Assembly: GCA_964036195.1 (NCBI GenBank)
Contig: OZ038453.1
Coordinates: forward strand, 1,984,001-2,048,000
DNA length: 64,000 nucleotides
From: Sphaerolaimus hirsutus
Lineage: Eukaryota; Nematoda; Chromadorea; Monhysterida; Sphaerolaimidae
Direction: 5' to 3'
In this document: positions 1-64,000 of the stretch, piece after piece
Numbering within the stretch: the first letter of the stretch is position 1
Layout: each line of letters begins with the position of its first letter
The notes under the pieces: generated by a model
The model's database searches: none
Seen by the model: only the letters and a program-made list of their open reading frames with translations
Told to the model about the DNA's origin: nothing
Program-made: the position numbers and the translations under genes

Positions 1-67
1 NNNNNNNNNNNNNNNNNNNNNNNNNNNNNNNNNNNNNNNNNNNNNNNNNNNNNNNNNNNNNNNNNNN
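1..67. other. Assembly gap (N run)
   Basis: All bases are N, so the left edge of the window is a scaffold gap and the repeat beginning at 106 may extend into it. Confidence 0.99.
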
Positions 68-105
68 ATGCAATGACATAGCGTAGAATTGATTTTTCTT
101 CAGCT

Positions 106-297
106 GGCGTAAAATTCCAGTGTAAAATAGAAATTTTTGAATTTTCACAATCAAATTGCAGTGACTGTGGATGATGACTCTCGGACACAATGAAGGTATT
201 GATAAACATATTCTCCATGAAAAATTGCAGACCTGTATCATCATCCACTTTTATGTAATCAATTTTGCGATGGAATTTTACGCTGGAATTTTACGCC
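106..297. repeat. MITE, family S copy 1 (GTAAAATTCC words)
   Basis: The ends are inverted repeats (GGCGTAAAATTCC at the left, GGAATTTTACGCC at the right), and each end repeats the word GTAAAATTCCAG. The core (about 190-275) is clearly related to the core of the element at 51874-52114, but that copy carries a different word in both arms. It has no coding capacity. The class is unknown because I see no clear target-site duplication. Confidence 0.7.
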
Positions 298-315
298 CGG
301 GCTGTAATCGCTCCA

Positions 316-1954
316 TAATGGCGGCCCACATACTAGTTGACACTTGTGTTGACTTAATTACATTGTGTCACCAGTCTTTAAAGTTTGTTGGTATGAAACG
401 CAAGGAATTTGGACTTGCGCCAAATTCATACATACTTTTTTGGAGGATTTTGTCGGAATTGTGACGATAACATCTGACATAAGACTTTACAATCCAACTT
501 TCTATACCGATTTGTCTATCAAACTCATATCATTCTCGCAAAAAAATTCGGATCAAATGTATTGCGAACCGAATGGAATCTGTCCATTCAAGTTTGTATT
601 AAAAAAAGATACATCATTGGTAACCAAGGGCTGAATCCCCAATTCCTTTTGTGTCCGCCGAGTTTACTGGGAGTTCAAAAATTTCATTATGAAAACAACA
701 ACAAGGCACCATTTCTGCAAATTGGCAGCTAGAAACTTAAGCAACAGGATAGAATGCTTTTATAATTTTACATACACTCAAATTTTTGTACAATTTTACT
801 AACATTTTACAAAAATGTGTATTTTAGTAAAATTTGATTTTCATTTTATTTTTCATTTTATTTTATTTTATTCTTTGATTTTTCATATTATTATTTTTTG
901 TATTCTCTGAGATTTTGCCAACCCTGCTGATCATCCATTTTTGACTTTTTTGTGTTTTGGCACACTCACAGCATAAGTTCAATGTGCCATTCTATTGGAG
1001 GCACTGACCAATTCAGGGCTGCCATTCTATTGTTTTTGTGAGAGCCTTTGCTGCCATTCAATGTGCCAAAAACTGCTGTTCTATTGGAGGTGCCATTCTA
1101 TTGGAGTACGCCATTTTATTAGAAGTAATGTGTAAATGTAAATACATTTTTACAACTATGATTTGTACTAAACCAATATCAGCCACTCCCCATAACCAGG
1201 AAGCGGGAAGAAATGTTTGTGGCGCCAGACATCCTGCTGGAGTGGTGAAAAGTCCCTGTGCTGCAAAAATATTCCGAATTATTATTATTCAAAACTTAAC
1301 AAAAATAGGTTGGGCTGCCACTAGGTGCTCCCATCCCAGGGAAATGATTCCTGCATTATTGATTTTTTCATTGCGCAAATGTGCCAGATGTAAATTGTGA
1401 TTGAATGATTGGGAAATTGTGAATGGTAATTGGTGTTTTGAAGCAATGCCGTATATACTCAAATAATCCTGGGGAATTATTTTTTCATCAGACTTTTTTG
1501 AGGGGGGGCGGGGACTATTTGAGTGGGGATTATCATTTTGTCAAAAATTTCAAGCATGTTTATGTTAATGGAGTTCATGAAATATCCTTTATTTACTAAA
1601 TAACATGCAATTTTTGTTTAAATTGGATGCAAAAACTTTATCGTATGCCAATGGGGGGATTATTATTTTTTCTCACTTGTCAGAAAGGGGGGAATTGTTT
1701 GTGGCGAGGGGGGGGAGTTATTCCAGGCAAGGGAATTTTTTGAGTATATATGGTACCCACTATGTAATAATGTCACTATGTACACTGATTGTTGTGATCA
1801 TGCTGTACTTGACAGAAACGATAAACTTCATTGATAAACATGGTCAAAAAGTCAATAATCATATCAAAGTCATGCAGTCGATGGTCTACAGGATTTTCTC
1901 AGGAGTGTGTGTAAAGTGTGGATCTCACTTTATATATTTATTTTTGTTTGTCAA
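316..1954. repeat. Interspersed repeat segment, copy 1 (partner 39406-41009)
   Basis: About 1.6 kb aligns nearly collinearly with 39406-41009, so it is either a large non-autonomous mobile element or a segmental duplication. Within it, 425-633 and 39543-39726 both keep an open plus-strand frame ending in the same residues (PFKFVLKK, then VTKG and a stop). This could be a relic terminal exon, but similarity between recent copies explains it equally well. An AT-rich stretch at 780-925 resembles element K (51482-51820). The short word TTCTATTGGAGG occurs around 985-1125. Confidence 0.75.
1449..1755. repeat. MITE, family R (CCGTATATACTC ends)
   Basis: The left end CCGTATATACTCAAATAATC pairs with the right end GAGTATATATGG, followed by TA. 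The interior carries GGGG-rich subterminal blocks typical of family R in this window. It lies inside the duplicated segment, with its counterpart at 40517-40815. Confidence 0.7.
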
Positions 1955-2310
1955 AGTAATCACACAGTGTCCTTTTCTTACCAAATCATCATTTAAATAC
2001 AGACAATCACAGAAGTGGTGCATCATTTAGTTTACAGACTGTGATACCTACATTCTCCCCCACAAAAAAATCAAAAAAATACTGTTGTAATTTCTGGTCC
2101 TAATTAAGTTGTAGTGGCATTCGCTGAAGTGGTCGCTGTTTCTGTCTCCCCATTTTCTTGATCTTCATAATCACCCAATTCATCTTCCAAGTCCATGTTT
2201 TCAATCTCCCCTCTGGTGCACCTGGGGAAGTCGCTGAAGTATCTGAAATTTCTGTAAAATGTGATTTTATTACTGAATCAATCATGTGATTTAATTACTT
2301 AATAAACAAA
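1742..2310. repeat. Segment shared with 26106-27260
   Basis: From the right end of the MITE at 1449-1755, the sequence matches 26106-27260 closely except for one insertion in the other copy (26361-26889). This copy therefore serves as a natural empty site for that insertion. Confidence 0.75.
2104..2242 (-). pseudogene. Decayed terminal exon, copy 1
   Basis: On the minus strand an acceptor (TTTCAG) leads into a frame beginning TSATSPGAP and ending in an acidic and Thr-rich tail (ELGDYEDQENGE, then TTSANATTT and a stop). Relative to the copy at 27002-27165, this copy has lost about 25 bp after the GAP codons, which shifts the frame. The other copy keeps those bases but has an in-frame TAA. The two copies thus carry different lesions in what looks like the same C-terminal exon. 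The protein family is not recognised and no upstream exons were found. Confidence 0.4.
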
Positions 2311-2348
2311 GTGTTTGTTTTGCAATTATTGTGATGAAGCCACCAAAG

Positions 2349-2456
2349 TTAGCGACCTCTGCCACCGATTCTGGCAACACCAAGACCGTATTGAGCAACG
2401 GTCTTTAGAGTGGTTGGATTTTCCTTGTAGCCAAAACGTCCACTTGCCGGCAGCCA
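2349..2456 (-). other. Exon-like open frame, unassigned
   Basis: This minus-strand stretch reads as an open frame with normal-looking codon use (GRFGYKENPTTLKTVAQYG, then a Gly/Arg-rich end and TAA). It is absent from the partner segment at 27.2 kb. I see no acceptor site and no family resemblance, so it may be a chance frame. Confidence 0.2.
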
Positions 2457-2659
2457 ATTACATTTATTTCATTGTTGTGTGTTGGAAAAGAGGGGTTCGA
2501 AGTTGTTTCAGGTACTTTATTGTTGATCAGATACAGCATGAAATATAAAATCACAAAGTTAGCAAGCTTCCTAATCAAGGTTTCTATTGCTAACCTATTT
2601 TCTGTGGGTCGTATCAAGAGAGAGTAAAGTAAAAACTCTGAGGGTAGCAGAAACACTGG

Positions 2660-3543
2660 AAATTGTATAGAAAAACTGCTTACAGTAATTTCCTAATTAT
2701 AGTGCACAAATAAGACACATTTAGCCTAGACAGTTGACCTGTGTAGCGCACACACACATTCAAATAATTATGGTATATAAGTACAGCATACAAATTAGGC
2801 TAAAGGAAACCATTAACTTTGCGGGGCGCCAAATCGGTAAACTTGGGCGAGTTACTAATCTATTCCAATTTGTCAGAAAACATTGATGCAGTTTGGAAAC
2901 TAATTTTATAGAGTTGAAAACTAGAAATAGCATCATAAACTGTTCTTAATTACAGGCAGAGCAAGGTAAACATTTAACACTTTGTCAATCACTTCCTGAA
3001 AACGTTTAATAATTAAATGAGCAAATTGGGATTTAATCAGGGTAAATGGGAGTTATGACTGAATTAGGTGTTAAATTCTGTATATAAAACATGTTGAATA
3101 TCTAATACATGCAAGATGTTTACTTGGCTAAATAGTAAAGCATTGAATTTAAATAACATGCCTATGGGAAGGGCATTATAAATATGTGCTAGTCAAGTAA
3201 AATAAAGACTCCAGTTGAACCAAACACGCAGGGCACTGTTTCTCTAATCAGTAGATGGCCTTGGTAAATATGTAGCAAATAGCATTTAATGGAAACCAGC
3301 AACATTTTACAGGGCCTGAACTACCCTACCTTACAGGTAAATGTATATATCAAAATGACTAGTTAATTAAGACAAATTGAATGAGCCTAATTTTGTAAAT
3401 ATAAACCTAAATATAACTTAATTGACCTTTTAACCTAAATATTCTCAATAAACCTTCAAATAATAGAAAACATCTGGAGAAACAACTATTTTCCATGGTT
3501 AAATAACATAGTGCACAAAATATAAATAATTTGCGTGGGTAAA
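2660..3543. other. AT-rich stretch, no gene seen
   Basis: No exon, RNA gene or bounded element could be supported here. The sequence TAGTGCACAAA recurs at about 2700 and 3510, and the stretch ends at a 34-bp motif that returns at 10667. Confidence 0.6.
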
Positions 3544-3577
3544 TTATATAGTGCATGAAATAAATATTGACAAATTA
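3544..3577 (+). repeat. 34-bp direct repeat, left copy
   Basis: Matches 10667-10700 at 33 of 34 positions in the same orientation. The two copies bracket a 7.1-kb block holding the BEL relic, a Penelope-like fragment and half of a MITE. Confidence 0.8.
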
Positions 3578-3681
3578 CTCCTAATTATGAAATCCCTGTA
3601 TTCTCTGTCTATCCATTCCACCATGGTCAACACACTCTGGGCGGAAGAGTTGCTGCACCCTGTTGTTGCGGCAAACTCACA

Positions 3682-6430
3682 TCACATGCTAGTGGTGGTG
3701 GGCGCCAAAGTGATGAGTGGTGTCTCCACAGTTGCCGCCTCGGTGGTGGATGTGGTTGTGTGTGAAGTCGTGGGCATGCATGAAGTTACTGGCCCGGTTG
3801 CAGGTGATGCCAATGCTGACCTAGCCTGATGGTGAAGCAGGTTTTTGCCTGTATCGCTTCCTGCGCGTTCGCGTGTGGTCAATTTGCGGATATCAGGCAT
3901 GTGAATACTGTCTCTGTTCCTGGCTCTGATTTGTCCCTCATCAGCTGAGCTTTCATCTGGCTGTACATATGCTGATAGCAACTTTGCCATTCTGTCCTCT
4001 GTCTCGGCTCTCCTGGCAAATCTGACTGACTGTGTAGAGTGGATCTGGCTCTCCTCTTGACTGCTGGTTTCAACTCTGTTTTGCACACTTTCCTCTGTGG
4101 ATATTTGGTCTTTTTCTGGACTGATTTCTTGGCAGTGTATTTGATGGCTCTGAAACACAGCCATATGCATTTGAATGGGCATACTATGCATTACCATATA
4201 CATGTGTACACACATGGTGGAATAACTGGTTTCCCTGTGGCTATTCTCCAATTGTACCACAGGTATCCTGCAGCTACAATTCCAGCCACCAGGATTGTGA
4301 TTCCCAGCAACATTGCGATTGTGTTGATGATCACTAGAAAGGGTCCCTTGAGCATTCCTCCCAGGAAGTGGGTGTACCCTTTTGACACACAGAAATGTAA
4401 TGACCATAGGCCTTGCCTATTCCTTCTGCTGTCTGTCCAATTCCAGCTCCAATACCCTCTATTGAATTTTTGATCACTCTGGGATCCAATGACATATATG
4501 CTGTATAATCGATCAACTGATTCTGGACATGCTCCAAATTTTGTAATCTCTGAATCTGGCCTCTGACATCTATGAAATTGGTCGCTCTGGTGACAATGTT
4601 GGTGAACAGGTGAGGCACATCAAATGTGAAGGCTTGCCACTGTCCTTTCCATGTCATTTCAATTGGTGTCTCTGTGACATGCCCCATTCCATGAGCAGAC
4701 TTCCATTGTCCATGCTCATCCCTATACAGGTGCGGTGTGGTGTGGCTGCAGTCCTCAACTGGTGATTCTCCACTAAATCTCTGCTGCCTGGGCTCTTGAA
4801 ATACAAGGGCCCATCCTTATCCAGTCTCATTGGTGTGTATTTGTAACATGTCTCTCCAACTTTCCCTGTTTGATAATCTATGTATGGCTGCACTTCCTTG
4901 CATTCCCAGAACATGATTGCTTCTCCTGCTCACTCTGCGTGAACATCCTGTCTTCCCAGCATGGTTCAAATGCCCAATGTTGGATCGATGCGAAACAGCT
5001 GAGTCAGCATGTCCAGCTGGTTCTTGCGAAGCTGACATAACTGGTGCCATACAATTGCAAACTGTGGTTGGGTCATATCCTTGACCACATGTTGCAGGAA
5101 CTGAAACTTGGAGTTTCTATTGTCCAATCTGGCATACAAAGTTCCACTGATTGTTGATTCTTTAGCCTCCACTATCTTTCCTGGCATTGCCCATTCCACA
5201 GGCACATCTTCTCTTCTGTCAAACTGGATAAATACACCCCCTTGGTCAGTGTAATATATGTCTCCTGGGACACACTCTGAACCTGCTGGCCTCTTTGTCT
5301 TATTGCTGTGGGTGTAAGCTGCTTGCAACTTGGATACAATAATTGTTTGGCCAGATATTCCTGCTTTGAATCTGCCAATTCTCTCATATGCACATTGATG
5401 CTTGCAATTTTCAGTATCCCACACTGTGATTCCATAATTGTGATCTCTGCAGTGTCCCATCATAGCTCTGCATTGGCTGAAATCCTGCAAATCACTGATC
5501 ACAGTCTTTCCATCAAGTGAAGCCACAGTTCCCTCTTCCATGTAGAAATTACTAATGGCATGACGTCGCGACAGCACCATGAATATTCCACATTCAGGGT
5601 TTTATTTGTTGTCCACACCCTGGGTTCCATTTCCACCAATGGTGTTCCTCTGAACATTTTGTGGATTCTTGCATAGTAACAGGCTACCACACCAACTTGC
5701 TGGTATTTCTCAAAATTGCCTGTAATGCCTATTGCTCCCCAGAAACTGGTGTGTGTGATGATTTCTTTCATTCTGATATAGCATCGGTATGCTTTCTCTT
5801 TCTGTGGAATCTGTCTGTGCATAGGACTAACTTTCATCACTTTGACGAAATTTCTTCAAGGAATATGGCACTGCACTTCCTCAGGAACTGTGAGTGCATG
5901 TCCATGCCTCCCACTTGTGCAAATTTGATACATTTGGCTCTGTGAATTGATCACCTGTTCCACAGGATGATCCTTGATTGCATCCTTGAATCTCTCATAA
6001 GTTTGCATTTCTCTGACAGACTTTGGTGGCCATTCTGATGGCAGTGGTGGCAACCCATGACGCGCTGCCAACAATGGTGGCCTTACTGTTGAGGTTTCCA
6101 GAATGTATGTTCTGGAAAACAGTTCGCTGTAAGCCTTGCCGGCTTCCCTCAGCATTGCTGTCTTTGACACACCTGTCAGCATCAGCACCATGCACAGCAT
6201 TCCAATCACCAGACTGCTGGTGGTAGCTGTGGGTTTCCCTGTTGTACTCCTCAGGACTATATCTGGTGCTGAAGTCTTCTGAACAGGGTCTTTATTCAAA
6301 TTATGATTTCTGACATGTTTCTGGACAATTGCTGGGTCCAGTAAATCCACTTTGACTGTTACTGCTGTCTCTGGGATATCCATTGTCTTTGAATTGATCT
6401 CCAGCAGATACAATTGACTGAGTGGTCTGC
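3682..6430 (-). pseudogene. Envelope-like region of the BEL element
   Basis: Downstream of the polyprotein about 2.7 kb remains that gag-pol does not need. Its frames are cysteine-rich, and near the 3' end (about 4240-4340) they encode a long hydrophobic segment followed by basic residues and a hydrophilic Ser/Thr-rich tail, the layout of a membrane-anchored envelope protein. The frames shift repeatedly, so no continuous protein survives. I could not match it to a particular viral glycoprotein class. Envelope-like third ORFs are known in some BEL/Pao lineages. Confidence 0.6.
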
Positions 6431-6435
6431 TGACC

Positions 6436-6822
6436 ATGTTCCTGTTTGCAGTTCTGACTTTTGCTGAGCGAATCTGTCCATCCTGACTGGGCTCTAGCTG
6501 CTTAAGCGACCCATTTTCCATGCACCTCTGGGCATGTTTTCCTCATAAATCAGCACGACTTCATTCACTTTGGGTCCCTGAGCTGCTGTCAATCTGCTTG
6601 TCAATGTTTGTGGGTCACTTGAATCCTTTCCCGTAAGCTCGGGATGTACTCTTGATGCCACAAGTCCCAGAACTTGTCCAGGGTTTGCTGGGTTGTCTCC
6701 CAGTACTTCTGCAGTTTCGCTGCGTTGTCCATTTTGGGTACATAATTGCTATCTTTGTTTGCATCAAACTGTGGTGTTCCAATCTGACCTTCCCCTGTCA
6801 GGAAGTCCTTTGGTGTCAACAC
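6436..6822 (-). pseudogene. BEL/Pao integrase C-terminal (DUF5641-like) region
   Basis: LTPKDFLTGEG and then YWETTQQTLDKFWDLW match the conserved tail that follows the integrase in BEL/Pao polyproteins. After a frame change, the block GQIRSAKVRTANRNMV and RPLSQLYLLEI closes the domain at about 6400. No zinc-binding or catalytic residues are expected here. Confidence 0.8.
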
Positions 6823-6898
6823 TCTTCACATCACCAAAGATGTAAGAGATTGGCCTGCTGTTGATCACTGCCTCAATTTCTGGCAGGAGCGTCAACAA

Positions 6899-7438
6899 TT
6901 ATTGCAGGGCCACCATTCTCTCATAGACTCCTCCTTGCCATGGTGCCATGGGAATTGTCATGTTCCACTGGATTTGTTGCTGTGAACAGTATGTCTGAAC
7001 TGCTCCACTTTTGACCATTTCTGACCATTCTTTACCAGTATTGATGGCTTTGTCAGTACTCTTGCTGAGCACTTGCTCTGTTAATTTGAACTGTGTCACA
7101 TTTTCTGAAATTACTGCCTCAGGCTTGCCGCGCCTGGCAATGAATCTCCTGACTGTGTTCAGGAATTATTGTGCTGTCATGTCCAGCACACTCTCCAGGT
7201 GAACTGTGTGTGTCACCATGCACGTAAACAGGCAAATCCATGTTTTCTTGTGCTCCTTGTCTACCTTGTACCAAACTGGTCCCAAGTAATCCAGTCCCGT
7301 ATACTGAGATGGTCTGGCCTTTTGCACTCTGGTTTTTGGCAAATATGGCATTGGTGGAAGCTGGTATGGCTTTGCTCCCAATTTCTGACAGGTTGGGCAG
7401 GTCTTGATCATGTTATAGATTACTCGTTTGCCCTGCAT
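6899..7438 (-). pseudogene. BEL/Pao integrase catalytic core, frameshifted and altered
   Basis: Two frame segments. The first (7166-7438) has the zinc-binding Cys pair (TCPTCQKLGAKPY) and YTGLDYLGPVWYK with the first catalytic Asp. The second has RRGKPEAVISENVTQF, where the usual SDNGTQF is changed, so the second catalytic Asp reads Glu. It then has APWQGGVYERMV, which retains the catalytic Glu. Frame breaks and the Asp-to-Glu change argue against function. Confidence 0.85.
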
Positions 7439-7441
7439 GAT

Positions 7442-8680
7442 TCAGTACTTTTGTCTGATTGCTGCCATTGTGTGTTGCACTCCTGCGTGCATCAACGACT
7501 CATGCTGGTCTCTGACAATCAACTGAGTAACTGTCACCACTGCTTGCAACAGTATGAGTGGGACTGTGACCTCTTGTGGGTCTGTATGTTCCATTCTGCC
7601 ATGACACTTCAGGATTCCATCCTGATGCATCAGCGCATTGAGCCATTTGATAAACTGCTGATCTGCGGCTGCTTTCTTACCAGTCTGGCTGCCCTTGCCG
7701 TGGCCTTTTGCCAGAATATCTGCCACTCCTTTGTAATGACTTTTCTGTGTCACTTTGATCCAATATTTCAGGGCCATTTCTCTTTCCTCAATACTAATAA
7801 TTCCCAGTGGTTTCATTTTACAATGGATCTTTTCCATGGTTGCTGACAGGTCATTCTGACTGTCAATTTTACTGCATTTGGCATGCATTTGCCACACAAA
7901 TCTCATCACGTATACTATTCTGTCCAGTAATTTAGACAGTGATGAGAATTTTTGAATCTCAATTCCCAATGGATTGCTCTGGTTGCTTTCATCAGCATGG
8001 ACATTGCTGGCATCTGGGTCACTGGTCACTTGCTGTGTGGCCCCCAGGTACTTCTGACTGGCCTTTGGGAACTTGAGCTCTTCTCTTTTAATTTCTGCCA
8101 TCACTTCTGGTGTTACTGGCTCCACCTTTGGCTTTGGCCACTCTCCAGTCATCAGCCACTCTGGCCCCTTCCACCACAGGTTACTGCCACCCAGCTCTGA
8201 CATGCTCATGCCTCTTGTAGCCATGTCAGCTGGGTTCTCCAGTCCTGCGATGTGTCTGATGTGCATGTTCTCTGTCTCATTTTGAATTTTCCTGATTTCA
8301 TCCCATCTGTTCTTGACAAAACACGCTAGTGGTTTCATGGTTGTTAGCCACTTCAGACAACAGGTTGAATCTGACCATACAACTGTCTGACTGAATTTGA
8401 TGTCTTTGAGCTCCTTGTGAATGAACTTCAACATTCTGCTGCCGATCAACATTGCTAACAATTCCAGCCACGGAATTGTGACTTTTGGTTTCTTCAGAGC
8501 CAACCTCAATCTGGAGTACAGCAAGCATGACGTGCTGCTGCCATTTTCCGTTTTCTGGCATATGTATGCCGCTGCGCTGTATGCCATTGCTGAGGCATCA
8601 ACGAAGATGTGTAGTTGTGTGTCTGCACCACTTTCATACTTCAAATTTCTGTTGAACTTGATCTGTCCAACCTTGAGCAA
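7442..8680 (-). pseudogene. BEL/Pao RNase H and integrase N-terminal region
   Basis: The longest open frame of the relic, 412 codons. RNase H residues are visible: FVDASAMAYSAAAY (first Asp), ELLAMLIGSRM (Glu) and VVWSDSTCCLKWL (second Asp), then HIAGLENPADMATRG, typical of Pao elements. The C-terminal part contains the block ending GILKCHGRMEHTD and the start of the integrase zinc-binding segment (VRDQHESLMHAG). In an intact element this is part of one polyprotein with the reverse transcriptase, but here the two are in different frames. Confidence 0.9.
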
Positions 8681-8822
8681 TTACATCTCCAGTTGCTGCC
8701 AAATTGCTGTCTGTTCATCAGACAGTGGAGTGTCCCACTCTTTGGCACTTGGTCATGAGTGCCATAACATTTGCAAAAATTTATTTGCTGGCAGTAGGAC
8801 GGGACTAATGAGTCCCATTGGG

Positions 8823-9505
8823 TCAAAACATCCCGCAGTCACCTTTGCGACTGTCCTTTTTGTGGGAAGTTTGATTTTCTGATAATTGTGATTTCTGAGC
8901 TGACTTTGGTGTTTTCAGCCACATCTGGTTGCTCTCTGTGTCCCATTTCATTCCTAGGACTGTTGTGATAATTTCCTTGGCCACATCTGGTTCTGCCAAT
9001 TGCCAAGTAAAACTTTTGCTGTTGCTGTTCCATTCTCTCTGATTCATTTGGGCTTGTGTAAACAGCACTTTGGATTCCTGGTACAGTTCAATTGTTTTCT
9101 GCTCTGTATCCACACTGAGGATCAAATTATCCACGTAAAGATTGTCATCGATTAGCTGCGCATTTTCTGTGCCAGCTTGATTCAGATGGTATCTGACAGT
9201 CGGCGCCAGCAGCGCTGTGCTGCAAATTATGCCAAATGGGACTCTGGCAAATCTGTAGATCTGAATATTGTCCTCCATTGAAGGTTTCGCAGGATCTTTA
9301 TACCACATGAATCTTGTCACATCTCTGTCACTTTCCTGCAGGCTGATCTGCAGGAATGCTTTCTCTATGTCTGCAACCAGTGCGATTCCATGCAATCTGA
9401 ATCGCATCAGCATCCCTACCAGCTGTGGTAGTATCACCGGGCCGTGGTACATGCAATCATTCAAACTTGGCATGCCCAGCAGTTTTGCTCAAGCATCATA
9501 CACTT
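8823..9505 (-). pseudogene. BEL/Pao reverse transcriptase fragment
   Basis: The frame carries hallmark BEL reverse-transcriptase blocks: MPSLNDCMYHGP, then LVADIEKAFLQI around residues 33-44 (palm Asp motif), VPFGIICS, and LYVDNLILSV as the catalytic loop. A TGA interrupts the frame just upstream of MPSLND, in a VYDA-stop-AK context, and the element ends shortly beyond it. The C-terminal thumb continues in another frame towards 8641. The YVDN form of the catalytic loop also occurs in intact BEL elements, so I do not count it as a lesion. Confidence 0.9.
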
Positions 9506-9678
9506 CTCTAAAGTGATTTTACAATTTTTCACCCTTCCAATTCAGATAATTAAAAATTTTGATCGTCAAACTGTCTACTTAGTCAAGTATTTTCTTTGTA
9601 ACATTCCTTTGAAAAAGCTTCACCCACTGATTTTAGAAAAGTTTTGACAGTCCATTCAAATTTTACGAATAAGCTAGA

Positions 9679-10404
9679 GTGGAAGTGGGAAGACTGCAAA
9701 ATGTTTTGAATGGTAAAGCAGTTACAGGTGTTTTGGGTGAAGATTGGAAGTTGAAATTTAAAACTTGCGTTATCTACAATTATACAAAACCTGTGTCCCA
9801 GATAGTTACCAACCATAATACATTATTTTGTTCTGCAACACAGGGTGAAATATGTCAACTGGTGGAATTCAAGTGTGACTTTGCAAATGCACCATTTATA
9901 CACAGACCATGTGGGCATATAATTACTGGTGATTTATCAGTTTTAAATGACAGTACACTGGAAAGTCTGCTCAGCAAAGGATGCAAATTTAGATTGCCAG
10001 CCAAACTTGATGAAAGTGCAGCGAAAAGTGGGTTAGTTGAGTCATTGAAGGAATTTTGTAGGAAACTTAAAGTTGACATGACAACAGTTGACATAGTTTT
10101 TGACACTACAAAAAGGGAAATAGAAACCAATTTTGAGACTAAAAACCATAATTACCAAAAACTTCAGTATCCAAACATTTTCGCAGTTAAGAAAATGGGA
10201 AAAAGAGCTCAAAATAAATTTGTCCTAGCGCCAGCAGACAAAGCTGGTAATAACATAGATGCAGTGTGTAAAAACTACATGGCTGGTGTATTGTGTAATG
10301 AGCTGGGTATGAGTTTCGTTAATAACACTTTTCAAATAGCTGGAAATTCTACTTATGTCCCTAGTATTGAAACAAAAATCAAAATAATTGAGAACCAAAA
10401 TTGA
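9679..10404 (+). pseudogene. Penelope-like reverse-transcriptase N-terminal fragment
   Basis: An open frame of about 240 codons contains CGHIITGDLSVLN, LLSKGCKFRLPA and FVLAPADKAGNNIDAVCKNY. This resembles the region just upstream of the reverse-transcriptase fingers in Penelope-like elements of invertebrates, where a PADK-x-NN motif precedes the YxLPKxHK block. It stops at 10402-10404 before any catalytic YxDD motif, and no downstream part is present, so it is a truncated copy. The first in-frame codon used here is GTG after an upstream TAA, so the start is only the edge of the open frame. The family assignment comes from remembered motifs and is moderate. Confidence 0.5.
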
Positions 10405-10514
10405 GAATTGATTTATACCCCTCCCACAGCTCAGAAATCAGTGGGGGCCGGACCTGTGTAAGACATCAAAAAAGCCAATAAAAGTTTTGGCACTTAGGGC
10501 AACCCACCCTGTAA

Positions 10515-10674
10515 AGGGTCACCGCGACCCCCCCAATTCATGTGAAATAGAGGTGGGGAGCGCCCATTTCCCACCCACGTTTCAGCTTCCGGTGCGCCCT
10601 AGAACTGATGATAGGACATCAGAAGAAAAATAAAAAATGGGGGGCCTGACTTGATTGGGAGGGTGTTTATATAG
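10515..10674. repeat. Half of a GC-rich palindromic MITE
   Basis: Matches the right half of the palindrome at 57620-57918 (the GCGACCCCCCCAATTCATG side through GCCxGACxTGA) and the right end at about 49000-49075. The degenerate left half may be 10410-10514. Confidence 0.6.
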
Positions 10675-10700
10675 TGCATGAAAAAAATATTGACAAATTA
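10667..10700 (+). repeat. 34-bp direct repeat, right copy
   Basis: Same orientation as 3544-3577, with one mismatch. Confidence 0.8.
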
Positions 10701-11084
10701 TGACAAATATCAAGATAAAGCAAAAACATAACTTTTTTATCACTCATGTTGCTACAAATAAAGTTGCAATTATAAAATCAGCCTGCAGATGGATAATTAA
10801 CATCTTTTACAGCATTTTTTGGATAAGTGCCAACATTGTGCAATGCATTTGAGGTGGTGTGTATATCATGAATGGTGTGTGTATTTCATTATGTAGAATT
10901 GTATGGTCACAAGAAATTTGAGTTTTAACACCTTTCAATACATATGCCAAGGCAATCGACAATATATCATGCATGTGGTATGGAAATGCGCGCACATGCG
11001 CAAACTTTTTGAAAAATATGTTAAAAAGTTTGTATCAAAATTGATCTTTAGGACATTATTCAATGGAAACCCTGACTCAAAATT

Positions 11085-11225
11085 TGCCAATATTTCAAGT
11101 CAAGTCAGGCAAAAACCTTGAGTCTGGAGTTTGTGCCATATTTTTCTGGTAGAGTCAGACGAGTCAAGTCGGTACCCTGTTTTAACCTCCAGTCACGAGT
11201 CGAGTCAAGTCGAGTTTGAGCGTAT
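11085..11225. repeat. Degenerate GAGTC/GACTC word array
   Basis: The words GAGTC, CAAGTC and their complements recur many times between AACCCTGACTC and GGTAACCCC. It is probably one more small element with subterminal words, but its boundaries are not fixed. The rest of 10701-11251 shows nothing else I can support. Confidence 0.4.
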
Positions 11226-11251
11226 GGTAACCCCTTCTATTATTCCTTCAG

Positions 11252-12700
11252 AATGTTCCGCATCCCCTGGCTGCCATTAGACCCAGTGATGCAGTTACCG
11301 ACGTTGGAATTTCATTGAACAGTGAATCAGTCCCACAAGGTGTGTAAGTTGGGGCCTGTTCAAAAATGGGTTGAAAATTCAGATAAGTGGTAACCTCAGA
11401 TAAGTGGCAAATCTGGTGATTTCTTGAGTCAATAGGATCAAGCAAACAGAAGAAAAGTTTGAGAAAACATTTAGAAATGTGGGCCTAAGTCATGTAAGAC
11501 AGATTGTGGAAATAACTTTTTTTGCGTGTATTCATTGGGTCTGAATATGACTGGCTTGCTTGAGAATCAAAACTTCATGAAAATGGAAAAGTACATCAAC
11601 GGAGATGTGAATGGAGTAAAATTTGTTATTATAGAGCAGCCAGATCAATGTGAAATAATTTGAATGAAGATGGCTCAGGGACTAGGCCTCCGTACCATCA
11701 AATTGCCGTAGGTTTTGTTTGTATTTACCTTTGAACATTTTGAGACTATTTTGCAGTCGCCGACCAACTGGTGCCACGAATATATTTGAGACTCATGTGA
11801 AATGTTGTAAATGTTATTACTTTCGACATTGTAATTTTTCAGGCAAAATATTCAGTCAACAATCTCAGACTACACCACTTGTGCGGTGATAATTGCTTGT
11901 GTGTGTCTGACAGCCATGGCATCAACAATGTTTTTGACTTCTGCAAGAATTTTGCATTTGGAGAGTGTGGCATGTTTGAAAGTAAGAAAGGGCAGAAGTG
12001 TGGTCCTTTGGTGTGTTTTGATAATTTTAATTTTCTTATAATGATTGAGGTTTCATATTTGTTGTTAGTGCCAATTCTCTTGTCATAAAATATTTGTTGT
12101 CAATCCATTATTTTTTATTATAAGATCGGAATCGATGGCCGCCTGGCCACTGACCACTGTGAGGATATTGTCACTGGCATTCTGGAGGGTTTGGCTTACA
12201 GGTGTGTAAACGTCCCAGAAGGTCAAACCGATATTGGAAAAGTGTCAATTTTCAACTTCAATCCTGTAGGCTCAGGGTTAGTTTGGCTGTTTCTATTTCA
12301 ATTTTGGGCTGTTTTCAATTATTTTCCTGCCACAAATCAATAGAACTGTCCATGCAGTAACAAGGACAAACCCAAATTGAGCAAATTGGCGTTTTTCAAA
12401 ATGGAAAAGTTGAATAAGGAAATTTGTGATGATGGCTTGTCCAAAATGTCAATCAAATACAACAAAACTGCACTAAACCATATTCTTATAGCAATGTGGA
12501 GGAAAAAGAAGTTAGGTGTTGTGTTTTATTGTGATAAATTTTATTTACATTTGATGAGTCTACTAGTAATTAAATCCAAATTCAAAATTTAGTTAGAATT
12601 TGATTATTTGAATTTGTAGATTCACCTTGCTGGTCGGAAACTGAGCACCAAACTGGAGCGCATCAAGGTGGCATGTGCCCTTGCAACCTGCAAAGAGTGA
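11252..12700 (+). CDS. Six-exon fragment of an unrecognised cysteine-rich protein
   Basis: Six exons fit together with consistent phases: 11252-11339, 11503-11615, 11843-12010, 12125-12276, 12358-12517 and 12620-12700 (TGA). Their lengths sum to 762 nt, exactly 254 codons. Donors and acceptors are GT and AG throughout, some non-consensus (GTGTGT, GTTGTG). Exon 3 is cysteine-rich (HHLCGDNCLCVSDSHG, then CKNFAFGECGMFE), exon 2 contains an echo of it (CGNNFFCVYSLG), exon 4 has RCVNVPEGQTDIG and the last exon is basic (LAGRKLSTKLERIK). The 5' end is missing because exon 1 begins at an acceptor with no start codon. I do not recognise the family. It could be a gene fragment carried among the surrounding elements, since no 5' exons are seen between 10.7 and 11.2 kb. 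Confidence 0.6.
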
Positions 12701-12904
12701 AAAAAATTTGGAGAGTGGTCTGTTAACATTCAATTTTTGAATTTATTTATATATTTTTGCACTGAATTTCCAATAATTGACAAATTAATTTCAAATGATG
12801 GTTCGAGCACTAGTAGCAGTGCCACATGCTGGGTAGATTGATATGTAGTTAAATTATGACGTAACACGGTGAGTGGTAGGGCCGTAACCCAATTTGTTTC
12901 ACCC

Positions 12905-13195
12905 TCCAAAGATGTTCATAATATTTTACAAATAGATTGAATAGCGCGCTCAGCCATTCTATTTGATTGTGGATGGTAAGGGTGAGTAAACGAGTGTTTG
13001 ATCATGGATTTATGGAACAGTTGTTTTACGTTTTTCCCCATAAATTTGCATCCATTATCAGTGACAATTATTTTAGGGGATCCATAAACTGTGAAACAGT
13101 GCTTTTCCAATGCTGTGGAATAACAGAATTTTCTGTTTCAAAGATGTTCCGATTACGTACCTAGTAAATGAATCAATTATTATAATAATATATTG
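12905..13195 (-). pseudogene. Ty3-type retrotransposon integrase core fragment
   Basis: Minus-strand frames encode SPKIIVTDNGCKFMG (second catalytic Asp) and YHPQSNRMAERAIQSI (catalytic Glu) over about 65 codons, the usual spacing of Ty3/gypsy and related integrases. An upstream frame with DSFTRYVIG supplies the stretch after the first Asp but is shifted by one base. No other domain or LTR was found nearby, so only this core remains. Confidence 0.8.
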
Positions 13196-13199
13196 TTGT

Positions 13200-13847
13200 G
13201 TTTTTCACTGAAAATGGTTCCAAAGAACATGCACTTGTAATATATACTGTCACTGATGTTTGAAAAGGAGCCGTTTTCATATAATCTGTGTAATTTGGTG
13301 GTGAAGTACATCATTTTACAGCTGAAATGTTGTTTGTCAACATTGGGTGATTGGTCAGGTTTCTGTAATGATTCAATCTGTGTTTTTTTGAGTTTTAATG
13401 CTCAAATTATTGTAAAATTGGCCAATTTTTTATGTAATTACAATGATTTAATTAAGTCATTTCCAAATTTGATTTTGTTTGAAGCATGCTGGGACATGTT
13501 GATTAGAAAAGTGCAAATTGCATGATAGCATTTCTTCTTGGTATTGTTCAAATATGTCAAGTGGTGTATGGATAAAATGATACCAAAATGCCTAGGCCAA
13601 ATAACTGATTGATAGTTGTGTACGTCTGACAGATATATTAAGGAAGGTTACTGGCTGCTGTTTCAGACAGTCAAAAAATTAGATGCCAATTGTACAGGAA
13701 CTAAATTCCAAAAAGTTTCGGCATTAAGGATCCTCTGTGAACCAAACATACCACCCTAAATTTTCTTTTTCCCTGGTATCTCACTCAGCAATTATAAGTT
13801 CATACAGGGGGGGGGGAATTCAAGTATTCATGTCTCAACCTCTACTC
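13200..13847. other. No gene seen
   Basis: AT-rich sequence upstream (in the minus sense) of the integrase relic. It may hold further decayed polyprotein sequence, but I could not support a domain. Confidence 0.5.
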
Positions 13848-15110
13848 TAAACTGGTGAAAAATATAAATGGGAAAATCACTTAAGTGTATTTTACAAATC
13901 CCACATGCAGGCTGTTAGGCTTTTATCTTGTGTGAGGGTGCCCCCAAATATTTACTATTAATACCCTAGGGGACACCCCCCTCATGCCACCCTTGATGCA
14001 GAATTTTTTTTTTCATGTTTTTTTTCTGGCAAATATAAATGGGACTTCCATACAAATTTTTGTTCCTGACGAAACAAAAATTATTGATAAATTTTTTTCT
14101 GGGCATTTGGGACCAAAAAGTTTTTTTGACATTGGTAGATTGTAATTATGTGCAACTTTTCTACCCAGTCAGAACCCCCAGAAGCCCCATACAATGGTGG
14201 CGTTGTTGATCAAACATGAAAAATTTTTTGGAGAAAAATGTAGGTTTGAAAAAGTGAACAATCCACTATCCCAATCTATTCATGGAGCACATGGGGGCCA
14301 GAATTGGCTTGTTTGGTGTCAGGGGCAACATATGGCTGCTTCTGGGCTCCATTTTTGCGTTCAAGTATTTTTTATAGCCAATGATAAAAATGGCCCTGCG
14401 TAGAGGGGGCACTCGCCTGACAGTGTGTCTGGCGCCTGCAGTGTTATGACGCAAATGACAAAATACTTGTGCCCATCCAATGTGGACACTAATTATTTGA
14501 TAAAAACCTATAGGGGCCAATGGGCAATGTGCCATGTATCTAGTGTGACTGGGATAAACAAATGAAGAGGTCATACCCAGAAAATTGAAAATCACAGTTT
14601 TTCAATCACAACTACAATTTTGATAATCACAAAGTTTAAAATCATTGTTGTCATGTTTTTGTGATCCATGCCTGCTTGATGGGGGCAAGTTTTGTGGGTG
14701 TGAGTGGACCATGGGCCAAATTATGCTCCCAACTTACCAGCGGTCAAAATATGGCTGTGGGAAAGCTATAAGTAATTTTTATTTTATTTGAAAAGGACCA
14801 AACACAAGTGCATTCATTGCTTGTGTTGGCAGCACACAAAAAATCGGCTGTGCACTTTACTGCAGCTGTATTTTGTGTGTTTTTTGAAAAGTCCCATTTA
14901 TATTTGCCGGGAAAAAATTGGCAAAAAACATTCATCAATCTGTAGCAGCAGAACAGGGGGGTGCCAGGGGGTGCCACTTGGCATATATGTAGGCAAATGT
15001 TGTGGGCAGCCCCACATCAAATGGCAGCCATATTGGGCTGCACGTTTCCCTGTGAGATAGTTATGAAAAATGAGGTACCTGATTTCCCATTTATATTTGC
15101 CACCAGTTTA
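13848..15110. mobile_element. Long non-autonomous DNA element with nested inverted repeats
   Basis: The left end TAAACTGGTG is followed by ATATAAATGGGAAA. The right end reads TTTCCCATTTATATTTGCC and CACCAGTTTA, so the ends are inverted and flanked by TA. A second inner pair (AATATAAATGGGACTT at 14031 and AAGTCCCATTTATATT near 14889) lies inside. No transposase frame is visible. The type may be a TA-target element. Confidence 0.6.
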
Positions 15111-15187
15111 CGTCATCTGGTCTCAGTGTCAATTACGTTGCACAACAATACACAACATTTCAAACAGGGGTGACTGTGAGTATTGTA

Positions 15188-15332
15188 TTACCTTGAATTA
15201 CCCCCCCCCCCCTGAATTAACCCCTCCTAAATGTCCGCTGAGGAAATAATAACCCCACCCTCAAATAATATCCATCCCCCTCAAATTTTGCTGGTTAAAT
15301 AATGAACCCCCTGGGAGTATTTTGAGGTAATA
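15188..15332. repeat. MITE, family R, short copy
   Basis: ACCTTGAATTACCCC on the left and GGGAGTATTTTGAGGTAA on the right are inverted, with C-rich and G-rich blocks inside. Confidence 0.65.
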
Positions 15333-15603
15333 TGATATTTATATATTTTGTCAAAGTAATTTCAAGAAAGTTAAATATAAGTAGAAATGATACTTTTTTT
15401 ACCATCCAGAACAAAACTCATCAACCTCAGAATGTTTCAAAACAAGCTTTGCGATTGTTGACTGTATGAATCTTATCCTGATTAATCAAATCCTGTGGGA
15501 TACAATTTCCCTGTGGGATACAAATATGTTGTGAGTATGTGCAGCCAGTGCCTGAGGAGGTCATGATTTGTTTGAGGTTGATAAAATTTGACACTTAACT
15601 TAC

Positions 15604-16884
15604 ATTCCAACAGCAGTTTGTGTTTGTGTATTCTGTTGCCACAAACACCATGGCACCTAAAAATATATAATAGTAAACTGTTAAAATTGACATATGTGAA
15701 AATTTATGTGAAAATATGGAAAAAACCTCATATTTATAGCTTTTCCATCTGTTGTGGGGTAGATAGTCATAAATTTTTATATTAAAACGGTAGCTTTGCA
15801 GTGTTGACCATTTTCCAGACAAGAAGCTTGATTTGGCATGCTAGCATGTAGATGAGTCACTCTTTTGTTTGGAACACAGTCTGTTTAAATGAAAAAAATG
15901 TGAACTTATTTGAAAACATATAAAATTGAGTAAAGAACCAGTCATGATAACATCATCTTGAAATTTTTGAATGCTTAATGAATAGCAGCTACATCTGCTA
16001 CTATCATTCCTCTGTGTCTTGTTTGTCCAAGTACTAGTTCAGAATGGCATTCAACTTTGCATGTCCAACCCAATTCTTGGTTTGGTTGTCCATGCAAATC
16101 ACATATGTAACAGGAATGATTTGTGTGGAATCTGGTACTCCCAGATTTTGGTGTACTTTCTACTAATGTCATTTTAGTATCTATGTATACTTTACACAAA
16201 CATCAAATATCATATTAAAAGTGTCAGAAAAAGGAACTTAGCAAAATTGCAAATTGTTATGATTTTTTGATTTTTGTGCAAGGTATTTCATAGAGTGAAA
16301 ATGACACCTGCTTTAGGTTTCTGTGAGTCTGATGAAATGATGACACTGACATTTCATCAAATTTTTTCACTGATGACACCTTTTTGGTCCACAATGCAAA
16401 TCCTTGATCGTTTCCCATCGGTTTTGCTAAAAGGACTTCAGGGTTGGCGCATGAAGTTATACCTAAATAGATTGATTAAAATGTTTGAACAAGATTATGC
16501 ATTTATGCAATTTATTTATTTTGCATTTATTTATGCATATTTATGCATATTGTATTTACTTGAATAGTTCCCTCACATTTTTTGTACTGTGGGTATTTTG
16601 AGGAAATACGGTAGTTTTGAAAAATCATTATTTGGGGGTAACTATTTGAATAAACATGGTATCTCAATTTACCCCCACTGGTGTCTCTCATGTCAAAAAA
16701 CACCCCTCTGGTCCTGTGTCGGCACTGTCAATTCCATAGGACTCAAATACACGTTGAGGTCCATGGTAAACACAATCTGTTTTATTGCTCCAGTTTTGAT
16801 ATTTTACAAGACATGTTGTGTCTGCTCTTACAGCAGGTGATATTTGTCTCAGTATTTTTAGACTGTGAGTTGGTATCCAATCTT
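15604..16884 (-). CDS. Putative minus-strand exons of an unrecognised extracellular protein
   Basis: Four coding-like blocks share the minus strand. 16690-16884 follows an acceptor TTTTTAG and reads DWIPTHSLKILRQISPAV, then CLVKYQNWSNKTDC with a possible N-glycosylation site. 16300-16470 reads CANPEVLLAKPMGNDQG. 15985-16199 is Cys/His-rich (CYICDLHGQPNQELGW). 15604-15656 has a good donor (GTAAGT) and reads AMVFVATEYTNTNCCWN. Codon use and splice signals look genuine, but I could not make every phase fit, so the exon ends are uncertain. No family is recognised. Confidence 0.35.
16553..16655. repeat. MITE, family R, degenerate
   Basis: Contains GTATTTACTTGAATAG, GGTATTTTGAGGAAATACGG and AACTATTTGAATAAACATGG, which are three family R ends jammed together, possibly one copy inside another. 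Confidence 0.4.
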
Positions 16885-16979
16885 CTAAAAATATGGGTAA
16901 CAGCGGGTTAAAAGAGTATAAGTGACACTTTGGACAAACCGAGAGTCTGTCCGAGAGTGCTTGAAAATTGGGTACAGCT

Positions 16980-18320
16980 CAGGTAAGTATTGGCAGCGTT
17001 GCAGCAGAGTTCACACGTTTTCACATTCACAAATCACACACATAAATACTACTGACAAGTGCAGCAATTTTTCGGTGGCACATCATTTGTTTATTTGACA
17101 TGGGAGGTCAAATCACCACCGAAAAATAACACACAAATGTTTTTTCGGTAATACAAATCAAATCGCGCTAGCACACAACAGGCACACCGAAAAAAAATAT
17201 TGTGTGAATGTTATTTGCACTTACACGATCGTGATTTGTCGGGAAAAAGATTTACACACTGGGCAACTATGACATTTTCGGCAACAGGGAAACCTGGAAA
17301 TGTGTGAATTTTATATTTTTTGGCAAAAAATGTGATATTTAGTGATTAGGACAGAGGGCAAAAATTAACATGAATGGCTGCTCTGCTATCCATGTTATGT
17401 GTCCGTCAATTGCAGACTTCTAACAACCTAATTACATTCATAAACTATCAACTGTGCACTTCTAATTAACTACTAATTGAGAGTGAATTAACTAATTAAT
17501 TAAGACTATCAAAAATTTGTATTAACTATCTTAAGTTTAGTACATAAGTTATTATCTAATGTGTTAATGGGACTACTAAGGGTTAATTAATAGATTAACC
17601 AATACATTAAGAGTACAAATTGTTAACATGACATCGATAATTAATATAGAATAATTACAATAATGAATAGAATGGCGTTCTTCTATTAGGCACTGATTTT
17701 TGCACCTTAATCCACGATATTTTTGTGTGCTTATTGCCATCTTTGATCTCATTTTCTCATTTTCATTTTTGCCTTCTCAAAAAATTGCCAATGTAACATT
17801 TTCTTGCCACACTTATGTAACATCAAAGATGCCGATCCCATTATGGCACAATGAAATGCCATGTGCCCCCATTTACCGAGTGAAAACAAAGTGGTAATCT
17901 CATGAGAAAAAAACTTTTTGGCCACAAATGGCATAACAGATTGCGTTAATCCTCTGTATAAGAATCTATAGACTTGTAGGTATGTAGATGGCATAAACCC
18001 TGTTCTAACAGAGCACAGTCATTGTTTTTAATGTGTTATCCAGCGCCCAGATAACAAACTGCAGTTTTTGTTTTAGACTTCAAACTGTATGGAAAATATT
18101 TATGTATTTTTCACACATTCACACATGAAAAAAACCCAAAATCTGATCCGCCATTCACACATAATTTTTTAACACACTGTTGAGGCACCTGACATTCACA
18201 CATAAACAAATCAACGCATATATGCATCTGTGCATTTTGTCGACCCCTATGCAAACCCGGTTTTTCACACGTGCAATAAGCACCGTTATTTTTATGTGTG
18301 TGTTTTCTACACATTGTAAT
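16980..18320. repeat. Region with CACACATTCACA word arrays
   Basis: The words TTCACACAT and CACACATTCACA and their complements cluster at 17010-17340 and again at 18110-18310, a pattern like the subterminal arrays elsewhere in this window. Between them (17400-18000) the sequence is AT-rich with no gene that I can support. The element ends were not resolved. Confidence 0.4.
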
Positions 18321-18325
18321 AAAAC

Positions 18326-18798
18326 TAGCAGGATTCTCTCCGACCTTCGGTCGGGTTTTGTGGTTCTCTACAATTAATACCATTGGAGAAAATATGATAC
18401 TTTAGTTAAGTTTGCCCACATGCTAGGCATGTGTTTTGAAATGCAGTATGTAATGTACCAACAATAACAAGACCAATACCAAAGATGCCAATCCAAGGAA
18501 TGGATTTTTGTAAACTTGGTTGGTAAAATGTAAAACTGTTAACTGTAAAATGGTTGGGCATGAAACTCGGTAGTAAAATGTGGACAGTTTGCGATTTGGT
18601 ATGATGGTGTGCAGTGTGCATTCTGTGTGGTATAGGTTTTGTGATATGATAGTGTGGTTTTTGCAAGGTGTCAAACTTTGTTGTAATCTTCAATTGGTTA
18701 CATTTGTGCTTTGCTGTTCTTTTTGTGTTTGTAAATCCTTGTGGTATTAATTGTAGAGAACCACAAAACCCAACTGAAGGTTGGAGAGAATCCTGCTA
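18326..18798. mobile_element. Hairpin element P, copy 1
   Basis: The ends are long inverted repeats beginning TAGCAGGATTCTCTCC and ending GGAGAGAATCCTGCTA, with GTTTTGTGGTTCTCTAC further in. A near-identical copy lies at 28783-29226, and a fragment is at about 60570-60615 inside a CUB-gene intron. The interior has a plus-strand frame with a hydrophobic start, but it is not convincing as a gene. Confidence 0.65.
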
Positions 18799-18836
18799 TA
18801 GGTACCCACTACTCAGAGGCTTGCAAAAACTGACAC

Positions 18837-19350
18837 CCCAATGGGGACCCCCCTCCAAATGGCACCCCCCGGGGAACCCCCCAAAAGTGGCACCCCCTGG
18901 GAACCGCCCAAAAATGAGACCCCCTAGGGCCCCACAAATATGGCACCCCCTGAGGACCACCGAAAAATGGCACCCCTTAGGGACCCCCCAAAAATGGCAC
19001 CCCCTTGGGACCCCCCAAAATAGCACCCCCTGGGGACCCCCCAAACATGGCACCCCCTAGGAACCCCCACAAAAATGGCACCCCCTGGGGTCCCACCCAA
19101 AGTTGGCTCCCCCTGGGGACTCTCCAAAAATGGCACCCCCTGGGGACCACCCCAAAATGGCACCCCCTTAGGACCCCCCTGCAAAAAAAAATATAGCACC
19201 CCCCTGAGGACCACCAAAAAATGGCACCCCTGGGGACCACCCAAAAAATGGCACCCTATGTGGACCCCCTTGAAATGGCACCCCCATATGTACCTCCAGA
19301 AAATGGCACCCCCTGGAGACCCCCCAAAAATGGCACCCCATGGGGACCCC
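18837..19350. repeat. Minisatellite alpha (GGCACCCC units)
   Basis: Units of about 26-30 bp built on TGGCACCCCCTGGGGAC and a run of C then A. Many units are near 27 bp, so frames stay open on both strands (WHPLGTPQK on plus; Gly/Phe-rich on minus), but this is repeat structure and not a gene. Confidence 0.85.
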
Positions 19351-19765
19351 CTCTAAATCCTGTAAACACAGCCCCTAGTTTGGAAACTCCTGTAAACTCA
19401 GCCCCTAATTTGGAAACTCCTATAAACTCAGCCCCTAACTTGCAAACTCTTGTAAACTCAGCCCCTAACTTGCAAACTCCCATAAACTCAGCCACTTATT
19501 TGTAAGCTCCCATAAACTCAGCCTCTAATTTGAAAACTCCCATAAACTCAGCCCCCAATTTTGGAAACTCCTGTAAACTCAACCCATAATTTGGAAACTG
19601 CTGTAAACTCAGCCCTAATTTGGATACTCCAATAAACTCAGCCCCTAATTTAGAAACTCCCATAAACTCAGCCCCCAATTTGGAAACTCCCTTAAAATCA
19701 GCCCCTAATTTGGAAACTCCCATAAACTCAGCCCCTAATTTGGAAACTCCCGTAAACTCATTTTC
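19351..19765. repeat. Minisatellite beta (30-bp unit)
   Basis: Tandem units of 30 bp around AAACTCCCATAAACTCAGCC. The same unit returns at 22485-22690, on the far side of satellite gamma. Confidence 0.9.
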
Positions 19766-22480
19766 AGGTTTATGGTAATGTAGTGTGAAAATGGTATGAA
19801 TATTTCAAAAAATCACTATCATCAATCCACAAATGCATCAATTCACAATTTTCAATTTTTTAGCCCCAAGGGTTAGACTTAAAAGGTTATGGTAATGTAG
19901 AGTAGAAATGGAGTGCACATCTCAAATCACTGCAATAAAAAACCCACAAACGCATCATTTCACAAATTGAAAGTTTTTGTGCCCAGGGGTTCATTATCAG
20001 GGTTTTAGTAATGTGGTGTCAAAATGGAGTGCATATTTGAAATCGCTACAATCAGAAACCCACAAACACATCATTTTATGATTTGAAAATTTTTGGCCCT
20101 GGGGGTTCATTTTCAGGGTTATGGTAATGTAGTGTCAAAATGAAGTGCATATTTCAAATCAAGGCAATCAAAAAGCCACAAATGCATCATTTCACCATTT
20201 CTAATTTATTAGCCCCATGGGTTCAATTTAAGGCTTACAGTAATGTAGAGTTGAAATTGAGTCATTTCAAATCAGTGCAATAAGAAACCTGCAAAATGCA
20301 TCATTTTACAAATAGAAATTTTTGGGTCTAGGGGTTCAATTTCAGAGTTTTAGAAAATGTAGTGTCAAAATGGAGTGCATATTTGGAATCGCTACAATCA
20401 GAAACCCACAAATGCATCATTTTATGATTTGAAAGTTTTTGGCTTAGGGGGTTCATTTTTATGGTTATGGTAATGTAGTGTCAAAATGAAGTGCATATTT
20501 CAAATGAGTGCAATCAGAAACCTGAAAATGAATGATTTCACAAATTGAAAGTTTTTGGCTCCAGAGGTTCATTTTCAGGGTTATGGTTATGTAGTTTTCA
20601 GGGTTATGTAGTGTCAAAATGGATTGCATATTTCAAATCAGTGCAATTAGAAACCCACTTCGAATCATTTCACAATTTCTAATTTTTTAAGCCCTGGGCA
20701 TATTTGAAATAGCTACACTCTGAAACCCACAAATCCATCATTTTATGGTTTGAAAGTTTTTGGCCCAGGGGGTTCATTTTTAGGGTTATGGTAATGTAGT
20801 GTCAAAATGAAGTGCATATTTCAAATGAGTGCTATCAGAAACCCGAAAATGCATCATTTCTCAAATTGAAAGTATTTGGCCCCATGGGTTCATTTTTAGG
20901 GTTATGGTAATGTAGTGTCAAAATGGAGTGCATATATCAAATTGGTGCAATCATAGACCCAAATTTGAAATCAGTGCAATCAGAAACCCAAAAATGAATG
21001 ATTTCACAAATTGAAAGTTTTTGGCTCCAGAGGTTCATTTTCAGGGTTATGGTTATGTAGTTTTCAGGGTTATGTAGTGTCAAAACGGAGTGCATATTTC
21101 AAATCAGTGCAATTAGAAACCCACATTGAATCATTTCACAATTTCTAATTTTTTAAGCCCTGGGCATATTTGAAATCACTACACTCAGAGACTCACAAAT
21201 CCATCATTTTATGATTTGAAAGTTTTTGGCCCAGGGGGTTCATTTTAGGGTTATGGTAATGTAGTGTCAAAATGAAGTGCATATTTCAAATGAGTGCTAT
21301 CAGAAACCCGAAAATGCATCATTTCTCAAATTGAAAGTATTTGGCCCCATGGGTTCATTTTTAGGGTTATGGTAATGTAGTGTCAAAATGGAGTGCATAT
21401 ATCAAATTGGTGCAATCATAGACCCAAATTTGAAATCAGTGCAATCAGAAACCCAAAAATGAATGATTTCACAAATTGAAAGTTTTTGGCTCCAGAGGTT
21501 CATTTTCAGGGTTATGGTTATGTAGTTTTCAGGGTTATGTAGTGTCAAAACGGAGTGCATATTTCAAATCAGTGCAATTAGAAACCCACATTGAATCATT
21601 TCACAATTTCTAATTTTTTAAGCCCTGGGCGTATTTGAAATCACTACACTCAGAGACTCACAAATCCATCATTTTATGATTTGAAAGTTTTTGGCCCAGG
21701 GGGTTCATTTTAGGGTTATGGTAATGTAGTGTCAAAATGAAGTGCATATTTCAGATGAGTGCAATCAGAAACCCGAAAATGCATCATTTCTCAAATTGAA
21801 AGTATTTAACCCCATGGGTCCATTTTGAGGGTTATGGTAATGTAGTGTCAAAATGGAGTGCATATATCAAATCAGTGCAATCAGAAACCCAAATTTGAAA
21901 TCAGTGCAATCAGAAACCCAAAAATGCATCATTTTACAAATTGAAATTTTTTGGCCCCAGTGGTTCATTTTCAGGGTTATGGTAATGTAGTGTCAAAATG
22001 AAGTGCATATTTCAAATGAGTGCAATCAGAAACCTGAAAATGCATCATTTCTCAAATTGAAAGTATTTGGCCCCATGGGTTCATTTTTCGGGTTATGGTA
22101 ATGTAGTGTCAATGGAGTGCATATATCAAATCAGTGCAATCAGAAACCTAAATTTGAAATCAGTGCAACCAGAAACCCAAAAATGCATCATTTCACAAAT
22201 TGAAAGTTTTTGGCCCCAGTGGTTCATTTTCAGGGTTATGGTAATGTAGTGTCAAAATGGAGTGCATTATATATCAAATCAGTGCAATTAGAAACCCACA
22301 ATGCATCATTTCACAATTTGAAAATTTTGGCCCCATTTTGGGTTCAATTTCAGGGTTATCGTAATGTACTGTCAGAATGGAGTGCATATTTCAAATCATT
22401 GTAATCAGTAACCCACAAATGCATTATATCACAATTTATATTTTTTAGCCCTGGGGGCCTCACTTAAGGATTATGGTAAT
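19766..22480. repeat. Satellite gamma with 465-bp higher-order repeat
   Basis: Monomers of about 110-120 bp carry GGGTTATGGTAATGTAGTG, TCAAAATGGAGTGCATAT and AAACCCACAAATGCATCA. A variant marker (GCATATTTGAAATxxCTACAC) recurs at 20698, 21164 and 21629, which gives a higher-order period of 465-466 bp made of about four monomers. Confidence 0.85.
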
Positions 22481-22905
22481 GTTATTGTTAACTCCCATAA
22501 ACTCAGCCCCTAATTTGGCAAACACCCATCAACTCAACTCCCATAAACTCAGCCTCTAATTTTTAAACTTGTGTCAACAGCCCCTCATCTTTAAACTTCT
22601 GTCAACTCAACCCTAATTTATCAACACCCATCAACTCAACCCTGAATTGTAAAGTCAGCCCCTAAAAACTCAAGTCAACCCCCTATACATGTGCAATTGC
22701 ATTCTTGGGAAGCAACTTTGCCATCTACTAACCCTGTTTGTCAAGATTGTGGATCGTGTTTGTAAAGGGCATTTGTACTAATAAATAGTGACTGCATTGT
22801 GTGCAAAAACACACACGAATCGGGCACAATGAGGCCTGTGATTGTGCCTCCTATCTTTTGCATTGAAGCATCCTTAGCGTGCAGTTCTCTCGAAATTGTA
22901 TAGGT
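22481..22905. repeat. Beta units and unique tail of the composite block
   Basis: Degenerate 30-bp beta units to about 22690, then a unique tail (ATGTGCAATTGCATTCTTGG onwards) that also closes the second block at 31850-32075. The block therefore ends at a fixed point in both copies. Confidence 0.75.
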
Positions 22906-23460
22906 GGAGATACATTAAATCGTGCCCAACAATAGTATGAATATCACACACGCCCAAATTCACACATTTTTTCACACACCGAAAACGGGAGCTGCAAGCC
23001 TGAGTATTGGGACTCTAACTGTGCTGGGGGACTCACATTTTTACTATTCAACACACAGAATGTGTGTTTTATAATGTGCTTTGGTTGGGGATGAATTTCC
23101 CGGTTGCCCACAACCACAGTGTTGACCTTCCTGGCTGGTGTATGCATTGCTGTCCTTGGTGACTTTGTTGCTGCTTTTTCAATTTGCAGCTCATTGTTGA
23201 TTCCCTTAAAAATTGTGAAAGTTGTGTTATTATTTACAGCAAAAATTGGATGACGTTAAATTAAAAAGCATTCCTGCTTTTTGTTTGATAAAGCTTTCCC
23301 TGTTGCTGAAGCTTCACCTTCCAATTTTTTGCCATTCTTTTGTGCCAGAGTTTTTAAATAAAGGGGTGTGCAATAGGTCTTGTTAGAGAACAATCATCAA
23401 TCTGAAAAATAAATGACTAGACACCAAGTTTAAGATTCTCCAAGATTTTTGAAATATAAT
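22906..23460. other. No gene seen
   Basis: Contains more CACACATT words (22950-23080) but no exon or bounded element that I can support. Confidence 0.5.
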
Positions 23461-23930
23461 TACCGTACTTCCTCAAAATACCCCCCCCCCTCGAAATACC
23501 CCCCCCCCCCTCCCCCCTCATTTGACCCCCCCCCCCCCTCTCGGGACCACTATGAAACAATCACCCCCCCCTCAAAATACCCCCCCCCCACATTGAGTGT
23601 AAAGGGAACGTACATGACAATAACTGTAGTTTGTGTACTGTGTACTGCAGAACACACGTAAAAACAATGTCAGTGTCACATTAGAACAATGTACATACCA
23701 TCTACATACTAATATTAGTCCACAGAACCTTATTAATGGTGGTTTTTGTTGCATTTTTCGACGTCTGCGTACGTTTCAGACGACAATTTCGTACTTGGTT
23801 TTCAAAAAATTTCTTGTGAAATAATAACCCCCCCCTCAAAATACCCCCCCCCCCTCGTTTAACCCCCCCCCCCCTCTCGGGACCACTATGAAACAATCAC
23901 CCCCGGGGGGTATTTCGAGGAAATATGGTA
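23461..23930. repeat. MITE, family R
   Basis: Flanking TA with CCGTACTTCCTCAAAATACC on the left and GGTATTTCGAGGAAATATGG on the right. Subterminal poly-C and poly-G blocks surround a core (AACACACGTAAAAACAATG) shared with the copies at 34272-36470 and 61543-61976. Confidence 0.8.
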
Positions 23931-24413
23931 CCTCTGAATTGTCTGTATTATTCTGGTTTAATTGTGTGGTGTCTCCAAAGCTGTCTTCATCATTCACACA
24001 TTCAACAACACCATGTGAATTGCGCTGACTAAAAATTGGATTGCGTATTTAAATGTTTACATTGGGAGGAACAGAAAACTAGAAAAAATAACCATAAGTT
24101 ATATGGCAGTAATGTGGAACTTTTTGATGTAGCCCTCTGTTTTGATGTGGATCTTTTTTTACCCCCAGATTGTGGGTGATTTTGAATTGGAATTGGAAAG
24201 TCCTGCACTTTTAGAACAATTTCATTTTTTGGGGGGTGTGTTTGTCCCCAGTCTGATCAGAGAAATTTGTCTGTTCCAGTACCCATTCAGCAGTATGTTC
24301 CTCATGAACGAGGGGTGTTGGAGGTTTTGCTTTTCTGCTTTCCTATCTTTTGATTTTGCCTAGATGGAAAAAATCTTGGAACATAAATACAGTTATTTTT
24401 AAGTAAAAGGAAT

Positions 24414-24857
24414 TTAGATACCAGCAACTTTCTTTAAATGTGCTGCTAGTTTTTGAAATCGCTCTTCTGATATTTTTTTCTCCTTTTTTGCTCGAATAAG
24501 GTGAAAACGAGAGAATGAAAATGACTGTCTGTTTAGTTCTTGGCGTGGTTTTGTGTATGGATTGTTTGGAGTTTCTAGAATTTTCAAACTGTCCATAAAG
24601 TTTTTCACAGTAACTGGGGGAACCTTTGTTTTCTCATCCTTAGGGTGGTATCCAGGTTGACCTGAATATAAATTTTTTGACTTAACTTAGATACTGTATA
24701 CTACTGAATGACATACCTGGAGCTTGTACGGTTTTCCGTGCTCGATATATAACACCATGTCCAACACCCCCAAAATTTGTGGAACCTTCAACATAGTTTG
24801 GCGTTATTGCTGTAGGTACAGCAGATTTATGAGGGGTGGATTTGGATGTTTTTTGAG
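24414..24857 (-). CDS. 3' end of an unrecognised gene (two exons)
   Basis: Exon 24717-24857 follows TTTTTCAG and ends in phase 1 at GTATGT. A 55-nt intron leads to exon 24414-24661, which restores the frame and ends at TAA. The first exon reads STPHKSAVPTAITPNYVEG and VGHGVIYRARKTVQAPG. The second contains FMDSLKILETPNNPYTKPRQ and ends in a Lys-rich helix (RFQKLAAHLKKVAGI). Phases and splice signals agree, so I think this is a real gene end. It has no recognised domain, and upstream exons beyond 24.9 kb were not found because transposons take over. Confidence 0.6.
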
Positions 24858-24927
24858 CTGAAAAACACATTAATGCAACAATTTTTGCAAGATTTTTATA
24901 AGGCCCTCAGAACAATTTTATTATAAA

Positions 24928-25232
24928 TACTGTATTTTCTTGAAATACATCCAGGGGTTTATTTTTCAGAGTGGAAATTGTGAGGGGGTTAAACTAGGGA
25001 GGGGTGTTTTCGAGGGGGGTGTTTATTATTTCATCAGAATTTTTTGAAATCCCAGTAAGAAATTGTTGTTTGAAAGGTAAACATATGTCCAAGATCATTC
25101 TCTTTACACTGAATTTTTCTTCTTTTTTTTTTTTGGGGGGGGGGGTATTTCAAGGGATTTATAAGTTCATAGTACTCATTTTGAGGGGCAGGCAGGTTTT
25201 TCAAGACAGGGGTATTTTGAGGAAATGAGGAG
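24928..25232. repeat. MITE, family R
   Basis: TACTGTATTTTCTTGAAATA on the left and GGTATTTTGAGGAAATGA on the right, with the family interior (CATCAGAATTTTTTGAAAT). Confidence 0.65.
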
Positions 25233-25832
25233 TTTGATTCCGAAACCCGTTATCTGCACGTTTTTGGGTTTTTTGAAAATCGCTTTTGAAACTTTGACAT
25301 TGGCCCAAGCCAGCATGGTTTGAGTGACAACGCTCGCTCAAAACTTTTCGAAAACGCCATGAATTTATCTACATTTTCCATATTTACAACCCTCTGGCTG
25401 GCAAATATGGTTAAAGTTATGGCCACTTGATTGACATCACATCAACATATGTACATGCAGATTTGTTCCTTAACGGGTTTCAAGTGCAAACTCCATTTTT
25501 GTATGGTGATTTTGACACCTCTTGGCCAAATCCTTAATGGGTTTCGGATGCAAACTTTTTTATCTGCAGATAACGGGTTTCAGTTGCAAAAACTGATAGT
25601 TTTTTTTGTAGATAACGGGTTTCGAGTGCAAACTCACCTATTTTGGGCTGTAGATAACGGGTTTTGGATGCAAAGTTGCATTTTTTTCAAAAATCGGTAT
25701 CTCTGTATCTCGGGAACGGTGTGAGATATTGAGGTAATTTTTTTTTTATCATGAAGAAAAATGAAAAAATATATCAGATCCACACCATACTCATTTTTTT
25801 CACTTTTGCACTTAACGGGTTACGGAACCAAA
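25231..25832. repeat. Element with AACGGGTTTC word array
   Basis: At least six copies of AACGGGTTTCxxxTGCAAA occur between 25240 and 25820. The ends GTTTGATTCCGAAACCCGTT and AACGGGTTACGGAACCAAAC are inverted. No coding frame. Confidence 0.6.
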
Positions 25833-26360
25833 CGCCTCAAATATGGTACCATAATTTCATATTGTTCATGTCAAAGGTCATCACTGAGCCACAAATTTCA
25901 TATCAATTTGAACTTACTTTGCGGTTCAGTTTCTAATTGTGGTGAGTTTCCACTTTCTGTATAGTGAGAATCCATAAAATACTAATTAAAAATGATTCTC
26001 AGAGAAGAGTTTATCTAGCTCAATCGTCAGTCACTTGATCTTGACTCGCCATGTTCTATGCCTAGAAGTTAGCCTCCGTGGTAGTTATTCATAGCATGGG
26101 AATTATGTGAGTATATATGGTACTCACTAAATAATGTCACTATGTACACTGATTGTTGTGATCATGCTGTACTTGACAAAATTGATAAACTTCATTGATA
26201 AACATGGTCAAAACGTCAATAATCATATCAAAGTCATGCAGTGGATGGTCTACAGGATTTTCTCAGGAGTGCATATAAAGTGCAGATCTCACTTTATATA
26301 TTTATTTGTTTGTCAGAGTAATCACACAGTGTCCTTTTCTAACTGAATCATCATTTAAAT

Positions 26361-26889
26361 CAGGGGTATCTTGAATTTTGACCCTCCGAGTGGTTGGATA
26401 GATAGCAAATCGCTCCTCCGGAGGGATAGATAGCTGAAAAATTTTCTGGGGGGGGGTTGGGGGGGGGTTTGGGGGGGGGGTTGTGGTGGTTCGATATATA
26501 GGCTTTTTCGGGGCATAGAAGGAAGAAAAGGGAGAAAAATCGCTAAAAGTAGGTGTAAAATAGCTCAAAATGGGTATACAAGAGCATATAGTACTTAAAA
26601 TAGCTGAAAATAGGCAGTTAGACGCATGAACCAGTGATTTTGGAGGTGAAAATCTATATATAGGTATGAAAAATAGCGATTTTGAGCGAAAATTGGGGTA
26701 TAGTTTCTGAAAAATCGTTCCAGATAGGTAGATAGCTGAGCGATTTGGGGGGGGGTTTAGGGGGTAGTAGCCCAAAATTTTGCCTCCGGGATAGATAGAT
26801 AGCTGAGCGGCCTCCGGGATAGATAGATAGCTGGGCGGTTTGGGGGGGGGTAACCCCCCCCCCAACCCCCCCCCCATTCGAGACCCCTG
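26361..26889. mobile_element. hAT-like MITE X1 with empty site known
   Basis: Termini CAGGGGT and ACCCCTG, flanked by the 8-bp duplication ATTTAAAT (26353-26360 and 26890-26897). The paralogous segment at about 1990-2010 has a single ATTTAAAT and no insert. The interior repeats GGATAGATAGATAGC. No transposase. A second copy lies at 45878-46317. Confidence 0.9.
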
Positions 26890-27001
26890 ATTTAAATACA
26901 GACAATCACAGAAGTGGTGCATCATCTAGTTTACAGACTGTGATACCTACATTCTCCCCCACAAAAAATCAAAAAATTCCTGTTGTAATTTCTGGTCCTA
27001 A

Positions 27002-27165
27002 TTAAGTTGTAGTGGCATTCGCTGAAGTGGTTGCTGTTTCTGTCTCCCCATTTTCTTGATATTCATAATCACCCAATTCATCTTAAAAGTCCATGTTTTC
27101 AATCTCCTTTCTGGTGTACCCGTGTGTCGTCACCGCTGGTGCACCTGGGGAAGTTGCTGAAGTAT
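27002..27165 (-). pseudogene. Decayed terminal exon, copy 2
   Basis: Counterpart of 2104-2242. It keeps the bases lost from copy 1 (AVTTHGYTRKEIENMD) but has TAA where copy 1 reads an acidic stretch (GEDELGD context). The downstream frame is preserved to the shared stop. Confidence 0.4.
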
Positions 27166-27330
27166 CTGAAATTTTTGTAAAATGTTATTGAATTACTGAA
27201 TAAATCATGTGATTTAATTACTGAATGAACAAAGTGTCTGTTTTGCAATTATTATAATGTTTAATTATGACATAAACTCATTAAAAGTTCAGTCAAGTTG
27301 TTGAATATTTTCTAATCAATTTAGTAGTAT

Positions 27331-27480
27331 TTCCCAGCATTAAATGAAGCAGAAATTGAAATTGATTATTTCAATCCATTTAACCGGATTTTTTGTGCAT
27401 GAATGATTTTCCCAGTATTTAACAAAGCAGAAATCGAAATTGATTATTTCAATCCATTTAACCAGATTTGTTGTGCATGA
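27331..27480 (+). repeat. Tandem duplication of about 75 bp
   Basis: GATTATTTCAATCCATTTAA with flanking GTGCATGA and TTTCCCAG occurs twice in direct succession. Confidence 0.7.
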
Positions 27481-27555
27481 CCAATTTCCCTTTTTTGTCA
27501 TCACCGCGTGGCAATGCAATGTTCAAATTTTCCTGGTCCTCAGTTGTGTAGCTAA

Positions 27556-27884
27556 CACAGGGAAAAGCACCTTACTGACAATTCGCTGCCAGCTCGCTTG
27601 CCAAGCAGCAAAAATTAGACCTTGCACCTTGCTGCCAGCTCATTGACATGTTTCTAAAATGCTGTGCTGTGTTTATCAAATATGTGCTTTCAGCGAGCTG
27701 ACAGCTCACTGCCAACCACACTGCAGCTTTTTACAGCTAGCTGCCAGCTTGCTGCCACACGCTGACAACTTGCTGCCAGCTTGCTGCCGCATGCTGACAA
27801 CTTGCTGCCAAGTGTAAACAACTGCATGTCAGCTTGTTGTCTCCTAGCTGGCAGTGAGTTGTCAGTAAGGTACTCTTCCCTGTG
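27556..27884. mobile_element. CACTA-like MITE M1
   Basis: Termini CACAGGGAA and TTCCCTGTG with a 3-bp duplication TAA on both sides (27553-27555 and 27885-27887). Subterminal arrays consist of GCTGACAAC and GCTGCCAGC words in both orientations. Related copies are at 36491-36855 and, truncated, at about 60270-60410 and 63625-63730. The 3-bp duplication and CAC terminus suggest the CACTA group. Confidence 0.65.
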
Positions 27885-28503
27885 TAAGTACGCTCTCATG
27901 ATTGTCCATGACGTCATCATTGCTTTTCTTTTACACAAAAAAATCATTCAAGAAACAGGTCATGTTTGAAATTTCATGGTGGATTGAAGAGAGGTAATTG
28001 ATCAAGGTAATATGCAATTGCAATATGAAACCGTGCACTTAACACAACAAATGGTGTACATTTATTTACCCCCATACCAAATTTGAGCGGTTTTCATTCA
28101 AAATTGATGTGTTGGGGGCCAATCAAAACCGTGCGCCTGACGTGGGCCACCCGGTACAATTTTAGTAAAAAGAGTTTACTAAAATTCACCCTGTTTATGA
28201 CATTTTCATCGCCTATGAAAATTGACCATGGAAATTCACAAATGCATTCATATAAAACGTGTGTAAAAACATGAAAATGGGATAGATGGGATTTTTTTTC
28301 CATGGCAAATATGATAATATAATAGCATTTCTGCAAGTGATGGGCCTATTAAATGCTGGTAGATCAATAAAACTGTAAACACTATAAAACTATAGAATAT
28401 AGAACAATTGAAATATAATAGAATACAAAGAAAACAATGTGGAGTTGAGAACATTATATTTTAAGAACGTTGAAAGATGCAATCTGTAACCCAGTTTCCA
28501 CAG

Positions 28504-28510
28504 TATAAAA
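28504..28510 (+). promoter_or_regulatory. Possible TATA box
   Basis: TATAAAA lies 80 bp before the ATG at 28590, a reasonable distance for the secretory first exon downstream. Confidence 0.35.
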
Positions 28511-28589
28511 TACTGGCGAAAGCATAAACCATTTTATTCAAACCTTCACTTCAGAAATTCACATATTTCTGATGAAAATAAATTGAAAA

Positions 28590-28776
28590 ATGATCATCCA
28601 AATTGTTTGCATCCTGAGCGCACTGGCGAGTGTGCAGGGCAGCTGCGACAGGCTGCCCACAGGACACCACAGCCCCTTTTCCATGGTAAACTGTGATGTG
28701 TGCGTCACTTCGAACGTGTCACCAACCTGGCTCAATCTGCTGCCATTTGCACACACTGTGGAATGTAAAATGTCAT
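28590..28776 (+). CDS. First exon of a putative secreted Cys-rich protein
   Basis: ATG at 28590 opens a frame with a good signal peptide (MIIQIVCILSALASVQG, cleavage expected near residue 17). A mature part follows with paired cysteines (CDRLP, NCDVCV, ECKMSC). A donor GTAAAC follows at 28777, seven bases before hairpin element P copy 2. A TATA box lies 80 bp upstream. No second exon was located, because the satellite block fills the next 3.3 kb. If the donor is not used, the frame would run into element P and stop at about 28862. I do not recognise the family. Confidence 0.4.
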
Positions 28777-28782
28777 GTAAAC

Positions 28783-29226
28783 TAGCAGGATTCTCTCCGA
28801 CCTTCGGTTGGGTTTTGTGGTTCTCTACAATTAATACCATTGGAGGAAATATGATACTGTAGTTAAGTTTGCCCACATGCTAGGCATGTGTTTTGAAATG
28901 CAGTATGTAATGTACCAACAATAACAAGACCAATACCAAAGATGAAATGTTTTGGAATGGATTTTTGTAAACTTCCCTAAAATGGTTCGGCATGAAACTC
29001 GGTAGTAAAATGCGGACAGTTTGCAATTTGGTATGGTGTGCAGTGTGGTTCTGTGTTGTATGGGTTTTATGATATGATAGTGTGGTTTTTGCAAGGTGTC
29101 AAACTTTGTTGTAATCTTAAATTGGTTACATTTGTGCTTTGCTGTTCTTTTTGTGTTTGTAAATCCTTGTGGTATTAATTGTAGAGAACCACAAAACCCA
29201 ACTGAAGGTTGGATAGAATCCTGCTA
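28783..29226. mobile_element. Hairpin element P, copy 2
   Basis: Same ends and interior as 18326-18798. The two blocks are alike only from this element's left end rightwards, so the shared unit begins exactly here. Confidence 0.65.
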
Positions 29227-29262
29227 TAGGTACCCACTACTCAGAGGCTTGCAAAAACTGAC

Positions 29263-30080
29263 ACCCCAGTGGGGACCCCCTCCAAATGGCACCCCCCGGG
29301 GAACCCCCCAAAAGTGGCACTCCCTGGGAACCACCCAAAAATAGGACCCCTAGGGCCCCACAAATATGGCACCCCCTGAGGACCACCAAAAAATGGCACC
29401 CCTTAGGGACCCTCCAAAAATGGCACCCCCTAGGGACCCCCCAATAATGGCACCTCCTGGGGACTCACCCACAGTTGGCTCCCCATGGACTCTCCAAAAA
29501 TGGCACCCCCCTGGGAACCCCCTCCCCAAAAAAAAAATGGCACCCCCTATGGACACACCCACAAAAAAAATAGCACCCCCCTGAGGACCACCAAAAAATG
29601 GCACCCCTGGGGACAACCCAAAAAATGGCATCCCATGGGGACCCCCTTGAAATGGCACCCCCATATGTACCTCCAAAAATGGCACCCCTTGAGTCCCTAA
29701 AAATGTCACCCCATGTGTACCCCCTCTAAATCCTGTAAACATAGTCCCTAGTTTGGAAACTCCTGTAAACTCAGCCCCTTATTTGGAAACTCCTATAAAC
29801 TCAGCCCCTCACTTGCAAACTCCCATAAACTCAGCCCCTATTTTGTAAGCTCCCATAAACTCAGCCTCTAATTTGAAAACTCCCATAAACTCAGCCCGTA
29901 ATTAGGAAACTCCTGTAAATGTAACCCATAATTTGGAAACTGCTGTAAACTCAGCCCTAATTTGGAAACTCCCATAAACTCAGCCCCTAATTTAGAAACT
30001 CCCATCAACTCAGCCCCTAATTTGGAAACTCCCTTAAACTCAGCCCCTAATTTGGAAACTCAAATAAACTCAGTCCCTAA
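29263..30080. repeat. Minisatellites alpha and beta, second block
   Basis: Alpha units (GGCACCCC) to about 29730, then 30-bp beta units, in the same order as the first block. Confidence 0.85.
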
Positions 30081-32075
30081 TTTGAAATCGCTACAATCAG
30101 AAACCCACAAACACATCATTTTATGATTTGAAAATTTTTGGCCCTGGGGGTTCATTTTCAGGGTTATGGTAATGTAGTGTCAAAATGAAGTGCATATTTA
30201 AAATCAAGGCAATCAAAAAGCCACAAATGCATCATTTCACAGTTTCTAATTTATTAGCCCCAGTGGTTCAATTTCAGGGTTTTAGTAATGTAGTGTCAAC
30301 ATGGAGTGCATATTTTAAATCTCTACAATCAGAAACCCACAAATGCATCATTTTATGATTTGAAAGTTTTTGGCCCAGGGGGTTCATTTTTAGGGTTATG
30401 GTAATGAAGTGTCAAAATGAAGTGCATATTTCAAATGAGTGCAATCAGAAACCCAAAAATGAATGATTTCACAAATTGAAAGTTTTTGGCTCCAGAGGTT
30501 CATTTTCAGCGTTATGGTTATGTAGTTTTCAGGGTTATGTAGTGTCAAAATGGAGTGCATATTTCAAATCAGTGCAATTAGAAACCCACATTGAATCATT
30601 TCACAATTTCTAATTTTTTAAGCCCTGGGCATATTTGAAATCGCTACACTCAGAAACCCACAAATCCATCATTTTATGATTTGAAAGTTTATGGCTCAGG
30701 GGGTTCATTTTTAGGGTTATGGTAATGTAGTGTCAAAATAAAGTGCATATTTCAAATGAGTGCTATCAGAAACCTGAAAATGCATCATTTCTCAAATTGA
30801 AAGTATTTGGCCCCATGTGTCCATTCTGAGGGTTTTGGTAATGTAGTGTCAAAATGGAGTGCATATATCAAATCAGTGCAATCAGAAACTCAAAAATGAA
30901 TGATTTCACAAATTGAAAGTTTTTGGCTCCAGAGGTTCATTTTCAGGGTTATGGTTATGTAGTTTTCAGGGTTATGTAGTGTCAAAACGGAGTGCATATT
31001 TCAAATCAGTGCAATTAGAAACCCACATTGAATCATTTCACAATTTCTAATTTTTTTAGCCCTGGGCATATTTGAAATTGCTACACTCAGAAACCCACAA
31101 ATCCATCATTTTATGATTTGAAAGTTTTTGGCCCAGGGGGTTCATTTTAGGGTTATGGTAATGTAGTGTCAAAATGAAGTGCATATTTCAAATGAGTGCA
31201 ATCAGAAACCCGAAAATGCATCATTTCTCAAATTGAAAGTATTTGGCCCCATGTGTCCATTTTGAGGGTTTTGGTAATGTAGTGTCAAAATGGAGTGCAT
31301 ATATCAAATCAGTGCAATCAGAAACCCAAATTTGAAATCAGTGCAATTAGAAACCCAAAAATGCATCATTTCACAAATTGAAAGTTCTTGGCCCCAGTGG
31401 TTCATTTTCAGGGTTATGGTAATGTAGTGTCAAAATGAAGTGCATATATCAAATCAGTGCAATTAGAAACCCACAATGCATCATTTCACAATTTGAAAGT
31501 TTTGGCCCCAAGGGTTCAATTTCAGGGTTATGGTAATGTACTGTCAGAATGGAGTGCATATTTCAAATAATTGTAATCAGTAACCCACAAATGCATCATA
31601 TCACAATTTATATTTTTTAGCCCCGGGGGTCTCACTTAAGGATTATGGTAATGTTATTGTCAACTCCCCTAATTTGGCAAACACCCATCAACTCAACTCC
31701 CATAAACTCAGCCTCTAATTTGTAAACTTGTGTCAACAGCCCCTTATTTTTAAACTTCTGTCAACTCAACCCTAATTTATAAACACCCATCAACTCAACC
31801 CTGAATTGTAAACTCAGCCCCGAAAAACTCAAGTCAACCCCCTATACATGTGCAATTGCATTCTTGGGAAGCAACTTTGCAAGAAATACTAACCCTGTTT
31901 GTCAAGATTGTAAGGGCTCGTGTTTGTAAAGGGCATTTGGTACTAATAAATAGTGACTGCATTGTGTGCAAAAACACACACGAATCGGGCAAAAAAATGA
32001 GGCGTGTGATTGTGCCTCCTATCTTTTGCATTGGGCATACTTTGCACGCGGCATACTTTGCATGCAGTTCACTCA
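30081..32075. repeat. Satellite gamma, beta units and tail, second block
   Basis: Gamma monomers to about 31650 (fewer than in the first block), beta units to about 31845 and the same unique tail to about 32075. Confidence 0.85.
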
Positions 32076-32129
32076 AAAACATATATGTTCTGATAGGGTG
32101 TCAAAACAAAATATTTACGGAAAACGGAA

Positions 32130-32690
32130 AGGTAAAAAAAAATTTCTGCTGGAAAATGGAAAACGGAAAGGTAAAAAATTTCACTCAGCGGAAAACGGAA
32201 ACAGAAAGGTAAAAAAAAATTATTGGCTGGAAAATGGAAAAATGAAATGCTGGAAAACGGAAAGCAGAATCGGAAAAAATCAAGCAAAATTTTCACTGAA
32301 ACAGAAAAAAGAGCGAAATTTGCATGGAAATGGAAACATTATCTGGCTTTGATTGTGGTAGCTGTACATTCCGCAACTATGGATCATGCCAGTAACTTCA
32401 CTTGTAGTTCAAGCTTAACTGAACCAACATGTAGCAAAAGTACACTACAACAACAATAAGAATTTTGCAAAAGTGAACTTTGATGTAACTGAACAGTAAA
32501 AAGTATACTCAGTGGACTGCAAAGTATGTGTCCAGTGCCAGACAACTGAAAAATGGGCTGGAAAAACAAAAACGGAAAGGTAAACTATTTTCCGCCGGAA
32601 AAATGGGCCGGAAAAACGCAGATGTAAAGGTAAAACAATTTTCAGCTGCCTGGAAAATGGAAAACGGAAAGGTAAAATTTCAAGTGATGT
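32130..32690. repeat. GGAAAACGGAAAGG word cluster
   Basis: GGAAAACGGAAAGGTAAAA and close variants recur at least eight times, flanking a middle part (32330-32550) without them. The words run in the same direction at both ends, unlike the inverted arrays elsewhere. Boundaries are unresolved. Confidence 0.6.
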
Positions 32691-32934
32691 AAAATAGCGT
32701 GTAAAATGGCAAGCACAAATGCGCTGTGATTGCTTAGAACATGATTTTCCAAGTGAAACTCCCGTTTTATCGCAGGAATATTGGCAGGATAGCAGCCCGC
32801 GTGGGTGGTGGCGTCCTACTGAGTCCTGCGTGGCGTGCGGTTCCGCGCCATTTTGCAGCGGGAGCGAGTGCCCATCTGACTATCCGATAAAACTTTGCAA
32901 TAGCTGCAGTAAGTGAGGTTTGCACATGTCCCTG

Positions 32935-34011
32935 ACTTGTAAACAGCAGACACGCCAGATCCGGCACCTACTTTCTGAGTCGGTGCTGGACGCCATATCT
33001 TAAGCTGTAGTGGGGGGGGGGGGTATTCGAATACTAGACTACTACTAGTAGTATACAGTCCTCCCACTACTTTATACGGGCTGGGGAAGGTCGGCGACCC
33101 ACCTGAGTGTGGCCCGCCATATACATGAGCAATTTGTTGAAAATATCGCTGTCCACGCGATGTCCGGCACCCCGTGTTTTTACAGTATAACGGGCTGCCA
33201 AACTAAAATTGTTGGAAGGAATTGACACGACACCCCACGAAATGTACACGACACTTCCACTACTTTTCAAGGAATTTTACCAGAATTTTTTTAGGTTACC
33301 AACTTTAAAAGTGTGTATTAAAGATTTGACTTCAATCGAAATTTAATCAGGAACTTGAGTATGGGTGTCAAATACACAAGTACACATTTTTGTTTTAAAA
33401 TTTGCTATTTTAATACACACTTTTTACAGTGTACTTTTTACATTTTACTTCTACAGTTTTACTTTTTTTGTTGTCCAGTGCCAAACCTGGGGCCAGTTGC
33501 GCAAAATGAGAAGTGAGAAGTGAAATGGCAAAGGCGAAGTAAAAGCGCAAAGGCCAAGCCTTCAGCCTTTCCGACTTCACCTTTGCCATTTCACTTCTCA
33601 CTTTTCATTTTGCGGAACTGGCACCTGGACAGTGAATTCTCAAAAATATTTTCCAGCAGTCCAATGTCAAAGGGGGTCACCAGGGGGCTCAACCTTCCGT
33701 GAGAGTAGTGGGGGGTGTTGTGTACACCCCCCAGAATTTCGATCAATTCCCCCAGTTTTACTTTTGCAGCCCGTTATACAGTAAAAAAACAGGGTGCCAG
33801 ACCTCGCGTGGACGGCGATTTTTTCTAAAAAATATTCACATATACAGTCAGGTGGGTCGCCGACCTTCCCCAGCCTGTATAAAGTAGTGGGGGGATGTCG
33901 AGTATATAATCTTGAAATTCCGAATAAATCCCCCCACTACAGCTGAAGATATGGCATCCGGCACCGACTCAGAAAGTAGGTGCCGGACCTGGCGTGTCCG
34001 CTGTTTACAAG
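32935..34011. mobile_element. Foldback element U with about 330-bp inverted arms
   Basis: 32935-33270 and 33690-34011 are inverted copies, starting CTTGTAAACAGC and ending GCTGTTTACAAG. Both arms carry GACACGCCAG, GGGGAAGGTCGGCGACCCAC and TATAACGGGCTGC. The 400-bp middle has no coding frame and holds the small palindrome at 33492-33622. Confidence 0.75.
33492..33622. repeat. Small palindromic MITE T inside U
   Basis: Near-perfect inverted arms from GCCAGTTGCGCAAAATGAG to TCATTTTGCGGAACTGGC, with repeated GAAGTG words. A flanking ACCTGG repeat is visible but slightly offset. Confidence 0.6.
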
Positions 34012-34514
34012 AGATGTTGAAAGTACTGAACATTACCCAAAGTAAATATATGCATTTAAACACCGTAAAGTATTTCTTTTATAATCACCACCTGAGTACA
34101 GTTGTCTATCAGTTTTCAAGTAAGTTTTTATCTTTACTTATGAGAATATAGGCCTACATGTAATGTTTTCTGTATTCAAGAACTTTCAAAAAGTGTCTGT
34201 AATGTATTTTAACAGTGAGCACAATTACATTTTTCAAAAGTCTAGAAATAGAAACATTTACTATACTTGAGTACCGTATTTCCTCGAAATACCCCCAGGG
34301 GGTTTATTGTTTCAGAGTGAGAATTTTGAGGGGGGGTTAAACGAGGGGGGGGTATTTCGAGGGGGGGTTTATTATTTCGCCAGAAATTTTTTGAAAACCA
34401 AGTACTAAATTGTCGTCTGAAACGTACGCAGACGTCGAAAATGTAACAAAGATCGCCATTTATAAGACTCTAAAGACTTATATAAGTGTGCAGACGTATA
34501 ATCATTGTTCTCAC

Positions 34515-36272
34515 TAGTGATGTTAAAGGCACCGGGAAAAATGGCACCGCACCGCACCGGCACCTTTGCCAACGCATGAAAAGGGCACCTGGCACCCTGG
34601 GGCACCTGGCACCCTGGGGCACCGGCCAGAAAATGGCACCGCACCGCACCGGCACCGGTGCCTTTTGGAAAAAATGGCACCGGCACCGAAGGGCACCGGC
34701 GGGTTGCCGGTGCTAGCACCGAAAGGCACCGCACCGGGCTGGAATTTCTGAAGGAAATATCGGGCAGTTTCTCAGTGGTCTCACCTTTGGAAGTGCATAT
34801 TTCCATGAATTTTTAACCGATTTTGATGGTTGAGCACTTAAAATGATCAGAATGATGTGGCAATCACTTTCTTGAAGCAATTACAATGATTACTAATGAA
34901 AGATAAAATATTTAATTCACTACAATGTCCATAGCCACTATTGTCTACTGATCGGAGTCGTTGCTGTACCAGAGTTGCGAAAGCGTATTTACGCTTACCC
35001 GAAATACCCGGGTAAATGGGTATTTATACTTACGCTTACGCTTTCATAAAATACCCGTACGCTTTATTACGCTTTCCCGGCCGAAATACCCGGGTACTAA
35101 AAGCGTAAAAAAGTTTTTCACATGGTCCAGTTTTATGCTTTTGTAAAAAGTGTAAAAATACAAAAAAAGAAAGTGAACGAAACTGCATACCAAAAAAATG
35201 ACAGCATGTGTGCAGTAATGCACTGGAAATCGTGGCACATGTAAAAACAAATTGTGTCGCAATATGAATGTCACTTTTATACTGTGTCCTCGGGCAAAAT
35301 ATTGAGATGGCTTTAGAATAGAAATTTTGCGGCCAAACATGCACGACGTCCGAGTTTGAAAATGAAGATGACATAAGTACATAGTATTTATGTCTTATGT
35401 TTACGCTATTAGAAGAAATGCGGTAAGTATTTATGAGAATTAGGTATAAATACATCACAAAAATCGCCAGCACAAAGTCCGAGTTCAGAAATGAGGATTA
35501 ATTAACTGTCGCTGCCGATTAATTGCTATCAACATCTAAGGGCAGACTACCCAAGTAGACATCTGGAAAATGTCGCTGAAAGCTTTATTTTGAACGAATT
35601 CACTGAGCAAAAACTCCCTGAAATTTTTTTACGCTTACGCTTTATTTTACGCTTTCCTAGGTATTTAAAAAATACCTTACGCTTTTAGTATCCACACTCA
35701 AAATTTGGAAAGTGTATTTACGCTTACGCTTACGCTTTCCAAAAATACCGGTATTTTAACAACTCTGTGCTGTACAGAGAATGGAACTATCTCTGTCATA
35801 AACTGACAACAAATTTTGAACAAAAACGTAAGATAAATATAAAATATAAAAATGATTTAAAATTCTACAAAGTTTGGATTCACTTGTCAGATCACGTATC
35901 GGGTATAATGGATTTCACAGTAGGTATATTTATTTGATGGGAGGTTTACAAAATAGGCAAAAACGGTTGGGTAAATATATCGCTGTTTTTTGAAATATGA
36001 ATAAGCACATAGTATTGACAAAATTGCACAGCACATGAAGCCTTGGCCGGTGCCTTTCCGGTGCCTTTTAGTTTGGCCCTGGTGCTAGCACCTTTGGCAC
36101 CGGCAAAAAAATGGCACCGCACCGCACCGGCACCGGTGCTATTCTGAAAAAAATGGCACCGGCACCGGCATGGCACCTCTGAAGATTGCAATGGCACCGC
36201 ACCAGCACCGGTGCTGGTGCCCTTCGGTGCCCAGCACCGGGGCACCGGTGCCCCGGTGCCTTTACATCACTA
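34515..36272. mobile_element. hAT-like element A (TAGTGATG ends, GGCACC words)
   Basis: Ends TAGTGATGT and ACATCACTA with the 8-bp duplication GTTCTCAC (34507-34514 and 36273-36280). Both ends carry arrays of GGCACC and GCACCG. The middle holds another element (34970-35767) and no transposase. A piece of its middle (about 34745-34810) is also found inverted at about 47420-47500. Confidence 0.9.
34970..35767. mobile_element. hAT-like element F1 (ACGCTT words)
   Basis: Ends CAGAGTTGCG and AACAACTCTG with the 8-bp duplication TGCTGTAC (34962-34969 and 35768-35775). Both ends carry many TACGCTT and AAGCGTA words among ATACCCGGG motifs. Non-coding. It is nested in element A. Confidence 0.9.
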
Positions 36273-36490
36273 GTTCTCACATAACAGAGTCATTGTTTTT
36301 AACGTGTGTTTTGCATTACCCAGATGACAAACCGCAGCCTTTGTCATTTACGTTCTCTATACACTAAATTTGGGGGGGGGTATTTCGAGGGGGGGGGTTT
36401 ATAAGTTCATAGTGTCCATTTTGAGGGGGGGTATTTCGAGGGGGGGGGGGTATTTCGAGGAAATACGGTATACATTTTTTCAAGTACCAT

Positions 36491-36855
36491 CACAGTGAAA
36501 CGCAACTATCTGACAACTCGCTGCCAGCTTGCTTGCCAAACAACTAAAATGGTGCCAGCTTGCTGACAATAAATTACAGCTTGCTGCCAACTCGCTGACA
36601 GTAAGCAATGGGCTGGTTTCAGCTCGCTGACAACCCATATAAAACATGCTGTTCACGTGTGTGCAGCTTGCTGACAACTCGCTGCCAGCTGTGCAGCTGC
36701 TGGAGAAATGTACCCCAACTTTCTGCCACTCGCTGACAACTGTGTTCCAACTCTCTGCCACTCGCTGACAACTATGTTCCAACTCGCTGCCAACAGTAAA
36801 CAAAGCATTGTAAGCCAGTTGGAAGCGAGTTGTCAGAGAGTTGCGTTTCACTGTG
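36491..36855. mobile_element. CACTA-like MITE M2
   Basis: Termini CACAGTGAAACG and CGTTTCACTGTG with the 3-bp duplication CAT (36488-36490 and 36856-36858), with GCTGACAAC and GCTGCCAGC arrays as in M1. It lies 20 bp from the family R element to its left. Confidence 0.7.
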
Positions 36856-36990
36856 CATGTTTCTTCTTATAGAAGTGCACCATTATTTTTTTGTCAACTT
36901 TTTGACCTGCCATTCTACTGGAGGTGCTGTTCTATTCGAGGCTGTCATTCTATTTTTTTCACCAATTTTTTCACAGATTTCTCATTTCAA

Positions 36991-37260
36991 CGTACCTTAT
37001 TTCTTTGAAATACTCCCTTCAAAATACCCCCCTCAAAATGGGCACTATTGATTTATTGCCCCTCGAACCCCCCCCCCCCTCATTTTGAGTGTAATGAAAA
37101 TGTAAATGACAAAAGCTATGGTTTGTGATCTGGGCAATTCAGAAGAGACGTGAAAACAATGACTGTGTTATGTAAACACACCTGTTTTATAACATTTACA
37201 TACTTACCCTAAATCCTAGAATAAGACCCCAGGGGAGTTATTTTTTTGTCAGGTGGAGTT
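36991..37260. repeat. MITE, family R, partial
   Basis: CCTTATTTCTTTGAAATACT followed by the family interior (ATGTAAATGACAAAAGC). The right side runs into a second, differently worded end (CCCTAAATCCTAGAATAAGA) at about 37205. Confidence 0.5.
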
Positions 37261-37401
37261 TTTAGGGGTGGAGTTATGCAAGGGGGAGTTTTTCAAGGGG
37301 GAGTTAGTTTTTCCTCAGAAAACTTGGACTTAATTCAGTTTATGGATGCTGTCTGTCAACTCATGAAAGTCACTGCTTCAATGCCCAACAACAAAAATGT
37401 G

Positions 37402-37834
37402 TACCGTATTACCTCGAATAAACCCCCCTTGAATTAACCCCCCCCCCTCGAATTAAACCCCCCTCAAAATGGGCTGAGGAAAAAATACCCCCCCCCTCGA
37501 AATACCCCCCCCTTCGGAATGATGTATGTCATGTGCATAATAAATACTTCATGTATGCAATGTACATGATGTATATTACTGTTAATTTGCATTGCAGCTA
37601 CACATAGAGTAGTTTGTGTAGCTATCAACGTTTTTATGTCCAAATATATCCTGTTTAGACACATTTATTACCTGTTTTGGGTATGCAAATGCCTACTATT
37701 TACTACGATCCTTACAAAAATTTCTGACGAAAAAAAAACCCCCCCTCAAATGAACCCCCCTCAAATTAACCCCCCCTCAAATTTTGCTGGCGAAATAATA
37801 AACCCCCATGGGGGTATTTCGAGGTAATACGGTA
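37402..37834. repeat. MITE, family R, intact copy R8
   Basis: TACCGTATTACCTCGAATAA on the left and TTATTTCGAGG-type ends (GGGTATTTCGAGGTAATACGG) on the right, 433 bp including the flanking TA. Its interior supplies the empty-site sequence for the nested copy at 61543-61976. Confidence 0.85.
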
Positions 37835-38258
37835 TACTGTATTTCCTTGAAATACCTCTGGGGGTGATTGTTTCAGAGTGAGAATTTTGAGGGGGGTGGG
37901 TTAAACAAGGGGTGTATTTCGAGGGGGGGGGGGTAATTAGTTCGACATTTCGAAATTTTCTTGAAATTCCAGTACTCAATTGTCATCTGTATTCTGTAAC
38001 GTACGCAGATGTAGAAAAATGCAATGACAACTGCCATAATATGCTGTTCTATGTAACAATTCATTGTTTTTAACATGTGTTTTGCATTGCCTGAATCACA
38101 AACTGCAGGTTTTTTTCATTAACATTCTCTTTACACTCAATTTGGGGTGGGGGTATTTCGAGGGGTGTGGGCTAATAAATTGATAGTGGCCATTTTGATC
38201 GGGGGGTATTTCGAGATTGGGAATATTTTGAGGGGGAGTATTTCGAGGAAATATGGTA
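37835..38258. repeat. MITE, family R, adjacent copy R9
   Basis: TACTGTATTTCCTTGAAATA on the left and GTATTTCGAGGAAATATGG on the right. It abuts R8 directly. Confidence 0.8.
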
Positions 38259-38268
38259 CACTGAATAC

Positions 38269-38975
38269 TAGGGATGGCCGAGGGTTTCTTTCAAAGGTAG
38301 TTTTAAAATAAAAAACATTTTTTTTTAAAAACCTGACCATCGAAACCGTTTTTTTTTTTTAACTTGGACAACTTTTTTAGTACTGAGCACTAGGTATTTT
38401 GCTTTTTTTGCTCGCAAGCACGCAATTTCACCTGCACTTTACTATTTTTGGTGGTTTTCATTGGCTTTGAGGCATTTCTAGTGTAAAAGCTGCCATTTGT
38501 TCCTGCTATTCTGTCATGATAAGCCATGCTATGTTAGTTTAGTATATAATATCCAGTCAATGTGCTTCCAACCCTCCATATACTTGTACAGTGTGAAAAA
38601 TCACTGCTAATTAATTAGCTTTGTATTGTAACCTATTAAACTTTATTCCATGGGCATTTGACATCACTTAAAGTCATGAACATTTGACAAAAGCCAATAT
38701 ACATAATAAGTCATCATAAAACAGATATTTTTGACAGAAATCACTACTTATAATGCTATCCCATGACTCTGCAGCCATTCTATGGCTATATATAACATCG
38801 CAAAGTGCTGTCACCTGTCTGATTTACCTGTATATGTTGACTCATAACATAACCATATCTGGGGGCTTATGAAAAAAAAGGTTTTATTTTAAAATAACAC
38901 CCTTTTTTGAAAAAAATGTTTGTTTTTTTATAAAAAAACCTTGACATATAAAAAAAGCTTTTTCGGCCATCCCTA
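38269..38975. mobile_element. hAT-like element L (TAGGGATGGCCGA ends)
   Basis: Ends TAGGGATGGCCGA and CGGCCATCCCTA with the 8-bp duplication CTGAATAC (38261-38268 and 38976-38983). Subterminal stretches are runs of A and T with AAAAACC and GGTTTT words. The middle has no transposase. Confidence 0.9.
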
Positions 38976-38983
38976 CTGAATAC

Positions 38984-39405
38984 ACAGTATGTATCTGCTC
39001 TTGTGTAATATTCTGTATAATATTCTTTTGTATTTTACTATTTTCATTGAAAGGGGTGAGTTTTTCAATAGGGGGGAGTAATTTGAGGGGGGACTTTTTT
39101 TCTCACCTTGTAAACAGGGAGAGTTATTCAAGGGCCAGAGTTAATTGAGAGGGGTCTTAATTGAAGATTTGCGGTATGTAAGTCTGTAGACTCTTATACA
39201 TGGTGTTTTTGTTGTGTTTTTCAACATCTGTGTATGTTACAAACAACAAATTAGTAAACTCGGCAGACATTTTGGAAGTCATTGTTCTACAGGATTTTTG
39301 TATGAGTGTGAATAAATAAACTTGGGACACGTCCAGGTTCCTTGCGTTTCATACACACAAGTTTAAAGACGCACAATTTCTGTTCGCGTCACCGATAATG
39401 GTTGT
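38984..39405. other. No gene seen
   Basis: Holds a degenerate family R fragment (GAGTAATTTGAGGGGGG at about 39080) and otherwise nothing I can support. Confidence 0.5.
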
Positions 39406-41009
39406 TAATGGCGGCCCACATACCAGTTGACACTTGTGTTGACTTAATTACATTGTGTCACCGGTCTTAAAAGTTTGTTGTTATGAAATACAAGCATTTG
39501 GACTTGTGCCAAATTCATACATACTTTTTTGGAGGAAATGGCATTGCAACGTTAACATCATAACATCCGACATAAGACCTTACAATTCAACGTTATTTAC
39601 CGATTTGTCTATCAAACTCATATCATTCTCACATAAAAAGTCTGATCAAATGTATCGCAAACTGAATGGAATCTGTCCATTCAAGTTCGTATTAAAAAAA
39701 CATACATTATTCGTAACCAAGGGCTGAATCCCCAATTTGTTTTGTGTCCGCCGAGTTTACTGGGAGTTCAAAAATTTCATTATGAAAGCAACAACAAGGC
39801 ACCATTTCTGCAAATTGGCAGCTAGAAACTTAAGCAACAAGATAGAATGCTTTTATATAATTTTACATACACTTGAATTTTTGTACAATTTTACTAACAT
39901 TTTACAAAAATGTGTATTTTAGTAAAATTTTATTTCCATTTTATTTTATTTTATTCTTTTATTTTTCATTTTATTTTATTTTTTTTCTGAGATTTTGTCA
40001 ACCCAGCTGATCATCCATTTTTGACTTATTTTTTGTGTTTTGGCACACTCACAGCAAGTTCTATGTGCCATTCTATTGGAAGCACTGTCCAATTCGAAGC
40101 TGCCATTCTATTGTTTTTGTGAGAGCAAAGATGTGCCAAAAACTGCTGTTCTATTGGAGGTGATATTCTATTGGAGTATGCCATTATATTAGAAGAAATG
40201 TGGTAAATGTAAATACATTTTTATAACTATGATTTGTACTTAACCAATATCAGCCACTCCCCATAACCAGGAAGCGGGAAGAAATGTTTGTGGAACCAGA
40301 CATCCTGCTGGAGTGGTGAAAAGTCCCTGTGCTGCAAAGGGACCTATCAGTTGTCTCATGATCAAAAAAAAAAGTGGGGCTGCCACAACTAGGTGCTCCT
40401 TTCCCAGGGAAATGACTCCTGCATTATTGATTTTTTCATTGCGCAAATGTGCCAGATGTAAATTGTGATTGAATGATTGGGAAATTGTGAATGGTAATTG
40501 GTGTTTTGAAGCAAAACCGTATACACTCAAATAATCCTGGGGAATTACTTTTTATTCAGATTTTTTTGAGGGGGGGACTATTTGAGCAGGGATTATCATT
40601 TCAAGAATCTTCAAGTCAAAAATTTCAAGCATGTTTATGTTAACTGATTTCATGAAACATCCTTTTTTTACTAAATAACATGCAATTGGATGCAAAAACT
40701 TTATTGTATGCCAAAGGAGGGATTATTATTTTTCCTCACTTGTCAAAAAGGGGGGAATTGTTCGTGGGGGGGGGGGATTATTCAAGGCAAGGGAATTATT
40801 CAAGTATATATGGTACTCACTAAATAATGTCACTATGTACACTGATTGTTGTGATCATGCTGTACTCGACAGAAACGATAAACTTCATTGATAAACATGG
40901 TCAAAAAGTCAATAATCATATCAAAGTCATGCAGTTGATGGTCTACAGGATTTTCTCAGGAGTGTGTGTAAAGTGCGGATCTCACTTCATATATTTATTT
41001 GTTTGTCAA
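39406..41009. repeat. Interspersed repeat segment, copy 2 (partner 316-1954)
   Basis: Collinear with 316-1954, including its internal family R MITE (40517-40815). The match stops at TTTGTCAA, where an array of AACCGA words begins. Confidence 0.75.
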
Positions 41010-41021
41010 CGTTAGGGTAGA

Positions 41022-42075
41022 AACCCGAACCGACCCGAACTGAACCGAACTGAACTGAGAACCGAGCACTATTTTGGAACCGAGAACCGAGAACTAGTGA
41101 TGGAATGGCGCCATGGCGCTGGCGCCATTTGAGGGCGCCAAAGGGCGCCGCGCCATGGCGCCATTGGCGCTTGGCGCCCTTTTTCTGTGGCGCCCTTGGC
41201 GCCTGGCGCCCACTTTCTGAAAGGCGCCATGGCGCCCTTGGCGCTTGGCGCCCTTTCTCCGTGGCGCCCTTGGCGCCTGGCGCCCTGCCCTAAAAGGGCG
41301 CCAAAATGGCGCCAGCATGTTTCAAGGTGAGTGCTGCGTGTATGAATAAAAAAGGAAAAACGGGTCTGTGAATGATCAAAATTCACTGGAAAATAGACAA
41401 AGTGGTGTGAGTGGATGTATATGTTTCATCCAATTTTTATCAGATGCGTGTAACGGATCAGAAGCTGAGCATGATAGACCGGTGAACTTGCAAACTCGTA
41501 AATCAACGGATTGAAATTATCGGAATTCCGTTGTCGTCCGCTTCAAGAAAACATAAATTGGAAAATCTATTTGAAGTGCATTCATTGTTTTGTCGAATGA
41601 GAATTTTCAAAGTGTTTGAATTGAATTTCACGTGTGAGTGCGGTTTTTGCACAAAAGTTTGTTGCTAGTCTCATTTTTGCTGATTACATCCTGGAGAACA
41701 TGAATAAAGAAGTGAATGTGTGCACTACAGTGCTGGAGAAGCATTTTTAGCGCACGCAGGGTATTCTACTCGCTTTTTTATCCTGGCGCCATTGGCGCCT
41801 GGCGCCCTTCTTTTCAATTGGCGCCATGGCGCCCTTGGCGCTTGGCGCCCTCTTTCCGTGGCGCCCTTGGCGCCTGGCGCCCACTTTCCGAATGGCGCCA
41901 TGGCGCCCTTGGCGCTTGGCGCCCTTTTTCTGTGGCGCCCTTGGCGCTTGGCGCCCAGTTTCCGAATGGCGCCATGGCGCCATTGGCGCCTGGCGCCCTT
42001 TTTTCTGGCGCTTTTCCATCACTACCGAGAACCAGAACTGAGCTTGAGAACCGAACCGGAACGGAGAACCTGCCC
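41022..42075. repeat. AACCGA word array, split by element B
   Basis: GAACCGA and GAACTGA words run from 41028 to 41094 and resume at 42025-42065. This is probably one terminal array of an unresolved element into which element B inserted. Confidence 0.6.
41095..42024. mobile_element. hAT-like element B (TAGTGATG ends, GGCGCC words)
   Basis: Ends TAGTGATGG and CCATCACTA with the 8-bp duplication CCGAGAAC (41087-41094 and 42025-42032). Dense arrays of TGGCGCCATGGCGCC and TTGGCGCTTGGCGCC at both ends keep Ala/Trp/Arg-rich frames open on both strands by repetition alone. The middle is non-coding. Confidence 0.9.
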
Positions 42076-42312
42076 TTATACCCGGAACCAAATTAAATAC
42101 CTAAAAGAACCAAAGTTTTTGAGTAATCTAAAGTTTGAAAAAGAAATTTTAAAGCATTTTTTCAACACCTACATCTAAGATATTTTTAAACATCAGCTAA
42201 AAATCTTGGTGCCTGTTCACTCTGTGTTATTATTGTACAGGAGCGTCTAATTTCACACACACATTATCACTGGTGGTAGTTTTCACTGGTTTTGTTGCAG
42301 TTTTTATTATAG

Positions 42313-42490
42313 TTGGCAAAACGTTTTTACGTTTGTACCTAAAAAATATGTGTACTCGCATACTTTGTAAATACATTCCTTCAGAAAAAGTACCAGTACT
42401 CGTTTATTTGTCTACTTTTTGAAAGTACGCAAGTGCAGAAAACATACTTTTACGTTTACACTTTTAAAAAATACCAGTATTATAAGAACT
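42313..42490. repeat. Degenerate F-family element
   Basis: Ends near ATACCAGTATTATAAGAACTCTG-like sequence (AATACCAGTATT then AACTCTG) and carries GTACTTTT and TTACGTTT words. No duplication found. Confidence 0.4.
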
Positions 42491-42952
42491 CTGATTTCTG
42501 CATTCTACCATGAAATAATAAGCTGTGATATGCTACTGTAGTATGAAATATCCAACCAATGTATTATACTTACACATGTACAATTATGTACCGCAAATCC
42601 TGGAATAAGACCCCCTCAAATAACCCCATCACCCCTTGAATAAATCCCCATTGGCGAGGCGAGGAAAAAATACCCCCCCTTGAAAAACTCCCCCTCTTGA
42701 ATAACTCCCCCCGTTGGATGACAATGATACAATACATGAATACAGGGGTGGGCATCTTCAGTTACCGCTGGAAAAACGCGATAGCTTGCGCTACAGTTGA
42801 GCTATGACCGTGAAATTTTAACACGATAAACTAGACTCCATAGGACAACTATTCTGAAGTTTGCAACCCAAACGGCCTGATATTGGCTGAGCTATAGCAC
42901 ATCGAATTTTTGGTGGCAAATTACTTAAAGGAAGTTAAGAGCACTTCACCTG

Positions 42953-43030
42953 GTTGGTGATTTGGAGCAGTGCAAACAGTGTTGCTTCACATGCAGGAGG
43001 TCCTGGGTTCAATTCCTAACTAAGCCAGCT
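42953..43030 (+). other. tRNA-like stretch with pol III B-box motif
   Basis: Between the left inverted repeat and the transposase ATG lies GGTCCTGGGTTCAATTCC, preceded by TTGCTTCACATGCA, which resembles an anticodon arm. It does not fold into a complete tRNA because the acceptor stem is missing. Confidence 0.3.
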
Positions 43031-43053
43031 ACCTTTTGCACTATTCTGACAAG

Positions 43054-44261
43054 ATGTCGACTGGTTCCCGCTACACGCCGGTCAAGTGGTTCATGATGGC
43101 TGCCTGGTTGATTGCTGAGGGCTCACCGATGGCGGTGCAAACGCAGTGGAGGCGCGAGTTTGGGCGCAACGTGGAAGCACCGACCCGCAAGACCATCAGA
43201 GATGTGCATACGAGTGCTATGACGTATGGCCTGGCGTTGGCGTGTCGACTTCCAGCTCACCCTGTCACGTCGGACACAAACATCGACCGTGTCTGCCTCT
43301 TCTTCGAGGAACAGCCAAAGACATCACAAGTCAAGGCTTCGTCGTCATTGGGCATATCAAGGAGATCGATTGGGCGTATGATGAAACTCGAGGGCTTCCA
43401 CCCCTACAAGCTCAAACTCCATCTGCACCTGGGACCCGAGGACCACGCTTCAAGGGCCGACTTTGCACAGGAGATGCTCGATGCACTGCACGATGGTCAG
43501 GCATCAATAGAGTCGATCATGTTCTCGTATGAGGCGGCATTCCATACTACCAGCCACGTCAACAGGCACAACAGCATCTACTGGGCTCAGGTGAGTTATC
43601 CTGCATGTGATGTTCTTAGAAGTCTACGGTTGAGTAACCACAACAATTTACCACAGACCAATCAAGCCGAACACTACGCGACAAAGCCAGTTGCCTTGCC
43701 AAAAGTGACTGTCTGGGCCGCCGTGTGGCACGGTGGTATTGTCGGACCATTCTTCTACCGAGACAATGTGAAGTTGAACAACTACCTGGAGATGCTGGAC
43801 AACTGTTTGCTGCCCCAACTGCAAGAGATTCCAGCGTTCAGACAACGGGAGCTGGTCTTCCAGCAAGATGGCACGCCACCTCACTGGGGCAGTGATGTGC
43901 GCATGTGGCTCAACAACAAGTTCCCGGGCCGATGGATTGGCAGAGGTTAGTTATCTGGTATGTGCTTGCCACAATTAGACCAACATAAGAAATGTCTTGT
44001 TCAGGCAGAGTGAGCGACAATAGGTTGACAGTGTGGCCAGCACAGTCTCCGGACCTGAGTGTCTGCGACTTCTGGCTTTGGGGCCATGTCAAGCAGATAG
44101 TCTACAGCAAGAAGACAACATTTGACACGGTCGACGAGTTGATTGAAGTGATTAAGGAGTCGTTCAAAGAGTTGAGCACTGAGGTCAGAGTGAAGGCGCT
44201 GCTGTCGTTCGAGAACCGTTTGAATATGATATTGGAGAAGGATGGCGGGTATATTGAGTGA
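43054..44261 (+). CDS. Tc1/mariner-like transposase, intact frame, catalytic Asp replaced
   Basis: Exons 43054-43590, 43657-43945 and 44005-44261 join in frame to about 360 residues, with short introns of 66 and 59 nt. The N-terminal third is the helix-turn-helix DNA-binding part. The catalytic core shows FQQDGTPPHW (second Asp), GRWIGRG and WPAQSPDLSVCDFWLWG (third Asp). Where the family has FSDEAxFH, this copy reads FSYEAAFH (Tyr at residue 159, codon TAT at 43528-43530), so the first catalytic Asp is lost. The protein should therefore bind DNA but not cut. The second acceptor could instead lie at about 44030, which would shorten the Asp-Asp spacing from 46 to 37 residues. The start is the first ATG in frame. 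Confidence 0.9.
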
Positions 44262-44827
44262 TTGTTGTTATGATTGTGCTGAGTGATATGAATTTAAAAA
44301 ACAACTTTTTTGAAACATTTTCCTTGATGAACACCAAGCAGTAGCTAACACATTGGCACAAATTTGCAACCAAAAATTTGGCGTGCCACAGCTCAGCCAA
44401 TATCAGGCCGTTTGGGTTGCAAACTTCAGAATAGTTGTCCTATGGAGTCTAGTTAATCGTGTAAAAATTTCACGGTCATAGCTCAACTGTAGCGCAAGCT
44501 ATCGCGTTTTTCCAGCGGTAACTGAAGATGCCCACCCCTGTACAAAAGCATATTAGCCTACAGCAGCAACAGCAGATACATGATGTGTATGCAGTGTATA
44601 CACACCTTTTTGTTGTTGTTGGACAGTTAAATACATGAATTACATGAGTTCACAGATTAGAACCATGCAATGAATTACGTCCAAGGTTTCGGAGAGAAAA
44701 AAAAACTCCCCCCCTCGAATAACTCCCCCCCCCCTTGAATAACTCCCCCCTCCAAAATGTCTGAGGATAAAATAACTCCACTGGGGTCTTATTCGAGGAT
44801 TTAGGGTATAAAGACTATTAAGGATAT

Positions 44828-45020
44828 ACCGTATTTGCTTGAATAATCCCCCTGGGGGATTATTATTTCATGAAATATTTTTGTTGTTGTTGCTTGTTGG
44901 AAAGTTAAATACACATGAGTTTACAGACTACATCCATGCAATGAATTAAGTCCAAGGTTGCTGAGGAAAAAAATAACCTCTCCCTGAATAACTCCCCCCT
45001 CCAAAACGGCTGAGGAAACA
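44828..45020. repeat. MITE, family R, partial
   Basis: TACCGTATTTGCTTGAATAA on the left. The interior matches the copy at 42589-44808 (CATGCAATGAATTA, GTCCAAGG). The right end is degenerate. Confidence 0.6.
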
Positions 45021-45165
45021 ATAACTCCCCTGGCCCCAGATTTAATTGGGCAGATTATCCCTGAGAGAGAGGACATGACGGGCGTGTCTGGCAATTCAAG
45101 ATTTAATTGGACAGGCATGCCCTCGCCCGCCTGCCCCTTTTTTGCCCAGAACCGCTCAGATTCAC

Positions 45166-45605
45166 TCCATTTTGAAAACGTTGACCTATGTAATCGCCAT
45201 TTTTACCTTTATACACAGTTACCTATTTTTATATTTATGGTGATTTCGAAATTTTTGGCCGGCTGCCACGTTTGCATAAGACGTATGTCCGATTTTTATT
45301 TTTATTTTCGGGACTAAAATCCCTTCTGACCTGCCCTCGCGCCAGGCACCTGACAGCCGCCGCCCGACTGCCAGGCAGATCGAGATTCAATTGCATGCTG
45401 GGCGGCAGCTGTCAGGTGCCTGGCGGGTCGGGCAGGATTCTACTCCCGAAAAGAAAAAGAAAAATCAAAGATACATCTTAAGAAAACTTGGCAGCCAGCC
45501 AAAAATTTCGAAATCGCCATAAATAAAAAAAATCGGTATATAACCATGTAAAATATGAGAATAGCAATTATGAAGGTCGCAGTTTTCATAATGGAGTGAT
45601 TTTGG
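45166..45605. repeat. Palindromic element O containing a smaller one (V)
   Basis: Arms CACTCCATTTTGAAAACG and CATAATGGAGTG are inverted, with ATTTCGAAATCGCCAT-type sequence in both. At 45328-45440 a second palindrome built on GCCAGGCACCTGACAGC and GCTGTCAGGTGCCTGGC interrupts it. A half copy of O lies at about 52185-52315. Confidence 0.6.
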
Positions 45606-45632
45606 GCAAAAAAAATGGGGTCACAGAGTTTG

Positions 45633-45690
45633 CTGTTCTTAAGAACTTAATTGACCCCAAAAATGGGGTCAATTAAGTTCTTAAGCAATC
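45633..45690. repeat. Perfect short hairpin
   Basis: TTAAGAACTTAATTGACCCC and its inverse are separated by only a few bases (AAAAAT). Its function is unknown. Confidence 0.6.
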
Positions 45691-45877
45691 CATGTAACCA
45701 ATAATAATGGGGTCACAGAGGTTGCTCAAGTAACCAAGTGCCAAATGTGCCATTCAACTAACACTTACACATGAGTTATATTTTTGAACTACAAATACAA
45801 AAGAATAGTGTCATTTTTGGTGTGAGATGGTTGAAATAATTTGACATCCCATTCTGTAACACCTTTTCTATGTAAAT

Positions 45878-46317
45878 CAGGGGTCTCCGAGATTTTGGCC
45901 CTCACAGGGGCTAGATAGATAGCAAATCGCTCCTCTGGAGGGATAGATAGCTGGAAAAAAAATTTCTGGGGGGCTGGGGGGGGGGGGCTCCCGGGGGCAA
46001 AATATATAGGCTTTTTCAGTGTATAGAAAGCAGAAAGGAGGAAAAATCACTAAAAACAGGTGAAAAGTACCCAAAATAGGCTAAAAATATTTATATTAAC
46101 ATGTGTATAGGTGAGAGCTGCGATTTTGAAGGTGACAAACTATAAAATAGTGGGGAAATTACCAAGTTTGAGCGAAAATTCAGATGAAATTTCTCAAAAT
46201 TCACTCCATATAGTTAGATACCTGGCCGATTTTGGGGATCGATAGCCAAAAATTTTGCCTCTGGGATAGATACATAGCTTAGCCCCCCCCCCCCCCAGCC
46301 CCCCTAGGAGACCCCTG
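45878..46317. mobile_element. hAT-like MITE X2
   Basis: Ends CAGGGGTCTCC and GGAGACCCCTG with the 8-bp duplication ATGTAAAT (45870-45877 and 46318-46325). The interior is shared with X1 (GATAGATAGCAAATCGCTCC). A decayed third relative lies at about 57480-57600. Confidence 0.9.
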
Positions 46318-46325
46318 ATGTAAAT

Positions 46326-47632
46326 AATTTGGCAGTGGCAGTGGTCCATATTTAAGCACTTTCTACTAATGCCATTAAACTCTAAATTTTGCCAACCCCC
46401 TTCACAAAAATGTTTTTATAAACAAATTGTTCTATCAAGTTTCCTATAAACAATGGGACACAAAAAGTCTGGATACATAAATGGCGAGAATGCTCAGCTT
46501 CAATATCAAATTTCAGATAATGCTTTGATATTAAATTTGTTTCATGTTCTATTTAAAAATAAAACCATGTTAGAAAAAAATGTGCGAAAAATTGGTTTAA
46601 AAATAGAGCACCGATAAATTTAAAAGCACTGTTTAAATACGAGGATTTTTTTGCCTACTCCGACAACACCTGGAAAGTTCAATAAGTCAAGTAAAATGTT
46701 CAATATTCCTGATGTTTTTACGTTTAGAATGGTCTAAATCAGCAAAGAAATGGTCAAGTTAGTGATTTTCTCAAAATCATTTTGGAGTTATCGACTTTTC
46801 AAAGTAAATGCTTCAAATTCAAATGGGTGAAGAACTAGAAATTGACACGGTAAAATAGCAAATGCAAACTGACACAATTTTGTGCGTGAGTCGTAATCTG
46901 CCTCATTTGTCCGTTTAAATTTGCAAGTCAAAGCGATTTGGCACTGATCCATTGAACTGAAAATGCATTTCCTACGGTTTCCAGTGATGAAAAAACTAAT
47001 AATGATTAGAAATTCAATTCGCTCACCATGTGGTGCAGCAGCACAGTGCAGCGTTCAAGATGTGAATAATTATTCTCATCTTGAAATTTTGCTCTTCTTT
47101 CAGAGCCAGTTTCGAATTTTGGGCAATTTGCCAATCTGAGTTCTATACGACATATAAAACACTAGGTATTTATCGGTTTCCGTGAGTGAAATATTTCGTA
47201 AGTTTTTTCTTATTGCTTATTCAATCTTGTAAATTGTGAGTTTTAATGTGGCATTCAGATTAAAAATGACCCCATTTTCATTGGTTTATTTTTTCTAAAA
47301 AGTTAGAAGATAGAATCAGCGCGGTGTTAATTGTGGTTTCAGTTACAAACACTCCAATATGGTACCTATATGGCAGCAACTTTTCACCTTGCCATTCACG
47401 GTAGAGAATTCATCGAACACATCAACCATCAAAATCGGTAGAGAATTCATCGAAATATGCACTTCCGAAGGTGCGGCCTCTTAAGAAGACTACCCCATAA
47501 TTACTTCAGAAGCTGCAGCCCTGGTGATTTTCATTGCGTGTTCGTTTTTCAAACACGTAGAATCAGTTGTGCTAAAAAATAAATTTCCGCGCGCCTGGTC
47601 GATCTGACCTCCAAGTCCGCGCGTATTGACAC
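46326..47632. other. No gene seen; part related to element A
   Basis: No exon could be supported. At about 47420-47510 the sequence CAACCATCAAAATCGGT and GAAATATGCACTTCC match the inverted middle of element A, so part of this stretch is probably transposon-derived. Confidence 0.5.
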
Positions 47633-48383
47633 CAGAGTTGCGAAAGTGTATTTACACTTACCCGAATTACCCAGGTAAATGGGTATTTATATTTACACTT
47701 ACACTTTCATAAAATACCCATACACTTTTTTACACTTTCCTGGGCAAGATACCCAGGTACAGAAAGTGTATTTTTTCTTTCAGATGGCCCTGTTTTATGC
47801 TTTTGAGAAAGCATAAAATAGGGTCATGTATAAAAAATGCATTGAATGTAGAATATATGGCAAATGTACAAACTAACCTTTGATCAGTACTCATGGTATT
47901 CTACAGTTTCATCATACTTTAGCAAAAAGGGCAAGATCAATGGAAATTCACCAGCTGGACACATAGTCAACTTTTGCATTGACATTTGCTGCATGTCCAT
48001 TCTTGCATTTAAACAGTGTGTATTGCATTGGATAATCAGTAAAGTATCGACACTGAAAAAGTGCCATTATTAGGGAACTTCATACCACTACAGTATTTGT
48101 TACAGTCCGAAATGTTTCATAAAAGGCCATGAAATGTGAAATAATGCATGAAAATGATAAATAAATTGATCTAAAGGTGAGAACAGCAGTGTTTTCTAAT
48201 GCTCAACAGTTTTTTATAAAAACATGCTCTTTATAAAAAAAATTATTACACTTACACTTTTTTTACACTTTCCTAGGTATTTTTAAAATACCTTACACTT
48301 TTGGTATCCATACTCAAAATTTGGAAAGTGTATTTACACTTACACTTACACTTTCCAAAAATACCGGTATTTTAACAACTCTG
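47633..48383. mobile_element. hAT-like element F2 (ACACTT words)
   Basis: Ends CAGAGTTGCG and AACAACTCTG as in F1. The flanking 8-mers ATTGACAC and GTTGACAC match at 7 of 8. Every position that reads TACGCTT in F1 reads TACACTT here, at both ends. Confidence 0.9.
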
Positions 48384-48416
48384 GTTGACACGTTTTCTTT
48401 ATGTGTCCATAGACCC

Positions 48417-48900
48417 GGTCAGCACACAAGCGCACTGTTGCATTCTCTCACAGCAAAAAATGGGTGTGTGGATGCGCAGTGAAGCGTCGGGAAGTGTCTT
48501 CACGCCAGACACTTCCCGACGCTTCACTAAACACGCCGGCGCTTCCACACAAATCACGAAGGTCTGCGTGAAGGCACGTCACGCTTCTAAATATGGCAGT
48601 CCTACCCAAATGTATGCATAGGGGGAGGGGGTGGAAGCGACAGTGGCGTGAAGTGTCTTCCACATTTTGGATGCGCGTGAAGCGCGCGGTGAAGCTAGGT
48701 GAAGCGTGTGGAAGACACTTCACCGAGATTTTCGTGATGTTGGTGGAAGCGTGTGGAAGCGCGCCGCTTCACGCGAATCCAGGCCACTTCCACACGCTTC
48801 ACGGATCCATTTTTGCTGTGTCTATGCACGCAACAAAGATGAGTTCCATGCATTTGTTTTAGCACGGTGTTTTTCACGCGCGGAACACTCGCAGCCAGCC
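48417..48900. repeat. GAAGCG/GAAGTG word array, 3' of the CUB gene
   Basis: GTGAAGCG, GGAAGTGTCTTC and GCGCTTCCACAC words recur in both orientations. It is probably terminal arrays of an element related to the array at 49495-50200. Ends are unresolved. At about 48950-49085 a GC-rich MITE end (GGCCGGACTTGATCGGGA) follows. Confidence 0.5.
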
Positions 48901-49263
48901 TGATGGCGACCCCCTCTATAGTGAGTCACCGCTGGCCTATTTATTCATGAGGGGTAGTGGAGGGTTGCACCTATATACCTCACAAGTATTAGATTTCCAC
49001 CCCTCCCACAACCAGAGGTAGGATGTGCGAAGTGAAAATAAAAATAGGAGGCCGGACTTGATCGGGAACGTGTTTATAACAAATTTTCATTAAAAAAGTT
49101 TAAACAATTCATTGCTGTCTTAACATAATAAATACGTTAAATATGCACGCACAACAATGAATGTCTACAAAAACATGGCATGCTTTTCTCATCATTGGCA
49201 AGCTCCCAACATGAGACATAAATAGATAACTGAAAGTGCAGAGTATCATGTCCACTGAGTATA

Positions 49264-49352
49264 TTACTCGCAGGTATCACATCCCCAGTTGTCACATTCA
49301 TTGTCATCCAAATTGTCAGAAGTTGCGTCAATGGCTGGACTGGCGGAGCGAA
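49264..49352 (-). CDS. CUB gene terminal exon, acidic Cys-rich tail
   Basis: The acceptor TTTTCAG and a 2-nt phase fit the phase 1 donor at the end of CUB module A. It encodes RSASPAIDATSDNLDDNE, then CDNWGCDTCE and TAA. Three closely spaced Cys near the C terminus and the acidic run suggest a secreted tail; no membrane segment is seen in it. Confidence 0.7.
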
Positions 49353-52300
49353 CTGAAAATTATTTTCAACTCAACCGACACTCCACAATTCAGATTTCAA
49401 TCATCCACAAACATTTCTGGCAAACTTGTGATTAACTGTCTAAAATGACCAGAATATTGTAGATGAATAGTGCACGCAAAAAGCTGGTGTCCATAATCAC
49501 TACAAAAATGGGTTTGTGAAGTGTGTGGAAGCAGGCTGTGTCCATGTTAAGCTGCCTATGTCAAGACACTTCCACACATTTTCCATGATTTGAGGTCCCA
49601 TGCACTTCAGCTACCATTAAAACAGTTAAAGTTCATGAAGTGCACTTCACAAAACTATTGCAGCACATTTACTTTGCATTGTTAGTGAAGTGTCTTGCTG
49701 CCAACACTGCACATTTCTGAAACATTTCGCTCAAATCAAACACCCATTTTTTCATGTGCATCCACAAGCTAACATTTTTCAGTATCGTATTTTACAGCGT
49801 ATTCTCAAAAAATATTCATCACTGGTCAGAAACCGTCTAAATACACAGGCAACAATTCTCATACATGCATGATTTTACAAAGCAAAAAAAAAACAAAAAA
49901 ACGCACAGCAAATAATGTGCTGGTGATCTGCCGTGATCTGCAGTGAAGTGCCTTCACGCACACGCTCGCAGGCACTTCAACGTACTTCACGAATTTCACA
50001 TTTTTTTTTATTCAGTAAACAATTTAGTAATAAGATTTGTGAAGCATCGGTGAAGTGCATTCCAACGGTGATCAGGCTTGATCAGGATCTGAAGTGTGAT
50101 CACGAGCGGTGAAGTGCCCGGTGATCAGGCGTGATCAGGCTCTGAAGTGTGATCATGAGAGGCACTTCTAACTGCTTCAGTGCACTTCACGAGCATTTTA
50201 TTATCAGTGACGAACCAGCAATGTATGAAGCTTTGAAACGTCTGTATTGACCAGAACTATGAGTGTGCAGCAACACTGACAGCTGATTTGATGAACTTAT
50301 TATAGACGAAACTGAAACATTTCCTGACAATCTGTAAATTGGTGGATCACTGTACAATTCCGCAATAACAATGTCAAACAGCTAAAATACCACATTTATT
50401 TTAATAGAATCATAGATGCTTTGATAAAACAGCGTTCTTCCTATTAGAAGCAATATGGTAAATAATGTAAAAAAATTATAATAAAGTCGGCAGCAAAGTT
50501 GGAAAAACGTATTTACGTTAACCCGAAATACCCGGTTTTTCGGTTATTTATACTTATGTTTACGTTTACGTTTTCCAAAAATACCATTACGTTTTGTTAC
50601 GTTTTCCTGACCAAAATACCCGGGTACTAAGGAAAACGTAAAATCGTTTGGAAACAAGAAAAACTGCTATTTATTTGAAATATTTTCAAAACCCTGTTTG
50701 AAATATTTTCAAGTTCGTGCATGGCGACTTTCAGTGTGTTTATGTATTGCCATTCATTATGACAATGCGCTAGGGTGCTGATATTGGTGGAAAAAAGATA
50801 GCCAAAACATTTCTCTACCAACGCATAAAATGCACCCTAGCTTTATCCTATTCCTACCCCCATCCCGTGTAGAGTCCCCAAAATGAAATTGACGTAGACA
50901 AAAGTTCATGCACCAGGAACAAAAGTTCACTGCTATGATAACGCTAGGGGGTACGATAAAGTTGGGGGGGCTGGAATTTCACACTTTGGTAATGAAGTGT
51001 TCTGGCTATATTTTGATACAAAAATCAGCCCCCCCCCACCCCTAGCACATCGTCATCACAAATCGCAATTATAAACACACAAAAGTTGCCCATGCAGGAA
51101 CATTATGCGCAGGGTGTATTAGATTCCACTCATGTACTTGACAATGAAAAAATACTTCACATTATTCATCATGTTCATCAAACTGTAAAAATAGGTGACG
51201 TTTTTTCACACGGTCTGATGATGGGAGTGCTTCAAAATATTTTTACGTTTACGTTTTTTTTACGTTTACCCGGGTACTTTCAAAGTATTTTACGCTTTTA
51301 GTATCAATACTTAAAATTCAGAAAAGGTATTTACGTTTATGTTTACGTTTTCCAAAAATACCGGTATTTGTACAACTCTGGTCGGCAAACGTATCGCCCT
51401 ACAAACATTTGCGTCAATCTCTCCAGTGGAGAGTGCATGACGGCATTAGGTATTGTGACGCAATATTTTAACAATTGGAATCAGGGTTGGTTTTAGTAAA
51501 ATTCTTTTTACTAAAATTGTATTTTATTTTTATTAAAATTGTATTTTATTTTTATTTTATTCTTCAATTTTCCATTTTTATTTATTTTATTCTTCAATTT
51601 TTCATTTTATTTTTATTTTATTTTTATTTTTTATTTTAGTTTGTGACCAGGATTGATTTAAGTAAAATTATTTTTACTAAAATTGTATTTTATTTTTATT
51701 AAAATTGTATTTTATTTTTATTTTATTCGTTAATTTTACATTTTATTTTTATTTTATTCTTTAATTTTCTATTTTATTTTTATTTTATTTTTAATTTTTT
51801 CTGAGATTTTGCCAACCCTGATTGGAATAGATTGGGTCACGTATGAAAACTTGGCCCTTATCCCAGTTAAGCGGGAATTAGAGCTCAGCGTCGATTCGAC
51901 GTGAAATGATGACGTGAAATGATAAAAATTGAATTTTTCAATTCGCTCTAGTTGTGGCTGATAACACTCAGTATTGGACACGATTAAGGTATTGATTCAT
52001 ATATTATCCTTAGAAAATTGTAGACCCGTAGCATGATCCACACTCGTGTAATTAATTTCACGACAACATTTCACGTCATCATTTCACGTCGAATCGACGC
52101 TGAGCTCTAATTCCGGCCTAACCAGTTGCCTATTATACAAATGAGAGTGAAAACTGAAAGTTAGCTAAAAATCGTTAAAATTTGCTTTGCTTTGCCAATT
52201 TCCACCTTCATAATCGCTATTTTTGTTTATATACATGGTTATATAGCTATTGTGAGCCTATTTTATTCATATAAATAGCGGATTTCGAAATTTTGTTCGG

Positions 52301-55300
52301 CTGCCAAGTTCTCTTCTGTTGGAACGGAGCTAACGAATGAAAAAAAATATATAAAAAAACGGTTGTTTGAACGGTAAAACGGTAGTTTGAACGGTCAAAT
52401 TCTCCACAAGCAACGTTGAAAATGTAGATAACTAGGGCGTGGCACGCACGGACGCAGCGAAATGTCCATTTTTCTTTTAGTATGATTTTCTTTTTCTATT
52501 TCTAGCGTCCGCGTGGGACACAAGTTTCGTTGTTCGCTCTATTCACGAGCGAATTCTAACTCTCCGATTTTGTAGGATGGAATGTCCGCCGACTTTACCT
52601 GGCAAGTGTGTTAACATTGGCTCCTTCCCTTGGGTCAGTCACTTTTCCATCATAAATTTTGACATAATCACTCAATTTTTCAGTTTCAAAATCAGTGAAC
52701 TCTAACAAAATATGATGGTTGCTTGGAGCTGTGATAGCCTGCAGAATATAGCTCATTACCGTATTTATCCATGTAAAGCACCCGGGTGCTATACAAAATT
52801 GAGACCCTTTCCAGCAACCTTTTTTAAAACTTGTATAACACCTGGGTGTTAGGTCGAGGCAGGCCTGATATGCACATCTGCCCGATACGCACATGTGCCC
52901 GTTTTTTACACTTGACACTTTTTCAAGTGATTTTCAGATGAGTTAAGTGAAAAAAAGTTGCGCAATGACATTAGTGAACGTTTTTCACTTCACTCATATC
53001 TGAAAATCACTTGAAAATGTGTCAAGTGCAAAAAACGGGCACATGTGCGTATCGGGCACATGTGCGTATCAGTGCACCCCCGTTAGGTCAGGGGGTGATA
53101 TACACGGAAACACTCCAAATCCAGCGGATAGTATATTAGACATACGCGCCACATTAATTGCAAAAGGAATTTGCTTTCGCAGTGAACTACTGTATATCCT
53201 CGAATAAGTCCCCTGGGGAGTTATTTTTTCTTCAGAACTTTTTGAGGGGGGAGTTAATCGAGAGGGGGGAGTTATCCGAGGGGGGAAGTTATTTTTTCAC
53301 CAGAACATTAAGTAAAATGCATGATAAATATATTGTATAAATAGGGTTGAATTAGATGCATGAACCTGTAAGTCACTATAGAAATTCCTTTGATCATGCG
53401 ATGAAATGAATCGTAGTTAGCATTGAAAAAATCTCTGGGAGATTTATATTTAAAAAATCTCAGAAAATCTCAGAAAATATAAGATTTTCTGAGATTTATA
53501 TTTTTTCCATGACTTTCCAGAGTGATTTAATTATATTTTCTCCTGATTGAGAAAATCTCTCAAGAAAATCTCTCTATATTTGCCCATTTTCACCATCAAA
53601 TTCACTAGTTCATGATCTTTTTTACCAATTTTCATCTATTTTTAACTATATATTTGCTTATATACCTATTTTTGGCCATTTTCCCCCTATTTGTAGTTTT
53701 TTTCCCCGTTTTTCTGTTCTATGGCATGCAAGAGACAATAAAAAAGTTATCTGAAATACATTTTCTGTACTCAAGTACTTTCAAGAAGTATACATTAAAG
53801 TGAGTACTGGTCCTTTTTCAGAGGAAATTTAGATGTATTTACTTATTACTCAAGTATATGTATTTTTGAGTAAATGTAAGTATGTTTTTATTCCTCAACC
53901 ATACTGAACCCCTGCAGTCCCATGAAGACCCAGTGCCCAAGTACGGTACATTGGCACTTGATGTTGCTACTTGTGCAATGGGTTAACTTAACCATGGGTT
54001 CTAGCCATTTTAACAAATAAAGAGTTGACAGCATGCCTTGGAAATTTTATCAAATTTTGGTGAAAAAGTCATCTTATAAATTCTGTGGGGATCATCACAC
54101 ATGAATGCAATGTATTCTACTATGAGGAAAAATGTGCCTAAACCATATTTTTGTTCATCATTCAGATACTAAATACGTGGTAAAATAGTACAATGTGTAC
54201 CATCAGTAGACAATATGCTGCTTAATATCACATGAAATTGTGAATGAAAAGGTGAATTAAGGTGAAAAGTGAATTTAACAACACATAATGTCCTTAATAT
54301 CTACTCTCAATGGTTCAAACACCTTGAAATATGGTTTCAATTATACTTTAAGTTGAGAGATTTTATGAAATTTTTTTGAACTGCAAGAGATATTCTCAGA
54401 GATTTAATTATATTTTCTAAAATGACCCAAGAGATTTAATTATATATTTTTTCTTGAGAGATTTTCTGAGATAGTATTTAATTATATTTTCTCAAAATCG
54501 GTTGTTTTTTTCAATGCTAATCGTAGTGAAGATATGCTGAAATAAATACACCCTTTTAGGTAAAACCTACATAAAAACGTTGTTTTGTATATGGACATCT
54601 TAGTCACCCATCTAAGAGGGGGAGTAATTCAAGACGGGAGTTCTTATTTCCTCAGTCTTCTAACAGGGGAGAGTTATTAGAGGGGGGGGAGTTATTCGAG
54701 GGGGGGGGGCTTAAATGGGGATATACAGTATATTGAAAGTTTTCTATATATTTTTATAATACAGGAACACTCAATCCAGGGGCAGTCCCAGACACTGTAA
54801 AGTGTATAATGTCATGTAACCATTTTGGAATCAAAATGCAACTAAGCAAAGCAGTTATTTTTTTGGTTCCCAGCATGCAGGAATTATTTACAATGAGTGG
54901 CATGCGCCACACACAATATTTAAGCAATTCAAATCGGGGGTGCTATGCAGCTGCGTAACACCCGGGGTGTTGTGCATGGGGGGTCCTATACATGGAGAGA
55001 TATGGTACAGACAGTGATTTATGCATGTACACACTAGTAGTGATGTAAAAAGCGCCAGACTTTTGGCGCCAAGCGCCAAAAGCGCCATGGCGCTTTTCTG
55101 GAACTAGCGCCAAGCGCCAATGGCGCCACAGCAAAATGGCGACAAGCGCCAAAAGCGCCATGGCGCTTTTCTGGACCTTAGCGCCAAGCGCCAAAGGCGC
55201 CAGGGGGCCATGGCGCCAAGCGCCAATGGCGCCAGCGCCAAAATGATATTGCCTTTTATTGTACAGGTGAGACAAAGTACTATTTTCTTCACTTTCAATA

Positions 55301-58300
55301 ACTTGTATTGCCTCCAAAAACACAAAGATGGTCAAAAAATGGAAATCAATGTGGGTGTACACACTAGTTTACCAACGCGGCACGTCGATCAAAAATGTAA
55401 ACTGAAACGCGACGCGTCGCGCGTCGGTTTACATTTTTGATCGACATGTGTACTTTAGTTTACTGTGGTGTTTCACTTTCTGGGGTTAGTGGTTTCGGCA
55501 AGTCACAGAAATGCGACGCGTTGCCAGATTATTTTTTATGTGAAACGTAATGGGCAAACTGAATGCAATTTTCAGCGACGCGTCGCTAGCAACGCGTGCG
55601 ACGCAGAAAGTGTTGCACATAAGATGTAAACTACTGTTTTATGAATTTCATCTGAATCATGTAATTTGTGCTTGTTATAGCATGTATGTCTTATTTTGAT
55701 GCTTATAATGATTGTTAATTATCATTCTGCTCATAAAGTTGTTACTTTTTGCACTTTAACAGTATGATAGTCGCATGAAACGCACCGGCAAACTGAACGA
55801 CTTTTGCGACGCTTGCGACGCTACCATAACCCTGCTCAATTAAAAAAAGGCGACGCGTCGCCAGTTTACTTTTACTGTTTAACTCTAAATTAAACCGTCG
55901 TAAATCGTCGAGAGAGTCGCCAAAGATGTCCCAAAATTGTCGCTTTTTCTTGAGTTTGACCGCGACCCCCACCGATTTCAAAGTAACTTCATTTGTCACT
56001 TGTAGGTCGGATTTGAGCCATTTGTTAACTGACATGTGCAGAAAAAAATCGCAGTTTTAATGGTGTTTTTTACAAGTCCTAACTCTTTTCCAAAAAAATT
56101 TTATGAATTTTTTAATATTTTGCCATAAATTGTGGCGACGCAGAAAAATGTATAAATTCAAACATATAGTGAACTAAAAAAGGGAATACATGTAAAAGTT
56201 CATACATATAGTAAACTTTAAAAAGGAATACATATAAGATGTTTGTAACCAACAGCTAATAATGTGAGAAATTAAATAAAAGAATATCAGGCATAGTAGA
56301 ACAATTTACTAGTGCTACAAGCAGTATTTTTGTTTATATCTGCATCTTCTGACTCAAATTGACTCAGCCTGATGTTGTCCCTCCAGTGTAAATACAAATG
56401 TACATTGACAAGAAAGAAGCCAGATAACATGGATCCAATCCTGAATGTGCCAATCCGACGGGACGTTGACAAAAGAGAAGCGCGCCCCTCAGGGATGCAA
56501 TCAAGCAGTGGATGATGACGCCCACCGGTCATGTTGCGTGGGTGAATCCCGCTGACTGCTGAATTTACAACTATGTTGAATATAAAAATCAAACTGAATA
56601 ATTTCCGTTGCAGTGGCAGTTAGCATTAAAGTGGCACTGGAATGGTAAACTGATGTAACAAATACAAAAAATTCATTTTCATGCTATCTGCTACAGCTAC
56701 ACTACATTTTTCGCTTGCAACCGGTCATGATGGTCATTCTGTAGTACACTGTCGTTGAATGGACAATTTTCATTCACTATTAGATTTTTGGCTGATTAAT
56801 TCTTTTTTAATTGTGATTAAATCATAATTCGCCAAGTCTTTTGTTTCACGCCGCGAAAAATTGTGTGATGTGTGCATCTCATGTTCCTCTTTCATGTGTG
56901 ATTTTTTTTTTGCATTCGGGCTTTCCGTTCACATGCTAGTGATTTATTTGCGTTTAATTGAAATAAAATCATAAAAAATTGAAAGTTTATATTTCATGTC
57001 CGCCGTGTACACCAATCGATAGCGCAATGAAAACTGATAATTTAGAACATTTCAATAAACAAAAAAGTGTAACAGGTGATTTTATAAAAATTTATATACA
57101 CAAAAAACTGATAAATTCAATAAAAAATCCAATGTTGCACTTAAAAATATTTTAAAAATTTTGACAACATCTACACAACGTACTGTACACGATGACGCAA
57201 AAAAATTGCATGAGCAATGCACCGTTCTTCCACAATTAAAGAAATTAGAAATTAATGTTTACAGCGTAAATTCACATCACAGGCAAACTTGAAAAAAATA
57301 AAGATGGTGGCCTAAACTCCGCCCACTTTTACTATGCGTGAATTTAGCCGGTAAACTAAAAAATTGAGTTTACCGCCAGTAAACTGAAAACGCCAGTAAA
57401 CTGAAAACACCAGTAAACTAGTGTGCGTGGGGCCAATAAGTTTTCTTGCTCAACACACAAGGGTAACTAAGACTGGTTCAAATAGATAGCAAATTGCCTC
57501 TCTGAAGCTGTAGAAGCTGAAAGATTGTCTGGGGGTTGGGTGTTGCAGCGTTTCAATATAATAGATATTTCAAGATTTACAGTGCAAACTGTGAGATAAC
57601 AGGGTAAAAACAGCTAAACACCTTCCCGGTCACGTCCGGCAGCCATTTTTTGATCTTACTTCTTATATCCTATCCCCAGTTCTAGGGCGCCCCTGAGGCT
57701 GAAACTTGGGGGAGATATTGTCGCAACCCCCCTCTACTTCGCATGAATTGGGGGGGGGGGGGGGGGGTCGCGGCGACCCCCCCCCCCCAATTCATGCGAA
57801 GTAGAGGGGGGTTGCGCCAATATCTCCCCCAAGTTTCAGCCTCGGGGGCGCCGTATAACTGGGGATAGGATATAAGAAGTAAAATAAAAAAATGGCTGCC
57901 GGACGTGACAGGGAAGGTTTTTAAATTACATATCTGTGTAAAAGATCTATGTAAAAAATTTACATACATGACCAAAAATTGCTGAAAATAAGCAATAAGT
58001 CACATGAACACCGCGGTGCAATTATCACTCTCTGGCGCTTTTTTGGCGCTTTAAAAAATGGTAGCGCCAAGCGCCAATGGCGCCACTGGAAAGTAGCGCC
58101 AAGCGCCAAAAGCGCCATGGCGCTTTTCAGAAACACGGCGCCAAGCGCCAATGCCGCCACAGCATTTTAGCGCCAAGCGCCAAAAGCGCCATGGCGCTTT
58201 TTGCTTTGGCGCTAGCGCCAGGCGCCAGCGCCATGGCGCTTTCACATCACTACACACTAGTTTACTGACAGATCTTGGTAAACTCATAAATCTGGTTTGA

Positions 58301-61300
58301 ATGCATTTGAGTTTACTAGAATGAGCTCTTCTTAGTCCCCATCAACTGCAGTTGACATATGCCTTATTCTGGTAAACTCAAATGTGTTCAAAGCCGATTT
58401 ATGAGTTTACCAAAATCTGGCAGTAAACTAGTGTATGCAGCGCCTTTCATTGTAAATTTAAAACCAACCCAATAGCAATCCAACTTGCTGTCGTGGTTCC
58501 AGGGATAATCTGGACTGGTTATCCAATTTGACCCACCCACCTCAGCTGAGAGTGACTGCTCACAACAATGGCAACCTGCCAAAAATGCAAAAAAATTGCA
58601 AAGACAAGTTTTAGGATGTTTGTGATTTTGCTTTCCACAGAAAAAAACACAAACCAGCGATAAATGAAACATTCAATGCTCTGTGATGTTTGGTGGAATC
58701 AGTATAGAACCACACTGTCAGCTTATTTGAATAAGATTCTATCTTTTCTGAAACTGTTGTGTTCCATGTGCCATCCAATCTGAAATTTAGTGGATAATGA
58801 GCCCAATGAGTTCAGCCCAATGAGACATTATTCAACTGTCATTAGAATTCCAAAAATGGGTGTTTTTGAGAAAGTATAATTTCAACAAAATCTCTCAAAA
58901 AATATGAGTAAATATCTCTGAAAAACACAGAGAACATAAATTTATATATATATTTATTTGTTTTCATAAAGTATATAGGTTTAATAAATGATTAATCCCA
59001 CCAGAAAAGTCTGGAGAAAATATCAATAAAGTTTGGATGGACTAAGCACATCTCTCAACCCAAGGTCCAATATTGTATTCTGGGCGCTACAGTATTGTGA
59101 TACAAGGTTTCTTGCTGTAACTTAGCATATAAATCTAATGAGATTTTTGGAACGCTAACTGTGATTACCGTAAAAGACGATTCATGTGCATATTGTAACG
59201 ATTGTGTGAATCCTTGGCCTTCACTGGGTCAGTCACTTCACCATCATAAACAGTAACAAGATCATAATCACCACCTCCAATGGTCAAATTAGTGAACTTT
59301 AGCAAAATGTAGTGGTCTTCTGGGGGCACTCCCAGACCCTGTAAAAAGCCATGTAAAATGAAAAATGTCATGCAAAGTGTCTAAAGTCATTGAAAATACC
59401 CTGCAAAATGCAAACTGTACGTTTGACATTTTGCAGGGCTTTTTCCATAACTTCAGACACTTTGCCATGACATTTGACATTTTACAAGGCTTTTTACAGG
59501 GTCTGGGAGTGGCACCTGGTGCAGTGATTACCTATACAATAATGGTCCTTTGAGTTCAGTTTTTTTTATTGAAATTGTTTGCACATTTTTAAACCTACCC
59601 AAAAACAATCTGAATAAATGCAGTAGCCTTTTGGATAATCTGGACTGGTCAACCATTTTAGCTTCCCCACCTCAGCTGTCATAAATTTACCCCCACATTG
59701 ATGGCACCCTGTAATGTCACACATGGTGAAATGATAAGATTAAACTCGTTTGATTATTCAAAACTGATCAACAAACAACATAAGGCCCAATTCACAGCAG
59801 AATGAAAAATAGCACTGATAAGCAAAATTGAACCGCACTGTAAATAGCATTGATAACATTAAAGGGAACTCCCAGACCCTGTAAAAAGCCCTGTAAAATG
59901 TCAACTGTCATGCAAAGTGTAAAAAGACATGGAAAATGCCCTGCAATATGGCAAAGGTCATAGGCGGCGCCAGGTCTGAATTTGTGCTTGTGACATTCAC
60001 AATCACATTGGCCAAAAGTTGACCTTCTGACACTTTTTACTAGGTAAACATAGATTATCATGCTTTTAGTTGGTATTTCTGCTTGTGACACCGAAAATTC
60101 CGCTTGTGACATTGACAAGTGCACAGGCACTTTTACGCCGCCTATGGCAATGGTACGTTTGCCATTGTGCATGGCATTTTCCATGACTTTCGACACTTTG
60201 CATGACATTTGACATTTTACAGGGCTTTTTACAGGGTCTGGGAGTGGCACTAGAATGCATAAAGAAGGCGCAGCTTACTGACAACTCGCTGCCAGCTGGG
60301 AGACAAAAAGCTGACAAGCAGTTGTTTACACTTGGCAGCAAGTTGTCAGCATATTTCAGTGAGCTGTCTGTCAGCTGTCAATTTCTTGTTTCAATGCTAT
60401 TCCTTGGTTGTAATGTACCTAGTGTAAGTGCCACTTTAAACGCACTTTCAAGCCATTCGTAGCTGATGCTGAATCCAGCATGTCTAGGATTAGTGTCCAT
60501 TTCGGTTGATGCATGGTACTGTGAAAAAATTTGCAGAGTAAAATAATTTATGATAATAAGTGACTAGTGTGGTTCTCTCCAACCTCTGCTTGGGTTTTGC
60601 AGTATTCTATACTTTCACAGTTTCATGTTACAATAGTATTATAAGTATGAATAGACTGGAACTGTCAAAGGTACCCTGTCAACAGCAGGTACCACTCCCA
60701 GACCCTGAAAAAGCCATGTAAAATGTAAAATGTCATGCAAAATGTCAAAAGTCATGCAAAATGCCCTGCAAAATGGCAACTCGGTTTGCGGGGCATTTTC
60801 GATGACTTTTGACACTTTGCATGACATTTGACATTTAACAGGGCTTTTTACAGGTTTCTGGGAGTACCCACTGGACTAGTATTCCAGAGGCACCAACAGT
60901 GTCAGAAAAGTGGTGCCAAGAACCAATTGCACCAGGCACAATGATGAAAAATCTTTTTACTTTTTATAGTCCTTAAAGACCCACAAATTATCAAGGACAA
61001 AAATAATGTAACAAAAAGAGGAATAACAATACATGTACCCAACGATGGGTAAGTTCTCCAAAAAAAAACACTTTCTGTGTTTTGAGTTTTTCAAAAATGA
61101 ATACCTGTGTTTTGAGTTTTTTTCTCGAAAAAAACTTGAGTAACTCTGTTTTTGTTTCTGTGTTTTTTGTAAAAACTCAAGTTTTTTGAGTTTTTTTCTA
61201 AAAAACTCGAGTTTTCCCACCGAATATTTCGATTTACAGCATTTCGATCTAGAAACAGTGGTTTTCTTATAAAATATTGGTTTTACACATGTTTTAACCC

Positions 61301-64000
61301 CACATAACATTTGTGTATTCATTCAAGTGCCAAGAAAGTCCATAAAACAGTCCATCAACATCACAACACCAGCAAGAAAATGCCCAGAAACAACAATTTA
61401 CGCAGTACTCCAAAATTCTTCAATGGATGTGCACTGTATGGAAGACTACAGAATTGATTTGAACTGCAACTACCATTTACCTCAAAATACCCCCATGGGG
61501 GTTTATTATTTCATCAGAAAGTTTTGTAAGGATCATAGAAAATACCGTATATCCTCGAATTAACCCCCCCTTGAATTAACCCCCCCCCCTCGAAATACCC
61601 CCCCTAAATTTCGGCTGAGGAAATAATAAACCCCCCCCTCGAAATACCCCCCCTAAGATTGAGTGTAACGTGAACGTACATGACAAACACCGCAGTTTGT
61701 GATCTGTACAATGCAGAACACATGTTAAAACTGATGATTAAGTGACGTTAGGGTAGGGGTTTTGTGTATATGCAGTTATATATGTTTATAAACACATATA
61801 CATCAATGAAATTGTTCGATTTTTTTACGTCCGCGTATAGGGGATTTCCGAAAATTTCTGGCGAAATAATAGACCCCCCCCCCCTCGAATAAAGCCCCCC
61901 CCCTCGAATTATCCCCCCCTCAAATTGTGCTGGCGAAATAATAAACCCCCTGGGGGTATTTCGAGGTAATACGGTAGTAGGCATTTACGTACCCAAAACA
62001 GGTTATAAATGCGTACAAACAGGATACATGTAGATAGCTACACAACCTAGTACAGTCTATGTGTAGCTGTGATGCAAATCAGCAGTAATAAATACATCAT
62101 GTACATTGAATACATGTTGTACATCATCCTGGAGGGGGCTATTTCGAGGGAGGGGGGGGGCTTATTATTTCACCAGTCCATTTTGAGGGGGGTTAAATCA
62201 AGGGGGGTTAATTCGAGGTAATAAAGTATACTTAAATGTCGAAACTTAAATTGTCAAATCCACCGTGAGATGTGCATGCCATCTTGAATTTCTTTTTTGT
62301 ACCATTATAAAATATGAATACATTATGTATACTCGGCGTACGTGATACTCTGCCCTCGCACTGATTTATGTCTCGTGTTGGAAGCGTGCCAATGATTATT
62401 AAATCATGCGATTTCCGTAAAAAAAAGTTGAAAAAATTCATCGATGTGAATATGTTAATGAATAACATTATAACAGCAATCAATTTTGTCATCTTTTTAT
62501 GAAACTCGCACGCGTTAACCATCGTTGGCAAACTTCCAGCGGGAACCACGCGTGCAAGGTGTAAAGTAACCGGAGTATACATATTTACATACTATACATG
62601 CTTATTTTATCTTGTTTAGTTTAACTGAATGATTGTGCATGCAACCGCTTTGCTGAAAAAAACACAAAAACTCAAAAAAAAATTTCTGTGTTTCCGTGTT
62701 TCTGTGTTTCTGTGTTTACCAAAAAAAAACTCATTTGAGTTTTGAGTTTTTCAAAATTTATGAGTTTCCGTGTTTCTGTGTAAAACAAAAACTCATTGAG
62801 TTTCTGTGTTCAATTTCTGTGTTTTTTCCATCGTTGCATGTACCATAATTGCTTAAACTAACCACTGGTATTTTATTCAAACCTCTGAAAAGCGCTACTT
62901 CAAGACTGCTCAACCAAAGTCAACCAGGGAGCAGTCCCAAGCCCTGTAAAGCGTAAAGTAAAGTGTCAAATGTAAAGTTGAATGCAGAGTAAAGTGTCAA
63001 TCAAAACAAAATATGAAAAGATTTTATTACTGAATTTTGCATGACAATTGACAGTTTACTCTGCATTTATTTGACTTTACATTTGACACTTTACTTTACA
63101 CTTTACAGGGCTTGGGACTGGGACCAAATCTTCAAGTCAACAAAAATACAATGTCATTGAAGACAACAAGTGGAAAAAGTGACTCACCCTTAAATAAATA
63201 CTTTTTGCCTCTTCAAATGTAACATTTTTGTCCGTATACTGTGCTCTCAACATGTGTGATGAGTTCCATCTGAATTCCATCGGCCCACCAGTGGGAAAAT
63301 GGTTTGCGATATGCAGGTAGCCACCAGGGGGCACTCCCAGACCCTGTAAAAAGCCCTGTAAAATGTCAAATGACATACAGGCACTAAACTCAACTCGGTT
63401 GCCATTTTGCAGGGCATTTTCCATGACTTCTGACACTTTGCATGACACTTGACCTTTTTCAGGGCTTTTTACAGGGTCTGGGAGTGGCACCAGGTCCCAC
63501 TGGGATTAGGGTCACATTCATGATCAAGTTGTAGCCGGGTTTTCTGGTGGGTGGAATCACTTTTGGAATTGAACTGATCAAATGTTTGCAATTTGTAATG
63601 CAGCACAGGTAACATGAAAATTATGACACTTTGCTGACAGTAAGCTGACAACCACTTGTTTACTGTTGTCAGCGAGCTGCAGCAGTTTCTAAATGTGGTA
63701 TTATGACCTGTCAGCTTGTTGACAATGTGTATTACAATAAAAAAGATTTTATTACTTATTATTATCAAAAAAAAATTTTATCACTGAAGTCTGCATGACA
63801 ATTAGCAGTTTACTTTGCATTTGACTTTACATTTGACACTTTACTTTACACTTTACAGGGCTTGGGACTGCCACCTGAAGTCTGTGACAATTTATTTGTT
63901 CCCATTCTTGAAGGATTGTCTTAAAACTGTTTAACCTTCTTGACAACACAGTTTCTGAATTTTCAATTCCCCCCCCAAACCTTGGGTCGCTGTTAGGTGG
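49264..64000 (-). CDS. Multi-CUB-domain gene, 3' half
   Basis: Minus-strand exons with matching phases define the end of a secreted or surface CUB protein: 63875-64000 (partial), 63491-63573, 63188-63333, 60868-60952, 60419-60518, 59599-59708, 59516-59531, 59169-59328, 58655-58779, 58469-58575, 52599-52738, 50216-50331 and 49264-49352 (TAA). Two complete CUB modules (B and A), the end of a third and a Cys-rich tail are clear. The three most upstream exons are less certain. CUB domains mediate extracellular protein or carbohydrate binding. Each module follows the same intron plan: a phase 0 intron after the DC(Y/F)W motif, a phase 2 intron after an Arg and a phase 1 intron between modules. All intron expansion is transposon sequence; the largest intron is 5.7 kb. 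The 5' end is outside the window. I do not assign an orthologue. Confidence 0.85.
49495..50200. repeat. GAAGTG word array in the last intron of the CUB gene
   Basis: GTGAAGTG, GAAGTGTG, CACTTCAC and GATCAGG words recur from just inside the intron donor (50215) to about 49500. This array uses GAAGTG where the 48.4-48.8 kb array mostly has GAAGCG. Confidence 0.55.
50216..50331 (-). CDS. CUB module A, C-terminal exon
   Basis: The acceptor TTTACAG and one-base phase continue the phase 2 donor at 52599. It encodes LSGNVSVSSIISSSNQLSVL and ends FKASYIAG before the phase 1 donor GTTCGT. It aligns with the last exon of module B (LTVWFYTDST, NVSFIAG), the terminal strands of a CUB fold. Confidence 0.8.
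50494..51380. mobile_element. hAT-like element F3 (ACGTTT words)
   Basis: Ends CAAAGTTGG and ACAACTCTG; flanking 8-mers GTCGGCAG and GTCGGCAA match at 7 of 8. The scaffold is as in F1 and F2, but the words are TACGTTT and AAAACGTA, with a few exceptions. It lies in a CUB-gene intron. Confidence 0.85.
51482..51820. mobile_element. hAT-like element K (CAGGGTTGG ends)
   Basis: Ends CAGGGTTGG and CCAACCCTG with the 8-bp duplication ATTGGAAT (51474-51481 and 51821-51828). The body consists of ATTTTATTTTTATTTTATTC-like words. Related AT-rich bodies lie inside the duplicated segments at 780-940 and 39855-40005. Confidence 0.9.
51874..52114. repeat. MITE, family S copy 2 (GTGAAATGATGAC words)
   Basis: Inverted ends GGAATTAGAGCTCAGCGTCG and CGACGCTGAGCTCTAATTCC, then words GTGAAATGATGAC in both arms. 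The core matches 106-297, where the words are GTAAAATTCCAGC. Confidence 0.8.
52115..52598. other. CUB-gene intron, no further exon seen
   Basis: Contains a half copy of palindrome O (52185-52315) and otherwise no supported feature. Confidence 0.5.
52599..52738 (-). CDS. CUB module A, middle exon
   Basis: The acceptor CTGCAG opens in phase 0 at AITAPSNHHILLEFTDF and continues through DYVKIYDGKVTDP, the conserved acidic turn of CUB domains, to a phase 2 donor GTAAAG. It has no MITE N insertion, whereas module B has one immediately after the equivalent VITAP. Only about 20 bp separate its acceptor from the transposon that fills the upstream intron. Confidence 0.9.
52867..53070. repeat. Palindromic MITE CC
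   Basis: Arms of about 95 bp run from GATATGCACATC through CGCACATGTGCCCG and TACACTTGAC to the inverse at CGGGCACATGTGCGTATC, with CACATGTGC doubled at the end. Confidence 0.75.
53190..54728. mobile_element. MITE, family R, split by hAT-like element J
   Basis: CTGTATATCCTCGAATAAG on the left and GGGGATATACAG on the right with TA on each side. G-rich blocks lie next to both ends. Confidence 0.75.
53418..54519. mobile_element. hAT-like element J (TAGCATTGAAAAAA ends)
   Basis: Ends TAGCATTG and CAATGCTA with the 8-bp duplication ATCGTAGT (53410-53417 and 54520-54527). Subterminal arrays consist of AGAGATTTTCTGAGATT and its complement. No transposase. Confidence 0.9.
55360..57423. mobile_element. 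Element E (CACACTAGTTTAC ends, GCGACGCG words)
   Basis: The ends CACACTAGTTTAC and GTAAACTAGTGTG match those of MITE D, so D may be its short derivative. Both ends carry GCGACGCGTCGC words. Minus-strand frames at 55742-56035 and 56287-56592 are open but not recognisable, so an autonomous role is unproven. Confidence 0.6.
57620..57918. repeat. GC-rich near-perfect palindrome (MITE)
   Basis: Arms of about 140 bp run from ACCTTCCCGGTCACGTCC through AAACTTGGGGGAGATATTG to a G-run and C-run centre. The same family ends at 10674 and about 49075. It is far too long and too symmetrical for a terminator. Confidence 0.8.
58469..58575 (-). CDS. CUB module A, N-terminal exon
   Basis: The acceptor TTTGGCAG opens with a 2-nt phase that fits the phase 1 donor of module B. 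It encodes CHCCEQSLSAEVGG, WITSPDYPWNHD and KLDCYW, the first half of a CUB with its disulphide cysteines, ending in phase 0 at GTTGGT. Confidence 0.85.
58655..58779 (-). CDS. CUB module B, C-terminal exon
   Basis: The acceptor ATTTCAG adds one base to the phase 2 donor at 59169. It encodes LDGTWNTTVSEKIESYSN, KLTVWFYTDST and ALNVSFIAG, ending in phase 1 at GTTTGT. It reads straight through the position where the preceding CUB module has an extra intron (after VQW). Confidence 0.9.
59169..59328 (-). CDS. CUB module B, middle exon, starting in a MITE end
   Basis: It encodes PPEDHYILLKFTNL and DYDLVTVYDGEVTDPVKA, ending in phase 2 at GTAATC. Its first bases belong to MITE N and its target duplication. 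With the AG of GGTCTGGGAG as acceptor, the exon opens TG CCC CCA and joins the 16-nt exon 59516-59531 in phase. An upstream AG (TTTTTACAG) would keep the same codons only if joined to a phase 0 donor. Confidence 0.85.
59329..59515. mobile_element. MITE N inside a CUB exon (introner-like)
   Basis: A 187-bp near-palindrome with ends CACTCCCAGACCCTGTAAAA and their inverse. On the gene strand it begins GTGCCACTCCCAG, with GT from the target duplication, and ends CTGGGAG. The flanking 8-mers ACCAGGTG and CCCAGAAG share five bases. Removing it leaves an ungapped CUB sequence equal in length to module A. Confidence 0.8.
59516..59531 (-). CDS. CUB module B, 16-nt microexon
   Basis: GTAATCACTGCACCAG between an acceptor (TTGTATAG) and the GT of MITE N encodes VITAP plus one base, matching AITAP of module A. 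Confidence 0.75.
59599..59708 (-). CDS. CUB module B, N-terminal exon
   Basis: The acceptor CATTACAG opens with a 2-nt phase. It encodes CHQCGGKFMTAEVGK, WLTSPDYPKGY and SDCFW, then the phase 0 donor GTAGGT and a 67-nt intron. It closely parallels 58469-58575. Confidence 0.9.
59867..60248. mobile_element. MITE N copy carrying a small insert (Z)
   Basis: Ends ACTCCCAGACCCTG and CAGGGTCTGGGAGTGG. At about 59960-60146 an insert with ends ATAGGCGGCG and CGCCGCCTAT splits it, flanked by GGCAAAGGT and GGCAATGGT. The copy lies in the intron between the third-from-last CUB module and module B. A truncated M-type MITE (60270-60410) follows. Confidence 0.7.
60419..60518 (-). CDS. CUB module upstream of B, last exon
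   Basis: The acceptor TTTCACAG opens in phase 0 at YHASTEMDTNPRHAGFSISY, a typical CUB C-terminal strand, and ends in phase 1 at GTACAT, as between the other modules. Confidence 0.8.
60692..60867. mobile_element. MITE N copy at a CUB donor site
   Basis: On the gene strand the exon ends CAGTGG and the intron starts GTACTCCCAG, the MITE terminus. Its other end lies 174 bp before the acceptor at 60519. The intervening part of the intron holds a fragment of element P. Confidence 0.7.
60868..60952 (-). CDS. CUB module upstream of B, penultimate exon
   Basis: One-base phase after AAAAAG, then IIVPGAIGSWHHFSDTVG and GILVQW, ending in phase 0. In modules A and B this and the next exon are one piece, so the intron after VQW is extra here. 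Confidence 0.7.
61471..62228. mobile_element. MITE, family R, host copy R13b
   Basis: TACCATTTACCTCAAAATAC on the left and TTAATTCGAGGTAATAAAGTA-type end on the right. The interior is the same subfamily as 37402-37834, in inverse orientation, and is split by R13a. Confidence 0.75.
61543..61976. mobile_element. MITE, family R, nested copy R13a with known empty site
   Basis: TA, CCGTATATCCTCGAATTAAC and, at the right, GGTATTTCGAGGTAATACGG, TA. Comparison with R8 shows a single TA at the insertion point, so the target duplication is TA. Confidence 0.85.
62932..63120. mobile_element. MITE N-prime (CAGTCCCAAGCCC ends)
   Basis: Ends CAGTCCCAAGCCCTGTAAAG and the inverse, with AAAGTAAAGTGTCAAATG words. 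It is a subfamily related to MITE N. A right half copy lies at 63773-63870, directly at the donor of the exon that begins beyond the window. Confidence 0.7.
63188..63333 (-). CDS. CUB gene exon starting in a MITE N end
   Basis: Opens TG CCC CCT after the AG of GGTCTGGGAG, then GGYLHIANHFPTGG, PMEFRWNSSHM and EEAKSIYLR to a strong phase 0 donor GTGAGT. The domain type is not certain; the PMEFRW strand resembles late CUB strands. Confidence 0.65.
63334..63490. mobile_element. MITE N inside coding sequence, second case
   Basis: A 157-bp copy. On the gene strand it starts GTGCCACTCCCAG and ends CTGGGAG, flanked by ACCTGGTG and CCCTGGTG (7 of 8 identical). Excision of the element and one repeat restores a continuous frame (GTG GGA CCT GGT GGC TAC). 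Confidence 0.8.
63491..63573 (-). CDS. CUB gene exon upstream of the second N insertion
   Basis: After TTTGATCAG, one frame reads PTRKPGYNLIMNVTLIPVGP and continues perfectly into 63188-63333. A second frame reads FNSKSDSTHQKTRLQL, which looks like a CUB end. The first agrees with the MITE excision logic and the second with the phase of the exon at 63875, so the frame is unresolved. Confidence 0.45.
63875..64000 (-). CDS. CUB gene exon, cut by the window edge
   Basis: Open over all 42 codons (SETVLSRRLNSFKTILQEWE, INCHRLQ), ending in phase 0 at GTGGCAGTCCC, where the GT again abuts a MITE N-prime terminus. The domain is not recognised. Confidence 0.45.

Follow-up and report, generated by a model that had tools for sequence, protein, structure and literature searches.

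A near-palindromic transposon family predicted to form exactly spliced introns in coding exons of the nematode Sphaerolaimus hirsutus

Can a transposon that lands in a coding exon serve as an intron there? A tandem CUB-domain gene, whose nearest solved structures are cubilin and the neuropilins, raises this question on the minus strand of the 64-kb stretch of Sphaerolaimus hirsutus DNA analyzed here (the window, C4:1984001-2048000, in an assembly of 348,482,957 bases, ~348 Mb, in 762 contigs). A preliminary description of this DNA had noted that a MITE splits codons of CUB module B and that the sister module A is uninterrupted. Both observations hold, with the limits of the element (MITE B) revised to 59323-59515: a codon of module B is split by MITE B between two copies of CAG, and the joined module aligns at the DNA level with the insertion-free module A without a gap across the joint. 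This paralogous module is the only empty site compared for MITE B. No relatives of the CUB protein were found in a large protein collection, and no Rfam families or tRNAs were found in the window.

The best predicted intron at this site runs from 59515 to 59320, with the GT coming from the element and the acceptor AG from the second CAG. Excision of MITE B together with one CAG gives the exact joint VITAP|EDHYILL with nothing added and leaves VITAPEDHYILLKFTNL in a single frame, scoring 50.3 bits against the Pfam CUB profile; when the 196 nt are kept, the frame shifts. The preliminary description had proposed an intron at 59515-59329, with a GT from the target duplication, an AG from the terminal repeat and nine added bases (Val-Pro-Pro). 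Its donor stands, although the element's own first two bases, rather than the duplication, form the GT. The AG that it named is also present, but the Val-Pro-Pro junction scores only 42.6 bits, 7.7 bits lower, and the AG of the right-hand CAG gives exact removal instead. The earlier interpretation is therefore partly supported, being right in kind and wrong at one splice site.

Table 1. Positions of the CUB-gene exons, the element copies and the target duplication in the window.
Feature	Position	Strand	Remark
CUB module A, second exon	52600..52738	-	insertion-free; paralogous empty site
CUB module A, first exon	58469..58575	-
CUB module B, last exon	58655..58779	-
Exon piece right of MITE B	59169..59319	-	151 nt
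Target duplication, right copy, CAG	59320..59322	-	proposed acceptor
MITE B, predicted introner copy	59323..59515	-	193 nt; 7.9% from family consensus
Target duplication, left copy, CAG	59516..59518	-	ends upstream exon piece
Exon piece left of MITE B	59516..59531	-	16 nt; V I T A P and first base of E
CUB module B, first exon	59599..59708	-
Family copy between exons	59868..60250	-	383 nt, longer than usual; probably carries a nested insert
CUB-like module C, end	60446..60518	-
Family copy between exons	60694..60865	-	diverged
CUB-like exon interrupted by MITE C	63188..63559	-	start guessed
MITE C, in CUB-like exon	63328..63490	-	163 nt; duplication CTG, 63493-63491 and 63327-63325

Four copies of the family lie in the window, all within 59323-63490, along with one end at 54784 that has two mismatches. 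One of them, MITE C, is a second copy interrupting an exon of the same gene, a case absent from the preliminary description; the CUB-like module obtained by joining its flanks reaches no Pfam family. Several other repeats were noted in the window. A second, related MITE family is present at 62925-63125 and 63801-63877, with ends like CAGTCCCAAGCCCTGTAAAG, and its copy near 63877 is preceded by CAG and starts GTGGCAGTCCC, also a possible donor. An inverted repeat at 57615-57923 has 147-nt arms that are 95% complementary and 15 nt apart, long tandem arrays at 18824-22437 and 29252-31814, ~10 kb apart, share similar units (27, 30 and 116 nt, plus multiples), and GGCGCC-rich palindromic repeat arrays with a period of 74 are found at 41150-42011, 55064-55242 and 58044-58239.

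A genome search for further copies, which the preliminary description had put forward as a check, returned 1,124 exact 19-nt 5´ ends, 605 after CAG and 519 after CTG; the exact 28-nt 5´ end occurs 179 times in the genome. Among the 72 copies with the exact 28-nt end that were read from the window or from fetched loci, a set that includes a few segmental duplicates of each other, 62 follow CAG (37) or CTG (25), and in 43 the triplet is repeated directly behind the 3´ end. The repeated triplets and the CWG preference together indicate a 3-bp CWG target duplication. One copy recurs at four loci (L083, L084, L085 and L103) with an identical left flank, indicating that element and flank were duplicated together. 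No viral contigs carrying the repeat were found.

From 62 elements of 150-215 nt, drawn from 79 duplication-bearing sites, we built a family consensus of 189 nt (mean divergence 8.7%). It is a near-perfect palindrome whose arms differ only at positions 2, 4 and 93. Two of these three differences lie at the tips, giving GT at one end and CCCC before CAG at the other. Since copies were selected by their left end, the left tip is fixed by selection of the copies and the right tip is free; at the right tip, C was present at both deciding positions in 58 of 78 distinct elements, and the symmetric form in one. Among inner-repeat near-matches outside the chosen copies (n = 76; fetched stretches and window), 25 had a GGGGC tip and 16 a GTGCC tip, and the genome as a whole has 789 exact GGGGC tips at CWG. 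Based on the right-tip and GGGGC counts, we take the asymmetric form to be the usual one. The family is thus short, with terminal inverted repeats, a target duplication and many copies, as MITEs are, and for the predicted introns the similarity between copies reaches both splice boundaries, as in introners. In 10 of 11 listed cases, all CAG-flanked, the predicted intron equals the element plus one duplication; the 11th is MITE C, whose duplication is without AG.

We also searched for insertions in other genes, joining the flanks at copies with intact duplications and seeking homology across the joint. The ORFs examined comprised 50 sense ORFs from 44 sites and then 47 of 49 from 29 sites, all CAG; on C1, loci with an intact duplication were 29 of 40 for CAG and 6 of 20 for CTG. 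Domain matches extending across the joint were obtained for carnitine octanoyltransferase (E = 6e-14), mitochondrial ribosomal protein S7 (MRPS7; 1e-13), an acid lipase (5e-10), PRMT5 (2e-7) and a second CUB gene. Among solved structures, human PRP8 was matched with E = 1e-34 and gap-free at the joint, MRPS7 with 1e-15 and a single-residue gap placed five residues ahead of the joint, and the octanoyltransferase, the lipase and PRMT5 (0.004) again over the joint. Weaker over-joint matches were to phospholipase C delta (E = 0.002) and a COMM domain (E = 0.02, under the cut-off). These matches all come from CAG loci that carry the element in sense orientation. Counting the focal site, 9 of the 45 distinct CAG sites whose duplications are intact showed homology across the joint, a fraction that counts conserved domains alone and does not give the exonic share. 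In all 11 cases checked, retaining the element introduced a frameshift or an in-frame stop. Over-joint homology at CAG sites thus places the family in coding exons at apparently new positions, as for introners, and the transposon-driven intron gain suggested by the preliminary description is well supported both at the focal site and at other genes, with splicing itself predicted.

As controls, antisense ORFs gave one match far under the cut-off among 43 (HCO3_cotransp, E = 0.035) and no match among 10 of the 57 second-set ORFs. Sense ORFs at seven CTG sites yielded one match to Glyco_transf_11 (L124, E = 1.7e-4), which begins close to the joint, all others having E > 0.03; CTG sites were tested less than CAG sites, and support for them consists of the weak L124 match and MITE C. 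Twelve further loci look coding without homology support (L073, L098, L058, L107, L082, L089, L095, L088, L078, L076, L037 and L010). Two acid lipases, L122 (intron 326 nt, left triplet changed to CTG) and L093, have an element-derived intron at the same codon, and the shared position indicates that this intron predates the duplication of the lipase gene.

The PRP8 piece has three matches on C1 within 64 kb (C1:22176519-22239917; L108 and L109), near 22.177, 22.195 and 22.240 Mb, each split at the joint, and the third place also has a CAG-flanked 5´ end; no uninterrupted PRP8 match is listed in the assembly. In the two copies read, the retained element amounts to 66 codons with one in-frame stop each, at different points. 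This conflicts with the open frame of 223-224 aa with which the PRP8 pieces are each listed. PRP8 is expected to be single copy, and we note its presence at three neighboring places, with the element in all of them. MRPS7, like PRP8 an essential gene, has a single genome match (C6, 0.321 Mb), which the joint divides in two, and no intact match is listed; a stop flagged in the longer MRPS7 match appears to lie where the match runs into the element.

CAG and CTG are complementary and thus expected at equal frequency beside an oriented element. Genome-wide, copies with both ends exact were flanked by CAG/CAG in 54 cases, CTG/CTG in 28, CTG/CAG in 14 and CAG/CTG in 6. The excess of CAG among matched duplications (54 vs 28, p = 0.005) was retained after removal of segmental duplicates (49 vs 27, p = 0.015, a rough count by eye). 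In the same set, the right-hand triplet was CAG in 68 copies and CTG in 34 (p = 0.001), and the left-hand triplet CAG in 60 and CTG in 42 (p = 0.09); for the left end alone, the counts were 605 and 519 (p = 0.011). As the introner model predicts, the proposed acceptor shows the strongest bias, and we infer that selection favors the CAG orientation. Mixed CTG/CAG duplications were considered as a trace of selection for AG and set aside (6 vs 4 for the reverse at fetched loci; 14 vs 6 in the genome, p = 0.12). ORF length over the joint did not differ significantly between sense and antisense (p = 0.11 and 0.08) and is no exon marker. Sense ORFs of at least 100 aa were found at 13 of 24 CTG sites and 22 of 45 CAG sites; with ORFs as long as those at CAG sites, sense CTG copies may also be exonic, perhaps using an acceptor GGGAG| in the terminal repeat. 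Homology support did not differ significantly between CAG sites (9/45) and CTG sites (1 or 2 of 24; p = 0.15 or 0.31).

That acceptor is the basis of another reading of the focal site, in which the same intron would end at GGGAG| and add nine bases (Val-Pro-Pro). The junction is in frame at both window copies, is the only in-frame acceptor noticed at the CTG-flanked MITE C, and codon addition is known in some introners (PMC9860276, Fig. 2F legend). At the focal site we consider it improbable, given the 7.7-bit drop in CUB score, the homologues of PRP8 and octanoyltransferase, which are without a three-residue insert at the joint, and the right-hand CAG excess, which would be unexpected. CTG-flanked copies like 63490-63328, with no AG in the duplication, may nevertheless use it.

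It is still less probable that the genes are simply broken by the element, as pseudogenes or with a retained insertion and no splicing. With PRP8 at three neighboring places some copies could be dead, but flanking frames are open and conserved, intact PRP8 and MRPS7 matches are missing from those listed in the assembly, and the CAG excess also speaks against this reading. A jump of the element into a pre-existing intron seems scarcely credible: nothing favors such an intron at the focal site, the shared lipase intron merely predates one gene duplication, and against it stand a predicted intron made up of the element and one duplication with no remainder and the intronless module A at the corresponding position.

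We therefore return to exact removal, and regard it as very likely that MITE B is a copy of an introner family, a near-palindromic transposon that inserts at CWG and is spliced out exactly with one CAG. The element, its duplication, palindrome and copy number are observed, as is the rejoining of conserved coding sequence by exact removal in several genes. In the mechanism we propose, a short near-palindromic DNA transposon would insert at CWG and generate a 3-bp duplication; the copies presumably moved as DNA transposons. Upon sense insertion at an exonic CAG, the donor CAG|GT would arise from the left CAG plus the element's first bases, and the acceptor CCCCCAG| from its CCCC followed by the right CAG, so that the spliceosome could remove the element with one CAG and restore the original frame. 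We accordingly predict that splicing uses the outer GT and the duplicated AG. The usual donor is GTRAGT, and the donor here, GTGCCA, is weak after its first bases. An inner pair in the element, GTAAAA...TTTTTACAG, is stronger by eye but gives a frameshift at the focal site. The RNA of 59531-59320 is predicted to fold into one long stem (-135.7 kcal/mol vs a shuffled mean of -50.1) with both predicted splice sites at its foot, and we speculate that the stem helps the donor that is weak beyond its first bases.

A broader reading, to which we give even chances, is that splicing broke the symmetry of a palindromic transposon, that sense insertions at CAG mend themselves as exact introns, and that core genes, including PRP8, have been hit. 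If true, introns have been placed in PRP8, the center of the spliceosome that must remove them; the function of PRP8 and MRPS7 as targets would depend on exact removal. The origin of new introns is an old question, and the family offers many candidate gains in one animal genome. A rule by which CAG gives an exact intron and CTG does not would make selection on splicing measurable from DNA.

PIF/Harbinger MITEs are short, with inverted repeats and a 3-bp duplication that is usually TWA. The present family is similar in shortness, inverted repeats and duplication length but differs in its CWG, and we set aside membership in that group, as 62 of 72 copies follow CWG in place of TWA. A literature search for CWG target duplications, with most subscription papers outside its reach, gave no relevant match. 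What is new to us, with no claim that the family is unpublished, is the host, the CWG rule, the tip-asymmetric palindrome and the PRP8 copies.

Judged by its sequence features, the family would clearly belong to animal introners, with the focal site a clear member. Introners were found in only two taxonomic groups of animals in a broad survey (Gozashti et al., 2022, PMC9860276), and the parts of that survey drawn on here describe target duplications that can supply a splice site and some families that add codons. The copepod Eurytemora affinis has an intron burst that includes GA and GG donors, for which no transposon was named (Robertson, 2017, PMC5714493); the present family would likewise account for many idiosyncratic introns in an animal, but with GT donors and a clear element. 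As with the introners in those parts of the survey (PMC9860276), there are many near-identical elements whose ends coincide with those of predicted introns, with target duplications and terminal inverted repeats, and, as in Chrysochromulina (PMC9860276, Fig. 2C legend), one splice site would come from the element and the other from the duplication. The family differs from the introners described there in its animal host, in an element that is near-perfectly palindromic over its whole length, and in a 3-bp CWG duplication, the examples sized in those parts of the survey being 4 and 8 bp.
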